Shown here one piece after another: positions 1-64,000 of a stretch of 64,000 nt of DNA. The DNA comes from Ascidia mentula (lineage: Eukaryota; Chordata; Ascidiacea; Phlebobranchia; Ascidiidae): NCBI GenBank assembly GCA_947561715.1, contig OX387203.1, positions 18,414,001-18,478,000 on the forward strand, written 5' to 3'. The notes under the pieces were generated by a model. The model searched no databases and was not told the origin of the DNA. It worked only from the letters and a program-made list of their open reading frames with translations. Position numbers and translations under genes: made by a program. Position 1 is the first letter of the stretch. The number at the start of each line of letters is the position of its first letter.

Positions 1-1664
1 TCGAAAGTTACCATTGTTATAACCCACAATTATACAGAATGTTGCTTATTAAAAAAAACCTGTTTAAAACCCAATCTCATAGTAGTAAAATATTGACGAA
101 TGCATCTCAAAGTGGACCGCGAAAACATAAACCGATGAAATTGCGAGCTGAAGAGGTTGGGCACTGATCTTACCAATATACTCACCGAAACCTTAACCAT
201 GGAAATATTTTTTAACATTAAGACAAAGGCGACATCTAGAGGATGCAATTGTTCGTTTCAGCAATGTTGTTGAGTGAATAAACAGATTGTAATTTTGAAA
301 CAAACAATATATTCTATGTAGCTGCTACGAAATTAAATTTCATACAGACGTTTCGATTGTAACCACAATCATTCTTGATGTGAAATGCAGACGAGAAGAC
401 AAATTGTTTACTGTAAAGTAACATGAATGTGGTAACAGTTTATTTTAGCTGATTATAATTGTCATTTGAGCAAGTGGTATGAAAGATCGGATATTTTTAT
501 TATAGATTTTACGTAGTGATTTTCCAACGTATTTTATTGAAAACACACTTTGGTTGCGCTCAGGCTTTATTAACGTGTTATCGTCGTCATTTTACAGCAA
601 AAATGTTAAAAAATTATATGTTTTGTCTGTGCTGAGTGCGACGCGGACGCACATTAAGGGTCATACATGTTATTAAAAGTTTCATGGATTTTGACTGAGA
701 AGCTATGGAGTGGTATGTATGTCGACCATGCTGTAAAATTAATGGTTTATAGCTGGTTGGTCTTCATTGATGCTTGTACGACGTAACCTTGGATTAGAAG
801 GGACCCAAGCAATTAGCTTTCAAACAACAATGGCCGTTATAATGTTTCTGTTGCTGCCATGCATATTGTAATTTCTGTTCTTCTGGCACAACAAAAACGT
901 AACTTTATTCCGGACATTTTGCAACAATGAAGGTTATAGAGTGAAATTTATCGCCTTTCGGACAGCCTCATTCTACGATCACCGACAATGCACCAACATT
1001 TGAAATGTCTTTTTCATAGAGTGCTCAGTGACCGACTTGACTAAAGTAGGGCCGGGTTGATGTCAGGGCGATAATGTTTCAGAAGGAAAAATGACAAGTC
1101 TTGTCGGGAAAGAATCTGAATATTTTGATCTGTGTTTTGCTTATGTCTTACATTTCAATGCAAAATTTCCCGGCAGAAAACGATCTTTGTGGTAAGTCCA
1201 AAAACCTCATGATTTCGAAATGTTTCCAGACCCTAGTTTCGTGACTTGTTCGTGAGTGCTTTGGATCGTGAATCACTTTATAAATTTGCCAGGCGCTCAA
1301 AGATCTGCCATATAGTTGTTTGCAATGGCTTTTGCACTTGCACCACAATAAGTTATCTATGTTTAGCATGCGTCCAATATTGTGGTCAGTTATACGCTGG
1401 AGTTTATAGTTGTTAAATTCGTGATTACAAAATGCAGATTCTTTTAAAAAAATTATAAATAAGTTCAAGGTTCACCTGAAAAGGCTTGGTGTTTTTTTGT
1501 TGTTGTGAAAACATCAGTGCTTTTGCGTAGTTTGTGAAAAGCTGCAAAAAATGTTGTTTGCAAAAATAGAGGATCTCCATCACCGTATGTGAAGGTCGCC
1601 TGACAAGTTGTGCGCTTGCGCACCAGTATACCTTGGCCACAATATACCCCAGTGAAACCACTGA
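1..1664. other. no recognisable gene
   Basis: I see no supported gene here. The open frames are short, lack domain-like composition and are not flanked by convincing splice sites. The base composition is that of ordinary AT-rich intergenic DNA. Confidence 0.5.
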
Positions 1665-1738
1665 GCTCCTGTAGCTCAGTTGGTAGAGCGTTGGGCGTAG
1701 TTAGCCCAGGGTCGTGAGTTCAAACCTCACCGGGAGCT
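1665..1738 (+). tRNA. tRNA-like gene, anticodon AGT (Thr) by position
   Basis: The acceptor strands GCTCCTG and CGGGAGC pair over 7 bp with one G-U. The D arm is GCTC/GAGC, and the T arm is GTGAG/CTCAC around TTCAAAC. Box A (TAGCTCAGTTGGTAGAGC) and box B are close to consensus. The anticodon loop reads GTAGTTA, so U33 is followed by AGT. The anticodon stem is odd: it can form 6 bp (TTGGGC/GCCCAG) and the molecule has one nucleotide more than usual between the D stem and the anticodon stem. It could be a real tRNA-Thr, a diverged pseudogene or the head of a tRNA-derived SINE. No obvious RNA polymerase III T-run follows immediately; the first T run is the TTTTT a few bases after the 3' end. Confidence 0.6.
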
Positions 1739-1839
1739 TGATTTTTCAGATTTCGCTCCGACTTGTCTGGAAAAATGGCAGATCCAGCTTGGCTGTAATG
1801 CCTTGGCTGCGAAGCCAGTGAACCTTATGATTAGAATAT

Positions 1840-1940
1840 TAGAAGTGCGATCGCCAAATATAAAGGGACTGTGCAGTGGGGCGATCCTGCCTTGCTATGC
1901 GAAAGCATGGCATTACTTCTGCATGCACCGAAGTATGTTT
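1840..1940 (-). repeat. inverted fragment of the array flank repeat
   Basis: This stretch is the reverse complement of a block found in direct orientation at about 41.76-41.86, 44.21-44.30 and 62.68-62.77 kb. That block holds the GGCGATCACAGCTC and GCAAGGCAGGATCGCC words. It shows that a piece of the array flank was moved and inverted at the left end of the window. Confidence 0.7.
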
Positions 1941-2223
1941 GTTTATAACGCTATAATCATAAAAACGCTTTTTTCTGCGTGACAACGAATATTTGATACT
2001 TTGAAAAAAATCAATCACAAAAAAAAAGAAGGCGAACTCCGCTTGAATAATATGCAAAACTCACACTGAGTCTGCCGCCTAATAAAGATTATGTTATGCG
2101 ACAAAATACTTGATAGTTCTGAATTTTTGGCATTACGAACTTTCACTTCCCGTGTTGAAGGTGCTGTTCTTAATGAAGTTCATGCCTCGCGTTTACTTCG
2201 GAGTTAAATGCCTCTCAGCATGT

Positions 2224-3150
2224 GACAGTCCATTAAAATTGATCGTAATTATCATATTCAACTCGTGCACGAGGAATTTAAGGCAATAAAGACCACCCTG
2301 CGATCCAATGGCTACCCTACGGCTTTTCTGGACCGTTGTGTTTATACTTTCCTACAGAAGCATCACACCCAAACCCAGGTTAAAGAGACCACAAAGCAAC
2401 CCCAGCAACACCTGCTTATACGACTTCCTTATCTCGGCCTTGCTTCAAAACACCTATCAAAGGAAATTCGCACAATGTCACCCAGCTCACACAAGGCAAC
2501 ACACAACTGCGTCTCTTCTTTGATAGCACCAAGCTTGGCACCTTATTTCCTCTAAAAGACCGGGAACCAACGCTAACCAGATCCAACGTTGTCTACCGCG
2601 TCACGTGCTCCTGCGGTTCGTCATATATCGGCCAGACAAAACGCCACCTCATCACGAGACTCAAAGAGCATATGACGAGCCCGTCGTCGGAGGTTTGTCA
2701 ACATCTTGTGTCAAATCCATCACACAGGATCGACTTTAATAACCCAACCATCCTTGGACAGACTGAAGGAAAGCGGTGCTTATCTTTCTTGGAAACTATC
2801 CACATCCAAAATTTTAGGCCGCTTTTAAATGCCGACACATCCTCTGTGCCACTACGACTTTTTAATATATAAACCGTGTATTTTATAATGTTTTTTAATT
2901 TTTATTCTTTTTATTTCTTTATTTTTATGTTTTTTTTGTTTATCCTGCACAGTGCCTTTAATTTGTTTTTACCTATCACTACCACAGGAAACTCTGTTCG
3001 GCTCCATTCTTAACAATCGCGCTTATTTAATTCCACGCCTTTTTCTATAACTTCGCAACCGTACCATTTTTGCCGATCCGCCTTCATTTGTATTGATAAT
3101 GGTTGTAGAAAACTATCGAAACGTTTACATGGAGTTTTCCAGCACTGTAT
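2224..3150 (+). mobile_element. Penelope-like retroelement relic, 3' part
   Basis: Pieces of frame resemble the C-terminal part of a Penelope-like reverse transcriptase, for example LRSNGYPTAFLDRC. They are followed by a GIY-YIG endonuclease segment with the family signature VYRVTCSCGSSYIGQTKR near 2,596-2,650. The last part, ending in LRLFNI, reaches a stop near 2,872. A T-rich 3' tail follows, and then a CGAAACGT word near 3,117 that resembles the 3' hammerhead-type motif of such elements. The coding part is truncated at its 5' end and broken several times, so it is an old fossil. Confidence 0.7.
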
Positions 3151-4625
3151 GGGCTATTCTGTTTATATTGACGACTTAATTATAATTGCAGGTGGCCAGG
3201 AGGTAATTGTGCTGTGACTGCTGTTGGAGCTTGGTAGCATCGTGCTTGTTCATATGCCCGTCTCAATGGTCTGTGGTCGAGAACTTCTACTCTTTTCAAC
3301 ACTATGAGTTGGTTGGATTGGAAGAGATCATATGAAAAAATCATGAGCTCTAAGATGAAAGTGAAATGCGAATAAATGTTGGGGAGGTTTAAGTGACGAA
3401 AATTAACATTGCGTCGTTAGTTACCATGGCAACGTTGTGTTGATTTACAATTATTGAGAGACATTGTTAATACTTTTACCAGTTTTGATAAAGGCTTTAA
3501 ATCGTAAATAACATGAAAGCAATTATACCAAACCGAATTTATTCCTCAAATCTTTACTATTTTTGTGTTAATAGCGAACGTCACCTTCCTGCATGTTTGT
3601 TATTACCATGGTATTTGTAGGGTGTTACTTAAAACGTCTACACAAATAATAACACTGACGTATATCTGACTCCTGATAAAAAGGCTGCTATCAGACCCAA
3701 AGTCAATCGATCAGTTTAATACATAATAAACAAGCGCACGAGGATTAACAATAACACGTTACAAACCACGCGTACAAAAAGTCTCTGTCCTATATGTCCT
3801 TTGTCCTCTGTCCCTTCGCATCTTTTTTACGCAAAATACATGTGGCCTATACAGAAAATGCATACCGGGTTATTTGAGTTCGGATTACCACGTGACTCAT
3901 TTAAAAAGGCGGCTTGTTGCTGGAAGTGTCAACGAACGAATAGCACGTTCGCCGTAAATGAATTGAACTTGGTTTACAGCGTGATAATTATCCGACGTTA
4001 AAAAATACACGGTTGATGCCAGAAAAACACAACATAATAATTGCAAATATGACGTCGACACTACTTATTATTACACTTTGTGTGTTTCGGATGCCACTTC
4101 TTCAATAGAATTATGTCAACGTGTCAATTAGATATTGACAACATATTCCGTTTTATCATTCCTAGTATATCGTGTCGTTGTTGTAATATTGCATGCAACC
4201 GTTTCGATGCTTTATGTTAATAATCCATGTAAATATTGATCCATCCGATTTGACAGTTAATTTCCGATTCGAGGATGACAGAAAATTTGATTCAGTTCAG
4301 TTTGGCTTTCTCCGATAAACCCCAAAAATGCATTCACGCCAATTTATCGCAAGTATTTACAGCATGGGAAAGGTTTGATGGTAAATTGTGTAACAAGTTC
4401 TTGTCAACACGCAGGTCCTCAGTGCAGTCCAAATGATGACGTCACGGCCGTGGGCCTTCGAGTGGCGTCTGTCACGTGTTTCATTGTTTTTGTCTGTTCA
4501 GTTACCTGCCTACCTCTGCGCACACCTTGCTACAACTCACTCTTACTTGACACTGATGATGAACACAGTGGTGTTCAATTAATCGTAACTTGTAAGTTTT
4601 CATCCTGCAAAGCGTGTTGTGAAAT
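3150..4625. other. no recognisable gene
   Basis: No supported gene is visible. The plus-strand frame at 4,375-4,629 has no domain-like features and overlaps the end of the better minus-strand exon at 4,626-4,924. Confidence 0.4.
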
Positions 4626-4924
4626 CTAATTATTCATTTTGGGTAAGTCGACGACCAAATTTTGAACCTCAAATCGCACTGTGATATAGCTGCCACTGCT
4701 TATTGCGTTGATTGCAACAGCTTGCACATACGTCATCAGCCCATGTTCGGGATAGACTTGGTTTTTGTAAAGTCCGGTGTAGATTGGGCTCTCGTGATGA
4801 ATCCCCACAACATATTTATTTCCTTGTTTAACTTTTAACAAACGACTCGACTTCGTGTCAGTGTGAACGACCTGAGGCAATGTCAGTGCAGCACATAAAG
4901 TCCATATCAGTGTAGGGAGATACC
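4626..4924 (-). CDS. exon of an unidentified secreted or membrane protein
   Basis: After an acceptor (a T-rich tract ending TTTAAG at 4,925) the frame opens with a hydrophobic stretch, YLPTLIWTLCAALTLPQ, that looks like a signal peptide. About 80 polar residues follow, including KQGNKYVVGIHHESPIY and GSYITVRFEVQNL, before a stop at 4,626. The alternation of beta-type segments suggests a small extracellular domain, but I do not recognise the family. The start codon would lie in an upstream exon that I could not find. The frame may also continue by splicing instead of using this stop. It lies downstream of the small membrane gene at 6.3-7.0 kb on the same strand and could be a separate gene. 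Confidence 0.35.
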
Positions 4925-4939
4925 CTTAAATAACAATAA

Positions 4940-6260
4940 TGATCACAAACGCTATCTTTTGCTTCAAAACTAAGGGTTGTCCATCATAAATGTTTGATAC
5001 AACCCAAATGTGATTTCCATGTTCTCGCGCCGACACATTTTAGTGCCCTGCATTGCAATGTTCTGTTACTCATTTTTCTGCTTATTGTAAATATTTCCAA
5101 CAATCCTGGCTTGCTGTTCGTTAATATCTTGGTTCACAATCAAACTCCAACATGTAACCACGACCGTGTTATATTCGTGGAATTTATTTTATCTGATATC
5201 ATGAATTGCAACAAATACAGGGGCAGCAACATTCGCCTACATCGTGTTATGTAGCGGAGTGATAGATCCAACATTTCCCACATACATTATGTTAAGAAAC
5301 AACCAATGTTGGTGCAGTTATACGTATTTTTGTTAAGTACGAATCACGCCATACGTGTCGTACTTTGTTTGAATTGGTATACGGAATTCTTGAAAATCCA
5401 CTGCCAATCGAAAAGTTAGCGGAGAAAAATGAACGCGTACTTTATAAAATTCATGTTTGTTTTAAAGCTTAAATGAAAGATAACAACAGGCAAATAAATG
5501 TATCAGTTGGATTGCTCAACGGGTGTGCAGGTTTGTTTTAACTGATTATGACGTAATAAATGTCTGACAATACATTTCCGCTCCGAAAACAATGCTGTAA
5601 AAAGTTTGTTTCATACGTCATAAAGCAATTTAGACAAAGCTACTACTCGTTCAGTTTGTAAATTTGCGAAAAATACTGATCAGGTTTCAAACAAAGATCG
5701 TAAAGCGTGGGTTATTAAATTACTTAGCGTTCAAAAGTTGTGCAAAACATATAATTGCTCTTCACAACTGTTACTTTCTCATCACCAGTTGTCTATCTAA
5801 TCACGTGCCACGTTTTGCAACACTTTCATGCTCTGGTGCTCCTAGTGACTTAAATGGATGAAGGTTAAATTGAAGCTCAATTGTATTTCGAAAATTAGAA
5901 GCACATTACAATTATCCTCAAATTGCTCTGATTGGAAAATAAAACAACCAGAAATTGTCAACTGCATTGGAAGTGGACTCTCGTACGTTTGCAATATGTG
6001 TCGCAAAGATGTTCTAGAGCACAATCTGTCTGGTGACGCATAAATCGTTTTTGTTCTAATTCATGACATCACTCTTTGCTTTATTATTTAAACTTAACGT
6101 ACACAAAATTCTCACGACAAAAGTGGATTCATCTAATAGCTCTGATACAGTTACAATGCAATATATTGTTTTAACATAAATCGATAATATTATTTAGAGC
6201 TGAGATTAAAACTAAACACATTTCATGTAAGCTTCCTCAGGGTTGTTTTTCACACTCGTA
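4940..6260. other. no recognisable gene
   Basis: Only short frames are present on both strands and none has a convincing domain or splice context. The two opposing frames near 5,842-6,043 overlap each other and look like chance. Confidence 0.4.
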
Positions 6261-6274
6261 TTTACGTAAAGCGG

Positions 6275-6968
6275 TTATTTGATGACGTCATAGTTGTGGA
6301 CAACTTTGTTTCTTTCGGCTCGATTTCTTGGTTCTGTGAAAAATAAACCAACACATATTTCTCAACCCCGACGATTTTGATGAAATATATGGAAAGGGTT
6401 AATTTAAACTTAAGTTGTTGAGGTAAGTTTGGTTTACTGAGGAAATGTGTTAACTCACCTATAGAAGCAACATTTTCCATAAGGTTGATTTGAAGATCAA
6501 TTCTAAATATCACATTATTACAAATCCTACTAGTTGAAAACAAGTAACGTTAATCATAAGCAACAACACACAGACTTACATATGTTTTGTACGCGACCAG
6601 AAGCAGATAATCCCAATGACAACAGCAACAATAATAATGCCATCAAGTGCCAAAGAGGCTATGTCCATGATTGCAGGGTCGTGACTGTATTGGATTGCAT
6701 CTGACGAACGAGTGAGAATTGCTGCTCAAGGCAAACAAAAGCATTTGTTCGGGAAAGTGGAAATTCTCTTTCTTAAGTTAATAAAAATGAACGTACGAAT
6801 GGAGGCTGCAGAATTTGGTTTTGATTCGTTTGTAGCAGAAGTTTGGAGATGAATGGTTACGGTTGTAGCTGGGTTTGGTTTGTAAGAGGCTGCGTAGGTT
6901 GTGGCGTGACTCGTTGCTATTGTCCTCGTTGTTGTTGTGCTTGGTGTTACCATTAAACATGTGCACGT
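6275..6968 (-). CDS. small single-pass membrane protein, copy A (partial model)
   Basis: Four exons join in phase: 6,797-6,968, 6,580-6,700, 6,459-6,502 and 6,275-6,333 (396 nt, stop included). The first codes for a Thr/Ser-rich, mucin-like stalk (TTTTRTIATSHATT). The second holds a membrane helix, IASLALDGIIIVAVVIGIIC, ending with a FWSRTK stop-transfer motif. The last two give a short basic cytoplasmic tail ending NYDVIK. The tail contains a YxxI motif that could be a sorting or SH2-type site; that is inference. Donors are GTACGT, GTAAGT and GTGAGT. The upstream exon with a signal peptide is not identified; a Met lies at the sixth residue of the first exon. Compared with copy B, the TM exon lost the first acceptor AG and would use one 9 nt downstream. 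I do not recognise the family. Confidence 0.45.
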
Positions 6969-6969
6969 C

Positions 6970-7226
6970 TAACATATAAGCAACCTAACAGTGTTTGTAG
7001 AATATTAATTTAAGTTGGATTTTTAACCAAGGTGTTTTCTGACATGTCGATCGTGCACCGTATCTCGATATGTATTTCTAAGTAATTTCCAATACAGCGA
7101 TCATGCACAAAACTCTGTTTGTTGATGCTCAGAAAATATATTTCGCCTAAAGACATCATCAGCTTCTGATTCAAATACAACCCGTTTTGAATAACATTTA
7201 TCACATTAAGAAACTGATCGTGCCTT
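6970..7226. repeat. array flank repeat, copy A
   Basis: This block matches 41,045-41,280 and, over its end, 62,165-62,195, including the words AAGACATCATCAGCTTCT and ACATTTATCACA. It precedes the transposon boundary at about 7,227, where copies B and C continue with different sequence. Confidence 0.6.
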
Positions 7227-7541
7227 CCCAATCGGAAAAATTATGTTCGATCTTACTAGACTTATCACCATGTCATGTGTGATGATACGATAGTCTAGCC
7301 ATATCTCCCCACTTGTTATTATCCTAGGGTATGTAAGGAAATGTAACATCGGTCAAAGATAAATTGTCGTGCATAAATCATCTCTGATATCATGCTTGTA
7401 CAATGCCAGAGATCACAGGTATTACCCCTATATCTTTCTTGATCCACGCTCGATTCAGTCACACTAAACATGTTAGGCAATCAGTGAAATTTATTCACAT
7501 ACAGTTTTGCGAAACGAAATTAGAAATGACTGCAAGTACAC

Positions 7542-9258
7542 TCAGTCTGAGGCACTTGATGAAAGACTATCATCAGATGACACATATTTATCTGTATCAG
7601 CAGAGGACACAGATGTTGTTGAATCATCAGTGAATGCAGATATTGCTGTATCATCAGTGGATGCAGATGTTCCTCTGTCATGAGATTGTTCTGTATCATG
7701 ACTCTTATCAATGTCCCTTGGCCTCTTTCTTATTCTTCCTCCATCCCAATCTGCAGCACCTGACAGTACTGCCTTGATGTCATTGATGACATCTTGCCCA
7801 TTAGCCAACTTATGACTTGTAAACTGCAGGCATTCTAAACAAAAACAAAGCAAATAAAATATCAGCACTGTTGTAGCGAGGTGTTTATTCGAGGTACAAA
7901 CTAAAGGAATGACACAATGGGCGAATAAACCACAGGGGACGAGAGTAAAAGAAAAAAGGCAATTTGTCCGGTTCGCTGTAGGAGCGCAAACGTAGTTAGA
8001 GAGGCAGCTACACTGTCATATTTTCTAAACTTAACATGACCTACAAAGTCAAAAAATTTTTAAGAAAAATAACAACTTACTACGAAGGACATCATCTAAT
8101 GAAGAACCACGAAATGTTTTTTTTGTAGCTTTTCGTTGGCATCCAAGCCCCGACCAAGAGTATGTCATGGCCAATGATCTCGTCATGAAGCACTTCATAA
8201 ATGACCTTACTGTCGAGCGTAACATTCTTCTTTCTATTTTTCTGGCAACAATTTCATAGTCCTGTGAAGTGAAAAGTCAGCTTGAAACATGCAAGAGCAT
8301 GTTCACACATATGTTGCATATAAAAAACAAACACAATCTTGCTTTAAAGTGATCCAGAATTTCATTCAGTTCTTTGTCAGATGAAGCTGGTTGAAATGTT
8401 GGCATTTTAGTTTCTGTTAAAGTTTGTTTTTGTCCTACATCTTTGGCTGTTGCAAGAACCTCTTCAATTTGGACTTTATTTGCTTTTACAATGTTCAATA
8501 TATTTGCAACATCAGTTTTGATCATTTTCATTTCCCAGTGCATGTTACTGAGGTTGGTTGCATCATCAACTTTGGCTTTTTTTTGGGAGCTGGCTGTTGC
8601 GGAGTAATAAACATTCTGCAAAGCAAGCACAGCAAACTTTAATTGCAACAAGTGTGAAAAAATATTTGTAAGCTTTACACCCAAACTACCTTTTTGGGTA
8701 AATAGCATTTTCCCTTAGTAGTGTAGGCATTTTTAAAGTTTTGGGGCTACCATCATCCTCAGAAGACTCATTGAATTCCTCTGCAGTATATGCCTTTTTT
8801 ATGCACCGATCATGTGAATCTAAATAACACATTACACAATATTGTAATTTAAAAGTCTGCATATTACTCAGCTAATAAAAGTATAAATTTTGCATGAAGA
8901 TTCACATACCCCATTCCATTAAACTGTGCTTTTTGAATAGTAACACATTTTATATTTTTAATTTTACAAATTTTGGTTAAACAAATTACACCAAAAGATC
9001 TGAAACCAGTTGCCAAATCAGAGCTGCTTAAATAATAGGTCACAAAGTAAAACAATGGAAATACCCACTTGACTGACATAATATTTCACATGAATACACC
9101 TTCCAAGTTTCTTCAGATAACACTTTATTCTTCACCATGCTTTGCACATTACTATCGTCTGGTGGCCATCTACAACGAGTTTCACCGAGCATCCAATGTT
9201 TGTACACAATGTCAGATTTTTTTCCTCGGACAAACCTCACGCACACAAAATTTTTCAT
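7542..9258 (-). CDS. DUF4806-type protein of the DNA transposon (multi-exon)
   Basis: The N-terminal exon ends near 9,088 and starts MKNFVCVRFV, with RCRWPPDD and SEETWKVY. That matches the usual N-terminal domain of transposon-linked DUF4806 proteins. An acidic linker follows at about 8,690-8,830 (YTAEEFNESSEDDG), then a coiled-coil-like exon at about 8,350-8,605, then the DUF4806 core at 8,081-8,261 with RSFMKCFMTRSLAMTYSW. A Ser/Asp-rich C-terminus lies at 7,542-7,834 (DWDGGRIRKRPRD). Splice signals are readable for most exons. The reading frame slips by one base in an A-run near 8,575-8,582, so either the gene is decaying or the run length is an assembly error. The protein is a predicted accessory factor; its function in such elements is unknown. 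Confidence 0.6.
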
Positions 9259-9505
9259 TTTTTAGCTTTGTAGATTAATAAACAAACAAATAAAATGCAA
9301 CTGTTAAAGGAGTTTATACTGTAGTGTAAAAGGAATTTTATAAAATTGGCAATACACTCAATGAAGCAAATCCATAGCGACCAACTTTTTACCATAAGGC
9401 AATAAAAAACATTTCACAACAGACATGTCAAATGGCAGTATATCATAATCATTATTTAAATTGGAAACAACATATATGCCAACAGCAAAAGATGAAACTG
9501 GTGTT

Positions 9506-11495
9506 TTAATCAGTTCTTTTAAACAGTTCTTTCATTGTTAAATATTTTTTAACCACAAAAAAATGGGATATATTAATTGAAACAATATCATTTACTTCAG
9601 CAATTACTGATCCCCTTCTAATGGTTGAATTTGCAATATTTGCTACAGAAATAATACAACCATTTAGCAACTTGGCCTTTTTGTAATGCTGCACATTTCT
9701 TCCTTCAAAACTAGGTAATGAAATTCCATGTAAATTGTGTTTATGAACACAACCTGGAGGTGATAATAAAAGTTCCCTTTTAATGGAAATCAAAATGCTT
9801 TCATTCTGATGAAATGCATGTGTTCCCACTTGCTCAAATGGTTTATAGCCTGAATGCAAACATTGTTTTAACATCCCCAAATAACTTTCAAAAGGAAAAC
9901 AGTTAATTAGTTCCAAAGAACCATAAAGATCACAGTCGTCTGGCAAGTGAACTAAACTGTGCACATTATATGACATGAATCCATCCCCGTAATGCTTGGG
10001 GCAATCGATACAAAAATCATTAAAAAAATTTCGGGACATATCAATATCTGCATTTGTAGCACATGGTGATAGCAATTTTCTCATTGAAATACTGAATTTG
10101 ATGAAATGTTTGTATTTTTGCCTTGGTAAAACTGCCTTGTCCTTAAGGAGCACAAAGCCAACATACAACAGAAACATCCGAAATTCTGCAGCTTTCCAAT
10201 AACATAAATCTGCCATGGGCCTGAGTTTGCTATTAAATTCTTTTGGGACATATTCCTTTAAGCCATGGACTTTACTGTCAAGAAGTCTGATGGAAAAACG
10301 AGAAAGTTGTGCATGTCGTTTTCTGCAAAATATACAAAAGTAATTAATTTCATACAATGTATTCCAGGTCAAAAGCCAATAAAACTGTTTATTACCGAGT
10401 AGATCCATTCCAAAAGGAAAGTAAACGTTTCATAACACCAAGGCAGGCAAGGTGCATGTAATCCAGTACGAAGCTTGAAACCATTGGGATCCCAAACTCC
10501 ATTAGTACAGAAGTCCCATTGTGGTGAGAAGAGCATGAATGTGAGGCAAACAATTCATCAGTTCTAGGCTGACAGTTAGTTTCCAAAAAACATACATGTC
10601 TTGACAAAGAATCATATTTTCCCAAAATTTGGCATCGCTCACAACTGCTATAACCTGAGTGAGTCTTAATTTTTTTTAAGGATGACCTGGCTGGGGCATC
10701 ACAAACAAAAATGCAATTTTTGCTGAGATTGAAGACAACATCATTAATTACAATGGGATTGAAAATGATTTCCTTTAGATCTGTCAAAAACTTGTTGAGC
10801 AATGTATTAGGATCTGGCATCTCACGGTTACAATAGATACCAGCACAAATTGGCCGCATCTTTGTTTTATACACTGACACCAAGATTGGGTATAACTTGA
10901 AATTAGGTGAATGTCGAAATAAAGGCAAACCATTTATATTTATTACTAGGCAATACTGTACACAACCAGTTGCAGTGCTAAAAAAATAACCCAACAAAGA
11001 TTTTAACGATGATATCCAATTAGGCATGTGAACATACTTGCCTTCTCCCATGTGTTCATAGGCAAGATGTGGCTGATGAATTAAAGTTTTGTAACTACAA
11101 GGAAGTTCATTATGAACTTGTTGTAGTGACTTTAAAAGAGCAGTTACAGCAACTTTAGGTACATGTACTTGTGATGAAGCCCATTCAGTAATTCTTTCAG
11201 TTACTGTTAACGGTTGCTTTACTGCATCTTGTACATTGTGTGTAACTGTAACAACAGCAGAATCTTCAAACTCATCACTTGAAGATGAAGACACATGGTT
11301 TTCATTAGGCAAACTTGGCAAATCATCATCACAAATCGAAGTTGGTGAACCTGGTAAAAAGCTTTTATTGCTGCTACAAGGCGACTCACATAATTGCTCA
11401 GCACTTTTCCGGCGAAGCCATTTTTGCTTTCGCGATAATTCACTGTAAGGTTTATGAAATGTTCTTTTCAGCTTTGGTCTTTCACCAGCGGGCAT
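9506..11495 (-). CDS. transposase-like protein of the DNA transposon
   Basis: Two exons, 10,396-11,495 and 9,506-10,322, join in phase over a 73-nt intron (donor GTAATA, acceptor TTTGCAG) and give about 638 residues. The start KRTFHKPYSELSRKQKW is the usual beginning of these invertebrate proteins. A CDAPARS segment, a Cys pair in YSSCERCQILG and the motif LDYMHLACLGVMKRLLSFW follow around residues 265-365. The C-terminal half carries YNVHSLVHLPDDC and FPFESYLGMLK, which match the conserved C-terminal region of transposase-type proteins with a DUF4218-like part. The catalytic residues are not certain from sequence alone. Both exons are fully open, so this half of the element looks recent compared with its partner gene. 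Confidence 0.65.
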
Positions 11496-12589
11496 GTTAG
11501 TATAACTCGTGCGTTACAAACACAAAGCTTTACAAGCAATAACCTAAACCTTCAAAACATATCAACATTAACATATAACACGAAAAAATAGGCACTTGAT
11601 CTGCATATCCTGTCGCCTACCTTCAGTACACCTAATCAAAAGACCGCATTTGCCCGTATCTGCCGAGTCAACGAGGAAATCGCTTATTGGTTAAAAGAAG
11701 TCACGTGATGCGATAGCGCGGTTGAAACCGTTTAAAAAATTAATTATTCACGGCATAAGATAAAGCGATACAATCAACAAAATTATAAAATATGTTTAAA
11801 AAAGATTGTTTGTATCACAATTGTTTGCAAACATTAAACATTTTAAAATGTGCAATAGAAATCAACACATTTTTTTCGGTCAGTAAAAAATATTTGATAA
11901 AGTAATTCTTCTTTACCCCAAACTTTTAAATAGCCTAATCTGTGAACTTCTGGTAATAATACGAAACATAGTTTCCTTTTTTTTACCTATTTTAATATTA
12001 ATGATAAATATTCTTATGGTCCCGCGTTCATGGATAAAGCGATGGTCGAGGTTCAGAAATCAAAAGTGTATAATTATTTGATCATTATCTTTGAAATCTT
12101 AGAGATATTTTGTCAAAGATAATCGAATATAATCCAAAAGAGTTCACACATGATCGATTATAAATCGGCCATAAATTCCGACTGGGAAAGAATGGACGCA
12201 GCCAGACACATTGACTACCTTAACCACACATAGTTTCATTAAACAAGGATTCAGCAGGTTAAATATTAAGTCTTAAACTCACTGTTTTTTGTTCTTTATA
12301 AGAGATATTCTAGATTATATTGTTATTTTTCACCAAAACTGGTCCCAATAATTCGTGGATTCCGATCTGGAAAAATTCTTTGGCGCGAATTTTGGTGGTT
12401 ATCTTAGCCAATAATGTCAATCAGGATATAGGTTGAGTTCTTAATAGATTTTAACAAGCTCATCAATTCCACAACTTCCATTCAATTGAATTTTATTTCC
12501 GCACAAAGTGAACTGAACGCGTATGAACAGTAATAATGAAAAACAAAATGGAATGAGGACCGATAACATCATGAGGGAAACGAGTTGAT

Positions 12590-12622
12590 ATCCATTTTGA
12601 TAACAGGCGAAACGTCGTTCAA
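12590..12622 (+). ncRNA. decayed hammerhead-like motif
   Basis: The sequence ends GGCGAAACGTCGTTC, close to the fuller copies at 44,720 and 63,330 that read CTGAGGA...GAAACGTCGGTC. The first half of the catalytic core is lost here. It is a relic of a Penelope-type 3' end within the unit flank. Confidence 0.35.
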
Positions 12623-13039
12623 TAAAGTAACGTTTTTATTGAGTCAGAAGAACAGATGTTAAATTTGACAAAACGATTGTAAAATGTTAGTGAAAGTTTA
12701 AATATTTTTTAACGAAAACACTTTAAAGGGATAAAACTAACCGCTAGTTTGTACCAAACGGTAGTTCATGGCAAGAAGAATTAACTTCAAACAAAAAACG
12801 TTTTGATGCCACGTTACGATAAACGCAATTCTTATTGGTGTTTACACTGACAGTTTGTCCTGCCAAGAATTTTACAACAGCTTGTTTGCATTAAACCATA
12901 CTTATCCATGTTATCCATGATACACAGGATTATGTACAAGGCATGTGAGAGGGGTTTTGAGGGGGTTTTCAACATTTTTCGGTGAAGTTTTGTAGTTGGT
13001 AGAATATATTTCCCTCTCCCGATTGTTTGTATTGGTTTC

Positions 13040-13400
13040 ATGAAACATTTCCAACATCATAACATCATATTCACAAGTAAACGACCATCCAACGACACGA
13101 TAAGTTCATATTCGTCGTTAAACACACGGATTTCATCCCCATTATGTTCCAACTTTATCATATTTCATCTCATACGATGGATGGTTGGTACTTTGCACGC
13201 CACAAATGCACTCAAATGTTTCTCCAATTCGATAGAAAATAAAATAAAGTGGGGAGCCACTGGAAGCAAGGGGAGTCCCCGCATCATTTTAATGTCCAAT
13301 CGTTCCAACACTCACGCATAATAAGAGTGTTCATGTGTTGGATAACGAGTCCGACCAACTCATCACGTGACTCAAACCTTGGCACATGAAATGATTACTC
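13040..13400 (-). other. conserved unidentified block, copy 1
   Basis: The same block occurs at about 45.19-45.55 and 63.78-64.00 kb. On the minus strand it contains coding-like pieces such as YRIGETFECICGVQ and NGDEIRVFND. Copy 2 is open over 45,312-45,545, while copies 1 and 3 read a different end. It may be the remains of a small gene downstream of each GPCR or a conserved repeat. I cannot name it. Confidence 0.3.
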
Positions 13401-13605
13401 ACATAATACAACTGAAATGCGTGACCGGGCAATAATAGAGACAAGGAAACAAAAAATGTCATTTGAAATATCAATTTTGTGTTGGAATTACTCTGCCATC
13501 ACAAATACAATTCCACACATGGAAGGTAAGCGTATGGAGTCGGTTCTGTCAATTCGATGTAAGAAAAAGTTCACATTTTGCACAAAACCAAAACCCAAGG
13601 TTTAT

Positions 13606-16600
13606 TTACAGATCAGTTTCTGCTTCAACCACATGTAAGTTTTGTCGGTTAGCAACCACAACCACATTTTCCTGTTGCTCTTCCTGTGGTTGAGGCCTGA
13701 AAACGGCACGTAGGACATCCCGGACTTTATCATAGAGGAGTTTCGGTGCGTTGGAGTAGATGAGGGGATTTAGAGAGCTGTTGATGGGGAGTAGGATGAT
13801 TGCTGACACAGCGTACATCACTGGAGGCATGGGGACTCCACCAAAGTTTACAAATGCCATAGTTGAAATTGGAACCCAGCAGAGAAAATCGGTAATTATC
13901 AGCCGGAGGATTTTCTTTTGCATTTCTGCCGAAACAAACAGCATTTCTGGAATAATATGTTTGCAAATACGAATGCGGTTACCTTTGTTTTGTCTTGCCA
14001 CCCTGCCATCTCTTGATCTCTCGTTCACTTGTCTGGCACTGGCAGTTGTCTTCTTGTAAATCCACAAATACGTAATTGCCACGAACATGAAGGCCAGGTA
14101 GTTGAGAGTAATAATGGCAATGGAATATCCCCATGCCTTGTCGTTGGTCGTTACATAAAGTTTGCTGATGCAAACGCTGCTGCTGCTGTAATATCTACAC
14201 ACAGATAATTTTGGGGCGATAGAATTGAACATTTTGCGATTATAAAAACGAACCCCAAATATCCAGAAATATCAAATAACTCAGTGTAATTGTAATCCTC
14301 AAGAATATCCAGAAAATCCATCCAGGAATTAGCATCATTCACTCGCATGATGGCAGTGTTGAGTACTTGGGAATCGTTGCTTGTGAAGTTGTGTTGGAAA
14401 GTTACAAATCGATCCATGAAGTTATTCATGCCTGTATACGTAGCGCCAGTGTCATTCGAAACTGATTTCATCACCAAAAAACGACAAAATATCTTACTAG
14501 AGAAGTCGACTGCAACATTGTCAAAAAACGGATTTTCATTCATCCAAGCTTTGGTTTCGAACAAATGTTGAAGTTGAGTTGCGAGTGGAATAAAAGCAAT
14601 TGTAAACGAGAATGCCCAGGAGAGGATAATGGAAAGGATGACAGTTTTCAATTCCGGTTTCAAGGATGCATCAAGTGGCTGAAACAAAAGAGAACATTGA
14701 CGTGTTTTCATTAAAAGCAATAAGTTTACAAGTTCGGTTGTTATTTCAAATCGAGGGATGGGGAACATAGTTGTCAGTTCGAATCCCATCGGACTGGAAA
14801 TTGCTCCTTCTTTCTCTACTCTGTAGTTCCCAAATTGGGCAAAACTACGTCATTTTGACAATTTTCGTTTTAGTTTCGTTTCTCATGTCAGGCTTAGATT
14901 CTAGCGATAAGGGCCGTCAACGGTTCAACGAAGTTGGCAATATTTGACTTAACCAAATACAATTGTTTCACTTACGTTTTTCACAGCATACAGTCGGAAT
15001 ATGGTCAACAGAACCATTGTAATCACCGATGTTTCGCTGGAAAGCAAAACCAATACCCCCATTGTGTTGCAACTTCCGCTTGATCTCCATATAAGGTCAT
15101 TGGCACAATAATTTCCGGAGTATCTGACACCAGCGGCGCCCAGCATGATCAGATAAACTCCCATGAGTAGATCGGAAACTGATAAATTCAAAACGAGCAG
15201 ATGGTTTGAGCGAAATGCAGCAGATTGTGATTCTGTCGTCGCCAAAGTTTTACCTTCCATCACCATGACAACCTTAAAGCAAATTAAAAGAATATAACAC
15301 GTGTTTTTATTGTGCAACAAAGACTAAACAAACTTTGTTTATTTTACCAAATTTCCGGCAATGGCGAGCATCCCCATTATCCACACTATGGCTCGTAGAA
15401 ATGGGTTTGCAATCAACTCGTATCGTGATGAAAATATGTTTTCATTGATCACTTTTGTATTTGTTGGGCACTCGTCTGACCAATCAGAGCAGTCGCCGAC
15501 TCCATTGAATTTCTATGTGGAGTAAATTAAAGAAAACTTTGTAGTTAAGTTGGTCATATTGGCGTTTGTAAACAGCACAATGCGAAATTACTGTTTTGTA
15601 TGTAATTGGTGAATAACGGAACTATGGAAATTAGACAAAAAATGTGTACTCCAATATACACGTGTAGTTTTGTATACGTGGAAGGCGTGTGACGCGCTAA
15701 TTGGCCAGAAAACTGGCGACAAAAATAAGAACTAATAGGTAAACTGGCAGTTCTCATCTGGTGGCAAACGTTGAGGTGTGCTTGTGCCGTTAGTTGTAAA
15801 GAACATGATTTGTGCAGTGGGTCGCACTTTATCCTACGATATTCGTCGGTTTAACATTGGGCGCTTCTAAAGTTTTATTCATATTGATGTCATTTTGTTT
15901 AATTATGAAAGTATCCGCCTCTGTAGTTCGGCTCTTAACTATTGTTTTGTCGGTGAATCGTTAGTGCAGGGTGAACTGAGCGTTTACCATAGTTGGGGTT
16001 GGGGAATTGAGCGCTAAAAAACGGAGAAAAGGTCTTTCTAAATCGGTCCTAAAACTTCCATACCCGCCCTCCCAATAACTTTAGTCCGAATTCGGGTTCG
16101 CTGAATTAATTTCGGTCACAATAATAACATGCACGGAATTAAAACATCTTTGCCACTGGACACAAAACTTAAATATTGTTAACACGTGTTTACCTTCTCT
16201 TTCTTAAAGAACAATGGATGTTTGTTTTCGCAATAAAACCTTCCGTCCCCTGTGCAATTTATTTCGTCACTTTGATCATCGCAGTTAATTGTGAGGTCAC
16301 AAACATCCGATTCGTTGACAGAAATCTATCACAAGAATTTAGAGAATACTTAAACAGTCTTTGTGGTTAACTGTGTTCGAAAGATTCTACAAAGGGCATT
16401 ATGACAAACAATACTGAACAACAGACACCAATACCTATTTGTCTTTTATAGTTAATATACAGCTTGAAGTGATTTTACTCTAACTCTTGCAATTAGGGTG
16501 TCATTAATTTTTTGTGGTTTTGTTGACAAGAAATCACTTTACTTTGGCTCCGTTTAACGCTGAACAGTAGAATCTTCCTTCCTTTGTGCAGTGTTGTTCT

Positions 16601-19600
16601 GGATATTCGTCACTTTTATCCTTGCAATCGATGAAACCGTCGCATACTTTGGACATAGGAATATTGAGGAGTCCGTCTTTTGCGTCGCAGTATTTCCGAT
16701 GTTTGCAAAGTTTAGGATCTTCATCGTGGGCGAAGTATCGACGTGTGTCAAAATTGTAGATCCGATCATCGCAATCCCGCCTCCCATCGCACAGAAGTTT
16801 GTTGTCGAGCCTACTCGCATACAGCCAAATCTGTGCAAAACACATTACATGGTTTCTGGTATGTTTTTGTGCGAACGATTTGTTGCTCATGCTGGAAGGA
16901 ATATTTTGGGTATTATTTTAAACGAATCTTTTATTAGTTATTGTAACGCTTGTCAGGATTTCGTGGCTGTTACAGGAGGTTTTATCATTAGTAAATTTTG
17001 AAACAGATTTCTCTGCCACAAAATCTGTAAATCCGGTGGCGACAATTCAGCAGTGACCTTAATCTTTATGCGTGTGGCGAAAAGACACCTGACACACAGC
17101 ACTAATTCTTGTCTTTATGCTTTTTTTTGTTCACCTGCGTTGTTTATTTAAATCGCTGATCATTACATATATGCGCAGATCACATCGCACTTTTGTTTAT
17201 GTTTTCATCTTTTCTGACACTTTATTTTTGCACTTTATTCGTTTTTCTATGTTTGCCACGTCGTCCCGTAACGCCCCATTAATTTCATGAAAAACCGTTG
17301 ATTGGTTAATTTACAATTTGGTTTTTACTGAGTATATGCACGTTTTACCGTCATTTTAGCCTGTTCATTAAAGAAAAGCCCATTTAGCGAGAGAGACTTT
17401 AGCTTCCAAATTTAGCCATTAATTTCATGAAAAACCGTTGATTGGTTAATTTACCGGTGCGAGGAGGTGCTTTGGATACGATCGAGCTAGTTTCAAAATG
17501 GGGGTCGTGCTGTACTGATAGTGAGTGTGGAAAAACGAAAGGAGTGTCGATGGTATTGGTTTTTACTGAGTATATGCACGTTTTACCGTCGTTTTAGCCT
17601 GTTTATTAAAGAAAAGCCTATTTGGCGAACCAGCGTGAGAGACTTTGGATTCAGTGGTGAACCATTACTGCAGGGTCCGGGCCGAGGTAGGAAATAAATC
17701 CGTGACAACTTGCGAACTCAATTTGTCAGGTAACAGTGCCCATGTGGGACACCTGGACACGTCCACCAAAACACTGACAGCAACAAACGTCGTGATAGCA
17801 AACTTGTTCGAGATTTTTATACCTGGGAATGTGATCACTATGTGATTGTCATGCATTACAACATGTTTATTTCTCAAAAGTTTGGCTAAAGTTTTTGCAT
17901 CAACCTGGTAAAAAACAAAGAAAATAGCAAAATAAGCTTGACGAACAAATACAATTTGTGACGAAAGCGAGAATTAAATCTTAAACGTGTGGAATGTGAC
18001 AACGAAATTGACTTTTCACGCGACTCCTCTTTAAAACTCTCGCCGTGGTCGCAGTACTTTAAGTACCCACAAAAGTCTGCCTCTTATTGTTGTGGCAATT
18101 GTTAAACATGTAGGTATCACAAATCAGTACTACATGCCGTATTGGGTGGTTTAGTGCAACCCAAATACCACATAAATTCCACGCATGTCAACGTTGCACA
18201 GAAAACGTCTGGGGAACTCGGTACAAGCACGAGTTCCAACTGTTAACGACCTTGAAGGTATTTGTTTAGTAAGGTAACAGGATTATTTAAGTAATTATTA
18301 TCACGTGTAATTGAAGTCTTGTTCCAATTTTTCCAAAATAAAAGTGGGATTTTTCTTGAATGTTTCAGAATAAGCAATCTTGCATGCGAAGCTAGTTTTA
18401 CTCGCCACCACATCCCATAGTTAATTTTAAACAATGGGGTGGAATTCCAAACTCCCAGCTTTTGAGATTAAGGTACATTACAAACAGTTAACAAATGTGC
18501 AAGTTGTCAAAGAGAGCGAACAATCTTTCATGATGATAAGGAATCTGATTGAAAATATCTAAGATGTTTTAACTCGCGATAAAAGTAATCAAACGAATCC
18601 GTAACGATATTACGGGGAAGTTTGTCGGCTACGACAGTGAAGTTCGTTATTACGAAGTGGCTCAACCTCATGAGACACCGGGTTCGTACATAGTCCGCGA
18701 AGATAACGGCAAAGTGAGAAGCAGCGGAAGTCATGTCCACCCTGGAGCAGCCGAATGCAACGCGCTTTGGAGGCATTAGTTGAACCATGTGTTTTATAGC
18801 AACGAAGCAGGTGTAGTATGGCTTTTGTGATGATGTCAGTTAATGTTGCCTACCGGTATATAACAACGTCTGTACAACGTAATCTTTCTACATGCAACAG
18901 TGTTTGAAGTGGTCGCGATGGCGCCATAGACAGAAACATTTAGAATTGGAATAAATGGATGATCCCGGTGCTGTGACAATCTCGTATCTAACAAACATCT
19001 TCGAGACACAAGTATTCATGTGACGTTCTTTGATCATAGAATGAAGCATCAACCAATGTTGTGGTTTTGCAATTTCACTTGTTCGTTTCAAAAAATCATT
19101 TCATTGTTTGTCGTGAATTAATTCGCTTTGAAACGAACAAGTGAAATTGCAAAACCACTACATTGGTTGTAACTCGGTTCATGTCTCTGAGTGTTGGTTT
19201 GTTCCACAGTAGTTTAGAAAACTACAGAAACCAAACCATGAAGGTAACAAATATTCATTGCGTTCGACTGCGTAAACATTGTTGCAAACGTTTGTTTAAA
19301 CTGGAGTTTGTCCAGCAAGTGAGTAAGTACATTGTGTTGGTAAGAACCTACAAATGTACGTAAACATCTAAACCACTTATTTCCGACTAAAAATAAGTTA
19401 TGCATTCTCACTTACCGTACACACCCACTCCCCCTGTATGTAGTTGGTTGTTGTTGTTGTTGAGCAGTCGTTCTTCACTTCGTCATCAACACTGAAAATA
19501 TTTGAATGTTTTGTGTTTATTTTATAATTAAAAATTCAAATTGAATGCAGATGATATTTACTTGCGACTCCTGAAGCAATTAAACAAACGTCTTTAAAAC

Positions 19601-22600
19601 CCATGCATGGGAATACAGCTCAGAACTGACCCAAAATTACGAAAGGACGTTTACCCTCCAAACACTTGCATTTAAAGTCTTTTTCGACTACAATACTTTG
19701 TAATCAAGGTCAAAAACGTCTTTATGATGTCATAACAGTAAAGGCCCGTTTACACTACAGACGATTCCGTGTTTGTTTTATTGTGCGCGCGTGTTGAGTT
19801 GTGCTGAGTTGGGAACTATGACGTATATGCTGTGACGTAATGAGAATGACTTGCAGTTTTGTACCGCCCAGGTAAATACCACAGTTCTTGGAACGACACA
19901 GGAGAATCGCTCGTAAGATGCAATTATCGATATCGTGGTCTCACGCGAACGCATAATTCAAGTGTGTATAAATTCCGTAGTCTTGTGGTCTGAAATTATT
20001 CTGCATTGGGCTTTGGCCTAGTGTAGTTTCACCAATCTGTTCTACATTTTGGCGTGCTTGTAGGACCAAAAACGTCTGATTCCCACATATCTGTGTTGTG
20101 TCTTGGTGTATTCTGAATAAAACAAACTAACCCAAGTTTGGTTTATCTGGAGTCTGGAGTCAGAAGTCACGAAACAAATTTAATTGCAGCTGAACACGTA
20201 ATCAACAAACAAAACAAACCCCAATTTCTACAGAACATTTCAGCACACATTGATGCGAAAGTGCAAGGCGACTGCTTCAAAGAAGAGGACATATATTATT
20301 TTGGTTTGTGGTTGTGTGATGTGACCGCGTTTGACATGTGAGCGATTGTTTTGAGTGCACGAAATGGCGCCGTAACTAAATTACAAAGCGGTGTGTGGAA
20401 TGGCGTCTCAGCGGGATGCTGCTGTGGAAAACCATTGTCCTGGTTCAATTATACCATCTTTGTTTTCATTATCTGTAGTGCTACCTTGCGTCGTAAAAAA
20501 ATATCTAAAACAGTAACTACCTTAAGTATGTAACACAGCTCATGCCTTAAGTATGTAACACAGTACATGCCTTTTGTTGAAGAATATGTACAGCCAATAG
20601 CAACAACTTCAATTTGTACCTATAATAACGCTGGCGGGGCAGAGAAATGCAAGGCAAGAGTCCTTAAAAATTATCAATGTAACTTGTCACTTGCACTTGT
20701 CGGTTTCGTGTTCGATTATTCCAGTCGTGTAAACACCGTGTGTGCCAGACTGTGCTGTGCCGTGCCAAACTGTGTTCGTGTGTTAACGGGCCTTTAGGAA
20801 TGGGTATTTTTCCTGCAGCGGCGAAACACATCCTTAACACCTGCATTAGTTTACGAGTCGTGCCAATGAAAACAAGTCATGTAGTATTTACAGACACATC
20901 TTACACTATTGCAAGTCATAGATTCCTAGTTACGCAATGGATGTCAGTGGTTTCAATCTAAAGAATAAACTAAGCTTTATCACTTACTAATGAAATTTGC
21001 CACAATCTTTGGTTTTCCCACTTTGACAAAAACATTCATCACTTTTATCGGGACAGTCGGTGACGTCATCACACACATTTGACCTTGAGATGATCTTAGG
21101 GTCATTTGTACATTGGAAACATGAACGATGATTAAATGTCTGAGAACTTCGAATGTCTCTGCAAATGAAGTCCATTCTTTTTGAATAAGAACTGATGATG
21201 CTTTTAGCGAAACATGTTTTCTTTACAATAAACTGCGTTTGACACGAGGTTATTTATATTGTAACATTACAAGTCCATTCTGTCTTATCTTAACCGGAAG
21301 ATACTTTCAACCAATCACAACATTTCATCAGTACCTGGCGTCTCCATTCTCCGAGGTGTAACACAAATCAGATTTATCATCACAATCGGCAATGCCGTCC
21401 CATAGAAACATTTGCGGAAGATTGCAATTCCTGCCATTCCGAACACATTTGAATCCATGTCCATTATTCCAGTGTTGGAAAGCTGGGCAGTCATTGCAAG
21501 GATCGCCATCACAAACAGTCGAACGTTTCCAACACGCTGAATTCGGACACTGGAAGTGGGAGGGGCAGAGGTGCTCACATGGGGAATTCCCCAAACAATG
21601 AGCGAGCTTGTCGCAGATTTCATTTTTTGAGTTACAGGAAATGTTGGTTTGATCCAATGTGTTGTAACAGACTCCATAATTGTCGAAACAATCACAACGT
21701 GGTTTTGAACTAAATAAACATGATAGTTTATTTGCATCAACGAAATAAAAGGTCTTTTCAAACCTACACAAAATTCACTTTCTTGTTCTTAATGCATTGG
21801 TCATGGAATTTTCCAAAACAACCGCATTCATCACTCATATCAGGACAATCTATGACGTCATTACAAACACTTGACCTTGAGATGATCATTGAGTCATTTT
21901 TACATTGGAAACACAATCCTTTTTTCATGGATGAAGAATAACGAATATCTCTGCAATCAGAAACTTGTTTACAGAAACAACATTTTACCATAAGCAAAGC
22001 AGTTATCGCCGTTCTTTTTAACATTTATAGCCATAAAACCACTAAGCTCATTGGACTAAAACTATATTCGTCTTTGCAAATATTTCAGTTTTTTCTGTTT
22101 TCACATGGAGCACAGAGGAAGAGGTTAGTATGGAGCAGTGCTGAAAATTACGCATATACAAAACACAATCAAAAACGAAATACCTGACATCTCCATTCTC
22201 CGAGGTGTAACACAAATCAGATTTATCATCACAATCAGCAATGCCGTCCCATAGAAACATCTGCGGAAGATTGCAATTCCTGCCATTCCGAAGACATTTG
22301 AATCCATGTCCATTATTCCAGTGTTGGAAAGCTGGGCAGTCATTGCAAGGATCGCCATCACAAACAGTCGAACGGGACTGGAAGTGGGTGGGGCAGATGT
22401 CACACAGCGTTTTCCCAACACATTGGATTATTCCTTTGCAAAACTCCTTCACTCTTAGGGCGCATACTTTGTTTGCATTGAAGTTGAAGTCCAACTTGTT
22501 GTCGCAACTGTAACAAAAGTAATGTATTACGTCATATATCAATAGTTTCGGGAGATTTGTGTTTGTAAATGTTAAACATGAAAAGTCGTCATGGCTGATA

Positions 22601-25600
22601 ATCTGTTAATGCTGGGTTTGGTTTTAAATAAACTCTTAATGCCAACTAGTCATGCACGATGGTGTATGCAGATGTGTGAATAACAATACACCATCTACGA
22701 TTTTACAATAATTTTGCGTAACATCTGCTGAAAAAAACTAATAGAAAGCAAATTAGAGCCAATATTATAAGTTCTGTGAGCTGTAAATTGTTCACCACTG
22801 TTTCGTACTATAAGGTCTCATCAGTGCAACTTTGGTGCGATTGTAAACCGACCATCGGGCAGGCAAATCATTCTACTTTGTGGTGACTATACAGCCACCG
22901 TCATCCGTTGGGCACCAAACTAGGTGCATCCATGCGGAGGAAACAAGGTGGAAGAAAACAATTGGAATCAGGTAATTATTCGTGTCTAGAACTCTGCCAA
23001 GCAATAGCAAATTTATCAAGTTCCTCGCGAAGTAGTAAAATTTTCCATTTTTCGTGTAACTTTTCCGCTTTCTCGTTTAATGATCTGTTCTGATACACTT
23101 ACTGATTCCACTCTGTCCAAAGCCAGTCCAGACCTTGTCTGTGCTGCTGTTGTTTTGGAGGAGAGTTGAGATGCCAGTGGCCAGCCCGTGCGCTATTTGA
23201 GTCGTACAAGAAACTGCGTAATCAACTCCATGAAGGTAGTTTTCCACCTTAGTGTTTCGGTAGGTGGTGTGAAAGAGGCTGAACCGTTTGCAACGGACGA
23301 CAACCATGACGTTGAAGACCGCTTTAACCCTCAGCTATAAAAACTTTTTCAACTGATGAAAGAACTTAAGATGACCGTAATGTGCACTGTGGCAAGAAAT
23401 TGGAGATAATACACCTTTCCTTAATGCGTCCTGGTCGATGTCAAACATTTTATAAATATAAATTAATCAACCTTCTCTCCACCCCATTCTTACATCCGCA
23501 AAACCTAATCCTGTACCATTATTTAATTTGTTTTTTTGCTTTTTACGTTTAACATAACTTCCTCTTTCTGGCGTGTTTTTCCCATCCTCTCTACTCCCAC
23601 ATATTTCTTTCCATTTAATATTATGTAACATGTATTTTCCGTTTTTTGCCATCGTTTATATTATTTCCGTTTAGATTGCTTTGTGTAAATTTTTGTATGA
23701 TATTCGTGGTGGCGGATTAGTTTCCCTCATAAAAAAAAATGAAAAGAAACAGTGGCCATCTGTCTGCAGCTCACAGAATTCATATTATTGGCTCCACTTC
23801 GCTTGTATGCAAGTTAAGCAAATCATTCCAAAATTATCAACAAGAAAAGTTTTACAAATTTGCCATCAATCCAAACAACCATTTCACGTTTCTGGTTTTA
23901 CTCCCACCATTGAAAACTTCTTTTTTACCACGACGGGATTCGAACCCAGGATATCCCGGCCACGATCAGACTTTCTCCTTGGTATCGAGGGGTGGCCAAC
24001 TTGTCAGCGAAAGCAATCAAGCTTCTGAATAAGCGACTCACATGCGACGGGAATATTTAAAAGGTGGTCGAATTTTGGGGAAGTTTCCTGTATATTTTCG
24101 CAGAACCATGTTTGCTGCTTGAGTTCGAGTTGGGCAGAAAACCTACGTGGGTTTCTGCGACGTCGCATTTAAGGTAGTTTGCGTAGTTGTGTTGGATTAC
24201 CGAAGAAATAAAGTGCGCATTTCACAAACAAAAGCTTTTACGTCGGTACGTGCGCCAGGTACTGAATTTACAAGAAAGTAAATCAGAATAACATTAAATA
24301 CGTGCCCGTTGTAAGTGGGTACACACTTTTCGTGCGCTATAATAGTCAATTACTCAACAAAAGGTTTTAGAAGTAAATGCGTTGTGATTGTAACGTATTT
24401 ATACCACCTACAATATCAAAAATATTTTAACTTTTGCGCCAAAAATGTTTCACTGAGGAAACTAGTAATAAAGGCACAGAATGTTGCTTCTTTGTATTGA
24501 CGAAAAATACCACATGTGAGGTAATAATGCCACGTGTTACGTAACAATGTGCCACGTGTTTGGTAACAATGCTCAATTTAAAAACAATGTGTTAAACTGG
24601 CGAACATGAAACTTTTAGTTTTCTCGGTAAATTATGCAAAAAGATTGACGATTACGTTTATTTAAAATTTTGTAAAGTCAACGCAAACTGTGATGCGATC
24701 GACGTGTTGGCCACCCCTGATATAAAACTTTTCTTATCTTAGATTAACTCTTTGCGCCACCCAATGGCCACTTTTTACCTCAACAACATTATTGTTGCGT
24801 GTGAGTGTTTCGCAATCAATAATTTCCTTGAAATATTAAAGTAAAAACACTTTTCAGCGCGTTGAGTTTTGAAATTCTTTTATTTGACCCGACTGTAATA
24901 TAAACTGTTCAAAATTGGTTATTTGAAACATATTTAAGTGCTTTCACCTCATGTAAGGACTGGTGAGGTTTTCGGGATAAGTGGGAAAGTTGGCCGGTTT
25001 CTCATCACTTCCGTCCCTGCAATCGGGACCATCAGGATAACCATCACAAAACCACGCAGCCTCCACCTCCCTCCCATCATCGCAAGTGAACCCTGCACAA
25101 AACACATGAACGTAAATCGATTTGAAATCCATCAAAATCTGTAAAACTAACCAATATATAAAATTAATTGAGAGTTTATGATTTGTAACAAAATACTTAC
25201 TATCGCCAAATTTATACCGTGCTGAAGCAATTGTGATGAAGGAGAGCAGGATTCCAACCACCTTCAACCAATACCTGATAAAACACCAAGAGTTTATATG
25301 TTGCAATGATATATTTCTCTAATTCAGGGGAATGACGTCATCATTGATTTTAGTGGACTTTTACAAACTTTATGTCCAAGAAACACTGCAAGGTTATTTA
25401 AGTTAACTGGTAACCCCCAAATGGCTTTTATATAAACTTTTTTCTGTTTGTCTTTATTCTTATCCGCTTGTTGCTCAAACGCTTACAATAAATATTCAGT
25501 AGTTTTCGCCAAAACTCACTGAACCATTCATATTTTTTTATGAAACTTACAATTAAAAAAATTTTTATTGTCATTTTTGGCAAAACATAAGTTTAATCAT

Positions 25601-26076
25601 CACACTGGTTCAACCATATGTCTGATATAAATACTTTTAACCACGTTTAGTTTACTCCAGCACATAAAAAGGCCCGGCAAATATTATAAGCAACCGTTTA
25701 TAACCAGATGTCAGATTGTGACCTGGTATAATTTTTTGCGCGATATGAACGGACCAAAATTTCGTCCCGCACTCACAGTGCGACTGGTTAAGCGTGAGAC
25801 ACCGGGCAAGTTTATGAGACAAATTGATTATTCACTTTGATTCACGTACTAGGCCAAGTTTAACCTCAACAAACCTTGGTCCCAGCCATGATAAGACTTT
25901 GCAGAGAAATAACAACATTAAATAGTTAAAAATATCCGCGCTTGGTTTGTCCCAGGAGAATATTTATTTTCATTATTATCGCGCAAGATGTAGGCTTATT
26001 TATGGTTTCTCCGAGAAAAACGTGGCTATTTATTAACTTGGAGATAATTTAAATAACTTACAAACCTTGCTCCCAT
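13606..26076 (-). CDS. LDLa-module GPCR, relaxin-receptor/GRL101-like, gene 1
   Basis: Predicted leucine-rich-repeat-GPCR-like receptor with an LDLa ectodomain and no visible LRRs. Fourteen exons: 26,066-26,076; 25,201-25,274; 24,948-25,092; 22,184-22,507; 21,768-21,950; 21,335-21,709; 20,988-21,158; 19,416-19,491; 16,543-16,830; 16,194-16,325; 15,348-15,512; 14,976-15,272; 14,254-14,678; 13,606-14,194. They join in phase to 1,084 residues. Residues 1-22 are a signal peptide (WLKVVGILLSFITIASA). About nine LDLa or LDLa-like modules follow (CxxxxDCxDxSDE cores, e.g. VCDDVTDCPDKSDEC). TM1 (about 631-652) ends in GNLVV; TM2 has NLSVSDLLMG; TM7 has NPLIY. TM3 ends TIFRLY instead of D/ERY. Extracellular loop 2 is about 120 residues with several N-glycosylation sites and VCISKLY before TM5. 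The tail ends ETDL, a class I PDZ ligand. Intron 13 is only 59 nt. The ligand is unknown. Confidence 0.88.
17275..17640. repeat. local direct duplication in intron 8
   Basis: The words AAAAACCGTTGATTGGTTAA (17,290 and 17,429) and ACTGAGTATATGCACG (17,327 and 17,566) each occur twice in unit 1. The corresponding stretch of unit 2 (49,395-49,610) has them once. This is an interleaved local duplication within the intron. Confidence 0.6.
19052..19167. repeat. near-perfect long hairpin in intron 8 of gene 1
   Basis: Two 41-nt arms (19,052-19,092 and 19,127-19,167) are inverted complements with a single mismatch and enclose a 34-nt loop. It sits in a stretch of gene 1 that unit 2 lacks. It could be a foldback transposon remnant, a small-RNA precursor hairpin, or a palindrome made by template switching. 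Confidence 0.85.
20521..20575 (+). repeat. 25-bp short tandem repeat, two units
   Basis: The unit GCCTTAAGTATGTAACACAG is followed by a variable TACAT-like end and is repeated about twice here. The paralogous intron in unit 2 has about three copies at 51,155-51,228. Confidence 0.7.
22797..23530. mobile_element. relic of the hammerhead-bearing repeat family, intron 3 of gene 1
   Basis: On the minus strand, 22,797-22,833 reads CTGATGA...GAAACAG with a weak stem II, a decayed hammerhead core. To its right the plus strand carries GTTGGGCACCAAACTAGGTG, shared with the 34.6-35.6 kb element, and then coding-like pieces (GTKLGASMRRKQGG at about 22,911). Toward 23,400-23,460 it carries the same terminal words as at 58,510-58,570. 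It is internally shorter than its counterpart in gene 2. The element is broken. Confidence 0.6.
23926..24020 (-). mobile_element. tRNA-derived SINE, intron 3 of gene 1
   Basis: The minus strand shows a box B-like GGGTTCGAATCCCG, with a degenerate box A-like GTTGGCCACC about 60 nt upstream, as in tRNA-derived SINEs. The paralogous copy is at 58,891-58,985. A related copy with a different body is at 30,145-30,242. Confidence 0.55.
24500..24600. repeat. degenerate GTAACAATG repeat
   Basis: Three imperfect copies of a GGTAACAATGCCACGTGTT-like word occur here. Similar words recur in unit 2 at 59,300-59,380 and outside the units at 42,718-42,790. Confidence 0.5.
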
Positions 26077-26419
26077 TTTTGGTCTGCGGTCAACACGATT
26101 GATCCCGCCCTGATCCGTCTTAAATCCACCCTCTGATCAACCAACGACTTCTGCAAAGCCAACGACAATATGATATAAGGTTTGTTGACATAGATTTATT
26201 GCAGCCAAACTACCCATACCTGTATAAGATTGAAAAGTTTGTTTGCAAATAAGCTGGCCTAAATCACAGCAAAATATCCTAACTCTGTAACAACAATATT
26301 TGCAGACGTTTTATAGAAACGGAAATCAAAATGAATATATTTATTTCACTGAAGAGAGAAGCCTAGTTTCCATTTAAGCAACCTTTCTACTTCCTATAGG
26401 TTTAAATCCGCACACCATA

Positions 26420-28465
26420 AGCGGCAATTAAACACATCCACATATTGCCGCACTAATATATGGATTTTACGCATTCTTCCTTTATATTCTGACATTTAAA
26501 ACTGACAGTTTCTAATCCACTGCCTTTCACACGTCTCAAAGACATCCTGTGAAACAAACGTCATTGTGTGAAATTAAAAAATCCAAATTATGACAAACGT
26601 TGAAAAGGATTTCCTCGATTCATGCAGTCTACCATTGCACTCGCTTGTTCCAGGGTTGTGATACTGATGTGTTGAGAAGCACGCAAGCACCATTTGTGTT
26701 CCTACAAACACTTCGTGAAGATTAGTAATAAGAACAATACCTATCATAATTAACTGGCTCCTATACGCCAATTCCTTGCAGAAAAACCTGCACTTCTTCT
26801 GGAAAAACCTGCACCGCTTCTAATGAAATTCAAACTTAAATATCCTTGAGGTTGGCTGTCAAACTAACCGTTGGCTGTTCAATGAAACACGTGTACCAAG
26901 GTGGCCTAACAGGAATTTCTTACGTTTAGCGAACGATGCAAAAGTACTGCTCGGAAAGACAATTTAACTTATCCTATGTGCATTTGGCCCGACAGCGTTG
27001 TGTGTTAAGCTTCGTTCCATTACCCACCCATTGAACAGGGTTGACTAATAGAATGTATGCATTCATTTTGGTCTTTGTGTGACTGAATTCTGTATTATTA
27101 CATATATTTATTCTATGTTATAAACTTGGATCATCAACACAGGCTGAACACGAGCCAATGCAAACTATTTGACATCTGTAGAATTCCTCCCGTCCCAGGG
27201 AAAACAAAACGTGGATGTGCAAAATGAATGTGTTTACACAATATAATATCCGAACCGCTACAAACCTTACCCCTTTTTGCTCCGGTGTTATGACATTTAA
27301 TATACTAAGACGAAACAAGCAATAACTTAAAACATGTGTGTTTTTTCCAACTTTGATTTTTCCAACCAAGATAATATTACAAAAGTTAATAAAGAGTATT
27401 CACTGGATAGGCGAATTGGTTTGTGGTGGCGCGGATTAAAAGTTAATGTTGTAAAATAACTGTGTTGATTTCGTAACATGCATCGTATAAAGTTAAAGAA
27501 TATGGGCAGTGTATAATTTCAACGTTGGGGAAGATCTTACCTTGCTTCCCGCAGATTTTTATTTTAACGCTCAGTGTTCCTCTTCAACAGCGTGACAATG
27601 ACTTCCTGCTCAGCATTGAAATATTTCCACAATCATTACGTTGCAACCATGGTTGCAAGTTGATTGACAGCTTCTTGCTCTGCGCTTCTTGCGTGTCAAT
27701 AAATTATTGAATTATTATAAATTATTAACACGTTGTCTTGGAATTGTTATTTATTCGCATACATCGAACGGGTAAACACAGCCTTATTACCGACCAGTCA
27801 TCGACATGTTGGGTGTATATTGCCCACATCCTAACAAACGAACAGAAGGTAATCAACAAAGATATGCTTGCATTTTTGGCTCTTGTGGGACTGAACTTGG
27901 GGCTAGAATTCTTGTTTATTTCCCTGCGGTTTAAACTTGGATTTTGCCGCGACAATTAGACTTATTCCGTAAATGGTTTCATGGATCCATGATATTTTCT
28001 GTTTCATATTTGTTGTTCATTGGCGTAGTTAACGTGCAAATTAAAACTGGTTTCATTTGTCAGCTTTTCGTGATGATTTCATTATTCACTTACATGACTT
28101 GATTCACTTACACGATTCAGTTAATCGTGCAGGATATTGTGTATATTTGACTAAATAAATCGCTTTCAATATCAATGGACATATGTTTAACTCAACGCAC
28201 GCTGATAAACAGCATCCAAATTATTTGACGGCGATCGAATGTATGCCATATTTTGCACCCATTTTACTGCTCACGCTTGAAAAACGTCCTGGCATAAAAA
28301 CGTCGTTGTGTCAAACGAATGCATATATGTGGAAGCGACATAGGAGTTCACTGCGCTGGTGAACGAACATGAATATTGAACACGCCCGGTTTCTGACTAC
28401 AAATACTAAGTTGATTTTTACTTTGCAAATGGATGCAAAGTCTGACAAATCAGCCATTGCAAAAA
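26420..28465. other. no recognisable gene
   Basis: The similarity to unit 2 ends at about 26,420. The rest is unique sequence with short frames only. The opposing frames at 27,725-27,959 cover each other and have no domain-like features. Confidence 0.4.
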
Positions 28466-28520
28466 AGGTGCAGACCTTACAGGTCGTAACAGTGTGTACA
28501 CCTGTCTGCAGCTCTCAAAA
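28466..28520 (+). ncRNA. decayed hammerhead-like motif
   Basis: GACCTTACAGGTC, the stem II of the intact copies at 34.6 and 35.6 kb, is followed by GTAACAG and by TGTCTGCAGCTCTC, the cleavage-site and stem I words. The CTGATGA half of the core is mostly missing and GAAA reads GTAA, so it should be inactive. Confidence 0.5.
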
Positions 28521-29820
28521 CAGTGTAATTCGATAGCATTGGCCTATACGCTATTTCACTCACAGTTCGCCAAGTATCAACACAAATTACACTGAGCAGC
28601 ACTATGTCTGGGTGCAAATTGACTTGCTCAAATGCATTTACAAATGCAAATGCGTTTATAATGTTATTATCGCAAGTAACAAGCAGGCCTAGACGGAATG
28701 TAGTGGGATTATTTTATTTCTAAAAGGAATTTTTGAAACATGAAAACCAAACGGAAGGCATGAGTTGTTGCTGCCTTTCAGATGAATAATACGTTTCAAG
28801 TTTATTAATGTTTCAAAGCAGTGTTCTTGATGTAAACACTTAAAAAACTTGGGCGTAAGGCATAGGAATGTTACTAAAGGGAGGCGTGATAGAAATTTGT
28901 ACAGAACTTATTAATGTAGAGCAAATATTGCCGTACATTTTGCCATTTATGTTTTGTGATCGAACAACTCCTGGGTTTCCATCAAAAAACAGCAATCTGT
29001 GAAGCAAACTTCGGTAAAAACTGACATACGGTGATCTCTAAATTTTTCATAATATATTAACAGACGATCATTTTTTAAATATTCAACAACAACTGCCGCC
29101 AAACCGCGGCAAAATGTCGAATCTGACAAAGAACAATTGCTTGAAATGCAGACGTCATAATTAGTCTTGTTTCATTCACGATTGTACTCCAATACATACT
29201 GTAACCACGTACACTGCGCTGGAACAAACAAAGATCCCCGACATGAGGGTTTCGCACTTCACCAAAACTCACACTTTGAACGGACATTCAAAGATTTGGA
29301 AGGCGCAGGGGTCAAATTGATCTAAAGTCAGTGGTTCCCTGCCTATGATACGCGAAAGACATCCAGGCGGAACAGGAAAACATTTAACGAATATGTTTGG
29401 CGCTAACAATTTAGCTTGTAGGCTGCATTTAACGTTTGAAAAGATTTAGAAATCATGAACTCTTCCACGACAAAAAGGTTTAAAGATGACACTTTCCTCA
29501 ATTGTGACTGTGCAGGATTTTGTAATGGTACGCGATATAACACAGGTTGGAACCACTGGTCTAAGCGGTCGAATATACAAAGGACCTGTCGGCTTACATT
29601 GCTATGAACAAACAACCAGTGACACGAACTAGTGCACATTTGCCAGTTTTCGTTTCGAACGACAAGAACGATATGAAAATTACAAATTTTAAACCGAGTC
29701 AAAAGTTAAAGCATGGAAATCAAACATTAAATAGATTCGCTAAATCCAAACTCTGTGCCTTACCACAGCTGACTTCAAATTTATTGGAGAGTTTTAGAAA
29801 CGAAACAAAAATCTGAGGAC
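28520..29820. other. no recognisable gene
   Basis: Short frames on both strands without domain signatures or paired splice sites. I see nothing to support a gene. Confidence 0.4.
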
Positions 29821-29823
29821 AAT

Positions 29824-30112
29824 TTACATGGTTTTATTCAACAAAGCGCGTTTCTTCATCAAAAGAGATTTTTTCGCTGGTTTCTTGCAAGTTTTAGCAG
29901 AAGTTTCGCGTTTTCTCTTTAGTTTGAGTGTGGCATGGTCCGCCTTGTGATTGGCTGCTTTACCGCCAGCACCTCCCTGATTGGTTGAACTGGTGTCGTT
30001 TAGCGCCGCCTCTTTTTGACTGTTGTTGGTCGGCGATTCGCCTCGGCCTTTCCCATTGGATGATTCGTCACGGTCTGATAAGCGCACTGATCGCTTTTTG
30101 ATCTTTGCCGAC
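29824..30112 (-). other. possible terminal exon of a basic protein
   Basis: After a possible acceptor (CCACCTAG) the frame runs to a stop at 29,824. It encodes a low-complexity, Lys-rich tail (RSVRLSDRDESSNGKGRG, then LKLKRKRETSAKTCKKPAKK) of nuclear-localisation type. AATAAA overlaps the last codons. Low complexity makes this weak evidence, and no upstream exon was found. Confidence 0.2.
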
Positions 30113-30144
30113 CCTAGGTGGAGTTTTCAATTGAATTTTTTTTT

Positions 30145-30242
30145 GACCACACCTGGATTCGAACCCAGGATGTCCAGCCCACAAATCCCGATCAGGTTTC
30201 TTCTAGGTATATGGTCGGACCAATGCTGCCAATCGGCCACCC
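30145..30242 (-). mobile_element. tRNA-derived SINE-like fragment
   Basis: The minus strand reads CCTGGGTTCGAATCCAGG (box B with a paired stem), with a GATTGGCAGCATTGG-like box A region upstream. It lies just 3' of the lectin-like gene and resembles the SINEs in intron 3 of the GPCR genes. Confidence 0.5.
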
Positions 30243-30348
30243 TTTCATCACCGTCCAAATCCACCACCATCTCTGTACAGACGTCTAGCGGTTTGGAAAC
30301 TTATTTGGTGATAGTTGATTCCGCTGCAACATAAATAAAACCATTGCT

Positions 30349-31116
30349 TTAGTTGTTAACTTCAAATGCATTTGGTGCATGTAAAATTTCACTGAAAAAC
30401 ATAAAGCAGAAGAAATGAACAGTCATATGTGAACTTTCATGCTTACCACAGGTTAGTGGTAAGAGTACATCGCCCAAATCTTTTTGGTTCGCCTGTACTC
30501 CAAGGTAAAGTTCCAATACGTGATCCATCCCTCCACTGGAAGCTGTTTGTTTCCGAAACTCGTGTTGCTTTGATGTAGAATGAGAATTGAAACCCTGAAC
30601 GTTGTTTATCAAAATATTACTGAGCCGATCAACCACAAGAAATTTTCGCTTCATTAAGGAGTTTCAAATTAAAAATAAGTTTGGCTGTAAAGTAACCATT
30701 GGTGGTGATGATTTTTGCTCACAATTGCTCACAACTTGTACACAAAAATTATCTATTTTGAAACATCAGTGACTGCGGTATTAAAATTTTCTGATCTTTA
30801 CTCAAACACATGCAAAAAACAACTAACATACAAGGAATTTTATGAAACCAAAAGTAAAACTTTTCCTTAACAAAGAATAGTTAATGATCATCGCATTACC
30901 TGTTACTGTCCCAAGCTTTTCCACCAGGAAGTTAAATATGTTTGTTGTTTTTATATTAGCGAGATGTGCATTGTGTTTACTACATGCAGTTTCAGCTTCT
31001 GTGTATGAATTAACTCGAGGTCTGATCAAATATTCGTGGAAGTCATCCAACTTGTACCAAGTTTGTCCAAAAACAACAGGTAGAAGATTTACAAATAATA
31101 TAACAAGCAATCTCAT
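30349..31116 (-). CDS. small secreted C-type lectin-like domain protein
   Basis: Three exons, 30,900-31,116, 30,447-30,594 and 30,349-30,391, join in phase to 135 residues. The start MRLLVILFVNLLPVVFG is a clear signal peptide. The C-type lectin-like fold is marked by YTEAETACSKHNAHLANI in the first half. FQWRDGSRIG and PWSTGEP in the second exon are the classic WxDGS and WxxGEP motifs. The domain then closes early, GRCTLTTNLCEI. The usual WND...C stretch before the final Cys-Glu is absent, so one disulphide partner seems missing. Introns are 305 and 55 nt. The short form may be real or may reflect a lost exon. The EPN/QPD-type sugar-binding triplet is EPK here, so calcium-dependent sugar binding is doubtful. 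Confidence 0.7.
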
Positions 31117-31119
31117 TGC

Positions 31120-32380
31120 TGGTTGTATTGCCGGTCTAATTTAATTACATAAACGTTTTAAGCTTCGCTATAACCACTGGGATAAAGTTGCATAGAATAC
31201 TTTTTTTTCCTCACTTCATTAAATGTTTTTCCGGTCCTGCAATCATTCCTAATAAAATGATAGAACGGCGCACCCGAAAGATGTTGACGTTTTTATGAGA
31301 TGAATCCGCTCACGTTATAAGCTTATTCGTTTATATCACTGCTGCACAGTGGTATATGCGGTAACAAATTTCCACCAGTAAGTTTGCAACGCCCCCAAGA
31401 ACAACAAATCGACGCGTCATATGGAAACTCCGCAAGGAAATTACCAAAATATCTGTAAGTCAGCAAACCTTTTCGGTGTTCGACCGATGTAGAAGGAAGA
31501 AAACGTACAATGAACAAATCCTGCTTTCACAACCACCATAAAATGTTACAGCGTGTTTTGCGTTCAAATTTACGTTAACAAGTTCAAGAGAATTCAGTGA
31601 TATTTTAACAGTACGCAGTATTTTAACACCACCACTGTAAATCTCTTCCGACATCAGAACATCTGGTTATAAGAGCTATGCTACTGTATAGTGCAGCTAC
31701 CTGGTTAACACATCTTCTTCTATTGTTATGAGATGTCATATTGCAAGTGATAACGCACGGACTAATGATCACGCAAGCAGTGGGTTGAACAGGTGGGACA
31801 TGTTTGGTGGGAAATTGACATCATCCTAAAATAACATTGTGACACCAACACACAATTACGCCTCTAGCTTGAAAACTGTCAGAAAGTTTGGGCGATCTAG
31901 TTATGTTGCTCAATTACATACGAACACTTGATGGAGGAGAGGATAATCCACGTTATGTTTTACCTCCACATTAAACAATTCTTACTTGTTTTGTGATGTC
32001 ATAATTAATAGATGCATGAGTTGCTAGTGTCGGGATACTCCCCGACTAAGTGACCGTGGGGTACGACTACGTCTCAGGCCTCGCACCCAAGGGATCTCGA
32101 TGGCAACTCGGCCTCGTAGGCAACTTGCCTTGTCTATCTTAAGGTTACTGTTGGAGTTAAATAACTCCTTTACACAAGTCTGTGCGTCTTCTAAATAGTC
32201 TAACTCCCGACTAAACACATACATCCACCAAGCTTTAAACCAGTTGTTACTAAATCCGTTCAAGATCCTAACACGGCAAAAGCTATATAGCTCGATTAGC
32301 CAAGTGCCCTACATAGGTTATTTATGTTTGGGTTGACTTTGTTTTTCGATTAACTAAAAGTAGTTGCCTATATGGCTTCA
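31120..32380. other. no firm gene; possible exon scraps
   Basis: Minus-strand frames at 31,323-31,517 and 31,460-31,654 are Cys-containing but overlap, have no splice context and match no fold that I recognise. Otherwise nothing is visible. Confidence 0.3.
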
Positions 32381-32394
32381 ATAATTTAAGGCTC

Positions 32395-32460
32395 TTCTGG
32401 CAAAAAAACATGTTTGGACGACGTTTCGGTCGTTATTCAACAGACCTTCATCAGGACAAG
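32395..32460 (-). ncRNA. hammerhead-type motif at the Penelope-like 3' end
   Basis: On the minus strand the core CTGATGA is followed by AGGTC...GACC, then GAAACGTCGTC. This gives a 4-bp stem II, a GAAA and a two-base-pair stem III ending in the cleavable GTC. Short stem III hammerheads are known from Penelope-like elements. It lies downstream of the reverse transcriptase remnant on the same strand. Stem I pairing is weak. Confidence 0.5.
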
Positions 32461-32699
32461 CGAAGTGAAATACAACGCCAACACGGCGATAAATAGCAAC
32501 GCGTGACAAAAAAGGCGAAAAAGCGCGAAAAAAGCAAGAAAAAAGCTGAAAAACGGGGAGGGGAGCACAAAGAATTAAAAATGCGCGCCAACAAGGAATG
32601 AGATATCGGGGTCTAAAGCACAGTTCCATGTGGTACGCAGGACCATCAGGTTTAATCAGGGGACGTGTCGCGCAGACTGTTTATCAAATGCCGATAAAC

Positions 32700-34330
32700 G
32701 GGTGGAAAAAAGGTTTCCCTTTTGTCATTAAGTGCAGATTCATGTCCATTTATATGCACAGACTCCAATGAACATTCTCTTGTACCTATCATTTTCCCTG
32801 TCCAGAATTATTGTATCTTTAAAATTGACCATGTGCCCTGTTTCTGCTACATGTTACGACAGTGCCGTCCCTGTAACCTTCTTGGGCTTGACATCCCGCT
32901 GATGCTCCTTTAATCTTGTCCGTAAGACGCGACCCGTCTCGCCAATGTACACCTTCTCACATTTTCAACAGTGGATGCGGTATATCACACCCCTAGCATC
33001 TAGCGCACCTCCAGTGCGATCTTTGGGATACGAGACCAAGGAGCGTAATGTGACTAAACGACGCTCGAACACCAGGATGGAAAAGTCCTCCAGCAGTCTC
33101 TTCAAGGTCTCCGAAAGTCCTGGAAAATATGGAAGAACAACCACACCCGCGGAGGGACTTTTGTCGCATTTAGGCAGGGATGCATGGTTTCGTCGCAGAA
33201 AGGAGCTTGGGTAACCATTCCTTAACAGAGCATCCCGCACACTACCCACCCCTTGTTCTCGGTTATTTTTCTCTGTAACAAGATTCTCCGCTCTAGTGTA
33301 TAGTGCACGCACTACAGCCCACTTGTGGGATATAGGGTGCGCTGACCGGAAGGATAGATACCTGTCAGAATGCGTCGGTTTTCGGTAAACACTCGTGCGG
33401 AGCGACCCACGGTTTTCCCTTTGAACAGCAACATCTAAACACGATAAAATCCCACCATGCTCAACCTCCATGGTGAACTTAACGCTCGCTTCGATCGAGT
33501 TGAGGTTCTCAAGCAGCGATTCCACGTAGTCGCGATGCACAACCACAAAGGTATCATCCACGTAACGTCGCCAAAAGCGTGGGGGACTCGAAAACGTTGA
33601 CAACGCTCTTTGCTCCACGGATTCTATTACTATGTTGGCGACCACAACTGAAAGCGGAGACCCCATGACTGTACCAAAAATTTGCTTATAAAATTCACCT
33701 CTCAATGACAGATAGGTGGCGTCCAGGCAGAGTTGAATGCATTCCACGATCTCTGGTAGTGGCCACGAACAACTTGCCTCCAATGCCTCATCTCTCTGCA
33801 GTCTTTCTGCCGCCACTTCCACTGCCAACTTCACCGGTACGTTTGTGAAGAGAGAGACGACATCAAATGATACCATTACCTCCTCCTGGTCCTCGCTCAA
33901 TTCTTTATTCTGTGCTGCAAAATCGGTAGAATTCCGGACGGTATCATCCGTTGCACCCACAAGGGGGGGACAAAATACGGGCCACATGTTTAGCAAGATT
34001 ATACGTTGGAGTTCCTACGAACGACACAATAGGCCTAAGTGGAACCCCAGGTTTATGAATCTTTGGAAGACCATAAAGACACGGCTTCCGCCCATCCGTG
34101 CTATGCAACTCGAAAAATTCCCTCACTGATAACACTTGCTTGTCCCTGTGTAAGCGACCAACCATTGCATTAACCTTTTGTTGAACAATGTGACCGGGAT
34201 CCCTCTTCACCTTGCGGTAGGTTTTTTCGTCCACCAACATTAACTTAAGCTTGTTCTCGTTATCCCATCTATTCATAACCACCGTCACATTTCCTTTGTC
34301 CGCGGGGAGTATTACAATGTCATTATTATA
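32700..34330 (-). mobile_element. Penelope-like retroelement, reverse transcriptase plus GIY-YIG, broken
   Basis: The upstream part contains ILPADKGN and GLPKIHKPGVPLRPIVS, the N-terminal landmarks of the Penelope-like reverse transcriptase. The main frame (32,965-33,996) has FDVVSLFTNVP, GTVMGSPLSVVVANI and RYVDDTFVV (the YVDD catalytic box). It leads into a GIY-YIG segment, GVIYRIHC then KVYIGETGR. The 5' end is truncated and the coding region carries about two or three breaks. Long open stretches suggest a fairly recent insertion. The hammerhead-type motif at 32.4 kb probably belongs to its 3' end. Confidence 0.85.
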
Positions 34331-34629
34331 TACGTATCTGGGGATGCTGTTAGAATATGTTGTGTTGTCGTAATTTCTTTTGTCGTTTTCTCCTGCACGA
34401 TGTCAGTTGTTTGTTGGGGAAGTATTTGCGAAGTACTTCCAAAGGTTGTTTGTATTGCTTCTGTAGTTGTTGTTTTGGTTGTTGTACTTGCTATAAGGTA
34501 TGTAACGCGAAATTAAACAATATGTTTATATAGGGCTCCTTAATTGCTCACACCAACATATTCACGTTTAAATATTTCTGAAAACATTTTTATTTTTATA
34601 TGCGCAAAAGAGCCATAATAATCAATGAG

Positions 34630-34689
34630 AGCTGCAGACAGGGTGCATACACGCACTGTTTCGACCTGTAAGGTCTCATCAGTGCAGCT
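34630..34689 (-). ncRNA. hammerhead ribozyme motif (type I), apparently intact
   Basis: Minus strand. Stem I is AGCTGCA/TGCAGCT, 7 perfect base pairs. The core CTGATGA is followed by stem II GACCT-TAC-AGGTC, then GAAA. Stem III is ACAG/CTGT with a further UGC/GCA extension. The cleavage triplet GTC directly precedes the 3' strand of stem I. All conserved core positions are present. Expected role: self-cleavage of element transcripts. Confidence 0.8.
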
Positions 34690-34770
34690 GTTGATGTGGC
34701 ACTGTGCTAGCTGGTAGACTAGCAGGCACACAGATTTCCACTTTGTGGTACCTTTCGGTCAATCGTCGAT

Positions 34771-35064
34771 ATGTTGGGTACCAAACTAGGTATCAATCAA
34801 CACAGACGAACCACGTGGAGCGCACTATGGCCAAAACAACAGCTCTCATTGATTATTATGAACACCTCACTAACCCACATAATTTGGAAGACAAGAAACC
34901 GCACCAAACACGACCCCCGCCCTTTGAACTACATCCCCAATCACTTCATCCGATCATTTAAATCCTCTATTGCTTTGAGACTCGCTACACAACGTCACAG
35001 GGAAAACCCCTCTCTCGAAGGCGTCCTGGCCGACGTCAAGAATAACATAACCCAATTTTGGTAA
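34771..35064 (+). CDS. unidentified protein tail, family A (copy in hammerhead element)
   Basis: The frame reads TKLGINQHRR early. It then runs through NRTKHDPRPLNYIPNHFIR and LATQRHRENPSLEGVLADVK to a stop just after NNITQFW. The last 60 residues align with the frame ending near 58,456 (NDLRPLNRIPNT). Shared positions include DxRPLNxIPN and, past a stop in the second copy, QRxRxN. Conserved spacing between two diverged copies indicates a real protein once encoded by this repeat family. I do not recognise it. Confidence 0.45.
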   Translation: MLGTKLGINQHRRTTWSALWPKQQLSLIIMNTSLTHIIWKTRNRTKHDPRPLNYIPNHFIRSFKSSIALRLATQRHRENPSLEGVLADVKNNITQFW

Positions 35065-35553
35065 CCTTCTCTCCACCCCCCTTTGACAAACAACCAATAT
35101 TCAATATATTGCTACAAGTAGACCCCCCTTTCGTGTGTGTGTATGTGACCGCCCTTTGTATTACTTATACACTCTATTTGCGTTTTATTTGTAATCGTAA
35201 ATCCCGCTTTTTTTCTGCACCTTTCCCTCGCTCTCCTCCATTTTCCTTCTTTGCCTATTTGTGCAGTACTTTGTCGTCTGCAAATTTTTTCTTCTGTACC
35301 TGTATTTTTTGTCTGTCTGCAGCTCTCATTGATTATTATGGCTCTTTTGCGCATATAATATGATTTGGGTGAAAGCCGAGCCGATAGCGCTATTGGGTCC
35401 CAAACAGTTGTTTTGGCCATAGTGCGCTTCACGTGGTTCGTCTGTGTTGATTGGTACCTAGTTTGGTGCCCAACATATCGACGATTGACCGAAAGGTACC
35501 ACAAAGTGGAAATCTGTGTGCCTGCTAGTCTACCAGCTAGCACAGTACCACAT

Positions 35554-35620
35554 CGACAGCAGCACTGATGAGACCTTACAGGTCGAAACAGTGCGTGTAT
35601 ACACCCTGTCTGCAGCTCTC
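35554..35620 (+). ncRNA. hammerhead ribozyme motif (type I)
   Basis: Plus strand. Stem I is GCA/TGC plus three more pairs beyond an A-A mismatch. The core CTGATGA is followed by stem II GACCT-TAC-AGGTC, GAAA, stem III ACAG/CTGT and GTC at 35,608-35,610 before TGCAGC. It is the inverted partner of the motif at 34,630-34,689. Confidence 0.75.
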
Positions 35621-35625
35621 ATTTT

Positions 35626-36036
35626 TATTTTTTATATCAATCAAGGCAATTTGATTGGAACAAACTAACTTAAAAACGGCAATAAATGTTGTTCGTCTCA
35701 CAGTTACGACCTGTGTGGATAAGTGAAAATATTTATATACTTTTTTAACTTTGTTCGTCTGCAGATACCTCCTGGTATCCGTTGAAAAACCCATCTCGAA
35801 ATAACATTGCATTCCGTACTTCTCAACTTGTATGTTGAATCAAGTGAAGTTAATGAACCCATTATCACACAATAATTGGATCCTGTTGCGATCGGTTCCC
35901 CTAGCGCCCACTGTCCACTGTCAATACTCCATCTATCCGTCCACTTGAAGGTGCCAGTGCCTACATTTCGTTTGGCTTCGATATAAAAAGAATACGAATT
36001 TCATGTTTAAGTGCCAGAATACGACATAATCTAATT
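35626..36036. other. no recognisable gene
   Basis: AT-rich sequence between the hammerhead element and the LINE scrap. A minus-strand frame at 35,576-35,812 overlaps the element end and has no domain features. Confidence 0.4.
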
Positions 36037-36300
36037 TTGACAGATGCAGAAAAACTATTTGGAATCCATTCTGATTTGCCTAAACTTTTTTTAAATTGTG
36101 CGTTGTTATGTGCCAGATATGTGATTTACAGGAGCAAATACGCGGAAACGAACCCGACCTTACAGAAATTTGTGATTTTTTTGAACAATCTACGTAACTG
36201 TGAATTTTACCTAGCAAAACAAGAAATACTTTATAGTTGCATAAAATTAAATGGTCGCATACTGTCTAAAGTACTCAACGTAATTTGTCGTGTTATTTTT
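36037..36300 (+). mobile_element. LINE ORF2 C-terminal scrap
   Basis: The frame begins TDAEKLFGIHSDLPKLFLN, followed by LLCARYVIYRSKYAETNPT. This is the pattern of the C-terminal tail of LINE reverse-transcriptase proteins (a FG turn, then a LLxAKxxIYxxK-like helix). The rest of the element is absent. A short 5'-truncated fossil is the likely explanation; the similarity is short, so the call is tentative. Confidence 0.4.
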
Positions 36301-36499
36301 TGCCTCCTGGACTCTTGGCAGCGTACCTACGTCACAATGCAAAATGATTACATCACAATTATTTTTGTCACGATACGAGATATTTACATGAATAAAGTTT
36401 CGGCGAGAAGGACAAGAGCTTGCTCAGTCTTGGTAAGCTGCGACATCTTGCGGTTGAAGAACAAACTTACAAAAAGCTAAAGTTGGGTTAAAAAATTGC

Positions 36500-39400
36500 T
36501 AATGGAACAAAAAATTGTAACTTTGAATTCAATTTAACAAAGTGACAAACGCATATAAACGTCTTCTCTCGCTAATGCCCAAACTTTTCATGCATTATTA
36601 ATGAGAGCGGACAAACGCGATCTGTGGGCCTCAGGTTTAAACAAATCGAAATCTGAAACCCGCAAATAGATGTGTGAAATGCTTCAATATCTGCATGAAC
36701 AAATCTGACCTTTGTACAGCAATCCTGTTAGACTTTTCATTAATCGTGTTTGGTTTAAAACACGGAGAAACAAATTACTGCTCATATTAACCCCGATACG
36801 ATGTTTTGGTCTCGTTGAAAGAAAAAGAATTTTCTTATTTTCGTTTCAAATAATTAAAATAAATAAACGAATATTCTTGAAGAAATACGATTACATCAAT
36901 TGTCAAAAGACCAGGAATTACATTAGCATTTAAATTTGTATTTACTTTGGCAAAATACAAACAATTAACTACGTTTGACAGCAAAAAGCTAAACTGCGCA
37001 TGCGCGCAAACCTCCAACCTCATGCTGCAGTACCACAACACAAATGCACCAAAACCACATTCCAAATCGATCTGAAACCCACTTTCTATCCCAACTTTTA
37101 TTTAACCTTTTCTTTTTTCATTCCACGCAAGTTCCAATTTCAATCATTTAATTTCGAAAAAAGGTATTGATTTTTGCCAGCACAATATGGCCGATGACGT
37201 AACGCAAAGTGGGTCAACCCCTAAATTGCAATTAGTTTAATTTGTCCTTTCGTTGTTTTCTCGAACTAACTTGTAATTAGTTAAGTTGATTTCAATCAAT
37301 ACTTGTTCAGTTTTAGTCGATAAACATAACAGCAATTGTTTCCCTAATTAAACTCCCTGTTAATTGCTGGTTGCGATCTATTGAACAGCGGTTCCATTGC
37401 AACATTTAACAGCATCGGAAACAACATATTGAACACACGTTGAAAGTTTTTTCGATAATGGTTGTTACATTACGTATATATACCCACTTCACACTATGCA
37501 ATGCTTACTCATGTTCCAGTTTTAATCCACATTGCTACAATAACACATCGACGTTGAAACGACGTAAAAGTAATACCGACTTAAAAGTCACTAGTCCTGT
37601 ATTAGTAAGTTGTACATGTCTGGTCTGTACCCTACACAAAAGCAATTACCCAATGGCGATCCTAATGCCGAAGGAGCTACGGCGCCCGCTTTACTTTCCT
37701 CATGTTATGAAAGAAGTCGTTACCATGTTGTTACGAAATAGCGCAGATTTAAGCTCACAAAAGAGCCACCTGGTCTCCTGCCAATGGACAAAAAGATAAT
37801 TAAATTAATAATTCATGGTTTCGTGCGGCAGGATGTGTGTACCATAACAACTCGCCGACCGAGACGACAGTGGTTATTCACAACATCGCATTAGGAATTA
37901 ATTCCCTGGAAAACCTCCCAGGGCAACTTGGGTTTGTATGAAGAATCGCCACGTTGTCAATGTTGACTATTCACTGTTACCTTACTCTACAGTTTTGCGT
38001 TGTTGTGGAAATTGTTTTCGCAATGGTCGAATCCTAAGTGATGCTGCAGTTTTACCTGTGGTGTATTCGATCCGCTTATAATTTATTGTGATGCTTTACC
38101 AGCAGATAAAAACTTTTTTCGTTCGTGTGACGTTTAATACACACAAGTTTGTTACTGCAAGATAAATTCGAGAAGGAATGACCAAACCACGAGGTTTGTG
38201 ACGTCACAGTGGGAGTTTCGTTTGTTGCAAATTTAAACACAAACATGGGTGAAAAGATTTGTGTAAAGGAAAAATTCACCACTGGCTACATTGACCTTGC
38301 TTTCATTGTGTAGAAATGTCTCCCACACTTGTCAAACTCAATTTTAATCAATTCTTTGTTGAAACAAAACTCTACGCAGGGAATCTCAATTCTTTCCTAT
38401 ATTCGTACAATAGTGAGGGGTTGTACACTGTATTCAAGTCCACAGCAACTAAATAGAGAAAAAAGAGCCCCAAAAAGCTCATTGAGATATGGAGATAAAA
38501 TCTTGTTGTTTCTGTTAAAAAACTTGGGTGTCAATTATAAATATGTTTAAGTGCATGTGACATTGAAAATTAAAATCAAGTCTACAAGATGATCAAAGGT
38601 TTTGACAACTTTGGCGAAAAAAATAGCTTAATACGGCCACAGGTTTCTGAGATACACCTGATCAAAGTAGCGTTTAAACCGTTGCGGACGAAATCGTGCG
38701 ATAGCGAGATTATTGTTGCGTGACGTCACGCTTGAATCGTTCGAGAGCTGCCAGCGAGGCTTATATACGTAGAAATGGAAAACATTGTAAAACTGCTGGT
38801 TTAGTAGTTTTTCATTAAACAAGAGCACAACAAGTGAACAATGGGTTAGGGAGACAAACCGTCAGTGGTTTATTTATCGCGTCGGTTAATTCTTGAAGCA
38901 TTTTCGTTTTGTCAACTCATGGCAGCAATCTTTCTATGGCAGTAGCGTTGTACACGAGTTGGCGTTACATCATAAATGATTCGATTTATTCATCGTAATC
39001 AATTCGTTCTGCCGAATAATCGTTTTTGGTCACATCCTAGTCAAACGATGATGTACTCCACTATAGTTATTCTTTAAGTAATGTTTATTCGCATTGTAGT
39101 TGGTAACTACTGAGCGAAAACACGCACCATCCACGTCTCATTGAAGTACAGAATAATGTCGTACAACTATACCTTTTGGTTTGACGATAATCAGAGACAA
39201 ATAAGCCTTTGGTTTGTGAAGTCACTGTGGCATAATTTTGTATGATGTCACAGCCTACCTTGATGACGTTTGAGGTAGCGTAATTTGTGGGATCTATTCG
39301 ACACCGACAATATAAGACGCTTTTCCTATGCAAACAAGGCATTTTTTTGACGCGAACGCCTTGTATGACGTCAAATTCGCAGCAACGAAAAATGTTAAAG

Positions 39401-39930
39401 ATTATTGGTCACCGCTACTGTTTTTGTGTAGTTTTCTACATTTTTAGTGGACTTTGAATCTGACTACGCAATCTGAAAAAAAGTATTTTATTTTGTGTAA
39501 GCTTTTATCAACAAGTAAGGTGCTCTCGCACTGCCTGGAAGAACTTCATGTACCACAGTTTAGCTGGGAAGAATGCCTTGGTTCTACCAGTACAGAAATT
39601 ATTAGCCTTGCTAAAGTTCAATAATGGATTATTGACCACAGACACAATGGGCCGACGTTTTATTTGGGGCAATTTAAAAATCCAATTATTTCTATTGTCC
39701 TGTAGGGAGACGGAGTTTCTAATTAGACAGAAGTTATTCAGTTGTCTAATAATCATAGTTTTGTTACGAATTTAAATTTCCGATTGAATACAATCCGTTG
39801 GTTCAAAAAAAAAATAAAACGAACAAACATTCGTGCAGTTTGAACAATGATTCTAATCCAAACTGAACTTTGCGTATTAGAGTTGGATGCAGTAAAAAGT
39901 TTCTTTATAAAAACATAAAAGTAGTGAAAT
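36500..39930. other. unique sequence, no recognisable gene
   Basis: I find no supported coding exon on either strand. The region has scattered palindromic TGACGTCA-like words (for example near 38,200, 38,720 and 39,360) but no clear promoter or repeat structure. Confidence 0.4.
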
Positions 39931-39931
39931 A

Positions 39932-40661
39932 CGTGCCATACTGGTCCCATGCCGGTGACACGTATTTGTGCCATAACTGGTTCCATGCCGGTGACACGTA
40001 TATGTGCCATAACTGGTTCCATGCCGGTGACACGTATATGTGCCATAACTGGTTCCATGCCGGTGACACGTATATGTGCCATAACTGGTTCCATACCGGT
40101 GACACGTATATGTGCCATAACTGGTTCCATGTCGGTGACACGTATATGTGCCATAACTGGTTCCATGCCGGTGACGCGTATATGTGCCACAACTGGTTCC
40201 ATGCCGGTGACGCGTATATGTGCCACAACTGGTTCCATGCCGGTGACGCGTATATGTGCCACAACTGGTTCCATGCCGGTGACGCGTATATGTGCCATAA
40301 CTGGTTCCATGCCGGTGACGCGTATATGTGCCATAACTGGTTCCATGCCGGTGACGCGTATATGTGCCATAACTGGTTCCATGCCGGTGACGCGTATATG
40401 TGCCATAACTGGTTCCATGTCGGTGACATGTATATGTGCCATAACTGGTTCCATGCCGGTGACACGTATATGTGCCATAACTGGTTTCATGTCGGTGACA
40501 CGTATATGTGCCATAACTGGTTCCATGCCGGTGACGCGTATATGTGCCATAACTGGTTCCATGCCGATGACGCGTATATGTGCCATAACTGGTTCCATGC
40601 CGGTGACACGTATATGCGCCATAACAGGTTCCATGCCGGTGACGCGTATATGTGCCATAAC
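39932..40661. repeat. 36-bp minisatellite, about 20 units
   Basis: The unit starts ATGCCGGTGACACGTATATG and ends TGCCATAACTGGTTCC. Variants fall at a few sites: CACG or CGCG, ATAAC or ACAAC, GCC or GTC. CGCG units cluster between about 40,170 and 40,420, which suggests local homogenisation. Because 36 is a multiple of 3 and the unit has few stops, five reading frames stay open through the array; this alone is not evidence of coding. Confidence 0.95.
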
Positions 40662-40824
40662 GGCCAAAAACCATACCGGAGCCACGTAGGATGCCATGTG
40701 TGTCATGCTGGTGCCACGCGGCCGTAAATTCGGTGACAATTGTGCTACGCTGGTGCCATGTGGCCCAAAATTTGTTCTATGTTTGCCATCCTGGTGCTAC
40801 GTGGCCCATGTCACTTTTTCTTGT
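40662..40824. repeat. minisatellite flank with degenerate GCTGGTGCCACG words
   Basis: The block matches 61,096-61,262 closely from CCATACCGGAG to CATGTCACTTTTTCTT. The two sites are paralogous, yet the 36-bp array is present only here. Confidence 0.8.
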
Positions 40825-40825
40825 T

Positions 40826-41041
40826 CATGATTGCAGAATTTGGTTTTGATTCCTTAGTAGCAGAAGTTTGGAAACCAATTGCTGCGGTTGTAGCTGGGTT
40901 TGGTTTGTAGGAGTTCGCGTGGGTTGTGGCGTGGCTTGTTGCTATTGTCCTCGTTGTTGCTGTTGTTGCTGTCATTGTTTTGTTGTAGCTGACATTGTTG
41001 TTATGCTTGGTGTTACTAGTAAACATGTGTACGTCTATCAT
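40826..41041 (-). pseudogene. Thr-rich stalk exon of the small membrane gene, copy B
   Basis: The minus strand encodes TATTATTRTIATSHATT and YKPNPATTAA, matching the stalk of copy A at 6,797-6,968. Here it runs into a different context (IMNKKK, then stop) and is not followed by the membrane exon, which lies on the wrong side at 43.6 kb. It is therefore a displaced fragment. Confidence 0.55.
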
Positions 41042-41044
41042 TTA

Positions 41045-42120
41045 AACAACCTAACAGTGTTTGTAGAATATTAGTCTAATCAAGGTCTTTTGACAGGCTG
41101 TCGATCGCGCACCGTATCTCGATATGTATTTCTATGTAAATTCCAACACAGTGGTCATACACACAGCTCCGTTTTTTGATGCCCAGAAAAAAATATTTCG
41201 CCTAAAGACATCATTAGCTTCTTATTCAAATACAACCCTTTTTTGAATAACATTTATCACAATAAGAAACTGATGGTGCCTTTAGGTGAAATAAAGCTGA
41301 GCTGTCTGCATGAACTGTGTTAAATTTACATAGAAATACATAGCAACCTGTCAATTATAATTTTGAAACAATGGGTTTTCATGACAACAATATTTGAAAA
41401 AAGATGCCCACTTATAGTTGCTTATTGCTGCATCCCGTTTAACGACCTCACTTTAGTAAAATAATCACCATAATGTGGAAGTCTTCGCCTGGTTTTACGG
41501 GCAAGTTGTTCATCAGGCAGCAAGCTGAACGGGTGAGAATTAAATTCCTCGCAACAGTGCCGTAACCGCAGCTCACTCCAATCATCATTGGTTCCAAGAC
41601 AAGCATGGGAACGTATATTTGATTTAAATCCATTCAAATAGTGTACTGACTGTGCTTTTCAAAGCGCAATATATTTGCCTTTATTAGAAAGCTGACTGAA
41701 TTAACATGTTGCAAAACGTTTTCATGTTTCTGTTATGATGAGACATAAGAGTTTATATTTATCATCTTGCTGCAATACAGAAGTAATTCCATGGTTTCGC
41801 ATAGCAAGGCAGGATCTCCCCACTGCGCAGGCCCTTTATATTTGGCGATCACAGCTCTAATATTCTTGGCGATCACAATTCTTGCTGCAATATTTACGTT
41901 TTGTTGTTACATTTCTTACTATACCACATAAATATTACGCCAAGAGATGTTAACCTTAATTGCTCAAAAACATTTTCAATGTCCTTCACAAAAATGTCTG
42001 ACCACAAAGAATGGACGCAGCCAGACACATTGGCAACCTTAACCACATATAGTTTCATTAAACTAGGATTCCGCAGGTTAAACATTAGGTCTTAAACTCG
42101 CTGTTTTTGTTTTTTATAAG
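41045..42120. repeat. array flank repeat, copy B
   Basis: The block matches 62,165-63,010 over most of its length and 44,210-44,560 over its right part. It includes the words GGCAGCAAGCTGAACGG and AATGGACGCAGCCAGACAC. The intact continuity here defines where the DNA transposon interrupted copy A. Confidence 0.8.
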
Positions 42121-42435
42121 TGGAGTGGAATAAAACCAATTGTAAATGAGTATGCCCAGGAGAGGATGATGGAAAAGATGACAGTTTTCAATTCCGGTTT
42201 CAAGGATGCATCGAGCGGCTGAAATAAAAGAGAACATTCACGAGTTTTCATTGAAAACAATCAGTTTGCAAGTTCGGTTGTTATTTGAAATCGATGGATG
42301 GGGAACATAGTTGTCAGTTCGAATCCCATCGGACTGGATATTGCTCCTTCTTTCTCTACTCTGTAGTTCCCAAATTGGGCAAAACTGCGTCATTTTAACA
42401 ATATTCGTTTTAGTTTCGTTTCTCACTGCTCGTTT
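42121..42435 (-). pseudogene. GPCR TM4 exon relic
   Basis: The stretch matches 14,580-14,885 and 46,755-47,060. Its part 42,121-42,218 encodes DASLKPELKTVIFSIILSW, that is, the start of exon 13 with TM4. The acceptor and upstream intron are also present. The exon stops abruptly at a junction with flank repeat near 42,120, and no other GPCR exons are nearby. It is a truncated duplicate. Confidence 0.85.
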
Positions 42436-42439
42436 GTAC

Positions 42440-43055
42440 TGGCATCTAGTATTTGTGTGCAAAATTTCAGAATTAAGAAATTAATGTTCTAAGTAACGTT
42501 AATCACAAGCAGGGCGTCCATTTTTTCTGCATGTCGAACATGTTGAGAAAAATTGTCGTGCGTGTCTAATAGTAAAAATGTCGTATCTGGTGATTAACGC
42601 ATGAGAACTCCAGGCTTATTTCGATTACATGATTCTTGTACTTACATAAGTTTGGTATTCACGCTAAAATAACCCATAACATTTATAATCCTTACATGTT
42701 GTAAGCTGCTATAATGGTACTTGTTTCGTAACAATGCAACATATGTTCGGTAACAATGCTACGTGTTCGGTAACAATTGTTTCCATTTTGGTAAACAATG
42801 TTTAGTTTTAGGTTTAACGCGCTTATTCACTGAACGGTAAAGCAAGTTTTCGCTGGTTTTTGCATGGATTTTGTCCAAAAATTTGTTGCGGTTGCGTTTA
42901 TTAGCCATGCAAACAGACAAATTTGATTCGGGTGGGGAACCCAAACGATGATGCCATTAAGTTTTCAACACTACGTTCACTGTTCAGTTACAAGCTGCTG
43001 TTTCATAGTGACTAAACATACAAATTTCTCCACAAAAAGTTGGTTGCGTTTTGAA
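42440..43055. other. no recognisable gene
   Basis: The region holds three GTAACAATG-type words near 42,728-42,790, similar to those in intron 3 of the GPCR genes. The minus-strand frame at 42,759-42,944 is short and basic. I do not support it as a gene. Confidence 0.4.
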
Positions 43056-43395
43056 ATTTAACGACTTATACTGGCACGAACGTCTTCGAACCACTTTCCA
43101 ACCAGCATGTACGGCAAAAAATTGACAAATAACTACATGTTTATAAGAGAATCGTTGCCGTCCAATCTTCGAAAAAAGATAACTAGTAAGATCAATGTGA
43201 ATATTGCAAGATTGGCGATACGTTAATTTAACGACTTATACTGGCACGAACGTCTTCGAACCACTTTCCAACCAGCATGTACGGCAAAAAATTGTCAAAT
43301 AACTACATGTTTATAAGAGAATCGTTGCCGTCCAATCTTCGAAAAAAGATAACTAGTAAGATCGGTGTGAATGTTGCAAGATTGGCGATACGTTA
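43056..43395. repeat. 170-bp tandem duplication, two units
   Basis: The units 43,056-43,225 and 43,226-43,395 differ at only a few positions (for example TTGACAAA/TTGTCAAA). The duplication is recent. It lies where the tail exons of the small membrane gene would be expected downstream of the copy B TM exon. Confidence 0.95.
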
Positions 43396-43560
43396 ATTTA
43401 TGGACTTTTGTAGATAACAATAGTGTTGGTCTCTTCATGTTACGGCATATCGGTAACTTAAAATTTATTCACGCCGAACAGTGGCGTCGCGTGTCGAACA
43501 CTTAGAATGGCGACAAAGGCATAAATCGACACCCTGATCATAAGCAACACACAGACTTAC

Positions 43561-43690
43561 ATATGATTTGTACGCGACCAGAAGCAGATGATCCCAATGA
43601 CAACAGCAGCAATAATAATGGCATCAAGTGCCAAAGAGGCTATGTTCATGATGGTAGGGTCGTGACTGTATTGGATTGCATCTGACGAAC
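43561..43690 (-). pseudogene. TM exon of the small membrane gene, copy B
   Basis: The exon encodes SSDAIQYSHDPTIMNIASLA and a helix ending IICFWSRTN. It has an intact acceptor (TTCTCACAG) and donor (GTAAGT). The 44-nt and terminal tail exons found in copy A are not seen downstream and the stalk exon is misplaced at 40.8 kb, so the copy is probably not functional. Confidence 0.55.
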
Positions 43691-43759
43691 CTGTGAGAAT
43701 TACTGCTCAAGGCAAAGAAAAGCATTTGTTCGGGAAAGTGAAATTACTCTTTCTTAAGT

Positions 43760-44400
43760 GTTACGTTTACGTGTTCACGTAACATGGACATTGGACATTT
43801 ACACATATCATGAACATTGATCACAAATAGCCAAATTACGTCATTAAAGTTCGGGACCTCTCAAATTCTGACTGTATCTCGGTAAAGTAGGATGCGCATT
43901 CGTTGGTGACCGCATTTCTTTGTTTACGTAGAATTGTGCCTTTGCAAACATTCCACGCTATTCTTACGCGATGTTCGTTGTTTTGTTTGATTGACATGTG
44001 GCCATAACTGACCAGTCTTTGTGCTCGCACGCGATCTCTTTGCTGACCTTCAGTCTTTGTGGACGCACGCTTTGTGGACGCACGAGATCTCTATAGTCAT
44101 TGTTTGCAGAAGTTTCGCTTCTTACGTAATTGTTGTAATGCATCAATCGTTCTGGTTTGGTTTTCAAGTCTTGTCTTATTTTAACAACAATGAGGTATAA
44201 GAGTTTATATTGATCATCTTGCTGCAATACAGAAGTAATGCCATGTTTTCGCATAGCAAGGCAGGATCGCCCCACTGCGCACGCCCTTTATATTTGGCGA
44301 TCACAGCTCTTGCTGCAATATTTACGTTTTGTCGTTACATTTGTTATTATTCCACATAAATATTACGCCAAGAGATGTTAACCTTAATTGCTCAAAAATA
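43760..44400. other. unique insert within the array flank
   Basis: About 43,760-44,180 has no counterpart in copies A or C. It contains a short local duplication of GTGGACGCACG at about 44,060. From 44,190 the flank repeat resumes. Confidence 0.4.
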
Positions 44401-44719
44401 TTTTCAATGTTCTTCACAAAAATGTCTGACCACAAAGAATGGACGCAGCCAGACACATTGGCTACCTTGACCACACATAGTTTCATTAAAAGGATTCCGC
44501 AGGTTAAACATTAGGTCTTAAACTCGCTGTTTTTGTTCTTTATAAGAGATATTCTAGATTATATTATATTTTAACAAACTCATCATTTCCACAACGGAAT
44601 TCAATTGAATTTTATTTCTGCGCAAACAGAACTGAACGCGTATGAACAGTAATAATGCAAAACAAAATGGAATGAGGACCGATAACATGATGAGGGAATC
44701 GAGTTGATATTCATTCCTT

Positions 44720-44770
44720 CCTTACCCTGAGGAAGCCATGTTGGATAACAGACGAAACGTCGGTCAATAA
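44720..44770 (+). ncRNA. hammerhead-type motif, Penelope-like
   Basis: The core CTGAGGA (fits CUGANGA), then TGTTGGATAACA, GAAA and CGTCGGTC could form a minimal hammerhead with a two-base-pair stem III. Stem II is weak. The nearly identical copy is at 63,330-63,380 and a decayed one is at 12,590. Confidence 0.4.
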
Positions 44771-45186
44771 AGTAACGTTTTTATTGTGTCGGAGGAACAG
44801 ATATTAAATTTGACAAAACGATTGTAAAATGTTAGTGAAAGTTTAAATATTTTTTAACGAAAACACTTTAAAGGGATAAAAGTAACCGCTAGTTTGTACC
44901 AAACGGTAGTTGATGGCAAGAAGAATTAACTACAAACAAAAAATCTTGTTGCTGCTCGTTTGATGCCACGCTACGATAAACACAATTCTTATTGGTATTT
45001 ACACTGACAGTTTGTCCTGCCAAGAATTTTACAACATCTTGTTTGCATTAAACCATACTTATCCATGTTATCCATGATACACAGGTTTATGTACAAGGCA
45101 TGTGGAAGTTGGTTTTAAACATTTTTCGGTGAAGTTTTGTAGTTGACAGAATATATTTCCCTCTCCCGATAGTTTGTATTGGTTTC

Positions 45187-45550
45187 ATGAAACATTTCCA
45201 ACATCATAACATTATATTTACAAGTAAACGATCACCCAGCAACACGATAAGTTCATATCCGTCGTTAAACACACGGATTTCATCCCCATTATGTCCCAAC
45301 TTCATCATATTTCATCTCATACGATGGATGGTATTTTGCACGCCACAAATGCACTCAAATGTTTCTCCAATTCGATAGAAAACAAAATAAAGCGGGGTAA
45401 TCACTGGAAGCAAGGGGAATCCCCGCATCATTGTAATATCTAAAATGAATCTACCCAAGTTGATGCCAAGCATTCCAACACTCACACATGATAACAGTGT
45501 CCATGTGTTGGATGCCGAGTCCAACCAACTCATCACGTGAGTCATACCAT
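45187..45550 (-). other. conserved unidentified block, copy 2
   Basis: The minus-strand frame 45,312-45,545 is open and includes hydrophobic SNTWTLLSCVSVGMLGINLG and then PLYFVFYRIGETFECICGV. The matching stretches in units 1 and 3 end with another frame. It may be an exon of a small membrane protein or a decaying gene; the identity is unknown. Confidence 0.3.
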
Positions 45551-45778
45551 GCTACATAAAATGATTACTCACATAATACAACTAAAAAGCATGACCGGGC
45601 ATTAATAGAGACAAGGAAACCAAAGATGTTATTAGAAATATCAATTTTGTGTTGGAATTACTCTGCCATCACAAATAAAATTCCACACATGGAAGGTAAG
45701 CGTATGGAGTCGTTTCGGTCAATTCGATGTCAGAAAAAAGTACTTCATATTTTGCACAAAACCAAACCCAAGGTTTAT

Positions 45779-48700
45779 TTACAGATCAGTTTCTGCTTCA
45801 ACCACATGTAAGTTTTGTCGGTTAACAACCACAACCACATTTTCCTGTTGCTCTTCCTGTGGTTGACGTCTGAAAACGGCACGTAGGCCATCCCGGACTC
45901 TATCATAAAGCAGTTTCGGTGCGTTGGAGTAGATGAGGGGATTTAAAGAGCTGTTGATGGGGAGTAGGATGATTGCTGACACAGCGTACATCACTGGAGG
46001 CATAGGGACTCCACCGAAGTTTACAAATGCCATGATTGAAATTGGAATCCAGCAGAAAAAATCGGTTATTATCAGTCGGAGGATTTTCTTTTGCATTTCT
46101 GCCGAAACAAACAGCATTAATGGAATAATATGTTTGCAAATACAAATGCGGTTACCTTTGTTTTGTCTTGTCGCCCTACCATCTCTTGGTCTCTCGTTCA
46201 CTTGCCTGGCACTGGCAGTTGTTTTCTTGTATATCCAAAAGTATGTAATTGCCACAAACAAGAAAGCCAGAAAGTTTAGAGTAATGATGGCGATTGAATA
46301 TCCCCATGCCTTGTCGATGGTCTTTACATACAGTTTGCTGATGCAAACGCTGCTGCTGCTGTAATACCTACACATAGATAATTTTGAGGCGATAAAATTG
46401 ACGATTTTGCGAGTATAAAAACGAACCCCAAATATCCAGAAACAGCAAATAGCTCAGTGTAATTGTAATCCTCAAGAATATCCATAAAATCCATCCAGGA
46501 ATTAGCATCATTTACTCGCATGAGGGCAGTATTGAGTACTTGGGAATCGTTGCTTGTGAAGTTGTGTTGGAAAGTTACAAATAGATCCATGAAGTTATTC
46601 ATGCCTGTATACGCAGCGCTAGTGTCATTCGAAACTGGTTTCACCACCAACATCTACGACAAAATCTTACTAGAGATGTCGACTGCAACATTGTCAAAAA
46701 ACGGATTCTCATTCATCCAAGCTTTGGTTTCGAACAAATGTTGAAGTTGAGTTGTGAGTGGAATAAAAGCAATTGTAAACGAGATTGCCCAGGAGAGGAT
46801 AATGGAAAGGATGGCAGTTTTCAATTCCGGTTTCAAGGATGCATCGAGTGGCTGAAACAAAAGTGAACATTGACGTGTTTTCATTGAAAGCAATAAGTTT
46901 GCAAGCTCGGCGTTCGTTTCAAATCGAGGGATGGGGAACATAGTTGTCAGTTCGAATCCCATCGGAGTGGAAATTGCTCCTTCTTTCTCTGCTCTGTAGT
47001 TCCCAAATTGGGCAAAACTGCGTCATTTTACCAATATTCGTTTTAGTTTCGTTTCTCATGTCAGGCTCAGATTCTAGCGATATCTGTGAGTGTGAAAATA
47101 AATAGGTTTCTGGAGATAAAAGATTTCCAGAGAGAAAGTTGTCGTAAAATTTTGGAAAGGGTCGTCTCCGGTTCAACGAAGTTGGAAATAGCTGACTTAA
47201 CCAAATACAATTGTTTCACTTACGTTTTTCACAGCATACAGTCGGAATATGGTCAACAGAACCATTGTAAACACCGATGTTTCGCTTGAAAGCAAAACCA
47301 ATACCCCCATTGTGGTGCAACTTCCGCTTGATCTCCATATAAGGTCATTGGCACAATAATTTCCGGAGTATCTGACACCAGCGGCGCCCAGCATGATCAG
47401 ATAAACTCCCATGAGTAGATCGGAAACGGATAGATTCAAAACAAGCAGATGGTTTGTGCGAAATGCAGCAGATTGTGATTCTGTCGTCGCCAACGTTTTA
47501 CCTTCCATCACCATGACAACCTTAAAACAAATTAAAGGAATGTAACACGTGTTCTTATTGTGCAACCAAGACTAAACAAACTTTGTTTATTTTACCAAAT
47601 TTCCGGCAATGGCGAGCATCCCCATTATCCACACAATGGCTCGTAGAAATGGGTTTGCAATCAACTCGTATCGTGATGAAAATATGTTTTCGTCAATCAC
47701 TTTTGTATTTGTTGGACACTCGTCTGACCAATCAGAGCATTCGCCGACTCCGTTGAATTTCTATGTGGAGTAAATTAAAGAAAACTTTGTAGTTAAGTTG
47801 GTCATATTGGCGTCTGTAAACAGCACAATGCGAAATTATTGTTTTGTATGTAATTGGTGAACAACGGAACTACGGAAATTAGACAAAAAATGTGTACTGC
47901 AATATACATGTGTAGTTTTGTATACGTGGAAGGCGTGTGACGCGTAAATTGTCTAGAAAGGTGGCGAGAAAAATAAGAACTAATTGGTAGACTGACAGTT
48001 CTCATCTGGTGGCAAACGTTGAGGTGTGCTTGTGTGGTTAAGTCTAAAGAACATGATTTGTGCAGTGGGTCGCACTTTATTCTTTTGGTATTCGTCCTTT
48101 TTACATTAGGCGCTTCAAAAGTTTTATTCATATTGACGTCATTTTATTTAATTATGAAAGTATCCACCTCTGTAGTTCGGCTCCCAACTTTTGTTTTGAC
48201 GGTGAGCCGTCAGTGCAGGGTGAAATGAGCGTTTACCATAGTTGGGGTTGGAAAATTAAGCGCTAAAAAACGAAGAAAAGTTCTTTCTGAATCGGTCTTA
48301 AAACTTCCATACCCGCCCTCCCAATAACTTTAGTCCGAATTCGTGTTCGCTGAATTAATTTCGGTCACAATAGTAACATGCACGGAATCAAAACATCTTT
48401 GCTACCGGAAACAAAACTTTAAATATTGTTCACATGTGTTTACCTTCTCCTTCTTAACGAACAACGGATCTTTGTTTTCGCAATAAAACCTTCCGTCATC
48501 TGAGCAGTTTATTTCGTCACTTTGATCATCGCAGTTAATTGTGAGGTCACAAACATCCGATTCGTTGACAGAAATCTGTCACAAGAATCTGTAGAATTCT
48601 TAAACCGTCTTTGTGGTTAACTGATTCTATAAAGGGTATTATGACAAAAAATTTGTGGTTTTGTTGACAAGAAATAACTTTACTTTGGCTCCATTTAACG

Positions 48701-51700
48701 CTGGACAGTAGAATCTTCCTTCCTTTGCGCACAATTCTTCTGGATATTCGTCACTTTCATCCTTGCAATCGATGAAACCGTCGCATACTTTGGAGATAGG
48801 AATATAGAGAAGTCCGTCTTTTGTGTCGCAGTATTTCCGATGTTTGCAAAGTTGAGGATCTTCATCGTGGTCGAAGTTTCGATATGTGTCATAATTGAGG
48901 ATCCCATCACCACAATCCTGCTTCCCATCGCACAGTTGTTTGTTGTCGAACCTCACCCAATTCCACCCATCCTATGTAAAACACATCACGTGGTTTCTGG
49001 TATGTTTTTTAGCGAACAACTTGTTGCTGATGATGGAAGGAATATTTTGGGTATTATTTTGAACGAAAGGCTTGTCAGGATTTCGTGGCAGTTCAATGAG
49101 GTTTTATCATTAGTAAGTTTTGAAACAAAATTCTGTGTCACAAATCTGTGAATCCGGTGGCGACAATTCAGCAGTGACCTTAAACTTTTTGCTTGTGTGG
49201 CGTAAAAGACACATCACACACAGCACTAATTCTTGTCTTTATGCTTTTTTTGTTCATCTGCGTTGTTTATTTAAATCACTGTTCATTACATATATGCTCA
49301 CATCACATCGCACTTTTGTTTATGTTTCCATCTTTTCTCACACTTTATTTTTACACTTTATTCGTTTTTCTATGTTTGCCACGTGATCCCGTAACGCCAC
49401 ATTGATTTCATGAAAAACCGTTGATTGGTTAATTTACCGGTGCGAGGAGGTGCTTTGGGTACGATCGAGTTAGTTTCGAGATGGGTGTCGTGCTGTACTG
49501 AGAGTGAGAGTGGAAAAACGAAAGAGTATCAATGGCATTGGTTTTTACTGAGTATATGCACGTTTTACCGTCGTTTTAGCCTGTTCATTAAAGAGAAGCC
49601 TATTTAGCGAACCAGCGTGAGAGACTTTAGCTTCTGTGGTGAACCGTTACTGCAGGGTCCGGGCCGAGGTAGGAAAAAGATCCGTGACACTTGCAAACTC
49701 AAATTGTCAGGTAACAGTGCCCATATGGGACACCTGGAAACGTCCAACAAAACACTAATAGCAACAAACGTCATGATAGCAAACTTGTTCGGGATTTTTA
49801 TAACTGGGAATGTGATCACTCTGCGATTGTCATGCATTACAAGATGTTTTTTTCTCAAAAGTTTTGTGATAGTTTTTACATCAACCAGGTAAAAAACAAG
49901 GAAAATAGCAAAATAAGCTTGACGAACAAATGCAATTTGTGACAAAAGCGAGAATTAATTTTAAACGTGTGAAATGTGACGACGAAATTGACTTTTCACG
50001 CGACTCCTCTTTCAAACTCTCGCCGTGGTCGCAGTACTTAAAGTACCCACATAAGGCTGCCTCTTATTTTTGTGGCAATTGTTAAACATGTAGGTATCAC
50101 AAATCAGTACTACATGTCGTATTGGGTGGTTTAGTGCAACACAATTACCACATAAATTCCACGCATGTCAACGTTGCACAGGAAATGTCTGGGAAAGCAC
50201 GAGTTCCAACTGTTACACATGTAGGTATCACAAATCAGTACTAAAGAAACCAAACCATTGAGGTAACAAATATTCATTACGTTCGACTGCGTAAACACTA
50301 AAAATTAAGTTATGTATTCTCACTTACCATACAATACCACTTCTCCTGTATGTAGTAGGTTGTTGTTGTTGAGCAGTCGTTCTTCACTTCCTCATCAACA
50401 CTGAAAATATTTGACTGTTTCGTGTTTATTTTATAATCAAAAATTCAAATTGAGTGCAGATGATATTTACTTGCGACCTCTGTAGTAATTAAAAAAACGT
50501 CTTTAAAACCCATACATGGGAATACAGCTCAGAACTCACCCAAAAATACGAAAGGAAGTTTAACCCCAAAATACCTGCCACACTCCACTGAAGCAAAAAT
50601 GCCTCTCACTGGATTTGTAACAACATCTTGTGATAACATCAATAGTGTGTCAAGAAATATAAACAATAACAAAGAATCGCTTTATCCTAATTGGTTTTAA
50701 AACACGGCAGCTGAAGAACACAAAGATATTGAAACCACTTTAACCCAACAAATAAAACTGGCAACTTTGTACAAAGCAAATTTCCCATGCTTGGTTGCCC
50801 ATTATTGAAACACTGTTACGTCACAAAGGTTGATGGTTTGTAGTGCCTAGATATGCGATGACTTGCATTCAAAGTCTTTTTCGACTGCAATACTTTGTAA
50901 TTAAGGCCCAAAACATCTTTATGATGTCACAACAGTAAAGGCCCGTTTACACTACAGACGATTCCGTGTTTGTTTTATTGTGCGCGCGTGCTGAGTTGTG
51001 CTGGGATGGGATGTGCCGGTCTGTGCTAGGATGTGCTCGCTTTTGCTCGACGAGCATAAATTCGGGCACAGTTGGGCACATTTCAGCGCACATTGATGCG
51101 AAAGTGCAGCGCGACTGCCTAAAAATGTAGGACGTATATTATTTTGGTTTGTGGTTGTATGTAACACAAGTACATGCCTTAAGTATGTAACACAGTACAT
51201 GCCTTAAGTATGTAACACAGTACATGTCTTTTCTTGAAGAATATGTACAGCCAATAGCAACAACCTCAATTTTTACCTATAATAACGCTGGCGGGGCCTA
51301 GAAATGCAAGGCAAGACTCCTTAAAAATTATCAACGTAACTTGTCACTTGCATTTGTCGGTTTCGTGTTCGATTATTTCAGTAGTGTAAACACCGTGTTA
51401 GCCAGAATGTGCTGTGCCGTTCCAAACTGTGTTCGTGTGTAAACGGGCCTTTAAGGAATGTGTATTTTTCCTGCAGCGGCGAAAAACATCATTAACACCT
51501 GCATTAGTTTATGAGTCGTGCCAATGAAAACAAGTCATGTAGTATTTACAGACACTTAACACATCTTACACTTTTGCAAGTCATAGATTTCTGGTTACGC
51601 AATGGATGTCAGTGGTTTCAATCCAAAGAATAAACTAATGCTTTATCACTTACTAATGAAATTTGCCACAATCTTTGGTTTTCCCACTTTGACAAAAACA

Positions 51701-54700
51701 TTCATCACTTTTATCTGGACAGTCGGTGACGTCATCACACACATTTGACCTTGAGATAATCATTGGGTCATTTGTACATTGAAAACATGAACGATGATTA
51801 AATGTCTGAGAACTTCGAATGTCTCTGCAAATGAAGTCCATTACTTTGAATAAGAACTCATGATGTTTTTAGTGAAACATTTTTTCTTTACAATAAACTG
51901 CGTTTGACACGAGGTTATTTATATGTAACATTACAAGTCCATTCTGTCTTATCTTAACCGGAAGATACTTTCAACCAACCACAACGTTTCATCAGTACCT
52001 GGCATCTCCATTCTCCGAGGCGTAACACAAATCAGATTTATCATCACAATCGGCAATGCCGTCCCATAGAAACATCTGCGGAAGATTGCAATTCCTGCCA
52101 TTCCGAACACATTTGAATCCATGTCCATTATTCCAGTGTTGGAAAGCTGGACAGTCATTGCAAGGATCGCCATCACAAACAGTCGAACGTTTCCAACAAG
52201 CTGAATTCGGACACTGGAAGTGGGAGGGGCAGAGGTACTCACATGGGGAATTCCCTAAACAATGAGCGAGCTTGTCGCACATTTCATTTTTTGGGTTACA
52301 GGAAATGTTGGTTTGATCCAATGTGTTGTAACAGACTCCATCATTGTCGAAACAATTGCAACGTGGTTTTGAACTAAATAAAATTGATAGTTTATTTGCA
52401 TCAACGAAATAAAGGTCTTTTCAAACCTACCCGAAATACACTTCCTTGTTCTTAATGCATTGCTCATGGAATTTTCCATTACAACCGCATTCATCACTCA
52501 TATCAGGGCAATCTATGACGTCATCACAAACTCTTGACCTTGAGATGATCATTGAGTCATTTTTACATTGGAAACACAATCCTTCTTTCATGGACGATGT
52601 ATTACGAATGTCTCTGCAATAACAAATTTGTTTACAGAAGCAATATTTTACCACAAGCAAGCAGTTATCGCCGCTCTTTTTAACATCTATAGCCATAAAA
52701 CCACTAAGCTCATTTCACAAAAACTATATTCATGTTTGCAAATGTTTCAGTTTTTTCGTTTTCACTGCAATAGGAAGAGTGACGCCGAATAATGGTAAGA
52801 TAAGGAGCACAGAGGTAGAGGTTAGTCTGGAGCAGTGCTGGCAAGTACGCATATGCAAAACACAATCAAAAACAAAATACCTGACATCTCCATTCTCCGA
52901 GGTGTAACACAAATCAGATTTATCATCACAATCGGCAATGCCGTCCCATAGAAACATCTGCGGAAGATTGCAATTCCTGCCATTCCGAACACATTTGAAT
53001 CCATGTCCATTATTCCAGTGTTGGAAAGCTGGGCAGTCATTGCAAGGATCGGCATCACAAACAGTCGAACGGGACTGGAAGTGGGTGGGGCAGAAGTCAC
53101 ACAGCTTTTTTCCAACACATTGGATGATTCCTTTGCAAAACTCCTCCACTCTTAGGGCGCATACTTTGTTGAAACCGTTGTCGTCAAACTTGTTGTCGCA
53201 ACTGTAACAAAGTAATGTATTAGGTCATATAACAATAGTTTCGGGAGATTTGCGTTTGTAAATGTTGAAACATGAAGAGTCGTCATGACTTTTATCCGGT
53301 AAATGTTAAGTGTGGTTTGAAATAAACTAGATTAATGCCAACTAGTCATGCACGATTGCGCATGCAAATGTGTGAATAACAATACACAATCTACGACTTC
53401 ACAATAATTTCGCGTAACATCTGTTGAAAAAAACTAATAGAAAGCAAATTGGAGACAATGTCATAAATTCTGTGAGCTGTAAACAGTTGACCTCTGTTTT
53501 GTACTATAAGGTCTCATCAGTGCAGCTTGGTGCGACTGTTGTAGACGATCATGCCGACCATCGGGCAGGCAAATACTTCTACATTGTGGTGACTATACAG
53601 CCACCGTCAACCGTTGGGCACCAAATTAGGTGCATCCATGCGGAGAAAACAAGGTGGAAGAAAACAATTGCAATCAGGTAATTATTCTTGTCTAGAACTC
53701 TGCCAAGCAATAGCAAATTTATCAAGTCTCTCTCGAAGTTGTGAAGATTTTTATTTTACGTGTAACTTTTCCGATTTCTCGTTTAATCTGTTCTGATAGA
53801 CTTACTAAAGCCACTCTGTCCAAAGCCAGTACAGCCCTTGTCTGTGCTGCTGTTGTTTTGAGAGGAGAGTTGAGATGCCAGTGGCCAGCCCGTGCGCTAT
53901 TTGAGTCGTACAAGAAACTACGTAATCAACTACATTGAGGCAGTTTTCCAGCTTAGTGTTTCGGCCGGTGGTGTGAAAGAGGTTGATTATCCGTTTGCAA
54001 CAGACGGCAACCTTGACGTTGAAGCTTGCTTTAACCCTGAGCTATAAAAACGAACTTTTTAAATTCATGAAAGTATCTCCGATGACCACAATGTGTACGG
54101 TGGCAAGAGATTGGTGATAATGCAAGCATCAGTACTCGCCCCAAACTCTATTCCCGAGCTCTTGCTAGTTGGAAAAAAACAATACAGTTGAGGTGTTGCA
54201 AGAAGGGAAACGACAGACGCCCGACTCGTATCCCATCCTGGGTTCAAATCCCGGGGAGATACCGCCACAATTCCAGTGGTTCCTACTGAAGCATCCACGC
54301 AACCAGTTGCCACATCCACCCCAAAGTCAACCATGCGGGACGACGGCATTATAGAAATGCGGTCCCACAAACGGAAGAAAACATCGTACTGCCGCACTAC
54401 ATACGTAACATCAGGCAAGTGTTACGGAATTATTTCGGCAGCTTTGCAATTAAGCGGTTAGATGTTTTTGGGTGGCGATGTTATCCCCCAATTAACCCTT
54501 CTACCTAATTTGGTACTTTGCACAAAACTGCCTCCCTAATTCTGATACTGTCCAGAACCCTGCAATAACGGCTCACCACGAAGCCAAAGTAACCCAGGCT
54601 GATTTAACTTATTGGACGTCGTGTTCAACTATAAAACGAATAAAAACAGTACAAATGACACTGGCCAAGATCACAATTATCCACAACACCGTAACAGAGG

Positions 54701-57700
54701 TGCTCACTACACGACGCCCAGAAGGAGACTCCTTAGGTTTAGGGAAATCCTTCGCTACAACACAATCACCAACCAATCAGGATGCGCCTTCTCGACACGC
54801 GGCACATCCGGGGCACACAAAAACAAACGGATCGTAAAATAATAGGAAGAAGAGGGGAGACGGAGGTAACAAAATAGTGTGGTGAAAATAGGTGAAATGC
54901 GAGACTTAAAGCAATATACGTGCGTAAAACAATATAATAAATAAGGTGGTAACAACGAAAGAAAACAGTGAAATTACAAGGTGCCAGCAAGAAAGGGGAA
55001 AACAATGAAATACATACAATACTTAACAAAAGTGAAAGGTGACGTGAAGGAAATAAAATTCGTTACACTCCCCCCAACCCAAGAATTGTCCTACTCCTGT
55101 TGGACATTGGTCTACACGTGTGTCTCCGACGAGAATCGAACTGGCCGGCGTCGGGTCCGTGTAGACCTTCTGCATCCGCCCGAATTATCCGGTGAATTCG
55201 ATACCTCTCCATTGTCCACTCTCCATTGGTTGTATGTGGCCTAAATACATACACCAACGTAGGTTGTTGATCTTCGGCCTGCGGAGGTTCTGCCGTTTGC
55301 TCAGCGGGCATTGGGAATGTATCTGTGGTCGGTTTCAGCCGATTGAAATGGACAGTCTGTTGTTTACCAGTCCCATCTTCAATGACATAGTTCACAGGCC
55401 CGCGTACTTCGACCACTCGGTACGGACCTTTGTAGGGATACTGCAATTTCTTGCACCGACCTACGGGAATGACCGGGTTCGTTAACAGCACATAGTCTCC
55501 CATCGAGTATGGCTTTTCCCGTTGTCGCAAGTTGTAGCGGTCTTCCATACGCTTGCGCTGTGTCATAAGACTTCCCCTGACAATTTCTTCGGCCAGCTCT
55601 AGGCCGTCGCGTAACTGGTCGATCTCCACTCCGTAACATCGTCTTGAATCTTCTCGGAGGGATCCCAATAAATCTGCCGGAAGGCGCAACGGTCGGCCGG
55701 TCAAAAGGGTGTGCGGAGCTTCCCCTGTTGCTTCATGGGCGCTTGCGTTGTAAGCTGCGACTACTCCTGGCAACGCCTCTTCCCATCGTCGTTCGTCTTT
55801 AGCAGCTAGCTCTGGGTCGTTACTCTGCCGCTCTAGCAGCTCGTTCTGTTCATATCCGATGGTTGCTTTCAAGTCCACGGCGTTGACCTGTTCAATCCCT
55901 CGGCCTTCATCCGCTCTTTTGTATGGACATTCTGGATCATCCTCCAGGGAGTCGGATTTCTTCCGAACCAACACGATCGGACTGCTCCACGGCGATTTAG
56001 ACGGCCGAATCAGTCCTTGTTTGTCCATTTCTGCCAAAATCTCTTCCACTTTCGCCTTGTTGTGGTGGGGCATGCGGCGGGGTGTAGCGAGTTTTTGCAC
56101 CGACTTTGGCACCAAATATTCGGATGTATCTCGAGCTATACGTTTTTGGTCGAAGTGACATTTTGTCTCCGATGCGCGACGAATCGACCTGGAAAACGAA
56201 GGTGTACATGGTATGTTTTGACGTCTCGTGTCGACATCCCTTGTGTGTATATCCGTATGCGGGCAGTCGCGCCGCATATGGCCCAGTCCACCGCAACCAT
56301 AGCAAGTCCGTGCTCGCACGTTGTTGTACTGTGGTCGTTCGCGCTTTATGTCATCCACTTGAACTTGTAACGTCGCTAAGGCGTCCTCGAGTTGTGTGTT
56401 CTTTTCCTTGGAACGTTTCTCCATGTCTTCTAACTTTTTTAGTACTAATTCCATCTCTGATGCTCTTGTGTTCACTGCAGCGACTTGGACAAAGCTCGGT
56501 GTTTGTGTATTGACAACGACTTGAGCTGCGGCTCTGAATGATCGCTCATACTTGATGGTGATCGGGATAGTGTCCGCGAGGCGCCGGTCTTGCAAGCCTC
56601 GCAGTAAGGTAATGTACAGAACCTCATTTTTAAGGGCAGCTTCAGCGGAGTTGCTGTAGGCGCCATCGCCCAGTGCCTGTAGGGCGTAAACGAATTCACG
56701 TGCCGATTCGCCAGGTAATTGCACGCGCCTTATCAGCTCGGCGCGTTGACGCTCTGCGTGTTGACCAGTAGCCCTTTGGCGCAATGCGCGTTCTTTGAGG
56801 TCCTTGTAGGAAACCTCGAACAAGTTTGCGTCTTTTTCTTGTATTGTCCATTTCAAGTCGTTGTCAATGCTTGCCAGGAACAGGTGTCGTTTCATTTCTT
56901 CTGAGGCCTCGACGCTCGTACAATATGACTCAAATACATTAAAATACTGTCCTAGGTCAGCTCCCGGCCGTAAAGGCGGAGGTTGCATTAAAACATTAAA
57001 AGCCATTGTTAAGAAAAACCAACCTTTAAAATATCATAAAACCAAAATACACGTAGGGAGTCTTCCCAGTAAAACCAGCCGGGTGAGGTAACAGGGTCCT
57101 GGCGTGCTCGCCAAGTTGTTACGGAATTATTTCGGCAGCTTTGCAATTAAGCGGTTAGATGTTTTTGGGTGGCGATGTTATCCCCCAATTAACCCTTCTA
57201 CCTAATTTGGTACTTTGCACAAAACTGCCTTCCTAATTCTGATACTGTCCAGAACCCTGCAATAACGGCTCACCACGAAGCCAAAGTAACCCAGGCTGAT
57301 TTAACTTATTGGACGTCGTGTTCAACTATAAAACGAATAAAAACAGTACAAATGACACTGGCCAAGATCACAATTATCCACAACACCGTAACAGAGGTGC
57401 TCACTACACGACGCCCAGAAGGAGACTCCTTAGGTTTAGGGAAATCCTTCGCTACAACACAATCACCAACCAATCAGGATGCGCCTTCTCGACACGCGGC
57501 ACATCCGGGGCACACAAAAACAAACGGAGCGTAAAATAATAGGAAGAAGAGGGGAGACGGAGGTAACAAAATAGTGTGGTGAAAATAGGTGAAATGCGAG
57601 ACTTAAAGCAATATACGTGCGTAAAACAATATAATAAATAAGGTGGTAACAACGAAAGAAAACAGTGAAATTACAAGGTGCCAGCAAGAAAGGTGAAAAC

Positions 57701-60700
57701 AATGAAATACAAACAATACTTAACAAAAGTGAAAGGTGACGTGAAGGAAATAAAATTCGTTACACAAGCATCTTAAATGTCTATGTGGCAAAGTAATTTC
57801 AAAATACCGTGTCACGACTGGGCTTCGGATGAAACCCATCCCATTGTAACCACGCAGACTGAGAGTGTTTGTTGATTAGTTGAACATGTGGTACCTGTTA
57901 TATTCTAATGCCTGATGAGAAGGTTGTGTGTAATATATGAGGCAATAATACTAAATGAATTCAATACAACCTGTTTTTAATCAGCCAATATCTTGTACTT
58001 TTGTTATAGTTTTTGACAATGGCCCCTACTTCGTTCATGCTTGTGTGCATTTAGAACTTCCGGCCCCATCTTTATAATCTCGGTGTCTCTGCAGGGATTG
58101 GTTGTTATGACGCGGTCAACATCCCCCTCTTTACTGACCTCTCACTTCTCTCTGCTTTAAACAATATTACAAACCCCGCATACTGGAAATACACTCTTGA
58201 ACTCACTTCTGCACACACACTTGGAATCTTTAAACATCTATTTCACGTCTGCCCATCCATGCAGCTCTTGCTAACTCTGGTTAAAAACACCCTCAACGCA
58301 CTTCTCCTTAACTTTCCCAAACCCCAACAACCTAACACACCCTACGCCACAACCCTTGTGGCCCTTCTGAACACCTCTATGTTGCCATATCATTTCGAGA
58401 CCCGTAACTGTATCCGCAATGACCTCCGCCCTTTGAACAGAATCCCCAACACCTAATCCAGTCACTTAAACATTCCATAAACTTTAGGCTCTCAATCCAG
58501 CGGAACAGGGACAACACCTTTCCTTAATGCGTCCTGGCCGATGTCAAACATTCTATAAATATAAATTAATCAACGTTCTCTTCACCCCATTCTTACATCA
58601 GCAAAACTTAATCCTGTGCCATTACCTGTTTTTTTTTGTTCTTCACGTTTAACATAACTTCCTCTTTCTGGCGTCTTTTTTCCAATCTCATTAATCTTCT
58701 CCCATATTTTTTTTCCATTTAATATTATGTAACATGGGTTTAATTCATATTATTGGCTCCACTTCGCTTGCATGCAAGATAAGCAAATCCTGACAAAATT
58801 ATCAACAAAAAACGTTTTGCAAATTTGCCATCAATCCAAGCAACCATTTTAAGTTTCTGGCTTTACTCCCACCATTAAAAACTCTTTTTTTACCACGACG
58901 GGATGCGAACCCAGAATATTCCGGCCACGATCAGACTTTCTTCTTGGTATGGAGGAATGGCCAACTTGTCAGCGAAAGCAATCGAGCTTTTGAATAATCG
59001 ACTTACATGCGACGGGAATATTTTGAAGGTGGTCGAATTTTGGGAAAGTTTCCTGTATATTTTTGCAGAACCATGTTTGCTGCTTGAGTTCGAGTTGGGC
59101 AGAAAACCTACATGGGTTTCTGCGACGTCGCATTTAAGGTAGTTTGCGTAGTTGTGTTGGATTACCGAAGAATTAAAGTGCGCATTTCACAAACAAAAGC
59201 TTTTACGTCGGTACGTGCGCCAGGTACTGAATTTACAAGAAAGTAGATCAGAATAACATTAAATACGTGCCTGTTGTAAGTATACACTTTTCGTACACTA
59301 TATGTGGTAATAATGCCACGTGTTACGGAACAATGCGCCACGTGTTTGGTAACAATGCTCAATTTAAAAACAATGTGTTAAACAGGCGAACATGAAACAT
59401 TTAGTTTTCTCGGTAAATTATACAAAAAGATTGACGTTTACGTTTATTTGAAATTTAATTCAACGCAAACTGTGATGCGATCGGCGTGTTGACCACCCCT
59501 GATATAAGCCTTTGCTTATCTTAGATTAACCCTTTGCGCCACCCACTGGGTAAAGGTCATTTCTTACCTCGACAATATTATTGTTGCGTGGGACTGTTTC
59601 GCAATCAATAATTTCCTTTCAATATCGAAGCAAAAACACTTCTGAATGCATGGGGTTTTGAAACTGTCTCCGAATTTAATACAAATTATTCCAAATTGTT
59701 TATTTCAAGTAAGACAAACCCTGATAACATCGTCTATTGGTTGGTCTGAACTAATACAACGAATGTAGGGAACATATTTAAGTGCTTTCACCTCATGTAA
59801 GGACTGGTGAGGTTTTCAGGATAAGTGGGAAAGTTGTCAGGTTTCTCATCACTTCCGTCCCTGCCACCTCGGAAACTAGTACCATCACAAAACCACGCAG
59901 CCCACACCTCCCTCCCATCATCGCAAGTGAACCCTGCACAAAACACATGAACGTAAATCGATTTGAAATCCATAGAAATCTGTAAAACTAAACAATATAT
60001 CAAATTAATCGAAAGTTTTTAATTTGTAACAAAATACTTACTTTCGCCATTTTTATAAAGTTTATACTGTGCTGAAGCAATTGTGATGAAGGAGAGCAGG
60101 ATTCCAACCACCTTCAACCAATACCTGATAAAAACACAAAGAGTTTATATCTTGTAATGATATATTTCTCTAATTCAGAGGAATGACGTCATCATTGATT
60201 TTAGTGGACTTTTACAAACTTTATGTCAAGAAAAACTGCAAGGTTATTTAAGTTAACTTGTAACCTCCAAAATGGCTTTTCTATCAACTGTCGTCACTGG
60301 TTCAACCATATGTCTGATATAAATCCTTTAAACCACGTTTAGTTTACTCCAGCACATAAAAAGGCTCGGCAAATATTGTAAGCAACCGTTTATAACCAGA
60401 TGTCACATTGTGACCTGGTATAATTTTTTGCGCGATTTGAACGGACCAAAATTTCGTCCCGCACTCACAGTGCGGCTGGCGAAGCGTGAGACACCGGGCA
60501 ACTTTATGAGACAAATTGATTATTCACTTTGATTCACGTACTAGGCCAAGTTTAACCTCAACAAACCTTGGTCCCAGCCACGATGAGACTTTGCAGAGAA
60601 ATAACAACATTAAATAATTAAAAATATCCGCGCTTGGTTTGACCCAGGAGAATATTTATTTTCATTATTATCGCACAAAATGTAGGCTTATTTATGGTTT

Positions 60701-60767
60701 CACCGAGAAAAAAGTGGATATTTCTTAACTTGGAGATAATTTAATAGCTTACAAACCTTGCTCCCAT
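45779..60767 (-). CDS. LDLa-module GPCR, gene 2, probably disrupted
   Basis: Exons: 60,757-60,767; 60,042-60,124; 59,792-59,933; 52,881-53,201; 52,431-52,613; 51,999-52,373; 51,654-51,824; 50,328-50,400; 48,684-48,971; 48,444-48,575; 47,596-47,760; 47,224-47,520; 46,427-46,851; 45,779-46,367. Splice sites and phases match gene 1 throughout and exon lengths differ only by whole codons (total 3,255 nt in both). The 7TM part has the same NLSVSDLLMG, NPLIY and final ETDL. An in-frame TAG at 46,654-46,656, after TM4, lies between two small compensating indels. If real, it removes TM5-TM7. The first LDLa module has lost the Cys of the DCRDGSDE core (GGRDGSDE here). Intron 3 holds a Ty3/Gypsy-like LTR element. 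Either a recent pseudogene or an assembly error at the stop. Confidence 0.8.
50087..50243. repeat. 26-nt templated filler beside its source, intron 8 of gene 2
   Basis: CATGTAGGTATCACAAATCA at 50,087 recurs at 50,218 exactly where about 1 kb of the unit 1 intron (18.25-19.22 kb) is missing. The arrangement looks like a deletion scar with a copied insert. Confidence 0.7.
51155..51228 (+). repeat. 25-bp short tandem repeat, three units
   Basis: Same unit as at 20,521-20,575, with one more copy. The difference shows copy-number change since the array duplication. Confidence 0.7.
53493..54060. mobile_element. relic of the hammerhead-bearing repeat family, intron 3 of gene 2, left part
   Basis: The minus strand at 53,493-53,528 reads CTGATGA...CAAAACAG, a decayed hammerhead core. 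The plus strand then carries the shared GTTGGGCACCAAATTAGGTG word and coding-like pieces (LCQAIANLSSLSR; DRLTKATLSKASTALVC). It matches 22,797-23,350 of unit 1. The element is broken. Confidence 0.6.
54205..54275 (+). mobile_element. tRNA-like fragment (SINE-type box B)
   Basis: CTGGGTTCAAATCCCGGGG is a good box B and T arm. The upstream part (GTTGCAAGAAGGG) is a poor box A. It has no counterpart in unit 1 and lies just outside the LTR element. Confidence 0.4.
54420..55067 (-). repeat. LTR, 3' copy of the minus-strand element
   Basis: TG...CA-bounded, 648 bp, preceded by CAAG at 54,416-54,419. It is almost identical to the partner at 57,117-57,764. Confidence 0.95.
57117..57764 (-). repeat. 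LTR, 5' copy of the minus-strand element
   Basis: 648 bp, followed by CAAG at 57,765-57,768. A TGGCGAGCACGCC-like sequence lies just inside on the minus strand where a primer binding site is expected. Confidence 0.95.
58030..58740 (+). mobile_element. hammerhead family, right part with open tail frame
   Basis: A plus-strand frame runs from at least 58,105 to 58,456. It contains AVNIPLFTDLSLLSALNN, KHLFHVCPSM and TRNCIRNDLRPLNRIPNT, and its last part is homologous to the 34,850-35,060 frame. Terminal words such as GCGTCCTGGCCGATGTCAAA also occur at 23,420 and, in diverged form, at 35,020. Unit 1 lacks most of this frame. I do not recognise the protein. Confidence 0.5.
58891..58985 (-). mobile_element. 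tRNA-derived SINE, intron 3 of gene 2
   Basis: Paralogue of the SINE at 23,926-24,020. Its box B carries a substitution (GATGCGAACC on the plus strand). Confidence 0.55.
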
Positions 60768-61095
60768 TTTTGGTCTGAGGTCAACACGACAGAACCTGCA
60801 CTGATCCGTCTTAAATCCACCCTCTGATCAACCAACGACTTCTACAAAGCCAACGACTTTATTATATAATGTTTGTTGACATAGATTTATTGCAGCCAAA
60901 CTACCCATACCTGTATAAGATTGAAAAGTTTGTTTGCAAATAAGCTGGCCCAAATCACAGTAAACTCTGCAACAAAAATATTTGCAGAAGTTTTATGGAA
61001 ACGGAAATCAAAATGAATATATTTATTTTACTGAAGAGAGAAGCCTAGTTTTTATTTAAGCAACCTTTCTACTTCCTATAGGTTTAAATCCGTAC

Positions 61096-61262
61096 CCCAA
61101 AACCATACCGGAGACACGTAGGAATGCCTGACACCATGTGTTTCATGCTGGTGCCACGCGGCCGAAAATTCGGTGACAATTGTGCTACGCTGGTGCCATG
61201 TGGCCCAAATTTTGTTCTATGTTTGCCATCCTGGTGCTACGTGGCCCATGTCACTTTTTCTT
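61096..61262. repeat. minisatellite flank without the array
   Basis: The block matches 40,662-40,824 but is preceded by unit 2 upstream sequence in place of the 36-bp array. It marks the right end of unit 2 similarity. Confidence 0.8.
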
Positions 61263-61870
61263 AGACCAGGTTCATCCCAATGAAATTTGCAAAGGAAAAT
61301 CCAAGCGAATGAATGAAGCACACGGGGGTCTTGATTCCTTTTAACTTTGGCGACGAAAATGAGAAAAATCTGTAAACTTCGCCGATTTAATTCGTGCCAT
61401 AGCATCGGCCCCACCTTACCTAGTGTAAAACCATGTTTGCTGTTAAGTGCAACATTAAACTCATCTTTTTACAGAAGGATACATAAATATTCACGCTGAC
61501 CTTTTTGCGTCATAGATTATTGCATTGCTTTAGCTGAGCGAAAAATATGATGACGCTCATAAAACGTCAAATAACAACGTTTGACCAACAAGGTTTGCAG
61601 GAAGGGAAAAGATTGGAGATGTTTAAAACAAATCAAATTGATCCCTCGATTTGTATGAGGGGAAGAGAATATGGAGTTTGCCAGGTATTTAAGCAGGAGT
61701 TGCAGCCGAAAACCAAAAATTTGAACGCCCGAAACGAGTTCATGTGGGTGCCTAGTGTTTACAAATGTAGCGTAAATCTTTCCTATATGTAACGCCACTA
61801 GGTGTCACAATATACCAATATTGCTGTAGCTTTTGCATGCCCATTGTTTAACTGTTCACGCCTTGTTATT
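61262..61870. other. unique sequence, no recognisable gene
   Basis: Opposing frames at 61,517-61,798 overlap each other and show no family features. No splice context supports a gene. Confidence 0.4.
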
Positions 61871-61872
61871 AC

Positions 61873-62165
61873 GTATAGAAGCAACGTTTTCCATAAGGTT
61901 GATTTTACGATCAACTCTAAAAATAATTATGTTACATTATTACACACCCTACTAGTTGAAAACAAGCAACGTTAATCATAAGCAACAACACACAGACTTA
62001 CATATGTTTTGTACGCGACCAGAAGCAGATATTCCCAATGACAACAGCAACAATAAGAACGGCATCAAGTGCCAAGGAGGCTATGTTCATGATTGCAGAA
62101 TTTGGTATTGATTCATTTGTAGCAGAAGTTTGGAGATCAATTGCTCGTTGTTGCTGTTGTTGCTT
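61873..62165 (-). pseudogene. small membrane gene, copy C (partial)
   Basis: The TM exon (from 62,002) encodes IMNIASLALDAVLIVAVVIG and a FWSRTK stop-transfer. The 44-nt exon is at 61,873-61,916 with matching phase. Upstream, the stalk (TSATNESIPNSA) is fused directly to the TM exon without the spacer seen in copy A. The stalk is cut short by a junction near 62,165 and no terminal tail exon is seen. It is probably a truncated copy, or it shows the ancestral fused exon. Confidence 0.5.
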
Positions 62166-64000
62166 TTTTGAATAACATTTATCACAATAAGAAACTGATG
62201 GTGCCTTTAGGTGAAATAAAGCTGAGCTGTCTGCATGAACTGTGTAAATTCACATAGAAATACATAGCAACCTGTCAGTTAATTATTTTGAAACAATGGG
62301 TTTTCATGACAACAATATTTGAACAACGATGCCCACTTATAGTTGCTTGTTGCTGCATCCCGTTTAACGACCTCTCTTTAGCAAAATAGTCAACATAATG
62401 TGGAAGTCTTCGCCTGGTTTTGCGGGCAAGTTATTCATCAGGCAGCAAGCTGAACGGATGAGAATTAAATTCCTCGCAACAGTGGCGTAACCGCAACTTA
62501 CATCAATCATAATTGGTTCCAAGACAAGCATGGGAACGTATGTTTGATTTAAATCCATTCAAATAGTGACTGTGCTTTTCAAAGCGCAATATATTTGCCT
62601 TTATTAGAAAGCTGACTGAATTAACATGTTGCAAAACGTTTCCATGTTTCTGTTATGATGAGACATAAGAGTTTATATTTATCATCTTGCTGCAATACAG
62701 AAGTAATGCCATGCGCTCGCATAGCAAGGCAGGATCGCCCCACTACGCAGGCCCTTTATATTTGGCGATCACAGCTCTAATATTCTTGGCGATCACAGCT
62801 CTTGCTGTAATATTTACGTTTTGTTGTTACATTTGTTACTATTCCACATAAACATTACGCCAATAGATATTAACATTAATTAATTTTTTCAATGTTCGTC
62901 ACAAAAATGTCTGACCACAAAGAATGGACGCAGCCAGACACATCGGCTACCTGAACCACACATAGTTTCATTAAAAGGATTCCGCAGGTTAAACATTAGG
63001 TCTTAAACTCGCTGTTTTTGTTCTTTATAAGAGATATTGTAGATTATATTGTTATTTTTCACCACAACTGGTCCCAATAATTTGTGGATTCCGATCCGGA
63101 AAAATTCTTTGGCGCCAATTTCGGCGGTTATCTTGGCCAACAATATCAATCAGGATATAGGTTGAGTTTTTAATAGATTTTAACAAGCTCATCAATTCCA
63201 CAACGGAATTCAATCAAATTTTATTTCTGCACAAAATGAACTGAACGCGTATAAACAATAATAATGCAAAACAAAATGGAATGAGGACCGATAACATGAT
63301 GAAGGAATCGAGTTGATATTCATTCCTTCCTTACCCTGAGGAAGCCATGTTGGATAACAGACGAAACGTCGGTCAATAAAGTAACGTTTTTATTGTGTCG
63401 GAGGAACAGACATTAAATTTGACAAAACGATTGTAATATGTATGTGAAAGTTTAAATATTTTTTAACGAAAACACTTTAAAGAGATAAAACTAACCGCTA
63501 GTTTGTTCCAAACGGTAGTTGATGGCAAGAAGAATTAACTTCAAACAAAAAATCTTGTTGCTGCTCGTTTGATGCCACGTTACGATAAACGCAATTCTTA
63601 TTGGTATTTAAACTGACAGTTTGTCCTGCCAAGAATTTTACAACAGCTTGTTTGCATTAAATCATACTTATCCATGTTATCCATGATACACAGTATTATG
63701 TACAAGGCATGTGAAAGGTGGTTTTCAACAATTTTCGGTGAAGTAGTTGGCAGAATATATTTCCCTCTACCGATAGTTTGTATTGGTTTCATGAAACATT
63801 TCCAACATAATAACATCATATTTACAAGTGAACGATCATCCAGCAACATGATAAGTTCATATCCGTCGTTAAACACACTGATTTCATCCCCATTATGTTC
63901 CAACTTTATCATATTTCATCTCATACGATGGATGAATGGTACTTTGCACGCCACAAATGCACTCAAATGTTTCTCCAATTCGATAGAAAACAAAATAAAG
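62165..64000. repeat. tandem array unit 3, left part
   Basis: The stretch matches 41,250-42,110 and then 44,500-45,390 of copy 2. It ends inside the conserved block that precedes the last GPCR exon by about 0.4 kb in units 1 and 2. A third GPCR gene or its relic is expected just beyond the right edge. Confidence 0.85.
63330..63380 (+). ncRNA. hammerhead-type motif, Penelope-like
   Basis: Same sequence as 44,720-44,770: CTGAGGA, TGTTGGATAACA, GAAACGTCGGTC. Its presence in both units shows that it predates the duplication. Confidence 0.4.

Follow-up and report, generated by a model that had tools for sequence, protein, structure and literature searches.

Paired short and long ends of head-to-head retrozyme insertions in an ascidian genome point to Penelope-like copying

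How do two hammerhead ribozymes (HHRs) come to face outward from opposite ends of one short piece of ascidian DNA, and which enzyme put them there? The piece lies in a 64,000-nt stretch of the Ascidia mentula genome (C71:18414001-18478000), here called the window, and its layout had been singled out in a sequence-only reading of that stretch. The papers cited here leave it open which enzyme mobilises animal retrozymes and name Penelope-like elements (PLEs) as strong candidates (passages of PMC7229834 and PMC7761336). A 2020 review states, in the passage cited, that retrozyme repeats show no motif revealing the mobilising retrotransposon (PMC7761336). In this study, we analyzed the window element together with related insertions found in 195.8 Mb of genome.

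The element extends from 34602 to about 35622 and is flanked by a target-site duplication (TSD) of 17-18 nt. Its parts, and those of a neighbouring element, are the following.

32382-34329, minus strand: neighbouring degraded, 5'-truncated PLE with its reverse transcriptase (RT) core at 32965-33996 (genome copies; RVT_1, 30.6 bits)
32423-32454, minus strand: minimal hammerhead core of the neighbouring PLE, CTGATGA..GAAAC and then GTC (pattern search)
34585-34601, no strand: left TSD copy, CATTTTTATTTTTATAT, found as one diverged copy in the empty-site paralogues L033, L034 and L035
34602-34840, minus strand: left arm, a retrozyme unit 5'-truncated at unit position 90 (repeat and copy comparison)
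34630-34689, minus strand: left hammerhead, stems I/II/III of 7/5/4 bp, predicted cleavage 34637/34636 (stem pairing, profiles, pattern)
34840-34860, plus strand: short sense retrozyme piece, unit positions 3-23, at the inversion junction (repeat comparison)
34861-35312, plus strand: captured LINE 3' fragment (87.5-90.7% identity to L003-L008 and L010; RT frames there)
35313-35622, plus strand: right arm, one full 293-nt retrozyme unit (35318-35610) with extras (copy comparison)
35558-35616, plus strand: right hammerhead, stems of 3/5/4 bp, predicted cleavage 35610/35611 (stem pairing, profiles, pattern)
35620-35637, no strand: right TSD copy, CATTTTTATTTTTTATAT (comparison with the empty-site paralogues)

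The inverted end repeats of about 220 bp that had been described are present as arms of 217 nt (34624-34840 and 35407-35623), 97% complementary and spaced by 566 nt, and an additional inverted pair (34596-34641 and 35313-35358) matches over 46 nt at 100%. The ends had also been read as mirror images, and this they are not. The left arm is a long end that reaches ~35 nt beyond the HHR cleavage site, tail included; the right arm, which has 5 nt ahead of its unit, stops ~12 nt beyond the cleavage site and is a short end. The first 4 nt of the right TSD copy may belong to the element.

Both hammerheads contain the core CTGATGAGACCTTACAGGTCGAAAC, at 34658-34682 (minus strand) and 35565-35589 (plus strand). 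Core, stems and cleavage triplet are those of a type I hammerhead, in agreement with the earlier description of two outward-facing hammerheads of this type with conserved cores, and stem pairing gives the same cleavage positions that had been predicted, 34636/34637 and 35610/35611. The pattern CTGATGA-N8..26-GAAAC has five matches in the window, two of which are these HHRs, compared with 0.18 expected from shuffles, and 0/100 shuffles reached five. The suggested Rfam check gave a divided answer: at gathering thresholds no hammerhead was found in the window, and below them RAGATH-1 scored 27.6 bits on the left HHR (E 0.039) and Hammerhead_3 ~25 bits on both (E about 0.01). In unconstrained folding of each isolated HHR, the hammerhead was not the minimum-energy fold, other pairings being preferred, and 41/200 and 19/200 shuffles folded as well or better (z -0.77 and -1.40). 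Stem I of the right hammerhead is cut to 3 bp by a mismatch. Because of this mismatch, and because folding favours other pairings, self-cleavage of the window HHRs at the predicted sites can be called only plausible.

Did the two arms arrive together? In L033, L034 and L035, which are located on the same chromosome, window positions 34465-34601 are joined directly to 35620-35926, with the target sequence overlapping, and the AT-rich target is present in one slightly diverged copy, as opposed to the two copies flanking the window element. The empty paralogues and the doubled target therefore indicate that 34602 to 35619/35623 came in as one unit. The window element is a single insertion event, both arms together, and the idea that it is not a chance head-to-head meeting is borne out by one TSD and three empty sites. 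The neighbouring PLE was considered as a component of the element and rejected, as these three paralogues carry the PLE without the insertion. A candidate independent second copy at C71:18033197 was also rejected; this copy, 415 kb off (L002/L041), shares its flanks with window 30518-40949, of which it is a segmental duplicate. The segmental duplication family on this chromosome comprises window 30518-40949 and C71 near 17.66, 18.03, 18.07 and 18.61 Mb. Its members with and without the retrozyme insertion could serve to date the insertion.

The coding frame that had been noticed between the repeats is real (34861-35064), and it belongs to a LINE: where an unrecognised protein tail had been seen, the insertion has captured the C-terminal part and 3' UTR of this unrelated LINE. 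The fragment consists of C-terminal codons to a stop at 35064, followed by a 3' UTR that is cut before the poly-A. RT frames of 562-567 codons, reaching the locus edge, are present in 5/7 matching loci (L003, L004, L006, L008 and L010), while L007 has a broken RT frame and L005 contains a 3' fragment of the LINE only. The L004 frame matched RVT_1 with 72 bits and zf-RVT with 24 bits, the latter below the cutoff of 27.5. The LINE piece is joined to the retrozyme 5 nt upstream of the hammerhead cleavage point, and in another insertion (L051) a 243-nt foreign piece is joined 3 nt upstream of the equivalent point. Among L001-L030, the LINE-retrozyme fusion recurs only in the segmental duplicate of the window. 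The window element thus encodes no protein of its own, and an autonomous inverted-repeat element with its own protein was rejected, the frame being the C-terminus of a LINE.

A second retrozyme-like family was observed in the LINE flanks of L003 and L005 and at L048 514-675, and is ~70% identical, where compared (L048), to the unit of the window arms (unit A). In L005, the hammerhead of this second family has a LINE of the captured kind inserted next to it, apparently with a ~17-nt duplication; in L003, too, the LINE poly-A adjoins the family.

The window element is a metazoan non-LTR retrozyme by type. Unit A measures 293 nt from cleavage point to cleavage point, has a GC content of 0.478 (47.8%) and is non-coding, with a longest stop-free run of 111 codons in circular reading; retrozyme units are expected to be non-coding, of about 170-400 nt and below 50% GC. 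A search with the 26-nt HHR core at <=2 mismatches gave 2512 matches in the genome (1250 + 1262), and the reversed core gave 0 matches in the same search. Tandem copies, of which the window copy has no complete pair, occur elsewhere in the genome: arms of L011, L014, L015 and L042 contain 1.7 to 3 units, and at C70:2551285-2554838 ~8 antisense units are followed by 5 sense units, one of them partial (from coordinates, among the matches listed). A second subfamily (unit B) has units of ~288-291 nt. Type I HHR, unit size, GC content, lack of coding capacity, tandem copies, TSDs of more than 4 bp and the presence of PLEs in the genome are all features of metazoan non-LTR retrozymes in the text cited (PMC7229834), and the proposal that the hammerheads belong to a PLE or retrozyme setting is supported. 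Plant LTR retrozymes are likewise non-autonomous and HHR-bearing, and circular RNA intermediates have been reported for them (passage of PMC4918200), but they differ in having type III HHRs, LTRs with PBS/PPT and 4-bp TSDs, and their partner is probably Gypsy (passages of PMC7229834 and PMC7761336).

Decayed relatives of the retrozyme unit occur in the window at 22748-22945 (minus), 28472-28517 (plus) and 53494-53631 (minus), and one of them retains a hammerhead-like core at 22800-22824. Local duplicates of one retrozyme insertion were found at C67:5984462, 6002119-6003016, 6007170 and 6046014; they differ in unit number and left structure, likely through unequal exchange.

To place the window element among its relatives, we examined 44 loci. 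Merging of 12 local or segmental duplicates (L014, L015, L022, L027, L030 (with L013), L016, L025, L045, L050, L054, L086 and L087) left 32 independent insertions. L002, L009 and L041 represent the duplicate of the window itself, L055-L084 are re-cut loci already included, and C72:7319798, C1:4544004, C52:7372633, C73:13200404, C52:10552574, C69:2546644 and C52:5986126 remained outside the counts. Arms were head to head with 3' ends outward in 25/32 insertions, a share that is not a genome-wide estimate because of how the loci were chosen: L091-L093 were picked for close opposite HHR sites and most others were ranked by similarity to the window. Two of the 25, L028 and L052, were scored as inverted on second arms of 16-18 nt only. 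The remaining seven insertions (L019, L021, L044, L049, L088, L090 and L094) have a single orientation. Many genomic copies with the inverted layout had been anticipated, and the 25 insertions fit this expectation; copies with direct arms only, which had been put forward as evidence for a chance head-to-head meeting, do exist (7/32), and the single-event reading of the window element stands beside them.

The unequal ends of the window element proved to be the rule. In 22 of the 25 inverted insertions, one end is short (5-14 nt beyond the cleavage point) and the other is long (32-44 nt); random re-pairing of the observed ends gives 22 in 1.5e-5 of permutations. The exceptions are L020, with both ends long and no TSD, L028, with both short and a TSD of 14, and L052, with one end internal and no TSD. 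TSDs are clear in 21/25 inverted insertions, with lengths of 8-17 nt (most often 11-13) and a mismatch or indel in a few of them; they are uncertain in L017 and L043, missing in L020 and L052, and present in 4/7 direct insertions. Several were first read by eye, and 10 were then located by script.

Two further sets of copies were read for orientation or ends. Among the first 100 HHR sites listed, all seven close opposite-strand pairs, counted by eye, are in the (-,+) order, or six with one segmental duplicate merged. For the second subfamily, 9/14 inverted clusters among the matches listed are clearly short/long (coordinates only), 3/14 combine a short with an unresolved end and 2/14 are long with a non-short end. 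This list had 40 clusters, 5 of them mixed; C2:18363223 was counted as inverted short/long, and the other four mixed clusters were omitted, one being the query locus and three being whole-query matches that were single or overlapping. Rows read as direct were dropped, because a second arm beyond the query hides orientation.

Do PLEs of the same genome leave such ends? The neighbouring element in the window is 90.5% identical over 32632-34340 to that of L036, and its RT frame passes the RVT_1 cutoff, while the 828-codon open frame of L036 matched RVT_1 with 29.2 bits (cutoff 29.6) and GIY-YIG weakly (15.9 bits, E 0.017). A PDB search with the PLE protein returned no match. We take the element to be Penelope-like on its RT and GIY-YIG motifs, its layout and its minimal hammerhead, in which GTC comes directly after GAAAC; the Pfam matches, below cutoff in the intact frame, are weaker evidence. 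Our own count in the genome copy search gave ~18 inverted pairs of this PLE. Both ends were read in five pairs whose two arms extend to the 3' end (L038/L039, L040, L095/L096, L097/L098 and L099/L100). All five have a short end and an end that is ~26-29 nt longer, and TSDs are ~11-13 nt. A sixth pair, L036/L037, was left out because the flanks of its two members are near-identical on either side, as would be expected of a larger inverted duplication. The PLE tail has no clear counterpart in the retrozyme tail: unit A gave no sequence similarity and unit B a weak one, equalled by 22/1000 shuffles; a tail sequence common to PLE and retrozyme is thus not supported for unit A and weak for unit B.

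The window element has no frame with RT and GIY-YIG between pLTRs, because its inner frame is LINE-derived and the PLE frames lie outside the element and in L036. PLEs encode RT and GIY-YIG and usually carry minimal HHRs, whereas the window element encodes nothing of its own. Inverted arms, one tailed end and a TSD, the insertion anatomy of PLEs, are nevertheless found in 22/25 inverted retrozyme insertions and 5/5 PLE pairs read: the retrozyme inserts in PLE fashion without being a PLE. This shared short/long signature points to PLE machinery as what copies retrozyme RNA. Passages on Adineta vaga Penelope describe inverted pLTRs, an optional 31-bp extension at one 3' end, TSDs and capture (PMC3846280), so that the optional tail of ~30 bp on one arm is a likeness; head-to-head pLTRs, TSDs and captured foreign sequence are likewise shared with this element and with Anolis PAc (PMC11167929). 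In the Anolis PLE, RT starts at two internal sites and both strands are cut and extended (passage of PMC11167929), and the two start sites per retrozyme unit would correspond, by analogy, to the PLE tail and to these internal sites.

In our view the window element, a non-autonomous hammerhead element of the retrozyme kind, was probably inserted in one event by PLE two-sided copying. A PLE RT/GIY-YIG protein would make a staggered cut in the target, and each 3'-OH would prime reverse transcription of sense retrozyme RNA at an internal position, ~12 nt past the HHR cleavage point for one strand and ~38 nt past it for the other. Both the duplications and the outward 3' ends fit, we infer, a staggered cut with the two 3' ends priming RT. 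The two cDNAs, joined at their 5'-truncated ends, would give two outward-facing HHRs. With either start site located beyond the cleavage point, the template for an HHR-bearing arm must span this point, as circular or multimeric RNA would; linear RNA left by self-cleavage may at times have been copied as well. In the window copy, RT would have switched onto a LINE RNA and then back.

The inner ends of the arms bear on the templates. Six of 57 arm 5' ends lie <=1 nt from the predicted cleavage site, compared with 0.58 expected (P 3e-5, or 0.006 allowing any 3-nt window), two of the six (L020 and L028) being ambiguous by 2-4 nt of junction overlap. Another 15/57, by hand count, lie at unit positions 256-289, the 3' half of the hammerhead, where RNA structure may have stopped RT or the palindrome of stem III may have served for joining. 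All 57 ends were entered by hand, several approximate by a few nt. In the same-RNA comparison of the two arms, variants common to both were rare everywhere. The arm starts at the cleavage site suggest that some templates were self-cleaved, with RT running off their ends. Results on the Anolis PLE would, by analogy, speak against such a reading: in the passages cited, HHR mutants had no effect on PLE insertion in vitro, and RNA-seq gave no reads ending at the HHR site (PMC11167929). The PLE model also has to accommodate the 3/25 inverted insertions that break the short/long rule, as 2/14 of the second-subfamily clusters listed appear to. The same in vitro study found the start sites not to differ between strands (passage of PMC11167929), and this result alone does not predict the pairing seen here.

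One rival of the PLE model takes the arms for solo pLTRs derived from an autonomous PLE outside the sample, i.e., for PLE debris and not retrozymes, with the same enzyme acting. PLEs are described as leaving pLTRs behind in solo and inverted form and as capturing sequence (passage of PMC3846280), and their pLTRs contain HHRs (passage of PMC7761336). The PLE of this genome, however, differs from the retrozyme in its HHR, which is minimal, and in its ends, and the retrozyme units build their own tandem arrays. A PLE protein match was present in 1/44 retrozyme loci, the window's own L001, as a neighbour outside the TSD, in flanks of ~0.3-1.5 kb, so that a more distant frame could escape; we consider this explanation unlikely. 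Two accounts that use one RNA or one strand are less likely still. Twin priming by a LINE enzyme would have the second strand prime internally on the same RNA and the inversion arise as a by-product. L1 twin priming leaves inverted 5' pieces, TSDs of such lengths and short junction overlaps, and the insertions here are L1-like in all three respects. Both outer ends, however, lie at two fixed narrow sites without poly-A, the arms often cover one and the same unit region, and the PLE of the genome has the equivalent pattern in 5/5 pairs read; the fixed short/long ends refute simple twin priming, and we give the idea in general little credence. Self-priming, in which a palindrome lets a strand fold back and copy itself from the antisense template, was proposed for head-to-head Adineta Penelope copies from junction palindromes (passage of PMC3846280), and the 10-nt palindrome GTGTATACAC in HHR stem III is where several arms start, e.g., L013 and L027. 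Most junctions, however, connect unrelated unit positions, and folding back alone gives no reason for two different outer-end sites, which makes this account equally doubtful.

Two explanations are the least probable. A MITE-like DNA transposon whose terminal inverted repeats carry HHR-like sequence by chance would account for long inverted repeats and TSDs, but the ends of one copy are unequal (~12 vs 35 nt), arm lengths and junctions vary, 7/32 insertions are direct only and TSDs range from ~8 to 17; in place of matching termini and a fixed TSD, the signs of such a transposon, we found unequal ends in 22/25 and variable TSDs. We consider it very improbable. Equally hard to credit are two independent retrozyme insertions landing head to head by chance. 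The abundance of the family (the 2512 core matches) would favour such meetings, but one TSD brackets both arms, the empty site has neither, and the close opposite pairs among the first 100 sites listed are all in the (-,+) order.

The wider form of the PLE model, that PLE machinery inserts metazoan retrozymes from near and far starts as single-tailed pairs, with cleaved and unbroken templates used in vivo, is one towards which we lean only slightly. If it is true, genomic copies show both the mobilising enzyme and ribozyme activity. A signature common to retrozymes and PLEs makes the mobilising enzyme testable by sequence in any animal genome, and the pairing of a near with a far start in each insertion also has implications for the way in which the PLE enzyme treats the two target strands. 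Metazoan retrozymes are described as tandem repeats, the word 'inverted' being absent from the main text (PMC7229834, Cervera and de la Pena 2020), and paired short/long ends as seen here are not described for metazoan non-LTR retrozymes in that text. In the open-access literature searched, we found no description of a paired short/long head-to-head signature in retrozymes. This suggests that, with inverted layout, tail, TSD and capture known for PLEs, the paired-end insertion record in retrozymes, pointing to their mobiliser, is new. A 2024 review suggests, in the passage cited, that retrozymes arise by reduction of PLEs (PMC11722881).

Elsewhere in the window, a satellite at 39929-40661 consists of 36-bp units (20.4 copies, 95% match) with long open frames on both strands, and a 647-codon frame at 55063-57006 (minus) with an integrase p58 C-terminal domain and a zinc knuckle is probably an LTR retrotransposon.
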